Shown here: piece after piece, positions 1-64,000 of the stretch | Layout of the letters: every line of letters starts with the position of its first letter | Numbering within the stretch: position 1 is the stretch's first letter | NCBI RefSeq assembly: GCF_964204645.1 | Contig: NC_134025.1 | Span: 1,555,001 to 1,619,000 of the forward strand | Direction of reading: 5' to 3' | Length of the DNA: 64,000 nucleotides | From: Tubulanus polymorphus | Taxonomy: Eukaryota; Nemertea; Palaeonemertea; Tubulaniformes; Tubulanidae | Notes under the pieces: generated by a model | What the model was told of the DNA's origin: nothing | Databases searched by the model: none | The model's input: the letters and a program-made list of their open reading frames with translations, nothing else | Made by a program: the position numbers and the translations under genes

Positions 1-36
1 TGTCATTGACATTGACTTTAAGATCAGTCTCAGCAT

Positions 37-82
<46 letters not shown>

Positions 83-799
83 CTGTAGCAGGAATATCGA
101 TGTCTGGTTTTACTGTTTCCGGGATGTTGCGTTTGAATCACTCCTCCACTGATTACTAGTGTGAAATATTTCCTCGAGTGTTTTTCAGTTATTGCTGATG
201 ATGTAACTTTATCCCGAGTACATTCATTAAGGGGGGCACATATTTCCTTCCTGTACATTATTTGATGTGCAATCGGTCGCTTGATTTAATGATTAGCAAT
301 TGAATAGTAGTTTATCATATTTCACACTGATTGCTGTACTAATGATTCTATGATGCTGTATATCAGTAATGTCTACACTGATAGAATTGATAGCGTTATC
401 ATTCTTCACTAGTTCAATAATACGTGAATCTAGTCTAATTAATGATGTTTGATGATAAACTGTTCCCCGGAATAGGAAGGCGCTTGGGTTTTTTTCGAAG
501 ATATTTCTAGAAAGCTGAAACGGGGAGCATCTAGGAAAAATTGAAAGATGTGGGTCATAAAGAAAAGGAAGGATAAACAGGTTCCTTTCAGTGTTAGAAA
601 CTTTTTGAAAAGAAACAATTTCCGTGAGAATGAGTTGAAAATGTGCAGGTTTTTGATCTCTTTCCCTTGACATGAAGGCAACCTCAATCGATCTTAAAGG
701 TCTGAACCCAGAAACTCCATGCTGAGCACAGACTTGCTTGGTTTTCGCCATAATATTCCTATAGTTAAAAATGATGAATTCAATTTTTCAATTTTTCAG
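1..799. other. Intron upstream of the synaptotagmin C2B exon
   Basis: No coding exon is recognisable here. The stretch lies upstream of the C2B exon that begins at 800 and is most simply an intron of the same gene. A pure CAG/AGC triplet run sits near its start. It ends in a pyrimidine-rich tract and the acceptor AG at 798-799. Confidence 0.6.
36..82. repeat. (CAG)n trinucleotide microsatellite
   Basis: About fifteen consecutive CAG/AGC triplets occur within a probable intron. No open coding context supports a polyglutamine tract, so it is read as a non-coding microsatellite. Confidence 0.9.
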
Positions 800-3700
800 G
801 GTAAATTAGGAGAACTTCTTCTGTCGTTGTGTTATCAGCCAACAATCGGTAGAATCACAGTAGTCATCATGAAGGGACGTGATCTTAAAGCTAAAGACAT
901 TATAGGCACCTCTGGTAAGTGACTATCTAAACTGTGATCGATTGATGCCCGAAATTCAAAACGTGAAATGAGTTGGAAGAAGAGAGAGAGAGAGGTATAC
1001 ATAATGTAATTGATCTGTGATATGTTATCGTCAGGGTAATATAATAATATCAGGTCTCCTCGGTACATGTATTGATTCCCCATATCTTTTTTGCTGGAAT
1101 CGCGTCTAGGAACAATAATATACTGTTGATATATGATATTTCGCTCAATGTTCGCTGAACTCAATAATTCATCGGTAACACCGGTAATGGCTAAAGACGT
1201 AGTAAGGCGGGATGGACTCCTTAATATAAACTCCTTCTAGATTTCTAGTTCACACACTGCGTTGTTGGTATAGGTATGTACTGCTAGTTGTGCACCTGTG
1301 AATTGTATAAAGACCACATCAAACATGGAAGAATTGTGGCCGCCTATTCTTGGATTAAGAATTCTTCCAAGACTGTTATATTATTACGATGAGACTTGAC
1401 AAAGTCATTGGTATGAATTTGTCTTTGTGCTCCAGTTATTTGAGTTCTTTTTGTCAGGAGGGGAGACTGTTCTAGCTATGGTTTATTGTTAAGAAAGTTG
1501 AAATATGATTACTAACGCATTAAATCAAGAACTGAAAATTGGTTCAATGTCCCCCCTCCTCCTGCACTCAGACATGTAGATATAATGAGATGAAATCCTG
1601 CTATATACAAATGAAAGAGATTGAAATTCGCCGCTGACGTTTTCTCTACAGACAGAGTCCGAAATGTTACAGTCATTTTTCATTTTAACTCGATTTTAAT
1701 CTTTTAGATTTGTATATTGTGGGTTCTAATTCTAAGAACTAAAGAATATTCAAAAGATTGAATGCATTCAGTTTTTCTTCAATAGATTGTCAAAAGTAGA
1801 ATTAATCGATTTAACCTATCTTTAAGCTATCTGTCAGTCAGTCGATTACTACAAACATTCGAAAATTAGGTTTTACCAGAGTCTCGAGAGCTTTAGACTC
1901 TAGCTCTTTATCAGAAGTTAATTAAACTGCGAATCGGTAATTAGCGGAATAAATCTTGAGTAATTATACAAGGAATACTGCATGTGAATTCTATACAGAG
2001 TCAGACAGATTTCAGCGCGCTTCAGATGAATTGACGCAGATATTAAACTCTTTCTGAATGAACTGAAAAATCGAATATCTTATGAATAAAGTTTATTGAT
2101 CAGTTTGGATTCAAGCGTAATTTTTCTTTAATTTTCTGAAATTAAACTTTAGCGATTTTATTCAACGAAACCTTAAAAATCAAAAATTATATTGGCCCGT
2201 TGTACGTGACCTGATATTGATAAAATAGACACTATATAACTATATACATATCCAACTCAATATCGTTTAAGTCGGACACATTTTCCAGTAGTTCTGACTT
2301 GAGCGGAATCTACTGTAGATTGTAAGTATTTGTAACTATGAAAAATCAGATAGAACGAATAAAATCAGTTTTATTTCAGATCAGAAATATTGTATTCATT
2401 GCAGTATAACATAACCCATGAAATATAGATTTTTGATATAACTGTTCTATATTCATTGATCCCATCCTCAGGTACTCTAGAATATGTTGAACGCATGTTT
2501 AATACTGGTAAATATTTCAGCTTTACTGAAGAAACTGCAGCATCCACTAACTACAACCTTAACTGCAACTTCAGGTATTTTGCTCTCAAACATCAAATCA
2601 TAGGATGAACTGCTGCTGCCGCTGCTCCTGCTACTGTTTCATTATTACTGCCATAAAATACTACCATTGAAACCAGTGTCAGTTGATTTTGGTTCAATCA
2701 GCTGATCTATTTGAAATTGGTTTTTACAACTAAACCTTTGTATTTGAAAATGCTATCTAAATGCTTGCTATAAGAACAGATTCTATTTCAAGGACAGATC
2801 ATGGGAATGTCCCAGGGGTCGACATGAAGGGCCTCAAAATGTCAGCCTGAAAAATTCCTGACCTACCTTTTCCAATGAAAACACAATGTACATACACATG
2901 CAATTGTCCCCGGAATCCTGGAGCTGCTTGTAACAAAATTGTCAAATTTTTGTTTTAGCCCGTCCTTTTAAACCCTTTCATATTTTCCTAGATCTGTCCT
3001 TGTTTTTATTATCGCCAGTATAAGATGATAGTAATTTGTTGCCGGGACTGGAGTTCTCAGCTGTACTGGTATAACGGTAATGGGTCTTCAATTCATAAAC
3101 AACCTGTTATGAGGCAAAGGCAAGCATGTAATATCTCTCACTTACAGCGACTCAGTATCCGACCGAGCGAGCGCTCACAAATAAACATGAATCATTGAAG
3201 TATTAAATCAGAAAAGTGCTAAAACATTAGCACATCGTATATAACTACTCAGAACTAATGGTTCATCGTAATGACCATATTTATTGAGTCATAATTTGAC
3301 TTCATAAACGACAAATTCATCTTCAAAGTCAGATTATAATGTTTTCGAATCAAATTATAAGTTGATCGTTAGATTTTAATGATGTCATATTTACTTCTGC
3401 ATGATTATATTAGAACGTGATATTATAGTTATATATTCCATCAATATTATCATCATAATCTCATAATGATGTCGTTAGTTGAATAAGTAAGGCATTTAAT
3501 CCATATACAAGTTCAGCATAGTATTAGATTTGATAAATGGATTTTAGACATGGTATGTGATATAGCTACAGAGGCTTTTACTCCGTCACTGTCCATTTCT
3601 TCGAGCTAAACCCTGTCTTCTATAACCATCAATCCATATCATTATATGACTTACGGCATCTGCCAGGTTAAAGGGATATGCGTCAAATCAATGTCAATAT

Positions 3701-6028
3701 ATTTCTGCTTCAATCTGTAGGCTAATTACCTGCTTTTATACATATATATACATGCATACGATACGATAAATTCTATTTACTAAAGATTTTCTATGTTAAA
3801 ATGCTGTATAAGTGATTATGAATTCTCTGGTGATCCCTCGGCTCTGGTGAATCCTGAATAGAAACCTATTTCTCATTTCATCAGATCATCAGATCATACA
3901 ACGATGCTTAAAGCTTGTATCGTTATACTGTGTGTAAATCAATTTTTCTGCCATATTGCTACCGTGTCAACTCCTGTGGCTACAAATACTGACATGATAA
4001 TGCTTTCATGAGGTTCTACCTCTTGCATGTAACCAACAGATTGTTCGTTCTATTGAAGTCCCAGAGAGAGTCAGTCGGTGTCCTTAGAGTCATTATTGTG
4101 GAGTTGGAAAAGGTTACTAAACCTAAGTTTTGGTCAGTCCATTTTGATTTGGTTGGTCCGTTTCAAAATGGAACAGACCAATTTAACGATGTTTTGACTA
4201 GTTTGAATAACAATTTAGATTTAGAACTTCCTAGACATGGTGGAATGCGGGTATAACATCCAGGAACTATAATCAGCATATCATCTATTACAACGCACTG
4301 ATTTTTGTGTACCATATCAGGGCGGAAATATTACGCATTTTTTTCACACAATCAATATTGGAATAACAGAAGTTAATAATAAAACTTGGCCTGATTTCAA
4401 CACTTGTGGCAAAAAGTATAAATATCATAGTTTAAACTCGGCAAAATCTTCGATGAATACTTCATAGAATAGACGCTATGTCGCTATTGTTTTATGTATG
4501 AAGGGAGATAAGCATAAACAACAAGATGTTAGAGATCAGAATATCCATGTATTATTACAGATATACAATACTCATGAGACCAATGTCTTATATATCATAT
4601 TTCGGTGTATTGTGATCTTGTCACATTGCTTCAGACTATCTTCTCTATATTTCTCTATAGATATATCCAGCTTTAGTATATCTAATTCCACAGTGGTTGA
4701 TTTAGTTCGGTTCCAATGTCTCAGCCCTAAAGTCTTATTAAACTGAGGAGAACTCTACCTATTGCGCTCCCATGATCACACACGCATTTTTGACGTGGGC
4801 CAACTGTTCATTTTGATGCCAATTGGGCCCATGCCTGTTTGACACTTGCTAAGTGTGCATTGAATTATTGTAAGTGAATGCTGGTTCTCGAAATGACTTG
4901 CCTCACTTGCCACAGCATGGTTTTGATAGTGTTTTAGTAACGAGTGAGTGATTTACGCGTAGTTTGATAGGCATGGGCCAAACCTGACTCCGTTCTGATG
5001 TGTGATCATGCCTTTGATTAATATCTGACTGTATGGTTAAAACAGTGGAACTGAACGGAGATCTATGAAATGGCAGCCCTGGCTGATGTATAGTACTGAA
5101 TGAGGGCGTAACGAATTACGGAAGATGTCAATTACATCTATGAATAGCTGCTGTATAGTGATTATCACTGTTGTTTCAGTTATTTTTTTTCCTCTCATGT
5201 CTATTCAAATTCATGGCGTTAGACCCTGTAATACCTTAGAGCCATATCAGCCCTGTAATATCTCACAGAGCCATATCAACCCCGTAATACCTTATAGAGA
5301 GCCATATCAACAACATTTTATCACAAAAAGATCTGGTATTACCAGTTTGGTAATAACAAACCTTCCATAAGTTCTGTATACGTAATAAAGGGTCGCTTCG
5401 TTACAATTTAACCCTTCCGTGCTGACAAATCAATTCCCAAAAGTGCTGGAGATGGATTTTTAAAAATTCCACTCCAGTGTGTTGAAAAAGGGCATACCAG
5501 TATAGTGCATCTACAGCGCGGTGCGGTGTATTGTAAGTTGCTAATACTTCACTACGTTTGAGAGGTGCTGCCATCTTTCAGTAGAGATAGAAACTAATCA
5601 CTAATATCATCAATACACCGTAATGCGGTGTACTAGAAAAGTCATCACCAGTTTCTACACCGCACCGCATTGTCAGTGAAACTTTTTCAATGATGAAATC
5701 GATATGATTTATATTTTCAGATCCGTACGTGAAGATCTGGTTACAATACGGAGGCAGACGCGTCGAGAAGAAAAAAACAACGATTAAAAAACGAACTCTT
5801 AATCCGGTTTACAACGAATCGTTCATATTCGACGTGCCGTTAGAGAAAATCCGAGAAACAAGTATGGCCATAACTGTGATGGACTACGACAACCTGTCGA
5901 AGAATGATCTCATTGGTCAAATATTGATCGGTCCGAAATCAGGGCCAGCCGAACAGAAGCATTGGAACGATATGATCGCTAAACCTAGACAGGCTGTAGC
6001 TCAGTGGCATATCCTTAAACTATTATAG
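800..6028 (+). CDS. SYT7: Synaptotagmin-7-like protein, C-terminal two exons (partial, C2B domain)
   Basis: Two exons encode the end of a synaptotagmin, the Ca2+ sensor of vesicle and lysosome exocytosis that acts on membranes with SNAREs. Exon 800-914 starts in phase 0 with [12 protein letters not shown] and ends in GTS at a gtaagt donor. Exon 5721-6028 follows a tttcag acceptor and completes the codon for Asp in SDPYVK. The Ca2+-binding aspartates appear in loop 1 ([14 protein letters not shown]) and loop 3 ([11 protein letters not shown]). A basic stretch EKKKTTIKK follows, and the C-terminus is the conserved HW...[13 protein letters not shown]. The sequence resembles SYT7 more than other paralogues, but isoform assignment is inference. 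Transmembrane, linker and C2A exons would lie to the left of the window. The 4.8-kb intron 915-5720 is unusually long compared with those of neighbouring genes. AATAAA signals at 6517 and 6531 would give a 3' UTR of about 0.5 kb. Confidence 0.9.
915..5720 (+). other. 4.8-kb synaptotagmin intron with small repeats
   Basis: This intron separates the two halves of the C2B domain, with a gtaagt donor at 915 and a tttcag acceptor ending at 5720. It contains an imperfect inverted repeat between about 4772 and 5030 (CATGATCACACA at one end, TGTGTGATCATG at the other). It also has a three-copy tandem repeat at 5223-5306 and an inverted repeat of GCGGTGCGGTGTA at 5519-5672. I see no convincing internal exon or gene. 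Confidence 0.7.
5223..5306. repeat. Three-copy tandem repeat, unit about 28-30 bp
   Basis: The motif CC(C/T)(T/C)GTAATA...GAGCCATATCA recurs three times in direct orientation with small length changes. It lies in the long synaptotagmin intron. Confidence 0.7.
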
Positions 6029-8427
6029 AATAGATGGGACAGATTCATTATCATCAGAGAGTGTCACTGATTTAATGGTGTGTATAATGGCTGTTGTTGA
6101 GACGTGATGAAGTCGCCAGCGTTTGGACACTTCGATTACAATCCGTTTATAAGGACCTGGTAATGATACTGTGGCAAGTGATGATCCACCAGATGGCGCT
6201 TATGCTAGATTTCTTAAAATCAATCGAAGTCTGTTGTTAATTTCCTCAAATGCAATGAACAAAGAAGAATGTGAAGTTTTGGAGCGACTTCAGGTTAGGG
6301 GACATCAGTATATCCCTTATAACCATAACCATAATTCATAGCGGCACTATAGGTCCTAAAAACTTAATCAAAAATGAACTAACGTTGATGAGAAGTATGT
6401 CTGACATTTTAGTGGCATCATTTGGAGGTGGCATGCGGGGTCCTCATGTCGAGGTATAGAGTGCACGCATGTCTATATGTATTGAATTGCCACTCATATA
6501 TTTGAGATTTTACTACAATAAACCACCGGGAATAAAACGCTTTTAAAACTCGCTGGTTTTAACGAAAACGTTGCAAGCAGCTCACTTTTAAAAATCTAAC
6601 ATATACAAACGAACGAATAACCCATCTTTATACAAAACCAGATACTAACCGAATACTTGATTTTAGACGCTTGCGCAGTTTAGAGTATTCACTTTTTCAT
6701 CTTATCACGTGAGATTGGTGGAAGAAAACCAGACAGTAATTGTTAGAAAGTAACCGGTTATTGCAGGTGTCACTTTCAACGTACCAACAGAAATGAGCAC
6801 AAAGATGCACTACTCACAGTATCTGCTATTTCGATTCTTCATTTCTTAACTAATACAGTCTTATAGCAGCTTTCTTCTTACATAGTGTAATTTATTGTGA
6901 CAAAAAGTACAAACAAAGTAGATGAAATAGTACAAACAAAGTGACTGCGGACAAAAAGGCACCCGATATTTCGACTGTAGTATGCACTACACGCATTATG
7001 GTCTACTAATTTTTTATTAGGTCCAAATTTGTATTACAAGAAATGTTATACGAAGTGACGAAAATATTTCATTAGATTTGTTTTATTCACTATAGCGCTG
7101 GCGGTCAAGCTTTTATAGTTGTACGTGTATTCTAAAACTAAACAATAGATTTTAGAAAAAAAAAACTATTTTCAATTATGCGAAAAATAATGAATGGGAA
7201 ATTTTTAAGTTAATTATATTTTATTCTCTATTTGTCGAGGGGAATAAAATGATGATCCAAGCAGATTGTGAAGAAAAAAAATATCAGATTTCATTTCATC
7301 GACGTTGTGTTTGAATTATCATTGTGATCAATACGTAGGAATAGTTTTACTTTTATATTCTAATAAATCCGAAATTTACCGAAGTTTACTTTTATTTAAT
7401 GCGAAAAAACCATCGAAGATTTTATAGAATATTTTTGTTGAATGCGTAGTTTTAATAAGATTTGAGTTCGGTAAAATGATTATAGATGGCGCCAAACCGC
7501 GGTAACAGAAAAACCAAATGAGATATTGTTATTTTTAAAAATGAATATCAATAATGTTTTATGCGTTTATGATAGTTTTCGTCACAAAACTCAATCGTGT
7601 ATTAAAATATATATTATCAAATATCATTAATTAAATCATGCATGTTTGTGTTAGTAAGATAGAGATACGTTACGTAATACTGACAGTTCATTAACTGGAG
7701 CAGAAAAAGTTAACTGCGAAAATGACATTCCCGAAAGTAAATAAAACCCTGCAGTTTTGTCAATAACTTTGCATTTATTGAATTAACGATTTGTATGAGT
7801 TGAAATATATGTATTTTGATAAAGATAATTTTAATGTGAATATTAGTTTGTTCCCACCGATATATGAATTACCCATACAGATTCAAATTTCAACGGTTCC
7901 CTGGTTTCCATTGGCAGTGAACTACAGCCAAACTCGCTGAAGTCGTCAATAAGTAACGTTTTATCCGGTGACAACTTCAACAAGTTTGAACTCTCGTGAA
8001 ACTTGATTCAGACTCATATACATACGAGGCTCTCATCGGGTGCGTTAATGAACAAATCAAATTAATTCTAAATATAATTATGTCGATAAATATTTATCTA
8101 GTGTAAATATATATTGTGGTAAAAAAACACTTTGCAAGAGGAATAATATGCACTTAATGTATATGCTTATGTCATATCAGTTATCAGTGAATTGCAGTTG
8201 AACCCGGAATCGATGTTACCAAACTTCTATTTATATCAATTATTCACAAGTTACTCTGAATACAGATTCATTTTATGAGAAAAAAATAATTAATTTTGTC
8301 TATTTATCTGTTGCTAGTCGTGTACGGATTGACATGACTTTTATCTGGGCGCCGTTCTGTTTACAAGTGTGCTTTAATTGCAGCATGTTATTTTGTCGTA
8401 CGAATCACGTGTGAAATTGAATCATCA

Positions 8428-8430
<3 letters not shown>

Positions 8431-8474
<44 letters not shown>

Positions 8475-8486
8475 TATTATTATTAC
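8431..8486. repeat. (ATT)n microsatellite
   Basis: A near-perfect run of ATT triplets is interrupted by a few ATC units. It lies in the non-coding region 3' of the synaptotagmin gene. Confidence 0.9.
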
Positions 8487-9212
8487 TTTTATTATTAATA
8501 TATATGTAAACACGGGATGTATAAATATTCTGTATAATTGTAATATGTGCAAATTTGTATACAAAAAAAACAATATTATGAATACTGTACAAATAGACAC
8601 TATATATTATATATATATACATATATATTAAGTATATTATTATATAACCAGAAAAAACCTGTTGTTTTTGTTTTTCGAAAATAGTGTCCAAATAAATGAT
8701 GCTTTTTGAACATGCAGAATATGAAATTAATGTTCAATAAATACTAGTTATGTTAATGATTTGAGTTGTATTGATTTAAGCTCGTTTGAAAGAGGAATCA
8801 ATTCCGCTGGGACTGGGATCCTTTCGGTATCAAACCTCCTCTAGCTGTAGATGTCTGACTCGTGATGGGTCCTACTGGGGGTATCGCAGCCTGAGATAGA
8901 TGGAAGATGATAATGCTGAGTAGGATTAACTGATGTGTCCCGGGTTTGATCCTAGGAGAGGGTGCTCCGAACCCCTCTCAAACGTCGAGTTGCCCTGCAA
9001 TTTCACAGGAGAATGAAGAATAATGAACTGGTAGCAAAAAGTTTAGATTCAGAAGTTCTCTTTATTTCCAAAATGAGTTAATATTTTCCGAAGAGCTTTT
9101 CCGGGTGACTGCCCTATTTCGGGGGTGCGCCCCTTCCTGAATCAGACCATAGAACCGCCCCAGTACTGATAGCGTTTCCGTGTGTTCCATAAAATAAACA
9201 AATGATAAACAG

Positions 9213-9357
9213 GATTGTCCCGGGTTCGAAGCTGATCAGATCTCTAATTACGATATGTTCGCTATCTATTGGAATTTCGCTGAACTAACAAATCTTTGAA
9301 ATTGATAATAAGCGTAAAAGTTTTCAATGAGCTACATTTCACCAGCGCCATCTATAT
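9213..9357. repeat. Dispersed repeat, copy 1 (pair at 18674-18812)
   Basis: This copy and 18674-18812 share the order gattgtccc, then gatatgttcgctatctatt, then tttcgctgaact-like sequence, then gcgccatctat at the end. Between these blocks they have diverged. Two copies 9.5 kb apart in the same orientation indicate an old transposable element or SINE-like family. The ggttcgaa box near the left end resembles a tRNA-type B box. Confidence 0.65.
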
Positions 9358-11437
9358 TAAATATCAGATTAATGTCTTTAGTCGAATAAAGTCGGGAGCT
9401 TCACGATGATATTTTTGCCAACAAAGGAGATAAACATCGTGTAAACGCATATAAATGAATGTTTATTTTTATGTATTGGTGACAGTTTTTCTTAGTTTCC
9501 GACATTACATACCAGAGAAAACCCGACTCACCAAAACTCTCAGAGACTGATAAACTTCGCCTTATTTTAAACGAACATATGTTATTTCAATCAGAAGGCG
9601 ACAAAATGTCAACGAGACTGAATGTCCCGCCGGCCTCGGAGACCAGCGTTATTGACTGCAATTTCTAATTCAATTGAGATTTGCTTTAGCTGTCAACTGA
9701 GTTTGTTTATTGCACGAAAACAAACAAAAAACGTATATTCAATATTGACAAATAGTTCTTTAGTGGATTGACACACGCTGTGACTTTTTGGTTTTTGTGA
9801 AATGATGTCTGCTATAGGCCACTTGATGGCTCCGTTCGGCTGTCGACTAAAGACAAACACTTCACGTCAAGTGCCTGCCTGAAAAGGCCATCAAATACAG
9901 TATTACCGATCATTTATAAAGACATATCAATCATTAAATTTATCAAAAGACGTTAGTAATTGATGTAATAAACCAGTGGCACTAACGTGTTCCACATTCC
10001 ATTTTTGTCTGATAATATATACATATATTTCTATTGGTTCAGGGGCCGATTCGTTGCGGTGAACGGTAATTGCACTTTCCCACAGTTCCCACATTGAATA
10101 TATGTGAAATAAAGTGAAATATTGAAATGATTTGAAAAAGAAAACTGATAGCCCCGTTAGGAAACTGCCGAAACTTTGTGGTGTTGATAAACATTGGCAA
10201 CTTCAGATTTTAATTTTGAGGTTACATTATAGAAATTCCAAACAACCATGGAAAATGAAGTCTGAAAAGATTCCATAGTATGTCCAATGTTTCGACTATA
10301 TCCTTATAGTCATCAATTCAGGAATACCGGTATACTGAAGGAATATTGAATTGAAGTATATATTAGTGAAGATGTCTAGGATGTAGTCGAAATGTTTCAT
10401 CAATGGTTTCATTTTATGTCCTGTTGAGCGCTGGGTTCTTGAGACTGGAACCTGCTCTATCGACTGTATATCGATACTGATTACTGGATAGAGATATAGA
10501 CAGAGGAGGAATGAGGCAGGTTTTTCAATGTCCATATGTTCCTCCTCAATTTAGACGTCTATTTGACAACACGCGACAAAGGTTGAAGTGCTCGGCGCGG
10601 TCAGACCCCACGGTGCTGACATACCCGACCCTCTGGCGACTAACCTTCAAATATGAATGCTTTTTAAGCAAATAGATATCCATTTAGCTAATATTAAGTC
10701 AACATCGATAAGATATGGCTTTATTGAAAGCCAGATTGGAGCATAATTCGTCATCGAAACGCATTGAAATCAATTCAGAGCGTAATTGAAGTAAATGGCC
10801 CTAATCGATACGTGCATTGATTGTGTTAATTGAAATTGAATCAACATGTGTTATTTATCGCAATATTCCCGACAATTTTACAGTTTTGCGTGAGTTCATA
10901 ATCATCTGCAGTAGCTAGCTAATCGGAGCCACTTAATGTCGTTTCGCCGTTCCTCTAAAAGCCTTTATATTCGCTGTATCAGTATTAACAATGTAAAAAA
11001 AATAATAGAATTTGTTTCTCTTTTTTTCTATGAAGTAGACATTTATTTAATCGGATGCCGTGTCTATGTAGATCATTGCTCTGTAGGTTCCATGGGAAGT
11101 TAAAGCCAATCAAAACATTTATAACCTAAAATTATTCCTGGCGTGAGGAAGTGATCAACTAGATTCGTGTTTTTAAACATTCGCCAATCATAGCCCAATT
11201 AGGCGAACAAAAATCAACGGGATGGGTTTTCAATTCCGTCATTCCAGTACCGACTTCCGGAGAATGCCGAGTCGATGTTTTCCGACACGCGAGCGACACT
11301 TCCGGGCACGTGGTGAGGCTGTTATTGTAGAAAGAGTTTCGTGTTTCTTTAATAAATCAAGACAAGATTCAGAAAAATATATTTTGATGAAAATGATTTG
11401 ACTTAACACCAACCTGTATAACCACTGGCCGGTTCTA

Positions 11438-11480
11438 CTGGTTAGCGTGCGAGACCCGGGTTCGATACCCAGCGAGAGCG
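11438..11480 (+). repeat. tRNA-like remnant, probable SINE head
   Basis: The stretch contains TGGTTAGCGTGC, which resembles a pol III A box, then GGGTTCGATACCC, which resembles a B box with T-arm pairing. The spacing is too short for a full tRNA and no anticodon arm is visible. It is read as a truncated tRNA-derived element rather than a tRNA gene. Confidence 0.4.
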
Positions 11481-11688
11481 TTTAATTCCACTGCCACTTC
11501 CTAGTCGTTATATTAATGATGAGATTCGTGGCCCTCGAATTATCCAGAGATAAAAACAGAAAATTGTAACAGATAAAATTTAGCATGATTCATTTTATTA
11601 GAAATGACCCATGTAAATAATCAATATAGTTTCATATCTATGTACAGTATATTCTGGCTATTGCGTTATGATGTGAATGTTGAAGGAT

Positions 11689-14372
11689 CTAATCGCATCC
11701 CACATCAATATCGTCCACATCGGAACTGTGACCTTCGTCTTCTGACGTCATACCCTCGTCTGTCGGGGAGGCTAAGTCACGTGATTCGCTTGAGCCGTCC
11801 GGTGATTCTTGTTTCAGTCGGCGCCATTTTGCGCGTCTATTCTGAAACCAAGTTTTCACCTGAAAAAATAGAAATGATCAAAGTGGTAACTGGGTTTTCT
11901 TTCCTCTCCTTTATAATTTCTTTTTTTAACTATAAGGACTGTTTTCATTCGTACACAGACTAACTTTTGCAGTCCTTAATATAATACTACAGTGAACCCT
12001 CGTTACAACGAGCTTCATGGATCAGACAATGTGTTATAACCGATAGAGCTCGTTATATCCAGTATGAAGTTGTTGAAATTCTAGGTTTGTAACAAGCGGT
12101 AAATCGTTATATCCGAGTTCGTTAATAGCGTCTACTGTGATACATCTTTGAGTATGGTACACTTATATTATTGTGTGTTCGTCCATTCATTCATTTTGTA
12201 AAAATTTCATATGAAAATAAAATCGTATCAAATCATCCGTTGATTTTTTGTTGTGTTTGTTGTATTTACCTGTCTCTCTGATAGCTGTAAAGATTTGGCT
12301 AATTTCTTGCGCTCCGGAGGCGACAGATATTTTTGGGTGTCGAATTTCTTCTCTAAATCAGCAGTTTGTTCATTTGAGAAGCGAACTTGTCCTCCTTTTC
12401 TTTTATGAACGGGGCGATGCAAATATGGACTCCAATACCACGGCTTGAGCATAGCATCTGCTGAAATTTCAAAAACATTTTAACATAAGTTATTGATGTT
12501 TGAATGGTCTTTCCCTTTGACAGCTAATAGACGTTTAATTGCCATCAATTGTACGGTCACAAATATTTAAAAGTCATTTTGAATTTGTTTATAAATATGA
12601 ACGGACTGTGGGACCGCCCCATCGGTCATATTCAACTATCATAGCACAATGAACGGATTAGAAGGTGTTGAAATTTAATCGCCATTCTGCTGATTTTGAA
12701 GTCAAATTCGATCCGTAGACAAACTGAACGGTCAGATAAACAACCACTCAAGCAGACTCTGTCATTGTAAAGCCGTGTCCAATAGATTGCTGGACAATAG
12801 ATTCGCATTGGGTCATTAGCCTAGTGGATAGACCATTATCACAAACATATGGGTGATTTTACTGATAAAAGAAAGTGAAACCTTGGTTACATGAAACCAT
12901 TAAGTCCAATTAGCATAATCAGTTGACTTTGAGATAGTATACCGTTAATTCTTTGTATATTCAACTTATCATCAAACTTCATTTAGTTAATCGTTTTGTG
13001 ATGATAATATAGAAATTCTCACACTCAGATATAATGTATTGTCGAAACGTCGAAAACATTTTCGGACTCAATTCTTCTTTCTAGTTCTATATATTATCAC
13101 GGAATTAATTTGATAAATGACCTGAAGCTATTTACCTTTATACAAGTGATGATGATATCTTTGAGGATAAAACGGCGAATGATGAGTCGTGAATTCAGCA
13201 GCGGATTGTTGCGGTTGATGATGTAAGAAGATGTTATGAGGTGGAAGATGTTGCTGGTGATGGTGATGCTGATGATGATGAGGAGAATGATGAATTGATG
13301 ACGGTTGGTTCACGTATGAACTCATATAAGTCGGTACGTATGGACTGGATAGATTCGTCTCGAAATCAACAGGAATCGTCGATGACTGAGGAGAAGACAT
13401 CTGAAAATGTTAAATAGAAATCAAGTCATAACCGCTTTTCTTCCCTCTGATGCCAGTGCATACCCGGAGAAGTTTGATTCCAGCACCTAGCTCGATAACA
13501 ATAGCCGAATCAAATTATTTAAATGTAATTGCTCCCATTCAAGTGTGATGGGTAACCAACCATCTCAACGTTTCTAAAAATCTATAAATGTAGGAATTAG
13601 GGACCGGTCACTCAAAAGTTAGTTAATTTCAACCATAGACGTTAAGCTAAAAGACTGGTTGAAATCACTAACGTGGAATTGGTACGTGAATTAGAGACAT
13701 CCGACTCGTAAGGATTTAGTCAACTTTCGAGCAATTTAAGAATATTTTATTTACCTGATGAGGTGTGGGTCGATGTACCGCTGCTGTTGCTGCTGCTGCT
13801 GATGGTGGTGGTAGATGATGTATTACTGCTCCTGGTGGTGGAGGAGATGCTCTCTGATATTCTAAAACATCCAATCTCGGATCTGATTGATAACACGGAG
13901 GAGATGTTGGTGATAATTTAACAGTCTGTTGTTGCTGTTGATGATGAGTATTGTAACCAGTAAAGTTAATATTCTCGTCGCAATGACGTCTTTGAAAACC
14001 GTCGATATTCGCGAAGTATTTATTATTACAACCGCAGTTTGTTTCATGTTTATCTGACTTATCCGCGTTTCGTTGAGAACTGATATTGATGTCGGGTTTT
14101 ACAACATCAGTCGATGTTTCTAGGCGCTCTGGATGATTGTACACGTAACCACCGAATTGTTGCTGCTGCGATGTCGTGAAGTTGACCTCGTTTACTCGCG
14201 TCGGGTTTAGTTTATTGTTTTTTCGACCGAGAATGTCATCGATAAGAAATGACGGTTTCTTGCTGCCGCTGCTGTTGTTGTTGTTGTTGGGGTTTGACGG
14301 GTTTGTTGTTGGTTTTGAAGGAATCTGAGCTACGGGACGCAACATCGTGACTTCCGCGCACGTGACACCCAT
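11689..14372 (-). CDS. HHEX: Haematopoietically expressed homeobox protein HHEX, complete, four exons
   Basis: HHEX is a nuclear homeodomain transcription factor, mostly a repressor, that patterns anterior endoderm in many animals. Exons on the minus strand are 14372-13755, 13400-13136, 12460-12270 and 11859-11689. Phases join exactly to give 414 codons. The N-terminus carries KPSFLIDDILGR (residues 39-50), which matches the repressor motif at the start of HHEX proteins. Residues 207-294 are rich in His, Pro and Gln. The homeodomain spans about residues 314-373. It starts at HKRKGGQVRF, has the HHEX-typical QKYLSPPERKKLAK, and ends in the recognition helix VKTWFQNRRAKWRRLKQ, which begins exactly at exon 4. 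The tail is short and acidic. The start is the first Met in frame, and no better upstream Met joins it. The third intron contains a pogo-like MITE. Confidence 0.97.
11988..12141. mobile_element. Pogo/Tigger-like MITE in HHEX intron 3
   Basis: The left end is TACAGTGAACCCTCGTTACA and the right end is GCGTCTACTGTGATA, giving short inverted CAGT...ACTG termini beside TA-like sites. Internal CGTTATA motifs recur on both sides (CTCGTTATATCC, TCGTTATATCC). The size (about 150 bp) and ends fit a non-autonomous pogo-type element. No transposase is present. Confidence 0.55.
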
Positions 14373-17300
14373 CAGACAGACGACTGAAATTAGACCGAAA
14401 TAACAAAACCGTTAAATTCAAAAATAAACAGATATAATGTGGGAAACTATACTCCGCTTGTGTTTAGCTCTTTATTTTATAATAATGATTGAAATAATTT
14501 TCTACTTAAAAGCGCTTTTCATTATAAAAATCTCGAAACTCTAGAGAAAGATTTAGAAATTTCGAAGTTTCTCTGAAAAAAACTGCCGCTTTGAAATGAT
14601 GAAAATATTTGAATAATGCGGATTTCATTTGATAGACTTTTCTTCAAGAGGCGAGATGCCCGAGTCGGAAAAACACCGTGCGCAATATATAGTAGAATGG
14701 AAAACACTATTTCAGTTCCGAAATAACCTTAAGATGGGCTTTACATGTGTATGCTAAAGCTTGGCTCCCCTCGACGCCAAAAAAAATTTTGTCCTGTTCG
14801 AAGAGAAAATGAGGTTTGCTGCGTCTCGATTCAAATCGAAATTTATTAGAAAATATAAGCATTAATCATTTATCGACGACAGAAGTTATAAATTGAATTT
14901 ATCAACAGCAGAATCGCATTTTAATCGCTTTTAATAAGGTTATAATTCGAATGAATGTTCAATAAATCATGACCAGTGCGACAGTTGTTTGATAAGACGA
15001 AGACAAACTGGAGCCAAACGTGGAGACAAGATAGCTCAACTCGAAATGACTACAATCAAATACCGCTATTGACAAATTTGTCTTAGATAACGCAATTATT
15101 TTGATTATGGAAATAATTGTATCAGATGACGGTGAGTACAGTTGAGTGCTATGTGAGTTGTCATGGCAAAATAAGCTTCATTCAAACTATATATAAAAGT
15201 CTTTAAAACATTATTTCAAACTTCGTTGAAAATTTGGAAACATTTTTACACTATCCTTTAAGAATATACGTATAAAATCCATTATATTAAAATTCAAGAA
15301 TTTAAGAATCTAGAAGCAAAATCTTTTTTAAAACACGGTTATCATTTTTCCAAAATATTATCCTGTTTTCAAGTGAGATTTTTCCGGGAATTTTGAGCGT
15401 GAATTCTTTATTTACTTCTATCATGATATCTAAAAGAGTCCGGGAATGATTAGGTTATTAAATGCAGAAAATCGTATCTTCATCAATTATTTACGGGCGA
15501 AATATGAACCGAAAACTTAATTTGTATTACACACGTTATTTGATTCACTTTACATGATCTGTATATGCGATTGATATATCAACAACTACTTATTTCGGTA
15601 ATTCATACATCATGTGCGCTGAATATTGCGGTTCAATTCCTATTCGACGATCCCTCGAGTTTTAATAAAGAAAACATACTTCGTGGAACAACCATTGATG
15701 AAACAATTTGAGTTACGAAAATATATGAAAACTGTAAGTATGAATGAATTAGTGGGAAATGTTTCCTCGAGCTAGTAGTTTATTCGACGTATCAATTTTA
15801 CGAAAGTCATCTTCAGTGGGATTCTTTACAGACTTGATGGAATAATCTCTTTGATCTTATAAAGTATAAAATTTAAATGTTCCTGATATAATGTCTTCAT
15901 AAGTTTGCTTAGTGATTGAATTACTGATTCACGTGAGGTGTTTAATTACCTGTTAATTGCTCGGATTTATTTAGTATTTGTGTTGATTTAGGTAAATAAA
16001 ACGATTGAGCGCGGCGCTAAAAGGCCCGTAATCAATTACACTTAGAATAACAGTTCAACAAATATCAATTAACGGAAACTGAAAATAAAAACATTATTTT
16101 CTCGTCGTAAGAAGCCGAAACTCAGGATCCAGTTAAACAGTTCCCACTAGAGATTCTTCGGTTGGAAATAAACTAGTTTAAATCATGAGTCAAACCAAAG
16201 CCGCGATCGCACGAAGAGAAAATGGACCGAGTCGTACGGACCAGGTCGTCCGGACCAGGCCTGCACCCTATTTCGGTACCAGTGTGAATGGTTGGCCCGG
16301 TCATATCACTGTTTTATCCCACAATGAATTTTGATTACCTGCAATCTCAAATTCCAAAAATTGTTAGTTGATTAGTTGGATGTTTTACCGCTGTTTCTCT
16401 CCACATTTTCCATTGAAATTCTCCACACTAATTTTACAATAATTAATTCGAATCTGTTATATCTCAATCAAATTCAAATTTTAAAATGTTTAAATTTTCG
16501 CATTGCGTCAAATAATACAATTCTAGGTTTTGAATTCCGCTGGCAATCCTATAATTGTATTATTGTGAATTTTTTCTCTTTTCTTTTTTCTAATTTTGAT
16601 CTAAGATTGTCGAATAAACTCAACTAAACTCAACTAGCGAATGTTCTCACAATAAAAATGCCGTCTATTGTATTTCAGTAAGGATTACCTTCTAAGCCAC
16701 TCAAAGCCTGTGTTCTTACAAGTAACCTATAACGCTTAAAAGATCTCGTCAGTTATACCATAAAAAGTTGGAATGAAGTTTTTCATCTTTTTCCAAAGGT
16801 TTTCACGCATATTTCATCAAGAAACTGAATTTCATTAAGAATCAATAAGGGAACGCCGCTGTGATTTCAAAATTTACATCTCAGTAATATGAAGATTACT
16901 TACCTGTGAAATGATTATTGAATTCTTGATAAATGAGTTGTCAGTATTGAGAATGTTGCTGTGATATATCCCGTGGGTTGAATATAGTATAAATGTCAGT
17001 CTCGTGTTTCAGTGTAGTTCGTTTTTATAAGTTATTTCCTCGGCGTTATCTTACTGTATCACGCTTCCTATATCCTATCTATAACAGGTTGTATTAGTTC
17101 TAATCACATCCTACCACAGTCCTAATTGAGCCATTAATACCGGGGGCGGAGCATTTACATATTTTAGGGCTTGATATTTACTTACGATAACCACTACTCG
17201 TGATTGGTTCAATCTGAAATCGCGCATGTGACGTATTATCAAAGTGGTCTTTGTTTTCTTTCCGATCGCACCAAATAACGGACTTCTTTTGAAATCTACT

Positions 17301-20300
17301 AGATATACGATCAAATTAACTGTAGATTGTCGAAAATAGAAATTCGAGTTCGACAAGAAATACTTTGTGTGGAGTTTAGAAAATATGTTTTTGGAAAATA
17401 ATGAAAATATTTTTCTCTGGTTTGAAATAAAGTTTTGGGCACTCAGATGAGAATGGTAACGTCACTTATCATTTACGCAAAATCTCGCACTAAGAAAAAA
17501 AAGACCGAAATCTTTATTAACGGTTTACCTTTCGACAATATCCTAATAATCATCTTCAGGAATATCATTAGATTAAAATCAAAACGTTGAAATTGTAAAT
17601 TAACACGAGGAAACATACAGGACACAGTTTTCTGTCGCGGTGCGGGATTTTATATCATCTTTACAACATGGATTTGAATTGTTTCATCAATGGCGAATAT
17701 CAGCAGATTTTTAGAATTGTTTTGGTTGGAGTTTCATCAGTAATTCTCGTGTGAGAACTGCACTGTTGCACCACGATGAATGTGTCCATACTCCAGTACA
17801 ACGGAACCTCAGTCTTCAGGGTCGCCATATATTTTTATCATTCGAAGTAATAAAGTGGAATATTCTGTGTAGATTCATACAACGGAAGCTGCTGCTTAAA
17901 GAATTGTCGTAGACAAATAAACTGATAAACTATAGACAGTTATTCATAATAGTTGAAGGGTTTTTTTATATAACAGTCATTCAAATAGCGGCCGCCAGTG
18001 TTGAATGCATTGTAACCGCAGCACAATACGTAAATGTTTACCAATAGCGCCAGTAAATCCCGGTTATGTAAAACTATCTGATGACAGTTTAGAATTTCTA
18101 ATTGGACACTAATTGAAAGCTACCGATCGGGATTTGAAGCAGTTGTGAAATGTCGCCGCCTTATATTTACATACTTCAGTTGACACGCAAATAATGACGC
18201 AAAAACATGGCCGAATAACGTCTATAGCTGGCGCGAGTTAGACTGTCATCGTGACCTAATGCTCTTTACACGTTTATTTACCAGTTATACCAAAATAGAG
18301 ACCAATTGCTCGAGTCAATTAGATGTCAAGTTAGAAATAATCCCTACTTTTCATTTTGGGACTTCGTATATTGTTTCATATAGGCCCATCGCTTAAATAC
18401 ATCGCGACTTATCGTTACTGCTGCCAGAAATTCGATCTCACGTTTTATCTGAGTTTTCAAGAATCCAGTTTTCAAGTTGCCTACGCTTAACGTGTTCAGT
18501 GGTATTCTCGCTCCCTGTGACCTGATGCCGAATCTCGAACCGTTACAGAAAATATAGACTTTATATCATCATTGAAAATTGTGCATTATTTACTCAAATC
18601 GAATGCAAACATTCTGATCTGTAAAACTATTTCGTATACAGAATTCACGCCTAGAATATAAACATATAAAACATGATTGTCCCCAGTTCAAGACTGATCT
18701 CCTATAGATGATATGTTCGCTATCTATTAGAATTTTGCTGAACTGACGAATTCCTGAACATTGATTACGAAAAAGTTCGTCAATGGCTCATGATTCCAAA
18801 CGCGCCATCTATGAAAGTATAGAATAAATGTAGAATAAACCGGTATCCGAGGTTCGAATCCGGTGATTTATGAGATACAGCCGCCGAATAAAGGATCTAG
18901 GTTAGATAACAGTAATTACTAATACTGATTCTTCTGATGCAGCATACATGGTTGTCCTAATTTCGATATTTTTTTATATTGATTCATCGAGGTCCCGATG
19001 AAACGTCATCCAAAGTACATTATGTAATTCATAATTTTAGAAAATCGAAGTTCATTGAGAAGTCAGGAAATTTATCATGTTCAATGTAGACATGAACGTG
19101 TGGGAACACAACACCATCGTGTCACACAGACCGATTCTGTCTATATTTGCTACTAGGTGCCGGGGATCGAGACACTACTATGGACTAACGCCCTCGATCC
19201 ATTCACAAACCACTGTCAAAAGCCATTCCACGACGAACTGCCAAAAGACGCGAGATGTTTGCTATCTTGAATCTCAACAATCTTGACTTCAGATGCATCC
19301 TATAGATTCATCGCTCGATGATTCTGAATAATTGACCAAACACTCAGCGGCCGATTAAATATGTAACTAGATACTAACATTCACTCAACCAATTTCCTGA
19401 ACTAGATTTTACACCTATTTTCATTAAGTGAATACTAAAGAGGGCCACAATCATTACCATTACATTTCCTGAAAGCTAGCAAACTATCTGTAGTAATAAA
19501 ACCAACGGATTGGTTGCTTTTATCGCTTCCTTCAGGGTCCTTACAGCCATTCTTGGATACATGGAGTTGGAGAAAATTTCAATTTCGAGGAAGCGTCTGC
19601 ATCACTTTCATGTCCGAATTACTGTAGACTCTCCTATATCGGTACGGTTGATCTCAAAAACCATTAATTCGGTGCTTTTTAAGCAAACTTTTTATCTTTA
19701 ACACTAACTATACTCGGTTTCTAATTTGGTAAAAAAGAAACATGGTCCCAACTGTAGGCTACTAATTGGCATAGTTTACTGTACAACTACAAACTAAAGA
19801 CAAAGACAAAGACAAATTTCTAATTGCCCATTTCTCAAAATTGAAGGAATTTCGGGCATTTTGCTCAAATTAATGGACCTTTAAAATCATTTTCCGTTTT
19901 CTATGAAGTCTATACCCTCCGAAATTGATCTTATTTTAAATCAAGTGGAAGAAGAAACAAATACTACACAATAACGATGGACTTTTTTTTATAAACCATT
20001 TTATTTTTTTTATAGAAAAACGGCCTACAATACATTAGTAGACTAGACACAAAAATCATTGTTTTCTTTTATGTACAAATAGACCGACTTTGAACGTTGA
20101 TGGGGGAATATTATCAATTTCTATATGATTCACAGTTCTTTTCTAACAACAATTTAAATCATTGATTTAAACGATGATTCTAACAGATCAGGGAACCCTC
20201 AGATATCTTCAGTATTTATTTCTTCTCAAGAGGTTCCTCATCACCAGCACGAAGAACATGACACCAGAAATTCAAATGTCCTGACTTTTGAATCAGAATT

Positions 20301-20380
20301 TCCTGATTTAAAATCTGGATTTCTCTGATCTGTAAGAGGCATTATATACTGAAAACACTTGCGTTATGAAACATCTAAAT
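14373..20380. other. 6-kb intergenic region between the HHEX start and the MRPL19 end
   Basis: This is the upstream side of HHEX and the downstream side of MRPL19. I see no gene. It should contain the HHEX promoter and enhancers, but I cannot point to specific sites with confidence. The second copy of a dispersed repeat lies at 18674-18812. The AATAAA on the minus strand at 20215-20220 is the probable MRPL19 polyadenylation signal. Confidence 0.5.
18674..18812. repeat. Dispersed repeat, copy 2 (pair at 9213-9357)
   Basis: It shares gattgtccc, gatatgttcgctatctatt, a TTGCTGAACT block and a terminal gcgccatctat with the copy at 9213. The orientation is the same and the overall length is close (139 against 145 bases). 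Confidence 0.65.
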
Positions 20381-23111
20381 TCATTCGACATCTTCAGGTC
20401 GTAACATTCCCGGTTGTTGAGGTAAAGACCGTTTCCTCCTCTTTCGACCGGTTGCCTTTGCTTGTTCTAAAGCTTCTTGTTTCATGTGTTGTTTTTTCTT
20501 GATTAATTCCTGATGTTGAATATAAACGTCTTTATAAACGAGTTCGATGTCCTCGTCTTGAATATCTGCGCGATAGTTTTTCATCAGATCGTATTTTTGC
20601 CACGGTTCCGCGAGCTCTTCAGCTCGATCGATTAGTTTTTGTTTGATTTCAGGTAATTGGGCGTTTTGAAGATCAGCCCTTTCCCATCGTTGGTGCCAAG
20701 GGCGCGGATTCAAAGGTACCTGAAATCATATTTTACAGAATTTATTAGGTAAATTTGCTGTAATTCATCTAAAAAACATATCATACATAGATTTGAAATC
20801 ATCTTTTACTTCTTTTTATTAACGTTTTAAGCCGAAATTGAATTTTAAATGAGGGCTGTGGAACTGGAATGATCCTGCAGTTCTTCCTCAGTGTCGGTAT
20901 CATTGTCATGACTTAGACTTAAAGTAAAGAATCCTAGACTTAGTTCAATGGCTAACAACTTAAGACCATACTTAACATCCAAAACCTCTTTTGGTTTTAG
21001 GTCTTGAGAATGGAACCTGACGCTGGTATTAAAAATTATTCGAATAACTTTCTTACCTTTTCAGTAAATACAGGTACAGGGGCGCCTTTCTGATGTGGAA
21101 TAGGTTCCATATCGAATGGTATAGTGCTGTATTCCGGGGGACAATCTCGCAGATAAAACAACGAATCGTCTAAACGCTTCTCCAGCTTTAACAATTCGAT
21201 CTTCTGCACAGTCGGATTATACAATTCATACAGAATCTCAACACCTGAATCAAAAACAACCATTCTATCAAAAACACGCTTCTTACGATTCTAATAAAGT
21301 CACATCGTCGTTTCTTACCTAAACCATCGACTATATTTCGTAGTAAGAAGTTACTTCGTAGGCCCCATCCTCCTCTCTCGATGCATAAACCAACAAATCG
21401 ATTCTTCTTTCCGGGAGCGTATGGGTCGGATACCGTCACCGCTAAAATACTGCCTGAAATTGATCGTTACATTTTAGAACAAATACACGGTCAATAGCAT
21501 TATCCACATGGTTCCTACAGAACCATTGATATGAAATTTGAGGGGTATTTGAGGGGCTTTTGAGGGTATGATCACCAAATTTGAGGGTCATTTTTCACGA
21601 TGAAAACATAAACAGTACCAGTAGAATACTTGGCATACTTATCAGCCCATACCAAGCAGAATACATTTAGGCAAATTTAACTATATTCGGTACTAAACTC
21701 AATTTCCTGTTGACTTTGTTTTGAGTGAAAGAACTTATCTAGGGTGGGAGGCCAATCGTGACTGAATTTGGATTCCAAATATCCTGAGTTTCCTGGCCAC
21801 CCTGGATTTTACGCAGAGAAAAAGTAATTAAAATCATCATCAAGAGAGTTTAGTGAGTGTAAATTTGAAACTGACCGACGTAGAATTCTGGGATATCAAT
21901 GACAGCTCTACGGCGCATCATGTCGCGTCGTTCTAGTTTCTCAGTAATTCGATCTCTCATCCACCACGAGGCATTCGGTAAAAACTCAGGATGTGAATTC
22001 CTAAAATTCAAACATGGTATTAATTATACATAAAATACAAGCTGCTGAATGAATGAGTCATCATCAGCGGAATGATTCAGCTGAACTGACCGGAATTCTC
22101 GAGGAATTTCTACTTTAGCAAATTCGTTCGGATCTGGTTGTTCTTTTGTCGAGGATATTTCAGATTTTCGATGTTGTTCAACGAGTGAATGAGGTAAAGT
22201 ACGACTATAACGAACGTGAACCACTGAAAACATTCAATACAATATAATAATAACACGATCCAGGAGAGAGTGAGCGTGAAGTGAGTGGTGTTTTTAAATC
22301 AATCTACAGATTTTTCCAATTTCATAAAAAAGATTTAGTCGAAGATTCAAAAGGATTAACTCAACATGAACTGAACAAATTGGCTTAAATGGGACCAGCA
22401 AATATAAACTCAACGTGAACTGAACTCAAGATCAACTGGTTTTATAGAAAGGTTCACATTTTTGGTATACTGGGATTTGAAATCTGAAATTTAGATTATC
22501 ATACCACAATTTGGGTAAGAATTCTCTTTAGTCTTAGAACATTAAGAAAGAACAATGGCTGAATAATTCTCAGAATTCTCTGATTAGGGACTCAGGGTGA
22601 TCAGTAAAAACGAATGACACTGGGCCAACGGGTATGAAATTGAAATCACTCTCATACCTGTTGGCCCTAATCTAATATTCATTTGAAAAGATGCCACTGG
22701 GCTGTGGGCACTGCCAGCTTTTACTTTAAGGCTATAGGGCCAATTTAGAATTTTCGTATCTAGTCGACTAAACCGAGTGTGCTTAATTTTTGAACTATTT
22801 CCGGCCTATAGTTCCAACTAACTGACATTCGGTTTCACTTAGTTCGACTATAGTCGACTAACTACGATAACCGAAGTTGGCCCAGGTTGTAACGCCGGTT
22901 GTCGAGCGCAAGAACCCGGAAGTGATGATTGTAAATGAAACTATTCGTCGCTTATTTTACATGTAATTGAGAATTCAAGTCAGATTTTACAACACAACAT
23001 TACAGAATCCTTTCAAGGCAAGTAACACTACAATCGACGATCAATATGCTTACAATTAGGAGAAAATTGTGACAATTTCCCAAAAACTCGCAAAACCGCG
23101 GAGGCCGCCAT
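20381..23111 (-). CDS. MRPL19: Large ribosomal subunit protein bL19m, mitochondrial, complete, six exons
   Basis: This is a structural protein of the mitochondrial large ribosomal subunit. Exons on the minus strand are 23111-23054, 22223-22091, 22000-21876, 21453-21319, 21244-21057 and 20719-20381. All phases join to give 325 codons, against about 290 in human. The first exon (MAASAVLRVFGKLSQFSPN) is basic and hydroxylated, as expected of a mitochondrial presequence. The bL19 core runs from IDIPEFYVGSILAVTVSDPY through GLRSNFLLRNIVDGLG and VEILYELYNPTVQKIELLKL to KLEKRLDDSLFYLRD and PEYSTIPF, all typical of MRPL19. The C-terminal extension is charged and ends in a basic RKRRKRSL stretch. Two donors are the weaker GTCAGT form. 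The start codon sits in ATGGCGGCC, a YY1-like context common in nuclear genes for mitochondrial proteins. A minus-strand AATAAA lies about 160 bases past the stop. Confidence 0.95.
22622..22667. repeat. Hairpin, 16-nt arms, 5' of MRPL19 exon 2
   Basis: GGGCCAACGGGTATGA at 22622-22637 pairs with TCATACCTGTTGGCCC at 22652-22667 across a 14-nt loop with one non-Watson-Crick position. It lies in MRPL19 intron 1. It is probably a MITE remnant. Confidence 0.6.
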
Positions 23112-26100
23112 GTTTATAATTGAGAACCGGCGAACGAAACAGTAACTGTAGAGAGAGCGAATTGAATGGAACTTTCTGTTGTTGAATAGGATAAAGTTTA
23201 TACTTTATACCTACAGATTATCAATTTCATTGGAATCCAAATATAGCTATGAAACATTTCTAAATAATGATTATTTCTAATTGATCGGTTCGGGCCCGCG
23301 GTTTGATAGACTGGTTGCCGGTCCACTGCGAATGCAGGTGGCGCAGAATTGGACAGCCGACCAGTCTAGCGGTTTGAGAGCGCTGCCACGATATGGATGT
23401 TCTCGGAGCTACCCATTTCTCCGGCGGGGCGTTCCCTAATCAATTCAATTCAACATCTGCAGAGTTTCCAGAACCTGTCATGCCAGGGCCTCAAGACCTG
23501 ACAATTCAATTAATTCTTTATGACATGACAGGTGGGACCTCAGGTGACAGGTTGATTCGCTAAAATGAAAATCGTTATGACTGAAACGATGATAGGCGAT
23601 TAGAAGACATGATAGGCACGGATTTAGAACACATGATAGCCGATGAGAACACAAAGAACATATCGTAGTGCTTTCTGAATATATCATTCAAAAACAGGGC
23701 GGTGCAACCAGGATAATCTAAGCTCATCTTGCTTTTGGCATCTTCGAATGTGTTCTTCAAATTTATGAAACTTTTCGGGTTGAATTCTACAGACGCCCCT
23801 CTCCATCTCCTCTCCCCTATTGAATTCATCAGAATGCGTCACTTATTTTATATCATATCACATTATTTACCATCAAACAAGGCCTCAGGCAGCCACATTA
23901 ATCAATCTTTTTGTCGTTGGAACTACTTTTTGTTCAGAACAATATGCGCCTACACGCCGTGCTTCACGTGCGCGCCACAAGACTCGCTGCGATGTAATCT
24001 GTGCGTGTACTGTATATGAAAAGCGTGCCTCATGTGGTGGCCTGGTTAAAAGTTTTCCAGGAAACTGCATCCGATTCAACTGCAAGGTTTTGTAAATGAT
24101 TCACGGACCGGCCGTGAAAGCAGTGAATTTAATAGAAGGGCAGTGAAATGGGGGGGGGGGGGTGTTATTAAAACTATGCACTACTAAAACTAAGAACTAT
24201 GCACTTAGAGGTGTAAGAACTATGCATGACTAAAACGAAGTCCGATGAGCTATTGCACTCATTAGAAATCATCACTAGGAATGCTATCTATGTATTCAAC
24301 CATCTCTGCTAATTAGTGTAGGCAATTATACAAACAAATGCATGTGAAACGTAAATTGGTCGGTTTTCTCTGGTGCATATAGTCTTTTTATTTAGTAGTG
24401 CTTCGTTTTAGTAACACTTGTTGCTTAACTCAACGAATGACAAATTTCAAAATCATATTTATTCTCATACAACAATATTATACAAAATGCCAGGATTGCT
24501 CGAGGAATTATAACGTAAGCTCCTCAAACACGTGGACTTTCAAAAAACAACTAGTCCAACCACCATAGGCGTATAAACTATAAATGAGTGTCTATACGCC
24601 CCTTGGTCCAAACATAGACTCTAAAACAAAAAAGTCTATGGCCCAACCATGGACTCAATTGTCCATGGCCCCCGCACTAAAACCAGAGATAAACCTGGCC
24701 AAATACTCTGGAAAGCGTAGGATTAATCAATCTGATTTACATTCTTTACATCATTTTATTTTCACATATCAAATTATTAACTTTTAGCTTATTTTCTCAG
24801 ATTTGAATAGCAATTTTATTTCTATTTCTATGTATGAAATTGTACTAATTGTACTAACTTTAAAATCACAAAAGTTACATGTAAGGCATTTATAAGTCTT
24901 TATATATGATACATTTCCACTACAGCTGATTCATACAATTTGCATCAATGGGAAAATAACAAAAATACATACAATTTGATCCATAAAACACCGAAAAAAG
25001 GACTAGTCTGAAAGTCTAAGATTATGAATTTGACAATTCATGAGGTCAATATAACCGACACTTTGTTATATTTCATGAAATATGAATCTATCATCGTCAA
25101 CTTTTCAAATGACATCGAGATTGAGGACATCTTAATTATCAAGAAAAAACATTAAACCTACAAATTTACTCACTCTGGAAAGCGTAAGGTTAACTTATTA
25201 ATCATTACTAGAAAACTAAAAACATTGCCAAATTTTTCTTCAAACATTATCAACTACTTTTTCACAAATTTTACATTTGAAACAAAGAGCAGGGTCTGAT
25301 TTAAGCACTAGTCCAATTGCCCGGGACAAGTATATTTTTCATTAGGGCATGAAGGTTATCATAATCACTCATCCACCGGGCTTGTGTAATTCTATGTCTC
25401 AAAGCTTTTATCCCACTCGATGCAAGGGATTATTGTGTCACAATCGGACTATTCATGTAGAGCAAGTTGATTTTTGAGGGGGCAAGTGATATTACATATA
25501 AGTTATGCTTGCCCCAAGGTCAAGTGGCATTTATTCCTTAGATCAAACCCTGCAAACTATTATAAAGGTTTTTCTTGGTGATGATTTAAGATAAATCAAG
25601 CATTTTCAAATAAATATGGTTTGATTGATGAAGCTGCGGTAACTTCTTGTTTTATTCAACTTGATAGTAGATATAAATATTACTCTATACAGAGATCAGA
25701 AATTCTTCGAGTCCAGATATTACAGGCCCTACCTAAACAGACGCGGTTAAACTGATAATCAAAACAAAGCTAGGACAATTATTCTATGCTCTTGCTATTT
25801 TCGACAGGGCCTTGATTAGATCAGTACTTTATGAACCACTGAAAAGCACCAAAGTGAAATTTTTGCTATAAAACTTAACTGAAAAGTTTTAACATGAATG
25901 ATGAAAATGTACATCGTTTTATTCGTCACGCAACAATAATATCTTAACCGAGGAATCGTCATGCAAGTTACAATAACAGTCTCCAACATAAAAGCATTAA
26001 AACTAGAGATGAGAAATTCAGATTCACTCTGGAACTCTTAGTATCAATTAATCATTACTTTCACTAGAAAACTGGAATTTTGCCAACTTTGCCTTGTCTT

Positions 26101-26349
26101 AAAGATTTCCAAACACCTTGACATTACATACTAAGTATTCTGACGTTTTTCCTGGCAGCTTCAACATAATTATACAATCGGTAACTAATCAATAACATCA
26201 ATAACTTAAGTTTATAGCTGTTTTAAATTCTTTCTAAAAAGTAAAATGTATGTACCAGATTTTAGATAGTAAGTCTACCCATGTATAACAATAAACAGTC
26301 ACAGCAGTGATTGAGCGCGGCTAGTTGAAAGGACGGGTCGATCTTTCAT

Positions 26350-26473
26350 CACAGTTATTCAAAGCATTCTATCATATCAGTTATTTTTTTAAATGTTTTC
26401 GATTTAGTTAAGGTTTATGGTTATTTGTTTTGTTCATTACAATAACTGAGTTGATAGAATGCTTTGAATAACA
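26350..26473. repeat. Inverted repeat, about 32-nt arms with 58-nt loop
   Basis: TTATTCAAAGCATTCTATCA at the left is mirrored by TGATAGAATGCTTTGAATAA at the right, and the pairing extends into AGTTATT on the inside. It is non-coding and of MITE-like size. Confidence 0.65.
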
Positions 26474-27539
26474 ACATAAAAGATCTCGGGTTTTCGCTAT
26501 ACTTAGGGAAGGTTGTTCGATAAATGAAGAACCTTGTTGATAAATATTTGAAAAAATGCCTTTTCATGTAAATAGAATATTAATTTGTTGTATGTTTGTA
26601 TGTTTGTTTGTATTGTTGTTTATTCTATTTATTTTTTATTGGTTTTTTATTTTTTAGAATTAATTTATGTACTTGTAGTTTGTAGTTATGTATTATTTAT
26701 ACTCCTCTATTTACAACTGCAGGCATTTTTTCACTGTAAAGTTCTGGGCCCATTTTAAGAAAGCGCTACCGATTCACTGCCACTCCTTAATAATCATTAT
26801 ACACCCGATTTGAAGCTAAGTGATTATTCACGAGAGCCATCTCGTGATATGGATTGACCCATTACAATAAAAGAAGTTCAAACAGCTATAAACAATGTTA
26901 AAAATTAGTCCTAGCTATAACTTTATGCCTTGTTATTCCTAGCTTTACCTCTCAAATGTAAATAATGGTCTCCTTTCAGATAAAGCTTTAGTTTTCAAAT
27001 ACGTAGATATGATCATCAAACAGATTGATGGAGGCTTAAATCGAAATCTACGATTTGTTTCAAATTTTTCAAATTGGTTACCTTCGAAAATATCAATGCC
27101 ATCAAATTTGTACATCTACAATTCAGCAAATAGTTAATATTTGTACATCAACACTGGTCTAACGTTATGTTCTATGTTTCCTAACTATGTGATATCTACA
27201 CGGACAAATAGCCACAGTTGACTATGTTTAACTATGGTAAGTTGGAAGATTAAACTCACAATTCATGTTGAAACTATATTTCAGTTTAGGAGTTAACTCA
27301 ACAGACCTACGAGTCAAAACTAGGCACTCAACACGACCATTTACCCCTAGTGACTAACTTAACTTGACTTATCTATCGACCAAGGATCGAAGACCAAAAT
27401 CGTGCATTAATGGAGTTTAGCTTTTATTAGACTCTCACATTGCATAAACATTATCAAATAGTTTCCTCGAAAACACTATATTATCCATCCGACTGGTTTG
27501 AAAAAGGTGATAAGCAAAAAATCAATACTTTACTACAGA

Positions 27540-27760
27540 AATCCGCTATTGTCTTCGCCGCTCCTGGATCTCAGTGTTTATAACATGCACTATTGTCTAT
27601 GCTGCTCCTAATAAGATACACTATTGTCTTTGCTGCTTTTAAAACAATGTTTATCCTGAATCAGTGTTTATGAGATAATCCATTAGCTTTGTCACTTGAA
27701 TCAGTGTTTATAAGATTCACTATTGTCTCTGCTGCTCCTGATATTTAATGTTTCATAGAA
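27540..27760. repeat. Degenerate minisatellite, unit about 55-65 bp
   Basis: The phrases CACTATTGTCT(C/T)TGCTGCTCCTG and CAGTGTTTATAAGA alternate four times with drift. The array is non-coding. Confidence 0.65.
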
Positions 27761-28224
27761 ATCAACCACCGATTGTAGAAGAATCCATCATTGAGTGATT
27801 AATCCGTTGCTGGATCCTCAACTTTTCATCTGGGCTTCTGCAGTTTTCATCAGCAAATGGGTCGATCAGTATTCATCTACTTGTGAGTGTCTTCTTCAGG
27901 CCAATTTTTCCGAGATGTAGTGTGGCTGAAACAAAGTGAAGAAAGCAAAACATTTCAGACAGATTTATCATAATTTACGTGTCATTTCAAATTACAAGCC
28001 AACCTGTTTTTCACAAAGTAAAATTCATTGACGTCAATTGCTGATTTAAACCCCAATAATTAATTGCAGTAGTAGGACTAGTTCATCACTGTTTAAGACT
28101 AGTGAAGATAAAAGTTCAGCCATGTGGACCGGTAAATAGATTTTGATGATAGCCACTTATGAAATGATATTCATATGAGGACTGAAATTTCTATATACAG
28201 GTAATTTCATGTATATCAACTTAC

Positions 28225-29349
28225 CTTAAAAGATTGCTGGGTTCAGTTCTGGCCTTTTCTGTGCACCGTTCCAGTTTGTAGATTTTGGATTGGTTGATGC
28301 ACTTGGTTGATGCATTTGATTCAAGCTTGGATGTTCAGTGGGCGGAGGTCATCTGTAGATATTTGATGAGTCATTGATTTAAAGCTGGGTAGTTTCATAT
28401 AGATAGGATTTAGCTGAAATGAGCAAACAAATATATCCTGTAATGACAAAATATTTCATTTAGAATTTATCGACATAATTCCACATACCGGTATATCAAG
28501 TTACCTTTTATGATTGCTGGTTTCATTATCGGCGATTATCTTATTAATTGGTTAGTTAATGAGTTGTATATTAGTTGGCCTCATCTGTGCACTGTTCCAG
28601 TTGGTCGATTTTGGACGAGTAGTTGATCTCAAGCTGGGTATTTTCTTATAGTTGAAATTTAGCTGCAATGGTTAAATGAAGATATCCTGTAATGAAAAAA
28701 TATTTCATTTAGAATTTATCGAAATAATTCCATGTATATCAAGTTACCTTTTATGATTGCTTGGTTATCGGCTATCCTATTAGTTGTTTAGTTAGTTGGC
28801 CTCATCTGTGCACTGTTCCAGTTGGTCGATTTTGGACGAGTAGTTGATCTCAAACTGGGTTTTTCTCATAGTTGAAATTTAGCTGCAATGATTAAAAGAA
28901 GATATCCCGTAATGACAAAATATTTCATTTAGAATTTATCTAAATAATTTCATGTATATCAAGTTACCTTTAATGATTGCTTGGTTCTTAATCGACGTGG
29001 ATCATCTTAAGTTTGTTTGTTGATAAGTTGGATTCTTGTTGGCCTCATCTGTGCACTGTTCCGGTTGGTCGATTTTAGATGAGTAGTTGATCTCAAACTG
29101 GGTTTTTCTCATAGTTGAAATTTAGCTGCAATGATTAAAAGAAGATATCCTGTAATGACAAAATATTTCATTTAGAATTTATCGAAATAATTCCACATAT
29201 ATCAAGTTACCTTATATGATTGCTTGGTTATCGGCGATTATCCTATCAGTTGGTTAGTTAGTTGGCCTCATCTGTGCACTGTTCCAGTTGGTCGATTTTG
29301 GACGAGTAGTCGATCTCAAGCTGGGTTTTTTCTTATAGTTGAAATTTAG
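28225..29349 (-). repeat. Tandem array of exon-intron modules on the minus strand
   Basis: A unit of about 220-240 bp is repeated in direct orientation. Read on the minus strand, each unit has an acceptor (CATTGCAG or CATTTCAG) followed by CTAAATTTCAACTAT or close to it. An exon of 135-189 nt follows, then a donor reading AAAG or ATAAG followed by GTAACTTGATAT, and a short intron of about 85 nt. Predicted exons are 29349-29211, 29125-28968, 28882-28748, 28662-28505 and 28413-28225; the last is the most diverged. The shared core GATGAGGCCAAC is present in four of them. Stops occur in all frames, so a long non-coding RNA or a decayed gene is more likely than a protein. A related but diverged unit ends at 30118. 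Confidence 0.6.
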
Positions 29350-30117
29350 CTGCAATGATTAAAAGAAGATATCCTGTAATGACAAAATATTTCATTTAGA
29401 ATTTATCATAATAATTTCCATAAATAATATACCTAGAATAGCCTACTCAGTTATATTCGTAACACCGAACAAATTATAAGCGAACATACGATTCCTAGTC
29501 GAAATGCTCGCCATTTTGTTTTGGGTTCCACATTGGATTTTCCCAATGGGCTTTCCCATTTACATCAGAAGTTTCTGGAATTTCCGGTATATCCAACAAA
29601 CAGCCAATCACATTCAATGTAGCTCAGGTAACAAGGTCAACTCAGATAAATAGAAGCGAGAAAATTTTGGGGGTTTATAAAGTGAGGACCCGTAGGTCGA
29701 AAAGTACATCGAGATGAGTCGCAAAAACCGGCAACACTTCCAGGAAGGATTGAACTTATATATATTTCAATTCCAAGTATGCAAATTCTCATATGTGAAA
29801 ACGTGCCATTACTTAGTGCTAAAAAGCAGGGTTTTTAAGTGTTTTTCAAGAATAAGTCCCCTAAAAATGACTTGATCACTATGAAATTTTTGTTGGCTCG
29901 AGAACTCATTATAAGCCAAACGATGACACCAAAAATCAACAGCCAATGTTTATGCCTTGTTGACACACCGGTACTCTATTCATTTTCAATGAAAACTGCT
30001 TCTCCAGACCATTTGCATATGCAAACCTACGGTTTGCCAAAAATCAACTTACATTTCAAGTTTGCTGGGTTCAGTATCGGTTAAAATGTTCTAAGTTCGT
30101 ATCAAATATCAAATTAC

Positions 30118-30278
30118 CTTTTATGATGGCTGGGTTCATTATCGGAGGATCTCCTAAGTTGGTTGGTTGAGTTTCATCCAAATTGGCCCCTTCTGTGCAC
30201 TGTTCTCTAATCGGCAGATCTTAGTTGATGAGCTCTCGTTCGACTTTTGAGTTGGTGTCCCTTACGATCGTGACACAC
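30118..30278 (-). other. Diverged exon-like unit related to the 28-29 kb array
   Basis: On the minus strand an acceptor-like CTGGCAG precedes 30278. A donor AAAG followed by GTAATTTGATAT ends the unit at 30118, with the shared words CAGTGCACAG and CCAGCCATCATAAAAG. No open frame spans it. It is probably an upstream exon of the same non-coding transcript or a decayed copy. Confidence 0.35.
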
Positions 30279-30295
30279 CTGCCAGGAGCGAAACA

Positions 30296-30620
30296 GGCGG
30301 GAATTGAAGTACAGATATAGTTGTGTGATCTTCGGTCGATTTTACATCATTTTTTTTCGGAATCGAAGTACAGATATAGTTGTGTGATCGTCGTTCGATT
30401 TTACATCATTTTTTTTTCGGAATCGAAGTACAGATATAGTTGTGTGATCGTCGGTCGATTTTAAATAATTTCTTTTCGATAATTTTACAATATTTGGTCT
30501 TTTTTCTTCACGTAGTCCGAAAGGTTACAAGGTTGAAGATAATTTTGTCTTAATGTTTTTTTCGAAATCGGAGTACAGATATAGTTGTGTGATCGTCGGT
30601 CGATTTTACTTAATCTTTTT
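30296..30620. repeat. Tandem repeat, unit about 60 bp, four or more copies
   Basis: The core AAGTACAGATATAGTTGTGT followed by GATCGTCGGTCGATTTTA recurs at about 30306, 30366, 30426 and 30572, separated by T-rich spacers. The fourth copy is displaced by an unrelated insert. Confidence 0.85.
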
Positions 30621-30858
30621 TCAAAATCGAAGTACTTCTTTGTCTTCTTGGGTTTCGTCGAAGCTGAAATTGAGAAAAAGAAAAACATTTTGTAATCACA
30701 CATTTCTCCATCATTAATCCTAATTTACATGGGTATCAACTTAACTTTCAAGATTGCCGAGTTCAGTGTTCTTTTTTCGGCATCGTCTTCTTTGTAGTCG
30801 CCTTCAGCATCTTCTTCATCTTGGGAGTCCTGAAATTAAAAAAAAAGAGAAGAGCGAT

Positions 30859-31040
30859 GAAAACCTGGTACGGAACAAAACTAATGTCCGAAAGCTTTAC
30901 AGCTCTCCGTCGCCGGTCACGTGCCGAGAACATCAGACAATGAGCCAGCCAGGAATATACTGCCCTCTACACGCCCTCACACAGAACGCGAAAACCAGAA
31001 TGACAACGCCTCACATTCCCCATCTAACTGCAGGATGTAC
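30859..31040 (+). mobile_element. Non-LTR reverse transcriptase C-terminal remnant (copy 1)
   Basis: The stretch resembles, in inverted orientation, 31475-31690. It shares ACAAAACTAATGTCCGAAAG, the GCCGGTCACGTG block, CTGCCCTCTACACGCCCTCA and ACGCCTCACATTCCCC-like ends. Frames are broken. It is identified through the better-preserved partner copy. Confidence 0.45.
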
Positions 31041-31149
31041 TGGGCGACGTCAGTAACTGACAAACCTGTAAAATTGCACGAAACACAAATAGCGCAGTAC
31101 AACCAGCTTGACCGGGTTGAGATTCAGGATCTCAACTAGCACCCAAAAG

Positions 31150-31400
31150 CGTGACAAGAGACTTCATCCACTGACCGAGGTTGTCACAAGGACACAATGA
31201 AACTAGCACTCACAAGCCGACGAGAGACTTCATCCACTGACCGGGGTTGTCACAAGGACACAATGAAAACTAGCACTCAAACTAGAAATCAAAGAGCGTG
31301 ACAGTAGAATCATCCCTCAGCCGACTCAGAATACCAGAAACAAAGAGCGTGACAGTAGAATCATCCCTCATCCGGGCGGTCACAAGGACACAATGAATGC
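31150..31400. repeat. Tandem repeat with GTCACAAGGACACAATGAA core
   Basis: The words CATCCACTGACCG(A/G)G, GTTGTCACAAGGACACAATG and AGCGTGACAGTAGAATCATC recur two or three times in a composite array between the two inverted reverse-transcriptase remnants. Confidence 0.7.
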
Positions 31401-31474
31401 TAGTAGCGTGACAATCCAGTATAACCACTCCACTTGTATCCCGCGCAATCCCACAGATATGCCCGTCATTGACA

Positions 31475-31864
31475 TCACTCAGCACACTTTGTAGATAGGT
31501 GGGGGCAGTGAGGCCTCGTCATCCTGGTTTTCGTGTTCCGTATGAGGGCGTGTAGAGGGCAGAATTTCCTGACCGACTCTTTGTCTGACATCCTCGACAC
31601 GTGACCGGCGAAGGAGAGCCGACGCTTTCGGACATTAGTTTTGTTCCAGCAAACGTTGAAATTCGACAGAGAAATCGGCCCTGAAAAATAAAACGGGTTA
31701 ATTGCTGAAAAATAGAACGGATTAATTAACACGGAACAGTACAGGACAGCACGGAGACGAACAGTAACACATAAAACATAAAGACGTCGTTCCTCAGGAA
31801 GCAGGAACAGGAGCAGGAGCGGGAGCGCAGCGAAAATCGCCAGGAGGAGAATCCACGGTAGCAT
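31475..31864 (-). pseudogene. Open frame with hydrophobic N-terminus fused to a reverse-transcriptase tail remnant
   Basis: From the Met at 31864 the frame begins MLPWILLLAIFAALP and continues with a leucine-rich membrane-like segment. After a low-complexity stretch it reads KTNVRKRRLSFAGHVSRM and CPLHALIRNTKTRM. The second part looks like the conserved C-terminal 'R-RFAGH--RM' region found after the reverse-transcriptase domain of some non-LTR retrotransposons. It is a decayed transposon end, and the membrane-like start may be chance. A tttttcag acceptor-like site lies between the two parts, so a spliced transcript is possible. I cannot assign a function. Confidence 0.35.
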
Positions 31865-32109
31865 GTTCACAGTGTGAGTGTGCAGAGGTGAATGGTCTAT
31901 GCTTGTGTACACCGTGGTCAGCCGGTGACGTATTCAATAGCGCGTATGAATGATATCAACAACTCTGAAAAGCCGCAATTGTGTTTCTATTGTTGAATGG
32001 ATTTACATTATTGAGAGCTTACCGTCCTAGAAGTTGGATGAAAAGGTTCTACTGCCGGGTTGAATACACGCCAGTAGCCAGCTGAACAATATCGTGGAAC
32101 TTTAATAAA

Positions 32110-32430
32110 TTTCTAACCATGGATATAGTTAATCTTAAGTTACTATAAAACAATAATTTTGAAGCGAGACCTCACACGGCAGCTCGCGCCATTAAGCAGA
32201 GCTTCTCGAGACCTGTGGTGACAGGTCTGCATTATTGAACTGATGAAATGAAGGAAAACTTTAATTTTTTTGGTCTCATTATAGTAATGAGTATAATATC
32301 AATTGCTTACCATAGATAGATTAAATCTTTAGTTGCTATAAGACAATAATTTTGAAGCGAGACCTCACACGGCAGCTCGCGCCATTTTGCAGAATTTCTC
32401 GCGACCTGTGGTGACAGGTCTGCATCAAAA
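32110..32430. repeat. Tandem duplication of a 130-bp unit
   Basis: About 32110-32235 and 32303-32427 share ACAATAATTTTGAAGCGAGA, CCTCACACGGCAGCTCGCGC and GACCTGTGGTGACAGGTCTG in the same order with few differences. They are non-coding and lie upstream of TSNAX. Confidence 0.8.
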
Positions 32431-33010
32431 CTGGTATAAATAGAAAAAACTTCTTGCTTTAAATTTTGCTTTAAATTGATGAGTTGATTTAAAATCAGTC
32501 TCAATAAAATCAGTCACTATATTGCATTCGGCTCTTTTACATGTACATCATAAAAACAATGAATATAAATAGTGAGACTTCAGGACTTCAAGTTCAGGAC
32601 AGTGAGGAGTGATGCCGGCGAACTGTGATAGTGAGCAGATACTTTTTCAGTGTCTTATTGCGGAAACGAAGTATCAAGACCTCGATCCAGCTATCGAAAA
32701 TATTTTCTTACTTTTACATTAATTAATTCATCTATGCCTGAAACTTTTATTTTCCCTTTAATACAGAAATAAGTCATTTTATACATAAATATTTTATTCT
32801 TATAAATCAACCTTTCAAATGAATTATTAGTCAGAACATTTTCCTTATCGTTATTGTTGAATCATTTTCGATATTTACGACGGATCAAAATATTCATTCA
32901 ACTCGCCGTTTCGTCAAATATTGTTGTGAGTTTGGGTTTTTTTCGGGACCTGACATGACAGGTTCCGGAAACTCTGCAGACAGACATCATTCATTAAAAG
33001 AGTCTTTAAA

Positions 33011-35876
33011 ATGTCTTATCGAGATTCTGGTAAATAAATATTCTTCGATTGATTTCTCCCAACCAACAACAACTCCTTAATCTTTCAATGACGCTGAAAA
33101 AGGCGCTGATCTAACTTTCAAGTCATCTTTACTTGGCTTGGCTCATCAAAAATACATCGATCTATCCCATTTTTTATTTTATCTCATGAAGCCTAAAAAT
33201 CGGTTCTGTTTGATTAAATTAAGTAACAAGAAGGCCAACAGAACAGACAAACACAAGTTTAGGGTGAAACAATTTTGAAAAAGAAAAACTCAAACCTGAA
33301 AATGGATTTGTCATTTTTCGATATTGTTAGGTCAAAGACGCAGAAGAGACTGGCGTCAAAAAGATGATTCTCACCGCGGAGAGAAGAAGCAACAAACAAC
33401 GGCAGCGGAGGATAGCAATTCACCCGTAATACAAGCATTCATAGGATATCGCAAACAACTCGATAATAAACACGATAAATATGAGAGATTAGTGAAACTG
33501 AGTAGAGATATTACTATTGATAGTAAACGTACTATATTCTTATTACAGAGAATTACAGGGTATGTTAAAAACAATCAGAGGGTTTTATGATTTATTGATC
33601 TCTGGCGCTGCAGTTTAAGCGTCCGGTGATTGTATTTTTCAGGTTTTGAATGATCGCTCTTTGTTTCAGTAATGAACATCAGAAAGATGAAATTCTTTTG
33701 GAAGCGGCCGAAAAATTAGAACAGATTCAAAAAGAGAAATTTCAACAGATTGCCGATGAGTTGTTTTCAGAAGATGCGTATCAGTTCCTACGAGCGTATT
33801 CACCTGGTAATTAATCCATTGAGTGACATGTATTGTGGGTTCGATATTTCTTTTTCCCAATTGCAGGGGTGGATCCAGGGGCCGTTCCGAGGGTTCTGGA
33901 ATACCATAGAGCTTTGTTTGTGCCCCTCTGGAGATACCCCTTAATCCATGGATTTGGCATTGAAGTGCCCTAGTTGATTGCGTGATTTGGCGTAGTAAAT
34001 CCCCCTGAAAACCACGAGTTTGATGTTAAGGCTAAACAAAAATGATACCTTGTTTCTCCGCAGCGGCCGGGTCATTTTTGTAAAATATGATAAAATTTGT
34101 AAACAGTTCATTTCTATAGCGGCCGGGTCTGTTATGGTAAAATTGATCATGATTTTTAAAAAAGTAATGTATAGGGTAGATAGGCGGCCGGCCGGGTCAA
34201 CATTTAAGCTCAGCAGAGCGGAGAAACAAGGTATCAATTTTTTTAAGCCTAAGTGCCCTTTTTTGGCATGATTTGACATAGAAAGTGCCTCCTCCAACAG
34301 TGAGTGCCCTTATATAATTTGGAACCCCCTCAAGAAAGGGCCCTGAATTGGGTAGAGACCAAGGAAACTCTGTCGCCACCAGGATTCAAACCCATGTACC
34401 CTGCATTGACGAGACCAGTGACTGGCAGCTTCGGCCACTGCAGCTCTCAAGTAGACAGAGGTCCTCTCCGCGTATGCGCTTTACTGATGTATTAGGACCA
34501 CGGACGTATAAATTAGATCTAATCAATTGTACACATCCATGATGGGATGGAGAAGTGTTTACCCAGTGTTTGTTGATAGTCAGCCCTCTAACCCCAATGT
34601 ACACAATTCTAAGTATAACCAGTACATGCATAGGGAGGAATAGTGTAATAAATAGAATAGATTCTACAAATGCCTCACAATTTCTTATTGATATTTATTT
34701 CTAGGTTTACAGGAATATATTGAAGCGCTATCATTTTATTGGTATTGGAAACATGGTGATTTAGTAGATCTGACTGAGGTTGAAAAAGCTCTTAGATTTA
34801 ATGTTTCAAATGAAATGCAGGTAACTACTGTTCAAAAGAAAAGACTTTGTGAAATATTAACAGAAATCCCTACGCTACTGAGTTCCCTGATACTCAACTC
34901 AACTCGGTGAAATATTAACAGTCCTGACGCTTTTTGATAACTTTGATTATGGATGTTTTTCCAGAAAAAAGTGGGAGGGTAAAGGGAAAAAATGAAAATA
35001 TGTTATGCGAGTATTTTTCACATATGAAGCCTCGCAAGGACTGCAGAAAAAATTTAAAATGTTTGATGAATTTGATTTAAATGATGGGAGAAATGAAAAA
35101 ATTAACTTTTTTGCAAATCGTAAGATTGAAAATTGAGATAAACATAACTTTTACAAGTTACGAGATTGAAAATCAAGGCAAACCTATAAAAAAAATCTGT
35201 TTTTATTGGGGATCATTCATTCATTACATACGCATAAAATTTGAATTTTTAAACCCCCCCTCCCCCTCTGTACGCAAAATCGGCCATTTTTTCATATAAA
35301 TTAAGCATTACAGTACGCAATTGCACTGACCCTGACCCCCTCCCCTAATGCGTATGTAATAAATGAATGACCCCTTGAAAAATTGTGATGAAAACACAAA
35401 TTAGACCTAAAAAAATTCTTTTTTGGCCGGAGTGAAGCATGGTTGACTGTTCACTTGAATTCTATTAATTGTGAATGTTAATTATTCTGTAGGATGAAAC
35501 TGAAGAAACAGCAGCGGATGAAAGCGTGTTGAAACATGTCACTGTTCCTCCAATCGAGTATATTTTAGGAGTAGCTGATTTAACGGGTGAACTGATGCGT
35601 TGCGCAATACACAGCGTAGGTAACGGAGATCTCGATAAACCGTTTGAAATCTGCGCATTTTTACGACGTATTCACGACGCGTTTCTATCGTACGGGAATT
35701 CATCGCGTGAATTACCGCGCAAAATGTCGACGTTACGATCTAGTTTAAATAAAGTCGAACAGGCTTGTTATACCCTGCAAGTTCGCGGATCCGAGTTTCC
35801 TAAACATATGTTAATAGATCTCATCTCGAAACCCGTAGAATCGAGTGACTTTAATGATGAAGTTTATTACGATTAA
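33011..35876 (+). CDS. TSNAX: Translin-associated factor X (TRAX), complete, five exons
   Basis: TRAX pairs with translin in the C3PO complex, an RNase that trims small-RNA passenger strands and tRNA pieces. Exons are 33011-33029, 33331-33559, 33670-33806, 34705-34820 and 35493-35876. Phases join to give 294 codons, against 290 in human. The tiny first exon encodes MSYRDS. A basic stretch ([10 protein letters not shown]) follows, which may act as a nuclear signal. Family blocks are [56 protein letters not shown] and [10 protein letters not shown]. The acidic residues expected of the catalytic site are present: E132 and E135 in QEYIEA, and D196 and E200 in ADLTGE. So the enzyme is probably active. 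AATAAA lies at 35956. Intron 3 (33807-34704) carries a MITE-like insertion. Confidence 0.96.
33930..34345. mobile_element. MITE-like nested inverted repeat in TSNAX intron 3
   Basis: GATACCTTGTTTCTCCGC near 34044-34061 is mirrored by GCGGAGAAACAAGGTATC near 34218-34235, inside a larger weak inverted repeat (AAGTGCCCT and GGGCACT-type words). Three CGGCCGGGTC words occur inside. No protein is encoded. Confidence 0.6.
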
Positions 35877-36660
35877 AGAATTCACGAATGTTGTTTTTAA
35901 ATGTTTGCATTTATTGAACTCATTGAAATAAGCTCGATTATATTGATTATAATGAAATAAAATGTAAAAATTTTCATGAACCAAATATCGTCCTCTTATA
36001 TTGATGTTTGTTCGCAGCTTTAGATAAGAATTATTTAACGACTTCTTGCAGCCATGAGCTTTATCGACATGACTAAGCCTGATTAGTCGGTAAACACAAT
36101 TCCTTTTTTTACCATTACGATAAGCGAACATGACAGACCCCTTTAAGATACATTCAGTCCCAAACGAAGCCGTTTATTTGGGATTCGAGCATGGCTATCA
36201 CTATAGCTGGTTCGAAATCATGATTTGTACCGCCTCCAGATAGCATCCTATTTTCGCTGATTGTTTTGACCGTAAATTAACATTAAATTAGTTAATAAAA
36301 CCATCTACCTTAATTATTCCAATTCAGAAACTTACTACAAATTTATCTAACTTCATTACTGCAATAATTTATCATTCTTTAAGTTGAATAGAAAAATAAA
36401 ATTAAAATCCGCGAATCTACGGAATCTGTCAGGTGGCAGCACCGTACGGCCATGTCAATGAACCAGGAAGTAAAATGCACCTCGAACCCTTCAAGAAGCA
36501 AAAGGTTGAAAGCCTGTTTTGGTCGATGGCTAGTGACGTCATCAAGATCGCCTTTTTGTTACTCCCACAGCTAAACAACTCACTTTTAACGGTTAACCGC
36601 TGAATTTGAATTTTCTGTCAAGTGTATTCTTGCTGGCTGTTGATTAAAAGATTGTGAATC
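35877..36660. other. TSNAX 3' UTR and spacer to the multidomain gene
   Basis: It holds the TSNAX polyadenylation signal at 35956 and, at 36494-36541, a block with a CRE-like TGACGTCA that recurs inverted at 48869-48916. I see no gene. Confidence 0.5.
36494..36541 (+). promoter_or_regulatory. Conserved 45-bp block with CRE-like TGACGTCA (copy 1)
   Basis: The block contains AAAAGGTTGAAAGCCTGTTT, then TGGTCGATGGC, then AGTGACGTCA. It recurs almost unchanged in inverted orientation at 48869-48916. It lies about 120 bases upstream of a candidate start codon at 36661. Promoter function is inference, and a fragment of a dispersed repeat is equally possible. Confidence 0.4.
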
Positions 36661-36726
36661 ATGTTTTCCGAACGTGTTAAGCTTGTCTCCGGACCAGTTG
36701 GTGGGAATATTGGTTTGAAAAAAGAG
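36661..36726 (+). CDS. Candidate first exon of the SGNH-Ulp1-MULE gene
   Basis: An ATG opens 22 codons (MFSERVKLVSGPVGGNIG then LKKE) that stop at GAG followed by a GTAGAT donor, in phase 0. Phase 0 is what the exon at 38720 requires, since its other two frames hit stops. I found no other phase-0 start exon between here and 38720. The implied intron is 2.0 kb and contains the 548-bp foldback. The donor is imperfect and the peptide has no family match that I recognise, so this is a tentative assignment. Confidence 0.35.
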
Positions 36727-37154
36727 GTAGATTGCAAGATTATAAAAAACTCACTGGGTAACACTGGTGAACGCCGCGAGGATCGTACACGGTGGTGCAG
36801 GCGAGGCGTCGCGACCGCGCGGCGGCAGGGCTTTTTAATTTTGGCTTTTGCCAGTTTTGGAGTCTTGTTATTGCCACCACGGCCACGTTACCACCACACT
36901 CACATTGTCGCTAGGCCTACTGTACTGCCACTACTTTACTTGCTTGCTACTTACTCGGCTAAATTAATTTGTCTTCATCCACGCTTACTTCCCCCCTCCC
37001 CCCCCCCCATGTTAACAAGTAATTTCTGCCAACCGAACCACCAGTCGCAGTAGCCGTAGGCAGTATACTATAGTGCAGTAGTGGGTACCCAGTGGCATGC
37101 CATTGCCATGCCACTGGGTATAGGCCTATGTTGCCCGTACACAGTCACCACCTA

Positions 37155-37702
37155 CTAATGTCTATTTATTAATTGATGAGACCTGTTTTTCTGGGATATT
37201 TTGCTTACTTTTTGGGGTACATACCTCATTTATGTCTTAACAGAATGCCAAAAATCGCGGACAACAACTGAATATCCGATATATTTCCAGTTCTGTACCA
37301 ATTAGATGGATTGGCAAAAAGACTCCTTAAGTCCAGTTGAATGAGAGAGAAAATCCTCCATTTTGTCAAGTTTCTTGGATTTGAACATTGTTACCATGCC
37401 TACGCCACCCTGATTTAGTTGTTGAGACCCCACAAGAAAAATAACTTCATTTCGTAGGCATGGTGACAATGTAAAAATTCAAGAAATTTCACAAAATGGA
37501 GGATTTTCTCTCTCATTCAATTGGACTTAAGGAGTCTTTTTGCCAATCCATCTAATTGGTACTGAACTGGAAATATATCGGATATTCAGTTGTTGTCCGC
37601 GATTTTTGGCATTCTGTTAAGACATAAATGAGGTATGTACCCCAAAAATTAAGCAAAATATCCAAGAAAAACAGGTCTCATCCATTAATAAATAGACATT
37701 AG
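37155..37702. mobile_element. 548-bp foldback element, 250-bp inverted arms
   Basis: Arms 37155-37404 and 37453-37702 are near-perfect inverted copies of equal length around a 48-bp spacer. The ends read CTAATGTCTATTTATTAAT. The mismatches are scattered single bases, so the element is young. It encodes no protein. It is a foldback or MITE-type DNA element inserted in the presumed first intron of the gene that follows. A clear target-site duplication was not found. Confidence 0.85.
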
Positions 37703-37999
37703 GCCTTAAATATTCCAACAACCATTCCAAATCCAGCAACAAAAAATAAACAATAAATTTTAAGGCCTCGAAACAGAAGAATGGTAGTTCCCTGTATTCA
37801 GAGTCAATGAAAATGTATTTCTTGTTGCAGATAGATAGCCTAACCAATTTCAGGATAAGTACTTTTCATTCCTTTATTTATATACGTAGCCTAACTGTTT
37901 AATCCTGGCCCTGGCCACTGAGGGTGTATGCATTAGGTCTGGTCCCAGTTTCACTGAGCTAGTTAGCCAACAATTAAGCTGAGAAATTTTGTTAAGTGG

Positions 38000-38270
38000 C
38001 AATTCAGGGGCAGATCAGGAGAGTATACAGGGGTGTACACCCCTTAAAACTTTTAAGTCGCAATGAAATTTAAAGGAAAAATTAAAAATATCAACAAGTA
38101 TTTTTAAAAAGCTTATATTCCAAAACATGTTCTCTGTAGGCCTACTTCCAAAATATAGGTATTATGTTTTCTGATGATCTGGTGCCCTTTTGATTTTTAA
38201 TTATATATGATACTGATATGTATGCCCTATTTTGGGCTGCACCCCTCCCTGAATCAGTCTGCCTGCAATT
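38000..38270. mobile_element. MITE-like element related to ends at 9105-9148
   Basis: The left part reads CAGGGGCAGATCAGGAGAG and the right part reads CACCCCTCCCTGAATCAG. The right end matches GCCCCTTCCTGAATCAGACC at 9130-9149 and is preceded in both places by TGCCCTATTT(C/T)GGG. No transposase is encoded. Confidence 0.45.
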
Positions 38271-38719
38271 AAGAGGATGTTTATAGATAATTTGATTTAG
38301 AGGAATCTTTTAATTTAGTGCCTGATGTTAGGCCTTCCACAGCCTGGTAGAGGTGGTTTAGGTGAACAAGTTAGTCTTCACACTGCAGGACTTTTAGGTG
38401 AAGGTGAAACTGGCCCTTGTTTATGCATAGGCTACTGTGTGTGCACGCTTATCTTTATGCTTATTCAATTAGAATACCCATGTAGCTACCAAATAAGCAC
38501 CGCTTCAGAGGATTTTAGAAATTTTCACTTCAATAACACTGTGTTCTATTTTTGGGCACTAGCTACTATTATGCACAATTTTTTCAATCAATTCTATCAC
38601 ATTGATATACATATATGTGTCACTTCTTTTGCATGTAGTAGGGTCTTACAGTAACCAGTGTGCTCTCTCACACCTCCCTGTGATATTGGCCTGAGACTGA
38701 CAAATAATCTTTTTTGTAG

Positions 38720-39463
38720 CGTATTGGTCTCGTAGCAGACAGCATTTTAAAGTATGCTGGGCTAGATGGTGTAGGCTTATTTGAATGGACAAGGATCGTG
38801 TGCCCCGGAGGAACCATTGAAACATTGATGGAAGGTAATTTCTCGGTTCAGTACTGATTTATATTGTTCATTTTCATTGGGTTACTGATTAGTTGTATAT
38901 TACAGAATTGAAAAAGGTGAAGATGCTGAATGTGGAACAACTAATCGTCCATGTTGGAACAAATAATATGACGCGTGATGTCCCGCTTGAGATTGTTCTG
39001 CGAAGACACGTTGAATTAATTCGATTGTTGCTCTATAAATGTACTGGGACCATCATTGTACCAGCTCTTTTTCCTCGATGTGATGAGTAAGTATCAAGAA
39101 TAGATTTTTCTTGAAGTACTATATTTATGATCGATGTAATGATTTTTAAATTTCTTTCTTTTTTAAAGTTTCGATGCTGACACAAAAATATTTCATTACA
39201 ATGAAATGCTGCACCGCGAATGCTTTACACTTGGTGTAAAGTTCGTTGATTTTCACTTCTCAAGAGATCTCCTTTCACCGTAAGTAATCGTTTAATTTTA
39301 ATAAGCCCAGTAGGTTATGTGCATTTTTTCGCGATTTAAACTAACTTGTTTTTTTCTAAATTTTGTGATCTAGGACTGACTTGTTACACCCCAGCCGTAA
39401 GGGAAATCAGTTCATAAATAACAGGATAATGGAACTACTGCTATTGAAAAATGAAGATGAAAT
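38720..39463 (+). other. SGNH (GDSL-like) hydrolase domain, four exons
   Basis: Domain-level entry. Block I is VADSILKYAGL (Ser nucleophile kept, with Ala in place of the usual Gly before Asp-Ser). Block II is CPGGTIETL (Gly kept), block III is HVGTNN (Asn kept) and block V is DLLHPSRKGNQF (Asp and His kept). Fold and residues match the SGNH esterase family. Similar domains are known in ORF1 of some CR1-type retrotransposons. The substrate is unknown. Confidence 0.85.
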
Positions 39464-42400
39464 GTACGTAGAATTGCATTATTTTATCCAATTACCAGGT
39501 ATGCAAACTACATAAATTTTATGATTGTACTGGAAATAATGAATGATTCTTAATCAGGTGCCCTCAATACTTTCCATATGAGATTGAAAAGATGCAAAGA
39601 AGTAGAGCAGTCCATCGACGAAAGGTAATCATTTAGCATTGATATCCTAGAAAATGAATGATTTGCAATTAGTTTTTATAACTTGAATACGAAACCACTT
39701 TATTCAAAATCCTTGCATTGAATTAATGAATCATATTGATAGCTGATAGCAAAAAACAAATTGAAGGATGATCAAGCAAGAGCATGGGATGATTCAACAA
39801 TAGTGGTAAAGTTGTTTTCCTAAGTGATTTGTACGTGATTTATCTTTATAAAGTTAGATATATTTTAACAGTTTTTTGTATCCTTCAATCCAGTATAGCA
39901 GTTTTGACGTTGCGCATCATACAAGGAAACAATTCTGTTGTGAAGATCAAAGAGCCTTTTTCACATTCGACCAGGTACATATCATCTCAAGAACTTATGA
40001 TTTAATATTAGTTTGGTCACTTTTATTTCACAATTACCTAAAGGCTGTGCATGCACAAATCTGTCTTTTTTTTCCAGTACATGACTAAAATTGATGTGGC
40101 TGGTGTTGCTATTTGTTTAAAGCCTCAATTATTTACTCCTTTTTATCAGACTAAGAACGTGAGTAATATGTTTCTCGAAATGAAATTATAGAAATTCATT
40201 GGTATTGGTATGATTTATGCTGTAAAGCTTTGTTTTCATATTCAGGGATGCTACAATAGAAGTTGTCACAATACTAAAAGATTTAACAGAAAAAGGAAGT
40301 CAGTGGAACATGTAAGTTTGATGCCCTTTCTGCGAGATGCGGGTTCATTTTTGTTATTTTTGCTTAGATGTTGAAGCAAAAACAGATTAATGTGCTCTTC
40401 CACATTAGGTTATTCATCCACAGACGGATCCTGCTGACTCGACATGTTTTTGCGGAGTTGAATTCACCAATTGGAAAGATCTTCTAGACCATGTTAGTTT
40501 AAACCATACTGAAATGTAAGTACAACATAATTCAATTAATTTAGTACCTACAAATCTAAATGACTTAATGCAAATGACTCAGAGATACCCATGTTTTATG
40601 TTAGGCCTATATGGGTAATTTCATACTCTATCTATTCATATGTCTAAAAAAAGTGAGTTGATAATGTGTATTTCAGGCGGACAATGGAGGAAGAAGGAAA
40701 GGACGCGGCTTGTGACAATTTCTCGGAAGGAACGATAGAGGAAGCAGAAAAGATGCAGGAAGATAGTTCGAAAGAAAGGATAGAAAGATTAAAGATGCAG
40801 GAAGATAGCTGGATGGAAAACAAAAAACAGCTAAGTATCACAGGTGGTGGAGGTATCGAACCAATCATAATTGATGATAGTGATGAGAATGATTCTGATG
40901 ATGAACATGTATGTGAGACTCGATACAGGCTGCTATTCTATTGATCAGATTAATAGGTTTCTTTTCTTACATTATGCTAAAACCAAACAACAAGATCTTT
41001 TTGCCATGAATCTTTGGGTAAATAGTAAGCCTTTAAGCCCCACTGATTCAGTCGATTGGGAACAGATTCAAGCATTTTCAAATATGCTCTTTTCCTTAAA
41101 ACCCTCTCAACAATTTCCAGTTGGTAATAATAATAGCGTATCTGTATCAGAACTTCAGACGATGACTAATCAAAAATGGTTTGAAGGATCTGTGTTAAAT
41201 GCTTTTGCATCTATGATAAATGAACAGTACTGTAATATTCATGCATTTATGATGCCACTTACATTTGATGCTAAGAAATATGTTTCAAATTTATATAAAA
41301 GATTCGGTCCTAATCCACTCATAAGTTGTGATAAACTAATTTTTTTCCTGCATGTTGGCACCCAAAACGATTTCGTATTTCTAAATTCTTATGGACATGT
41401 TGTTGCCAATCATTATGCACTAGCAGTTTTTTACCCAAAAAGTAACAAACTGTGTTATGCTGATACACTAGCATGGGATTGTCCAAGGGAATTTAAAAAT
41501 CATTTAAGATCTGTTTTGAAAGGTTTGAATTGCCCTGATCCTGTTTATATCCACCTCCATGATCCTCATTTTGTTACTGAAAATTCAGTGCATGTATGTA
41601 GTAATAATTGTACTAGTTATTACCCACTCCAATCATGTTCATCTGTCTGTGGCCCTGCTACATTAATTGGTGCTTGCATTGCAACCTATTATGAAAAGGA
41701 TATTTCAAGTGTATTTTCATCTCCCAATGAATTATCTTATCTTAAGAACATTTCTAACTATTCTGATTTTGTTAGATTGATATTGATTAATTGGCTTATG
41801 AAACATCTAATTGATATTACTCAACTCTTCTCAAAGTCATCTCAACCTACTGCTAATAGTACTACTTTCTCTAAGATATCACGATTATCTCGCAGACAGA
41901 GACATAAACGATCAACTGAGTCAAATAATACACTAGCTAGTTCTGAATTAAAGATGTCAGACTCTTATATTGCCCCTAAAAAAAGCAAATCAGTCTTAAC
42001 TACAGCCAAATCTAAATCTACACCAATTTTGAATAATGAATCAACACTTGAATCTACACCAATTTCGAATTATGAATCTGCAGCAATTTTGACTAATGAA
42101 TCAACACCAATTTCGAATAGTGAATCTGCACCAATTCTGACTAATGAATCAACACCTGAATCAACACCAATTTCGAATAGTGAATCTGCACCAATTTTGA
42201 CTAATGAATCTACACCAATTTCGAATAGTGAATCTGCACCAATTTTGACTATTAAATCTACACCTGAATCTACACCAATTTCGAATAATGAATCTACACC
42301 TGAATCTACATCCTCAATTTTGAATCCTCAATCCTCATTAACTCTAAATTCAGCTGAACCATTAACTTCCCATATTAATGGTTCTAAAACTACTATCTCC

Positions 42401-45400
42401 CATCGCATCAGGAGAGGAAAGCATTATCTTGAAGTTGCTTTTCATTCAACTGGCAGTAAGACGAAGTATAAAAGTTTTCATTGTACAGACCAAGGTACAA
42501 ATGACCAGGTAGCCATTGACACTATCAAGAAATACCTCAACAACCAGAATCCACTTAGTGATGAATGGGTTGAAAATGGGGAAGTAATGACTGGTGCTGA
42601 CACAAAATATTATTTCGATAGATTCACTTTTGATTTTACAAAAACAGTTCGTCTGCATAAGAATGTGCGGCCTTCATTTGTTGGTAACCAGACAACGATG
42701 AAAGCTTCCTTAACATTAAAAAAGAATTGGCAAACCCATAGATTAGATAATAAATTTGAATTTATTGAGCCAATTGTTGAGGATACTTCTCAATTTGTGG
42801 CTGCAGAAATGCTCATAAAATGTTCGTCAAAGTCTTCAGTTTGTAAATCATCATGTGGATATTATCTTTCAAAGTTGAATATGTCCAGTAACATCACTAA
42901 TTGTCCCTCATGTCAAATTGACGTTGTTTTAAATGATAAACAATGTATTCATTGCTCCATTACCATGTCTAACAAATGGAGGAAAAATGCTGATGGTGAA
43001 ACACTTTGTTCCAACTGTTACAACTATAAGCTGAAGAATAAACGTGATCGTCCTGTGAAGTTAAGGCAGCAGTTTGAGCCAAAAAAATTAATTCACCCTC
43101 ATTTTATGTGTTATTGGGCAACAAAACTTGTATTATTTAGTACTGATTTATCCAAGTGGAGAATCTTCAGCAAACCACTTAATGGTCAATATCATGACAA
43201 TATTCCTTTACAAATTAAAAAGCGACCTAATTTATCTACTAGAGATAGATGGGATGAAAATAGAGTCATGATGAAAGCCACAGCAATGAAGGTTCTTTCT
43301 GCCACCAATGCTCACAATAACCTTCATGTATCAAATGTAAATGATGGCGCCGGTCATGACCATACCCTAGATCAAATTTCAAATAGATTGAAATATATTG
43401 ATAAATCTTCGATAAAATTACATATGAAATCTCAAGACGAAATACCTATTCTAAGTTCTGATTGGAGAAATACTGAAAAATTATTAGAGGGTAACTATGA
43501 ATCTGTCCTTTTATTTCAACGAGGGGATGCCACACTCAAACGTAATTATCACATTATTCTCTCTGATCCTCGTTCTCTGGAACATTTATCCAACTTTGGA
43601 CAATCTGTCATTGGTATTGACGTGAAACATGATTTCAATTCGTGGAAATTCAAAACTTCATTTGTAACTTTTGCAGACAACAAAAATGAAGGACGTATTG
43701 CTGCTGCATCAATTAGTAGTGATGAAGGGGGGGCTACTCATGCAACTACCATCCAGTTAGTTCTAGCCAATACACCATGTAAAGACGAAAAATGTAATCA
43801 TCCATCTGAATTCTATATATTTAATGATGGCAATGGTTTTTTCAGAATCAAGCCATGTTCATCAACATCTAGATTTTGTCCTTTTGTACAACATGATAAA
43901 GATGCAAGTCTAAAGCAAGGAGCATCTGACAATAATCTTAAATCAGTACTATGTAATTTTCATGTCCTGCAGTGTATTCGTCGCTTCATGAATGAAAATC
44001 AAGAACTTCGCTTATTTTGCAAGCCTCTAGAAACTGGTTTCAAATGCATTATGAGATCATGGGATGCTTCCTCTAGAACTGATATAGCCAATTCATTTAT
44101 TAGTTTTATTGAGAATGATATTTCTTTAGACCTTATGTCGCAAGATACAAAAACATTATTTATTGATTACCTAAAGAAGAATTGGTTTAATTCCCAAATT
44201 TGGTCTGATGCATTCAATGCTGAATCAATTTATCAGTCAGACCAATCTAACAGAAATAACCCTTTGCTATTAACTGATAATATTACTGAGCGCAAATTCA
44301 AACAAATAGATGATGTCTACTTAAGTGGACACCTAAATAAACTGATATCATCTTTTGTACGATTACTGTTTGAAAATGTTTTTAATGATGAGATCAAAGC
44401 GACAAATATGAACAATCTCCAATTTAAGCAACTTGACCAACGAGTTAAGAATATACGTCACCTTGAAAAGATAGAAAAGTGTTGCAAAAGAGCCTTTGAT
44501 TTATTACAGAATAATGAGATTTTAAAATATGATGAAGAAACTAATTGGTTTGTTGTGAAGAGTTCTTCACGAAAGAACTTAAATAGGTTAGAAGATAATG
44601 ATAATTTTTTCAATGGTGATACTCAATATACATTCAATCAGCTTGATGTTTTAGAAGAAAGATTCCCCGATAAAGTATCAATATCCGAGGAACATTCATA
44701 TGACATTTCAAAAAAATGCCGAAGGTACATAGGAAATTTAGATTCAATATCCAGTCGTATCTTATTCAATTACGTTATTACAATCGTTCCTGAAAATTGT
44801 CTTTCATACGTAGATGGTAATTGCCATTTAATCAATTTGAAACTAGGTATATGTACTTGTGAAGCTTTTATAATGATTGGACAACCATATTTTTGCAAAC
44901 ATCTTTTTGCCTGTTTTGCCCAAAAAAACAATATAACCACAACGAAGGCTTTAATTGATGCATATAAATTCCACATTGTGGAGCCTCTGCCAACTTACAA
45001 TTTTACTCGACAAAATATTTCTGTTTCATCTACCCTCATTGATAAGTTAAAAGATCATTCCCACATTGCTAGCTCGAATGATATCAATGCTGCTCGGAAA
45101 GGGCACATTCTAAGTATTTTACATAATGAAAGCCACTGTGGAATTAAGTTAATAAGCGGACGACCTGCCAAACGACAACCTCACAATATGGCTCATAGGC
45201 GTGCTGAGGGTCCAATCAAGGACAATCAGGTTGCCATAAACCTTCCTGAACTTGAAGTGATAGACCCTTACTGTCCTAAGGTTACAATGCCTAAAGATGC
45301 TGAGAATGCAAGACACGGAGGGCGAAAGATAATTAGACCTGCTAACAGAGGTGTATCCTTTTCTGCTATGGTTGAAAATGCTGCTATCAAACTAGGTAAA

Positions 45401-46183
45401 AAAGCTAAAATATCAGAAATTGAAACCATAGACTCCACTGATCCAGATCCTGGCAATGATATCGAATTTTCAGCAGATATTTTAAGTCAGAATAAATCAT
45501 CCTTACCAAAAAAATCAAAAGATACCAAACCAAAAGATATTAAGTCAATACCAGTTGTTAAAAATGACTCGAAGTCTGTTTTATTTGAAAAAAGTATTGT
45601 CTGTTCCTTTTGTATTAAAGACAAAATAAATCCTCCATATCTTTGTTCATGTCGCAGGGAACTAGATAGGCACATATCCACTTCTCATTCATCTTTGAAA
45701 CCTATCTCATGTGCTATTTGTTGGGCAGATGGGGTTATTAATTCATATGCAAGTGAAACATTCCTTCAAAAGCACATTCGTATTGAACATAATCATCATA
45801 AGAAAAAATCTATTGTAATCGATTATAATAATAGAGATGATTATCTCAACAGTTCTCCTATTACAGAAATCAATAATTCCAATTCTGAAAAAGAATTAGA
45901 AATTCTTATAGATCAACCTGGAAATGCAGGCCTCCAAAACCTAGCAAAATTGAAACTAGATAATCTTTTGTCATCAAAAGTTGAAAAAACCCCTTCTCGG
46001 TTAGTTGCTGAAACCTGCCCTGTCTGCCACAAAAACTGCAATGCTAATCCTAAGAAAAAGTCCACATTCTCAATTGAATGTGATAATTGCCATAGATGGT
46101 ATCATTGGAAATGTGCTCCAATCAATGAGGCTCCTCCTGAACATATCAGGTGGTTTTGTTTTCATTGTGACCCGATTTCCTAA
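38720..46183 (+). CDS. Multidomain transposase-like protein: SGNH hydrolase, C2H2, Ulp1-like protease, GATA finger, MULE DDE, SWIM, PHD
   Basis: Exons are 38720-38834, 38906-39086, 39169-39279, 39374-39463, 39558-39624, 39743-39805, 39894-39974, 40078-40158, 40246-40311, 40409-40515, 40677-40908 and 40949-46183. All join in frame for 2,142 codons plus an uncertain start. The order of parts is as follows. An SGNH hydrolase has VADSIL, CPGGT, HVGTNN and DLLHPSRKG. A C2H2-like finger (CFCG...HVSLNH) follows, then a coiled acidic segment with PIIIDDSDENDSDDE. Next is an Ulp1-like protease (NHYALAVF, YADTLAWD, QSCSSVCGPA), a Ser/Thr repeat, a GATA-type finger at 42944-43075 and an RNase H-fold transposase at about 43590-44330. 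A SWIM finger lies at 44852-44902, two C2H2-like clusters at 45600-45790 and a PHD finger at 46015-46172. The transposase words IGIDVKHD, LCNFHVLQCIRRF and DNITERKFK resemble MULE proteins. Introns of only 71-161 nt set it apart from its neighbours. It is probably an autonomous or recently domesticated transposon gene. Confidence 0.85.
40909..40948 (+). other. 40-nt gap with GT-AG ends that restores the reading frame
   Basis: The frame of exon 40677-40908 runs into a stop shortly after 40908, while the 5.2-kb frame is shifted by one. Removing exactly 40 nt that begin GTATGTGAG and end TTGATCAG joins GAA-CAT to ATT-AAT in phase. An intron this short is at or below the usual animal minimum and lacks a pyrimidine tract. 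A one-base frameshift, or a longer intron ending at 41029, are the alternatives. Confidence 0.5.
42010..42330 (+). repeat. Coding minisatellite, Ser/Thr-rich linker
   Basis: Within the long exon, units encoding STPISNSESAPILTNE-like blocks repeat about eight times, with occasional extra STPE inserts. It forms a flexible, probably disordered linker between the Ulp1-like protease and the GATA finger. Recent unit duplications are visible as identical stretches. Confidence 0.9.
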
Positions 46184-46929
46184 ATAGTTTGTATAGAATA
46201 TTATTGATCGGGTTTCGAATGAATCCCTGACGTTAGAAATATTTTCATTTCCCATGGTGAACGTAGAAGCCTATAATGACCGTCACTTAGTCACCTATAT
46301 ATTTACTCGATTATATATAAGGTTAAGAAGCGATGTATATGCACTGGTGTTTATAGTGCTCTATTTCAGGTTTTTTCTTTCAGGAAAATATATTTTGTGA
46401 ATAGATTACCGCTTGATTTTTTATGTTACAGGTTACTGCAAAATCATCAGTTATTGTGATGCGTGCCGATGTCTCTGGATGATTCTGACCATGTCTAGAA
46501 CTTCAACATCCTTGACTTATCATCAATTGGCAGCAGTATACATACATGCATGTTCAGAGAGTGTATGAAGAGAGTGTATGGACACATCAACCTCGGTTCA
46601 AGGCTGTCCCTGATTAAATTGTATAATCCATATATAATATATATAGATTGGTCCCATTTTAACTTACTCAACTGCTTGAATGTCTTGTTTGTTATTCGTA
46701 AATTTTCACTTATTCATTGATTGTTTCTGTAGAATTTTATATGTGATATATAAACGTGGAAACCAGGGCCCATTGCACTATGAAAGACACTTGACATTTT
46801 TTTGGGACAGATCTTTCTATATGTTTATGTCCTCGAGGCATCTGAAGTTAAGAAAATTCCCTTTGAAAACTGGAAATGACATAATGAAATAAGTTGTGGA
46901 ATGTTTACAAATGACAAAATGAATGAATT

Positions 46930-47820
46930 TTGCATTCCTAAGGCCCTATATATTTACTGCAGTTAGTCCTGTATGTCTTTTTTATCGCAATTTACTGTGG
47001 TTTATTCCTGTTTGTCCTGTATGTCTTTGTGATCGCGATCGCAATTCATTGGTTGCATTGTTTACTGTTAGTCCTGTATGTCTATCGCAATTAAGTTAGT
47101 CCTGTATGTCCTGTATGTCTTAGTTAATCGCAATTCATTGGTTGTTGAATTGTCTACTGTTAGTCCTGTATGTCCTGTGGTTTAGTCCTGTATGTCTTAG
47201 TTAATCGCAATTCGTTGGTTGAATTGTCTACTGTTAATCCTGTATGTCCTGTATGTCTATCGCAATTAAGTTAGTCCTGTATTTCTTAAATAATCGCAAT
47301 TCATTGGTTAATGAATTGTCTACTGTTAGTCCTGTATGTCCTGTGGTTTTGTCCTGTATGTCTTTGTGATCGCGATCGCAATTCATTGGTTGCATTGTTT
47401 ACTGTTAGTCCTGTATGTCTATCGCAATTAAGTTAGTCCTGTATGTCCTGTATGTCTTAGTTAATCGCAATTCATTGGTTGTTGAATTGTCTACTGTTAG
47501 TCCTGTATGTCCTGTGGTTTAGTCCTGTATGTCTTAGTTAATCGCAATTCGTTGGTTGAATTGTCTACTGTTAATCCTGTATGTCCTGTATGTCTATCGC
47601 AATTAAGTTAGTCCTGTTTGTCCTGTATGTCTTAGCTACGAGCAATTATCAAACTTGATAATTGCTCGTAGGTCTTAGTTAATCGCAATTCATTGGTTGC
47701 ATGGTTTACTGTTAAAGCTGTATGTTCTGTATCTCTATCGCAATTTCATTGGTTGCATTGTTTACTGTTAAAGCTGTATGTTCTGTATCTCTATCGCAAT
47801 TTCATTGGTTGAATTGTTAA
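46930..47820. repeat. Minisatellite with higher-order 337-bp period
   Basis: Short words GTCCTGTATGT, TCGCAATTCATTGGTTG and TGTCTACTGTTAGT are repeated many times. A larger unit beginning TCTTTGTGATCGCGATCGCA starts at 47024 and again at 47361, and the two stay nearly identical for about 250 bases, so a block has been duplicated as a whole. A perfect 17-nt-arm hairpin (CTACGAGCAATTATCAA) lies at 47636-47671. Confidence 0.9.
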
Positions 47821-47968
47821 CAGTCCTCTGTATGTACATGTAAAAATAATTAAGGTTCTGACAACAGGTTTGTAAAGTAATCAGCTATCTGTTTTGTCTA
47901 TCGTTGCTTAAATTGTTAACTGTTGTTTTAGAGTTCTGTATGTCTTTGTCGATCATTTTGTCTGCACT

Positions 47969-48210
47969 CAGGGGCGGATCCAGCATTTTGAAGGGGGGGG
48001 GGGCAAATGAAAGCAACAACAGATGGCTGTAAGCCATTCCAGAGCAAGCACCGATAACGCGAAGACCCTTCCTAAAAATTTTTTGGAAAAATAGATGCAA
48101 GCAGGTGCATTCTGAGCATTACTTAATAGAAAGATTTCATTCGGTTTTTACTCAGTAACGCATAGATTTGCGGCTACATCGGTAAAAATAGAGGGGTGGA
48201 TCCGCCACTG
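47969..48210. mobile_element. hAT-like MITE, 242 bp
   Basis: The left terminus is CAGGGGCGGATCCAGCATTT and the right terminus is GGGGTGGATCCGCCACTG, which are inverted copies of the CAGNGGCGGATCCA type end seen in many animal non-autonomous elements. There is no coding capacity. An 8-bp target duplication is not evident. Confidence 0.7.
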
Positions 48211-48868
48211 AATAGCTATTGTTTTGTGTAGGATTGTATCTGTGAATTAAGTAAAGTTACTTACTCCAGTCTGATGTTATTGCTTATTGCTCGTATTTTA
48301 TTGTTTTAAGTGTGCGAATACTTTTCTTAGATTTATGGAGATCAGGATGACGAGGGTTCGATTTGAACCAACAAATAAACAAAAACATTCAAACCTCAAA
48401 TTAATCCGTTTACTTGTCTTTATTTTTGGGGAACATTTTTTTACCTAGTTCAGATTTGATAACACAGTAGTCGCTTGTTCCAAAGCGATGTGCCGTTGAA
48501 GACAGACCTGAAGGTCTTTGCCGACAGCGATGCTATCTAGGATTTCAAAGGATGTGAAGAAGGTGCATCTTCGACAACCATAGTTTGCAGTTTTAACAAT
48601 TTAAAACAATAATAGTTTCATTAAACAACTTAAAATTTAAAGATTTAGTGGACTTACTGTTTAACTAGGGCAGGGATTTCTCGCAACCGTACATGATATA
48701 TACATACACTAGCAGTAAATACAATGTACTTCTAACCCTTATAAAACTTAAACTATTATTAGTTATTTTACAATTATTAAACGGCAACGTTGAAATGCGA
48801 TGTGCGCTCAGAGCGGCCGTAGTGATTTTGGCGTATTGTGGGATTCGAACCGCTCGGAATTTGTACTA

Positions 48869-48916
48869 GTGACGTCACTCGCCATCGACCAAAACAGGCT
48901 TTCAACCTTTTGCACT
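48869..48916 (-). promoter_or_regulatory. Conserved 45-bp block with CRE-like palindrome (copy 2, inverted)
   Basis: Inverted copy of 36494-36541 with about 95 percent identity over the core. It includes GTGACGTCAC, a perfect CRE palindrome. A GGGATTCGAACC word nearby (48840) resembles a pol III B box on the minus strand, which would fit a SINE-type origin. Confidence 0.4.
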
Positions 48917-49118
48917 TCAAGAACTGCAGAACTCTTCACAAAACTGTTACAAAGTGGTTTGAATGCTGTTAAAGTGGCTGATGCACGAGTAAGTATGATT
49001 TTGAGTATGTACAGTTTAGAATAGATAGTTGTCACGAGCTGTTATTAATTATTAATCAATGTGAAGTGAGAAGAGGTTGATCTCCAATTCGCGCGGGCCA
49101 ACAGGTAGTGACACAAAC

Positions 49119-49173
49119 AGTATCCTAGGTACTATATATAAAAAGACTTTTTATATATAGTACCTAGGATACT
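49119..49173. repeat. Perfect 55-bp palindrome
   Basis: AGTATCCTAGGTACTATATA plus TAAAAAG at 49119-49145 is the exact reverse complement of 49147-49173, with a single-base centre. Weaker pairing continues outward (GACACAAA and TTTGTGTC, GGCC-type words). It is a hairpin-forming element of unknown origin. Confidence 0.9.
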
Positions 49174-50163
49174 GGGGTCAAAAACTCTTTGTGTCAGGTC
49201 CCTGTGGCGCGGGCGGCCGCAACTAACTTTGGTGTGCTCGTCCAGGAAGTGTTGTAATTATCTACTTTCTCTTTCGAATTTGTGGAAGTTTCTGCGCCGA
49301 ATCTTTTGTTTCAATTTTCCGTATATTAATATTGAATTGTATGTTTAAAAGAGCTTTTGATTAAGATAAATTGAATATTATTTAGTACTAGTGGGCACTC
49401 CAGGGTCCTAGGGATAGGAAGTGCATATATTTTGCCAATAGTATATGTTGAAGAAGTAATTTCTATAATTAGGGTTTGGATTATAGTGCGAATAAGATTG
49501 AAGCTTATATTAATTGTCACGTTTAGGGCTGGATTTATTAAGGGTATGCCTACTATTGCATCGTCAAAAAGTCCGCTCCCTAATAGAATAAATATCCTCT
49601 GAATATACATGTCTGTAGTATGATTCTAGCAGGAAGTTTTGTTTAGATAACAAATAGCCCACACACTACTGATAATTATTTTAGCTATGGTGAAAATGGC
49701 CTAAATAGAAGTCGTTTGGGAATGTTGCTTCTGAAGAAGGAAGTGTTTTTCGAACACTATTATTACTGATGATGATGGGATAAGCTAATTATACATAGTA
49801 ATAAAGGTCAAAGTCCATCCAACTCTACTATTCATCAATGATGCTTAATGTTCATTTTCAGTGAATTTTATTACATATATTTCTATACAAAAGCCATATA
49901 AGTTTAGGCATTATCTCACTGTATGTCCATTTTCATGACTGTTTTATAATGAGGCGTTGATACAGATTTCCCAGGAACCTGACTGAAAGACTGGTTGATT
50001 GTTTAGGTTAGCGGGTATTCAGATTGTTAAACTTCCTGGTTATGTTCACGCATGTCTTTCATGACATTTCTATTTTTGGTTTAAGTCGGTTATATTTTTT
50101 GTTATTTGATAGCTGAAAGTTAGCCGAATCACATTGTATCCGATAACAACAATTTTGGTACTT

Positions 50164-53100
50164 ATGAACAGAGTTCATCGTTTCAACTTATGGAAGGTAA
50201 GAATCTTGTCTTTCTAGTGTAACCTTTTTGGGGTGGAAACTTAGGAATTTAAGTTTGACTTTCAGATAGGCTGACCAACATAAAAATGCTTCCTCCAGCT
50301 CTGTCTGAATAGAATATTATTGTGACATTGTTGAGTGATGTAGTTTGGCATAGAAAATGTCACGATTCCTAATTTAATAGGCCTTTGTTCCTGGCTCTAG
50401 AAAACATATGATTTGCTTTCATTCATTAAGATTAAACATTGAAGAATGTTTCGTAATGAACATGTTTTCCCCTTGTTTTATGTATTTTATCACACATGAT
50501 GATGGTCCGATGGTCCGTCTCTAGAAATAGTCCGAAACGTCGAGTCTTGATTTTCTACGTCAAATATGGATGAATAAATTTTGTTTGTAATCATTCCAAT
50601 TTTATATAGCAGGATATGTATGGATATATGCCTTATACGGATTATATCCATTAAAAATTATTCTTTCACTGATAACTGAAGTTATTTATCACGAAGACGA
50701 AGATTTTTAAAATCGGTCATTAGTGTTTTCTTGTCAAATTTTATTGCGTGTGCTATTGATAAATCAGTTCATACTCTGATTCACACAAATACCGTATTTG
50801 AATGTGTCAGACGGTTTGATAAGTGAAAATATTTCGCCCTTAGTCTTAGATCTGGAATTTCCCATATATTATGTATTGTGACATTTTCTTTCAGAAACCA
50901 GTTTTAGCTGTTTATTCAGCCAACACTCGACGTATTCGTATACAGAACCATTATTCACAATGATGCCATTTTTTGCCTCGTCATATTTTCCTATGAAACA
51001 CATATAATTGACCATTATTTCAGCCATTATTCTTTCATGATCAGTTTCTCATGCATGAATTGCCCTCGGTACTTTTATGCTTCACCGCCAATGTCGCATC
51101 TTTTCATTCTGTAAATACTTCTAAAAAGAAAATATCATGATTTTTATTAATTTTCATTATGAAATTGATTGATTTTTTGTGAATATTTTAGATTGTTCTG
51201 CTGCTACAAGTGGTACATGGAGCAGCAAACAATCTCTCAGGTAATTATGAATCTTAACATTACAATTCTAGATTATCAAACTGTTTATGAACTACACTAG
51301 AATGAACATAAAATATTTCTCTGAGACTATTGTTGCCTGGTTGGTACTTCTTACTTTTTCAGTTTCTTCCTCAATAAACGCAACTACTACTGTTCAGATT
51401 ACTGTACCAACAAACACAACTGATGCAACTGCTACTGAACCAACTGATGCAACTGCTACTGAACCAACTGATGCAACTGCTACTGAACCAACTGATACTG
51501 CTACTGAACCAACCAATGCAACTGCTACTGAACCAACCAATGCAACTGCTACTGAACCAACTGATGTAACTGCTACTGAACCAACTGATGCAACTGCTAC
51601 TGAACCAACTGATACTGCTACTGAACCAACCAATGCAACTGCTACTGAACCAACCAACGCTACAACTGTCCTACCAAAACTAGGAGAGAATTGTACTCAA
51701 ACATGTGGTTCACATAGCAGTGGTTGTGAACAGGGTGTTTGTAAATGTCTTAAAGACTTCTATGAATCAACAGCTGGCTGTGTTTCAAGTATGCATTACA
51801 TTTATTACAAGGATTTCACTGAGTTCTGAAAAATTCCTCATCAGTAATAGTGCTATACATGTATATATTGTGATAGGTTACTCTATGCTGCTGGTGGTTG
51901 CTGTTATAAACAATGATTGACCAATTAGTGACATTTATATATAATAATTGCTCTATTAAACATATCATTAATGATTTTTATCACTTATCACTGAACCAAA
52001 ACAATGATCAATTACCTAGAACTATTAATAAAAACTGCCAGAGAATGATGTAATATATGCATCGTTTCTTTAATTCTTTTCTATATTTTAAAGAACCCAA
52101 ATGAATCTTTATTTACAGACAAAAATTTATCACCGCAAAATGTGACCATTAAAGATATCGGATTGACGAGTGTAAACATAACATGGAATCTTGCAACTGA
52201 GATTAATACCTCGTATATAATCAAATGGGGAGATCTGAATAGAACAGTGACTGACACCTCATTCACTGTACCAGATTTAAAACCTGGATCCATCTACAAT
52301 ATTTCCGTCTATGGAGAATATAATGGTGCTGTTGTTCAGGCATTCACAGAGTTAGTCAGAACATGTAGGTATTGGGTAAAGTATAGATGTATTTTATCAT
52401 AGTTGAGAGCATAGAACTGGCATGAATATGATTTTCATGATCAACATGACAGAAAACTTGCTACAGCAGCTTTAAATCTAAATAATGTGTATAAACTTGA
52501 AGATTTATTTTTGTTTACAGTACTTGAACCACCAAGTAATATTCAGATTGTCAGTGTAACGACTGGTGAAGTGAATGTGAACTGGTCTTCGGTGGCGAAT
52601 GTAACAAAATACAATGTGACCTGCTTGAAATTGACAGAAAATGGGAGCACTGCTGTTTCTTCGGAAATAATTGAAACGACAAATGCAACGTGTTCCGAAT
52701 TGGATCCTGGAATGCTGTTTGAAATAACTGTGATGTCAATTAAGGAGAATTTCAAACCATCACAACTATCATCAATCAAAGGAATAACGAGTTAGTACAT
52801 GTATATACAGCGCGCTACTCGGTGAAACACTATTTCTCCCATTAAACAACAATATTTGTATATTTCAGATCCGATGAAACCATCACACTTCTCGGCATCC
52901 GTTCTCAATTCTAACAGTACTAATGCCATACAGTTAAATTGGACTTATGCTGACAACTCTGGTCATACCGGTTTCAAATTACTACAAACACCAGCTGAAG
53001 GATCCCTTAATGACAGCTTACAGTCAAACGACAGATCTAAGACACAGTTTGTGGCAACTGGTTTGGTTCCTGGTAGATCGTATAGATTTACAATAAAGCT

Positions 53101-56100
53101 GATATCAAGCCGAGATATATACACTAGTAACAGTGAACCTGTCAGCGATAATGCAACCACATGTAGGTTCAACGCTTCAAGTTGTATTTTGTGTAATATT
53201 GACCTGCGTAGTTTATTGTATAAACTGTTCATTAAAAACTGAACCTTCAGATTGATATATTATTAAGTATATTTTATTTCAGATCCCGCTCCTGTTTCAA
53301 ATTTGACTCGATTACATTTATCTGCATATGAAATTCAATTGCGTTGGATACAGTCTGGTGAATTAGATGGTTACGATATCACATTATCCCCTCCTAATAC
53401 AAAGCCACCCAAACCTGTGAGGAATCCAAGAGATGACTCCACTTATGAAATGAATATTACATCTCTTAGTCCGTATAAAGACTATACACTGAGTTTTGTT
53501 ACAAATCGTCATCAACTAAATAGCTCTGTGGTTCTGTATGAATTCAAGACTAGTGAAGCAGGTTAGGAAATGTGCGGATTGTTTGGGATTTTTTTGTTAG
53601 TGATAGGATTTTTATTTATAATTTTTCTGTTTTTCAGAACCATCTGAAGTCAAGGATTTTAATGTCAACACATACAATGATACAAGTCTTATATTAATAT
53701 GGCGTGAACCCGATCCAGCTAATGGCCTGATTACAGATTACACCATCAGTTACTGGCCTATAAGTAATCCAGCAGGAAAAAAAAGTAAAACAGTTGATGG
53801 TGGAGAATTCAATACTACGATAATCGGATTGATAGCATTCATGGAATATAGTGTTTCTATTGTGGCAAACACATCTGCTGGATCTGGTCCTCCTGTTTAT
53901 CAAAACATTACCACTTCTGAAGCAGGTAATAGATTATAGCACTGAAATTCAACCACTATGTTTTCAGTAATTTGCACCTTGAAGTTCTGTGATAATCTCT
54001 TTCAGTTCCTGGTCCGCCGACAAATTTTACGGTTCTAGTAATGGGAGCACGGCAAATCAGTGTTAGTTGGGCAAAACCTGAAAAACGTAATGGACAGATC
54101 ACAAATTATACCATTCAGTATAACTCAACTGTTGGGAGTGTCAATACATCGTATCATACAAAGTTAGAAGATTTGAATAAAGTGATTGAAAACCTCAAAC
54201 CGTGCACTGTTTATTCATTGCGTATTGCTGCTTCGACGTCAGTCGGTCGTGGTGATTTTACAGAATGGAAGAATGAAACAACACAAGTCAATTCAGGTAA
54301 CTTTGAATTTACAGGATAGATTTATAGAATTTTTTCTCAAATTGAAAAACTAACAAATTTATTTTATTGATTACAGATCCTAAGCCGGTTGAGGACTTGG
54401 AACCCAGTATAGGCAGCAAAGAGAATTGTATAAATGTGACTTGGAGACGCCCCTCTGAAGAGTACTGCAATTTAACATATTCAGTCACAATTCATAATGC
54501 CCGTCAAGATAAATTGCCAAAATTGCCGTCACCAGTTACTGTTACCGGTATGTATGGACTGAATATGTTTGTGTTTGTGAATGCATGAAGTGTTTCAGGT
54601 AAAAAATGATATAATGGGTAAATATATATTTTGTACAGATGAGTGGTATGAATTCTGTGACCTCTATTATTACTGGGATTATAAGGTTGCTGTCATTGTG
54701 AAAACAACTAAAGGAAGCAGTGAGAATCGAAGATCAAACGTGATTCGAACTGGTGAAACTGGTAAGTAAGGAAGGCTGCTGGGTACATGTAATTACTCAA
54801 TTAACACAACTTGATATCATATACTTCTTCTGAACCTTACTATCAACATTCATCAAAACAAGATTTTTTTGGGAATATTCTTTTTGAGAGCCACCATATT
54901 TCTCTTATTTTTCAGCACCATCTGAAGTCAGAGAGTTTAATGTTACAACGATCACTGCTTCAAGTTTTGAATTGACATGGCTTGAACCCGATCCAGCTAA
55001 TGGCGTGATTACAAATTACACCATCAGTTACTGGCCTATAAGTAATTCAATGGACAGAAAAACTAAAACAATAAGTGGTAGAATATTGACTTTTGAAATT
55101 AGTGGATTGAAAGCATTCACGGAATATAATGTTTCTATTGTGGCAAACACATCTGCTGGATCTGGTCCTCCTGTTTATCAAAACTCCCTCACTTCTGAAG
55201 CAGGTACATATGTACATACCGTAATGTATTGGTGCAAATATCTGTTATTGTCAGTTAATTTGTGAATTGTTAATTCTTCGAATAATATCAAACAACATAG
55301 AATCAGAATAGATAAACTTAAGCAAAATATTCTTAAAGTTTTGTACATCACGTGAACCTTACTGTTAACATTCATCAAAATGAGATTGTTTGGGAATATT
55401 GTTTTTGAGAGCCACCATATTTCTCTTTGTTTTACAGCACCAACTAAAGTCAGAGGGTTTGATGTTACAAAAATCGCTGCTTCAAGTTTTGAATTGACAT
55501 GGCTTGAACCCGATCCAGCTAATGGCTTGATTACAAATTACACCATCAGTTACTGGCCTATAAGTAATTCAATGGAGAGAAAAACTAAAACAATAAGTGG
55601 TAGAATATTGACTTTTGAAATTAGTGGATTGAAAGCATTCACGGAATATAATGTTTCTATTGTGGCAAACACATCTGCTGGATCTGGTCCTCCTGTTTAT
55701 CAAAACATTACCACTTCTGAAGCAGGTAATAGATTATAGCACTGAAATTCAACCACTATGTTTTCAGTAATTTGCACCTTGAGGTTCTGTTATAATCTGT
55801 TTCAGTTCCTGGTCCGCCGACGAGTTTTACGGTTCTAGTTACGGGAGCACGACAAATGAATGTTAGTTGGGCAAAGCCTGAAACACCTAACGGAAAGATT
55901 ATGAATTATACCATTGAATATAGTTCAACTGTTGGGAGTATCAATACATCGTATCATACAATGTTAGAAGATTTGAATAAAGTGATTGAAAACCTCAAAC
56001 CGTGCACTGTTTATTCATTGCGTATTGCTGCTTCCACGTCAGTCGGTCGTGGTGATTTTACAGAATGGAAGAATGAAACAACACAAGTCAATTCAGGTAA

Positions 56101-59100
56101 CTTTGAATTTACAGGATAGATTTATAGAATTTTTTCTCGAATTGAAAAACTAACAAATTGAATTTATTGATTACAGATCCTAAGCCGGTTAATGGCTTGG
56201 AACCCAATAGAGGCAGCAACGAGAATTGTATAAATGTGACTTGGAGACGCCCCTCTGAAGAGTACTGCAATTTAACATATTCAGTCACAATTCATAATGC
56301 CCGTCAAGATAAATTGCCAAAATTGCCGTCACCAGTTACTGTTACTGGTACGTATGGACTGAATATGTTTGTGTTTGTGAATGCATGAAGTGTTTCAGGT
56401 AAAAAATGATATAATGGGTAAATATATATTTTGTACAGATGAGTGGTATGAATTCTGTGACCTCTATTATTACTGGGATTATAAGGTTGCTGTCATTGTG
56501 AAAACAACTAAAGGAAGCAGTGATAATCGAACATCAAACGTGTTTCGAACTGGTGAAACTGGTAAGTAAGGAAGGCTGCTGGGTACATGTAATTACTCAA
56601 TTAACACAACTTGAATATTATATACTTCTTCATTTTCAGTACCCGGTCCTGTTAGAAATTTAAAATTTCAGAAAAATTGCGAAATATGCTATGATTCTGT
56701 GTCAGTTCTTTGGGAGGCACCTGAACTTTATTTACGAAACGGGATTATATTTGAATATACGATATCATATAAAGTGATTGATGTCGTAAACGTATGTAGA
56801 TTTCTGAATGAATCATTTTATGGTATATTTTGTTCTCCAGATCTCTAGATATGTTTGAATAGAATATTGAATATTTTTCAGAACAAGAATCATGTTCTTA
56901 CTAATCGTACAAATGGTGAAAAATACAATCATTCTATAACCGGTATTCAACCGGGATTCAATTACAGTTTCACGGTATGTATAGAATTTTTTTGAATATT
57001 TTTGTAAATTGATGCAAGTGATTTACGTTTAGTATTTTCGTTATCATTTGTTCAGGTTTTGGCAAATAATCATGCGGGTAGTGGAGAATTACGCTCTGAG
57101 AAAATTTATTTGAAGGCTGGACGTAAGTATAGGTGTACTATTGAGTATGAGCCGTGCTGCAAACTACCCATATCAAACCGTCTCATAAATATCATGTCAT
57201 ATCATCATTTACCAGACAGCCTCTCAGTTTTAATATTTAGTGTGTATTGTGAAGAAGGTACTTAATTTTCTTATGGTCATTCCTCCTGATGAACGTGTCA
57301 ACAGCCAAAACAGTGTTGTTTTCGTTTTGATAAAGTTTTACCGTTTGAAATTCAATTGTGGGACTTATGTTGTATTTATATAGAATATATATGAACATAT
57401 GAAATGATTTTTAGCCCAAAGAAACTAAAATTTCAAAGTCTTTCAGTCTCTTTATTTACTTCTATTTATGTCTATTTCTGCTGCTTTGCAATCGATCTTT
57501 CGCATCTTTTAGAGTTTGATAGTTTTATCGTGCGATTTATTTTTTCAGCGCCGAAATTCACACTTACCCCTTCTGAAGTGGCAAAAAGGTTGAGGAGTCT
57601 TCCAAATGATACTGTTGACGAAACAAAGCAAATACGAATTTCTATTTCGAAGGATCTTTTTAAGTCTGATTATGGAACAGTGAAATATATTGCGTTATTA
57701 GTTGGAAACAAATGTACATTCATTTCAGTTCTGTTTATTACTCACAAACGCATTCAGTATTTTCATAAATGGTTTGTGACTTTTTTCCAGCTTTATCTCC
57801 AGAAAACGGAACATTTGACAGCCTCGATAGCGCCACGAAAGATTTGTCAAAGAAAAAATGGAATGATTTCACGAGAGGTTTTACTCACATATATCAACCT
57901 TTTGAATCCATGGACTGGGATAAAGGTACATAGTTGATTATGAAAATTGTATGAAAAACTGCACAAATATTAGTGATTTATTTCGTGGTTTACTTTTGAA
58001 AATAGATGACAAACGAAAAAAGCGTGAAGCCAACGCAGTGTATTACGTTATAGGGAAAAATGACGCGTGTAAAGTCGAAATAAACTCGTATTGTAACGGA
58101 CCTTTAAAACCAGATACAAAATACTGGTAGGTAGTTTTGTTGAATCATTGATCATTCAATTTCACCATTGTAGCTTGAATTGTGGTTGATCAAGTTTTCG
58201 TAAGTCTGATAAAATGTCTAATTTTTTTGTAGTTCATTTTCAGGGTCCAGCCTACTTTATGGAGTACAGTAGTAAATTGATATATATGTAATCACTGATC
58301 TGATATGTGAATATTTGTGAATATTTCAGGATTGCGGTCCGAGGTTTCACGGCAAATGGATATCGGGATACACCGAGTGTAGAATTTAAAACGAGTAAGT
58401 TATTATCCATTAAAAGCCTTTTGTTAACAATGAAAATAGATCCAAATGTTTCACCAATGTAAATCTGTCCGTTTTCAAGGTCCATCTTTTCCCATTGTAT
58501 CTGTGGTTGTATCTGTTGTTGTGGTTGTCGTTGTCATCGTTGTGATTGTTGCCGTTGTTTTGATCTGGCGTAGAAGGTAAAATTAACTTCATCGGTCACT
58601 GTTATCTGTATAGTGAGCTATTTTCACTTGTCTCTAAAACGAATTTTTGTTTTGTAGGAGGACCCCAAAACAGCCGTAAGTAGTAATTCTCTATCTATAT
58701 TATGTATATTTCAAGTAAATGTCTTGTAAACCTAAGGCAGGTGAAAGTTGCCTGGACACAACGCCAACAGACACCGGCCTTTATTCACAACCTTGAAGTC
58801 GAAACCTGTTTTTAGTATTTTTAATAAAACCATGCGTACTTTTTTACAGGAAACCAGGAAAACAGTAAGTGCCAGTCGCTGAAATATTATTTCGCTTTTA
58901 GTCGTAACTTCTGATTCTCTCAATATTAGATTTATTTCCAACCGCTTTTTTCAATGATTCTAATCAATATTTACTAACAGAAAAACTATTGATTTTAGAA
59001 ATGGCAAATCAAAACCGCTTCCTGTTGATGAGTACGTAATCATTAATAACAATTCATGAAGTACGCACGCATCCGGAGGGGGTAAAACATTTATACAAAA

Positions 59101-62100
59101 TTGGTCACTTCTTCCAATGTACATTATATAGAAATTAACTCTGTTCATGGGAGGTTGAGAGTTTTGTGTGCGTACTTCATAGACGACCCCTAATTACAAT
59201 CTATGTATCATTGTGGTGAGGTTAATTGAAACTTTTGTATTTTATGTATTTTGTAGCGGACAGGATAATCATGGTTGCCGGACGGGATCTATACATGAAC
59301 TTCCCGAGCTTTCTGAACCAAGGTATTGTATAATATAATATATATATATATACCGTTATTCCTGCTGCAATATATCCAATTTCATCAACCGTGTGTTTAT
59401 ACGTTAAACAGGCCTGTTCCTGTTGATCAGTTTGTGAAAAAAGTTGAGAAAATGCGTCGTGATGCTGACCTATTGTTTTTACAAGAATATGAGGTATTAG
59501 AGAAATAAATTGATGATGGCAGTACATAGGCCTATACTCTGCTCAAGTCTGGTTTTTTAAAAATTTTTTAACTTGAGAGTGATATCTGAGTTTGATGATA
59601 CAGTAGAGTCCGCTCAATTTGAAGCTTCTAAGATGCATGTACCGATAGTAAAAATATCTTTGACATGAGAGTGATATCAGAGTAAAACTGTGAATCTCCA
59701 AGTTGATTGGAGTCTACGTCTACTATTTATTCTACGGTAGTGTAACCCGTCATACATATCTTATAGTTGCTCGAACACGCGAGTCCAAAACATCATCCGA
59801 CAAGTGCCGCATTGGATCCTGCAAATTACAGACTGAAAAACCGTTACACAAATATATTACCATGTAAGGTGAATTCATTGATTTAGAATGAATTTAAGAT
59901 TTGACGAAATCATTGTTTGATTCTCGATTATTTTGTTAGTCGATCATTCACGTGTGGTGATTGGACCGTATTTGGAAGAAGATGAAACTGAAACTGATTA
60001 CATCAATGCGAACTGGATCCCAGTAAGTTTGAATAGTAACGAAAATAGTACTTAACTATTGATTGTAATTTATCGCATTGATTCCGTTTAATATACATGA
60101 TCTGTACTTTAGGGGAATAAAAGTGACTATGAATTCATAGCATGTCAAGGTCCGACGAACAAAACTGCCACAAATGACGACACGGTGAAAGATTTTTGGA
60201 GAATGATCTGGGAAAAAGATGTCAATACGATCGTAATGGTTACGCGATTACGCGAACAGAAGGCTGGAGGTGGTGAAGCTGTAAGTATCCGTTCGATGAA
60301 CTTTCATTCAGATTTTTCTGCCACCGCAAGTTCGATAATAAAACTGACTGTTATTGTAATATACAGGTAAAGTGCGCGATGTACTGGCCTCAGGATTTAG
60401 AACCGGTCGATTACGGTGAAATTATCGTCAAACTCGATTCAGAATCATTCGTTGAAGATTATGTGATAAGAATCCTCGAATTATCACAGGTAAGTTTTGA
60501 TTTCACAATTAGAAATAGTCAGAAACGTTTCCTTATGAGCAAGTAGTTTATTTCAATTAGTATTTCGGAAGACCACTACTAGGATATAGTCAAAACGTTT
60601 AATGAACTATTAACTTAAGGAAACATTTCGGATTCTTTTTATTCTTATTGTGAGATTGTGTTTTGTTACAACACGGACTCAGGGTGTTTAGTGAATGGTC
60701 ATACGTTTCGAGTTATCATCACAAAATATGTTCGAGGGGCTGGTTTTATAGACTGGTGTTATCTTAAACCCGGGGCTTACTCAATTGAAAATGAATTGAG
60801 TTAAGTTAACACCAGTCTATAAAACCAGGCCCAGTAGTTTTGAAGTCATTTTCACTGTGAACATTTGGAGTCAAATCTAACCCCAAGAACTGTGGAACTG
60901 TGTCCCAGTTCCTCAGTGATACTCGGTAGCAATCATGTTGAAACATCAAAATAAAGTTTAGTTTTGTTTCGATTATCAGTTTTTCTCATAGAATTGTTGC
61001 ATGTCATCGCGCATGTTATAACTACATCTGTCATCAAACTGTGATTCTTAGTGATGTTGTTTTTTTGCATGTATTGAATTTATTTTCATTCTCTTTCCGC
61101 AGCCGAATAATGAACCAGATTTGGTGAGACACTGAGCCGTTTTAAAAAAGCTTCTCATAACAAATTCAGCTTCGAAGATTTTAATCAATTTTTTTTCCCT
61201 CATTTTTATTATTAGCCCATTTTTTTGCTTTTCATCATTTATACCATCTGTAGATTTTTGGGGAATCAAATGACCATGCGTAGAGTTTTTCAGAGTATTT
61301 TTCAATTCAAATTACATTTGTACGAATTATTTAATCAGAATTAAATCATATATAGCTGTCTGTCTTCATTCACTACAGATATATAAACATGCACAAAATC
61401 CAGCTGCTGATTTTCACCTGAAGTTTCATATCTTAATTCATCATTTCAATTAAGCTTATACATGTATATTTTCAGCCATCTGGAGGAACAGGAAACGTTC
61501 GCACAGTGGTTCAATTTCATCTGATGTCGTGGATGGATTTCCAGGCTATGAACCCGAGTTCGTTACTCAATTTCATTCAAGTAATCAAGAGACACATCGC
61601 TTCCATTCCTAAAGCACCGCTCGTTGTTCATTGCAGGTAAATGTTCTCGAAACTTAAATCATCAAGTTTTTTCTGAACAGTTGATGTTCATATATTGAAA
61701 GATGTAGTTTTGTAATTTCAGCGCCGGTGTCGGTAGAACTGGTAGTTTTATTTGTATCGAACGTATTTTAGATCAGATCAATAACGGTGCAAAAACGATA
61801 TCAGTTTATCATACTCTTATGGAACTCCGTAATAGCAGGAAACACATGGTGCAAGGACTTGTAAGTGAAATTCATCATAGTATTCCATCTTCTCCTGTGT
61901 CTCCTCTTCCCATCCTTGTCTATGTCCCTCTTCTTCCTCTCTCTCAATCCCCCTCCCATCTTTGTCTCTATACTTCTCCCCATTCTCTCTGTCTACTTTC
62001 CCTATCATCCTCTCTCTGTCTGTCTCTCACCCCATCTTCCCGTTCTACGCCCCTCTCCATCTAGTCTAACTTCATTTCACCAAGAACCTGGGTACTCTAC

Positions 62101-62714
62101 GAGCTCGTAGAGTGGAAACAACCACTGCGGGTGAAATCTTCATCTCTGTGCTCCTCTACCCTTTCTTTGAAACATTTATGATCGTGTTTTTTCAGAAACA
62201 ATACAAATTGATACATGATGTAATCGCTGCTGCTATTGAAGGCGGATGGGTGACGAACAAATACCTTAAACCAGACAATAACAATCGTAAGTATTAAAAT
62301 ATCTAAAATTTTGGTAAAGAGTCGAATGAACATTAAACTCACAGCAAAATCATAATCACATTCAATGGGTGTGACAGCAAAGCATTTAGAATATATCGAG
62401 GGTTTATGAGGCACCCTAGCGAATAAATGTGAGTTTTGTTTAGGTTGGCATGATTTAATGTGTATGGCCTCCTTGATTGAACATTCTAAATCACTATTTC
62501 CACGGTCCAAAATAGAAAATAATGATGGGTTGTAGTAATTAATGTGGGACTTTTTACATGCTGATAAATGGTCATGAATTGTTGAAGATGTAGTGTTAAA
62601 ATGTCTAATCAGCTCAATAATCAAATGAGTTTTCATTCATGGAAGAATTATATTTCTCTTATTTCAGGAAAATCAAGAAACATTGCCAATGAAACAGAGT
62701 TAACAGCGGTGTGA
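50164..62714 (+). CDS. Receptor-type protein tyrosine phosphatase with about 12 fibronectin III domains, complete, 38 exons
   Basis: The protein removes phosphate from tyrosines at the plasma membrane. Spliced phases sum to 1,889 codons. Exons 50164-50196, 51192-51240 and 51363-51788 give a signal peptide (MNRVHRFNLWKIVLLLQVVH), a Thr-rich repeat and a Cys-rich module. Fibronectin III domains occupy 52119-57122, mostly one phase-1 exon each. Four juxtamembrane exons (57549-58394) follow. Exon 58480-58576 holds one Val/Ile-rich helix followed by WRR. The single PTP domain (59767-62286) has LKNRYTNILPFD, DYINANW, FIACQGPT, HCSAGVGRTG (Cys 1797, Arg 1803) and the Q-loop QGLKQYKLIHD. The WPD loop reads WMD (1763-1765) and the following His-Gly is lost, so turnover may be altered. 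One PTP domain plus fibronectin repeats suggests the R3 class (PTPRB/J/O or Ptp10D-like). The C-terminus ends TAV. An AATAAA lies at 63752. Confidence 0.93.
51287..51788 (+). other. Alternative first exon of the receptor phosphatase with its own signal peptide
   Basis: If the intron before 51363 is not removed, an in-frame Met at 51302 opens MNIKYFSETIVAWLVLLTFS, itself a good signal peptide, directly joined to the Thr-rich segment. The spliced form from 50164 is preferred because the acceptor at 51361-51362 has a strong pyrimidine tract and the phases match, but both starts could be used. Confidence 0.45.
51415..51660 (+). repeat. Coding minisatellite, 24-bp unit (TATEPTDA)
   Basis: About ten copies of an eight-residue unit TATEPTDA or TATEPTNA occur. 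Two copies are six-residue variants. The Asn versions create N-glycosylation sites (NAT), and the Thr content suggests dense O-glycosylation, a mucin-like stalk at the N-terminus. Confidence 0.9.
53870..56640 (+). repeat. Recent segmental duplication of fibronectin exons, offset 1,800 bp
   Basis: Sequence from about 53881 to 54835 recurs at 55681-56635, exons and introns alike. All exon borders are shifted by exactly 1,800 bases: 54006/55806, 54296/56096, 54377/56177, 54547/56347, 54639/56439 and 54761/56561. In addition, exons 54916-55203 and 55438-55725 are close copies of each other together with their upstream introns. Fibronectin domains 5-7 were thus copied to give 9-11, and domain 8/9 was copied again. 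Confidence 0.9.
59600..59726. mobile_element. MITE-like element in a receptor phosphatase intron
   Basis: ACAGTAGAGTCCGCTCAATT at the left resembles the reverse complement of GATTGGAGTCTACGTCTACT at the right. It is about 127 bp long with no coding capacity. The ends recall the pogo-like element in HHEX. Confidence 0.45.
60737..60832. repeat. 96-bp hairpin in a receptor phosphatase intron
   Basis: GGGCTGGTTTTATAGACTGG at the left pairs with CCAGTCTATAAAACCAGGCC at the right, and pairing continues through TGTTA and ACTCAATT to a small loop. It is a compact MITE-like or pre-miRNA-sized stem-loop. Confidence 0.7.
61880..62065. repeat. CT-rich low-complexity tract
   Basis: The stretch is dominated by C and T with CTCT and TCCC words in the intron after the catalytic-loop exon of the receptor phosphatase. 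A 20-bp palindrome (ACTCTACGAGCTCGTAGAGT) follows at 62094-62113. Confidence 0.8.
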
Positions 62715-64000
62715 TTGATAAACGAAACATCGAATAACATTCCACGTGAAGAATATTTATTGCTTCAATTGAGTCCACGCTTCAGTAAACTGATATTATT
62801 GTTCTACATTGTAGAACTGAATGAGAACAACCTACATTCCAAACTGGCACAAACAGTTTCATAATCTATAAACGTATTTTTCCTGAAATGCATGTGATAT
62901 CGATTGAGTAAAATGAGAGATAGCTCGAGCTGGAGCTGGTTCTGGACCGCAGAAGCCAGTTTCAGATTGAAGTGAATTAATTTTATTCTCTCTACGCTAG
63001 CCAAACTCAACTGGTAACTGTGGAATTGGCTCAAGTTACGCAGTTGTTGGATAGGATTTCATTCTTCGAATTTAAACATTTGAAATGAATTTATTTTGAT
63101 TCTGTTCAGATCAAAAGCCATGTTTGGTAATGCATTTCTGGTGTGTAGATATTTGGTCCACGTATTAACAGCAATTATATATTATTTATATTGATCTGTC
63201 TCTTCATTCAATCAATGCATTACTCGACACATAGCCTCATATTTATTTATATATATTTTGATAAATATTATTGATATAAGCCAGAAAATGGACAAAAAAC
63301 TGCTGTTACTAATGTAATGAACAGATTGGGATATTGACATGCATTTTTTTAGTGAAATATCGAATGGTGCTTCATTCTTCTATGTAAAAGTTTGATGATA
63401 TTTTATTTGATAATCAAAATTTCTGTTGAGAGTAAAGTCAGCGACTATAGAAAAACCGTCTAATGGTCATGCTTGTGACTTTAGTCTACAGACCGCATTG
63501 TGATTGACGTCATATTTCGTCTAGCCGTTAGTTGGAGACCCAACCATACATAACTATAGTAGATAAATGGAGGATTTGTAAATTTCTCGACGCCCAATAC
63601 CACGAATAGCCTCCACTTGAATTACCTCCATTTCATGCATAATTTCTGTAAATGGGAATTCCCTCATTTTCGGTAGGAATTCCCCACCTTTGTTTGTAAT
63701 AGTTATGAATTATGAGATTCGATAAAGTTCGTGTTCATTTTGTTTTTGTAAAATAAACAAGTTTTATATATTTTGTTCCATACAAATTCTTTTTGATAAT
63801 TAGATTTAAGTTCGTTTTTGTAATGAGAACATTTGAATAAGTTGTGATATTCTAGTGCAATTGGTGTCAAGTCTTTGTAGAATAATGCCAATTATTTCGC
63901 TCAATGTAAGTTATTTTGATAGTAACGTTCTTTTTCTATTACTTTGTGTGGTATGACGTGATTGGAGCAAAGCGATGTAATTACATTGTAAAATTTGTTG
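62715..64000. other. Receptor phosphatase 3' UTR and downstream sequence
   Basis: No coding exon is visible. AATAAA at 63752 may end the transcript, giving a 3' UTR of about 1 kb. I see no other gene before the window ends. Confidence 0.5.

Follow-up and report, generated by a model that had tools for sequence, protein, structure and literature searches.

A probable Rehavkus-type DNA transposon of the nemertean Tubulanus polymorphus with predicted SGNH hydrolase and Ulp1-like protease domains

A stretch of 64,000 nucleotides of the Tubulanus polymorphus genome (contig NC_134025.1, positions 1,555,001 to 1,619,000; hereafter the window) raised the question of whether a hydrolase, a protease and a transposase are encoded by one gene, and to what kind of element such a gene would belong. 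The initial annotation, made from the sequence, had drawn at 38720-46183 twelve exons joined in a single frame of 2,142 codons, fusing an SGNH hydrolase, a Ulp1-like protease and a MULE-like transposase with GATA, SWIM and PHD fingers. Either a new type of autonomous DNA transposon or a host protein domesticated from one was suggested, and profile searches, a count of genomic copies and a search for terminal inverted repeats (TIRs) with target duplications of 8-11 bp were proposed as checks. The 267.8-Mb T. polymorphus assembly was searched for the family of the window element, designated fam1. The long open frame was borne out at 40871-46183 and had at least eight full-length genome matches of approximately 100% identity, the window included, as well as many partial ones.

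Comparison of the window flanks with those of six sister copies placed the shared unit at 36498-48913, where homology among the dispersed copies begins and ends exactly. This is a complete transposon copy of 12.4 kb with its gene in forward orientation, and the extent originally drawn misses it. The unit is bounded by TIRs of 44 bp at 36498-36541 (forward strand) and 48870-48913 (reverse strand), which are 98% complementary. The TIR end yielded 34 forward and 31 reverse matches in the genome and none with a reversed-pattern control. A 9-bp target-site duplication (TSD), CTTCAAGAA, occupies 36489-36497 and 48915-48923, with one extra A (48914) between the 3' TIR and its duplication. Exact 9-bp TSDs were present in five sister copies (CTTTAAACT, CGTATGGCA, GATCAAATC, GTTGAAAAT and GTTTGATAC), the count leaving out the sixth, for which the 5' anchor was not found. 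Pairing of TIR ends by eye gave an approximate total of about 25 bounded fam1 copies of about 2 to 17 kb, deletion derivatives included, ten or so being near full length. The SGNH exons lay inside every full copy examined.

The window element is a recently active DNA transposon. The suggestion of an autonomous DNA transposon was upheld by the TIRs, the 9-bp TSDs, the near-identical dispersed copies and the intact frames found elsewhere in the genome. Domestication of a transposon as a host gene would account for one long conserved frame, but the number of young copies, each with its TIRs and TSDs, and a window copy that is itself broken, make this scarcely credible; at the window locus it is rejected on copy number, TIRs and TSDs.

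Deletion derivatives of two recurring lengths, probably non-autonomous, retain the TIRs and the minisatellite described below. Those of about 6.86 kb (C3:6469429-6476293, C3:19918258-19925121 and C11:12983883-12990747) also retain SGNH exons; those of about 4.79 kb lie at C2:26088628-26093418 and C6:11799616-11804405. One full-length copy (C13:7-12109) has its TIR almost at the end of the 244-kb contig C13. Copies c6, c7 and c8 (C2:19707814, C2:27094245 and C6:11905869) have three amino-acid changes in common and a shorter minisatellite, and are a subfamily.

Within the unit, a foldback element with 250-bp inverted arms 48 bp apart is nested at 37155-37702, inserted at TA. It is present in copy c4 and missing from most sister copies; an inversion of this segment in c4 was considered and rejected, the inserted foldback being palindromic. 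A minisatellite with units of 166, 74 and 56 bp precedes the 3' TIR at 47002-47818, as determined by tandem-repeat search and genome matches, and the listed matches elsewhere in the genome fall within further copies of the element or close to them. Two further repeat arrays occur in the window: a 243-bp tandem repeat of 3.8 copies at 28562-29421, and 24-base repeats at 51417-51657 encoding a Thr-rich stretch within a 185-aa open frame that has a Cys-rich end.

The exon structure was revised by comparison with the sister copies. All six have ten introns and eleven exons, and read without a stop from the SGNH exons to the PHD exon through 2,232 codons, counted from the equivalent of 38720. All six carry 230 extra bases at the last splice of the initial annotation (near 40909-40995), within one continuous exon. 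This splice and the twelfth exon that it created were rejected, representing the scar of a 230-bp deletion and no intron, so that twelve exons and 2,142 codons give way to the structure of the sister copies. The deletion junction lies at 40914-40915 with a 4-base overlap, ATGT; the frame of the window copy shifts there and reaches a stop (EHVCETRYRLLFY*). The window copy is broken, having lost 230 bp, and intact copies exist elsewhere in the same genome.

The GT-AG borders of the upstream exons were present as annotated, and all exons lie on the forward strand. Exon 1 (38720-38834) encodes SGNH block I (ADSIL) with the catalytic Ser, and its intron and phase are identical in fam3, a related family on C7 (L045). 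Exon 2 (38906-39086) encodes the GTNN block and is supported by a Pfam match and by comparison with fam3, exon 3 (39169-39279) by the fam3 comparison, and exon 4 (39374-39463; TDLLHPS, with the catalytic Asp and His) by a PDB match and the fam3 comparison. Linker exons 5-9 (39558-39624, 39743-39805, 39894-39974, 40078-40158 and 40246-40311) are stop-free in the sister copies, with phases as in fam3. Exon 10 (40409-40515) encodes a C2H2-like finger (CFCG...DLLDHVSLNH) that is conserved in fam3 and weakly matched in a second related family, fam2. The last exon, exon 11 (40677-46183), is a 1,918-aa open frame in the sister copies, and it is this frame that is broken in the window copy. A first coding exon of fam1 must exist upstream of 38720; a search there gave no convincing candidate.

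Splicing very probably joins the SGNH part to the remainder of the transposase gene, because fam3, which is approximately 40% identical to fam1, keeps all ten introns with position and phase unchanged. Were the SGNH a separate neighbouring gene enclosed by the TIRs and unfused to the transposase, the arrangement would resemble that of fish Helitrons, which carry a separate SGNH (PMC4021074). This is improbable, since ten phase-conserved introns run from the SGNH into the long exon, stop-free, in two distant families. Identity between fam1 and fam3 is 58% in the SGNH and 38-41% in the Ulp1-like and GATA parts. In the fam3 copy L045 (C7:9326000-9335500, reverse strand) the Ulp1-like part is internally duplicated, and the copy is interrupted by inserted sequence resembling a CR1/L2-type retroelement.

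Profile evidence was uneven along the predicted protein. The fam1 SGNH matched Pfam Lipase_GDSL_2 above cut-off (E 4.1e-8), as did the SGNHs of the two related families (2.3e-8 and 2.3e-9), and the residues Ser, Asn and Asp-His are visible. Among PDB entries it matched Oskar at E 0.0066 and, weakly, the CR1-type esterase 4c1b at E 0.042. A Ulp1-like cysteine protease with an intact catalytic tetrad is probable at 40913-41842 on the forward strand (His 41411, Asp 41462, Gln 41630 and Cys 41648), where Pfam Peptidase_C48 gave no match. The His-Asp-Gln-Cys tetrad is invariant across the three families, and a three-family profile matched yeast Ulp1 (1euv) at E 3.7e-4, its catalytic His and Asp aligning with those of Ulp1. 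In Ulp1 the Gln and Cys are six apart and the Cys is followed by Gly; the same spacing, with Gly directly after the Cys, occurs in all three families. A motif resembling a SUMO-interaction motif, IEPIIIDDSDE, precedes the domain at 40855-40887 (forward strand) and has a parallel in fam2, EEIIMISDDE. Between fam1 and fam3, dN was 0.34 for the SGNH and 0.66 for the Ulp1-like domain with dS saturated or above 2; both domains have therefore been kept.

The remaining domains lie in the last exon on the forward strand, beyond a repetitive Ser/Thr-rich linker located by tandem-repeat search (42015-42310). A probable GATA-like zinc finger (CIHC...CSNC, 42944-43018) matched GATA-1 at E 6.6e-6 with a two-family profile and reached E 0.0023 in Pfam, below cut-off. 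The predicted catalytic core of the transposase spans 43619-44290, with D at 43619, D at 43895 or 43901, C-x2-H at 43952-43963 and E at 44288, and is followed by a SWIM-like finger identified by motif (CTC-x11-CKH, 44852-44902). The D, D, C-x2-H and E motifs are conserved between fam1 and fam2, whose overall identity is 50%, as is the SWIM-type CxC-x11-CxH, and on these motifs the core may be read as MULE-type. Paired Cys/His fingers, also found in fam2, lie at 45598-45800 (limits approximate), and a PHD finger (46016-46168) matched PF00628 at E 3.2e-5, above cut-off; the PHD finger of fam2 was likewise above cut-off. Pfam hmmscan gave neither a MULE (PF10551) nor a SWIM match at the element, and no KDZ-type (KDZ / Zisupton) model was among the Pfam matches, Pfam missing the core altogether. 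No matches were obtained with NCBIfam and no relatives in the viral contigs and phages searched, and single-sequence AlphaFold models (pLDDT 37 and 32) were too poor to use. The annotated order SGNH, Ulp1-like, GATA-like, transposase, SWIM, PHD stands, with the MULE and SWIM identities given by motif only; of the profiles named, SGNH and PHD were above Pfam cut-offs, GATA was below, and Peptidase_C48, MULE and SWIM gave no Pfam match.

The second related family, fam2 (C6; L021/L043/L044), has a 1,787-aa frame containing a SUMO-interaction-like motif, Ulp1-like and GATA-like parts, core, SWIM, paired fingers and PHD, a downstream domain order identical to that of fam1. A 74-bp x 28 minisatellite array follows the gene, and no TIR was found within 19.5 kb. 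At three loci an SGNH with its own start codon, above the Pfam cut-off, lies upstream of fam2 sequence; from this order, splicing to the long frame may be inferred. The fam2 SGNH is 23-25% identical to the others and shares no intron position with them. Over the remainder of the protein the families are separated by similar distances, so the slot taken by the SGNH has probably been replaced or filled twice, though fast divergence rather than replacement may also lie behind the difference.

Taken together, the domains suggest how the protein might act, and the roles given here to the SGNH, Ulp1-like and PHD domains in transposition are conjectural. The D-D-E core, with its C-x2-H and SWIM finger, would cut and join the TIRs with a target stagger of 9 bp, and the fingers, perhaps with the minisatellite, could serve in binding of element DNA. 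The PHD finger might dock on histone tails and so direct insertion, or binding, to certain chromatin. At the complex, SUMO on host proteins of silencing or repair might be bound and stripped off by the Ulp1-like domain together with the SUMO-interaction motif. For the SGNH esterase, whose triad is kept, the substrate could be an ester or a lipid, or the domain could bind membranes, as has been proposed for the CR1-type esterase.

Rehavkus is the outgroup of the MULEs (Dupeyron et al. 2019, PMC6446971), described in Table 1 of that paper by a 9-bp TSD, TIRs of 26-400 bp, one ORF, a PHD finger and, ahead of the 3' TIR, a minisatellite. The window element has the 9-bp TSD, a TIR within this range (44 bp), the PHD finger and the 3' minisatellite, together with a single transposase gene and MULE-like catalytic motifs. 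Because the TSD, PHD finger and minisatellite match the published description, the window element is probably a Rehavkus-type (MULE-related) cut-and-paste transposon with one spliced gene, its transposase exceeding 2,230 residues, an assignment made by published features. A separate group alongside MULE and Rehavkus, in which the three features arose by convergence, would fit the absence of a Pfam MULE match, given that ordinary MULE domains were found by PF10551 at 56 other places in this genome, none at this element. The three features occur together, however, and the D, C-x2-H, E and SWIM follow the MULE-type order, and such a group is unlikely.

Against the Rehavkus-type assignment stands the lack of Pfam matches to MULE, SWIM and Peptidase_C48. 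The element also differs in several ways from published Rehavkus elements. The element is 12.4 kb long compared with 9.5 kb for Rehavkus-1_TC; its host is a nemertean, whereas published hosts are arthropods and annelids; and SGNH, Ulp1-like, GATA and SWIM domains are not given for Rehavkus in the available part of PMC6446971. It looks as though the novelty consists of SGNH plus Ulp1-like domains on a Rehavkus-like transposase: of the proposed new transposon type, the extra modules stand, while the TSD, PHD finger and minisatellite are those of a published group. There is an appreciable chance, somewhat short of even, that the element is instead a typical Rehavkus, known entries already having both domains, unnoticed and described only in Repbase. 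Rehavkus elements are poorly described, and the 9.5 kb of Rehavkus-1_TC leaves room for such a gene; against this, the one table found gives for Rehavkus the PHD finger and minisatellite and nothing else. No paper placing an SGNH inside a DDE transposase was found in the part of the literature covered, Repbase reports lying outside it. A more ambitious reading, of a Rehavkus-related lineage or neighbouring group in which an N-terminal SGNH esterase works in transposition and has been recruited or replaced more than once, is put forward tentatively and is rather doubtful. Under the Rehavkus-type assignment, a sparse record is extended by intact, recently moved copies.

The other known systems each share part of this architecture. 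Mutator-like elements have long TSDs with TIRs, the SWIM finger and a Ulp1-type domain associated with a MULE-type transposon, Ulp1 having been recorded with them in hydra, lancelet and plants (cited in PMC2836005), but no SGNH is reported for them and PF10551 fails to match the core of the window element. Ginger1-9_HM, of Ginger1, has Ulp1 and PHD domains fused to its transposase; unlike the window element it has a Gypsy-type integrase core and C-terminal Ulp1 and PHD, and SGNH is not given (PMC2836005).

CR1-type retrotransposons carry in ORF1 an SGNH esterase (structure 4c1b; PMC3905857) with Ser, Asn and Asp-His in place, as here, and a PHD occurs within the same element group (Kapitonov and Jurka 2003, as cited in PMC4021074), although the SGNH there sits in a retrotransposon ORF1 and no transposase is present. 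Esterase and PHD were thus previously known together in CR1-type elements, where the job of the esterase is unsolved; an element with a kept SGNH triad under strong constraint offers a second system for asking what it does. Fish Helitrons with Texim genes (PMC4021074) are likewise DNA transposons carrying an SGNH hydrolase, but their SGNH is a separate captured gene and the element is rolling-circle. If the SGNH was indeed recruited, apparently more than once, in a cut-and-paste transposon, unrelated mobile elements would have converged on the same enzyme.
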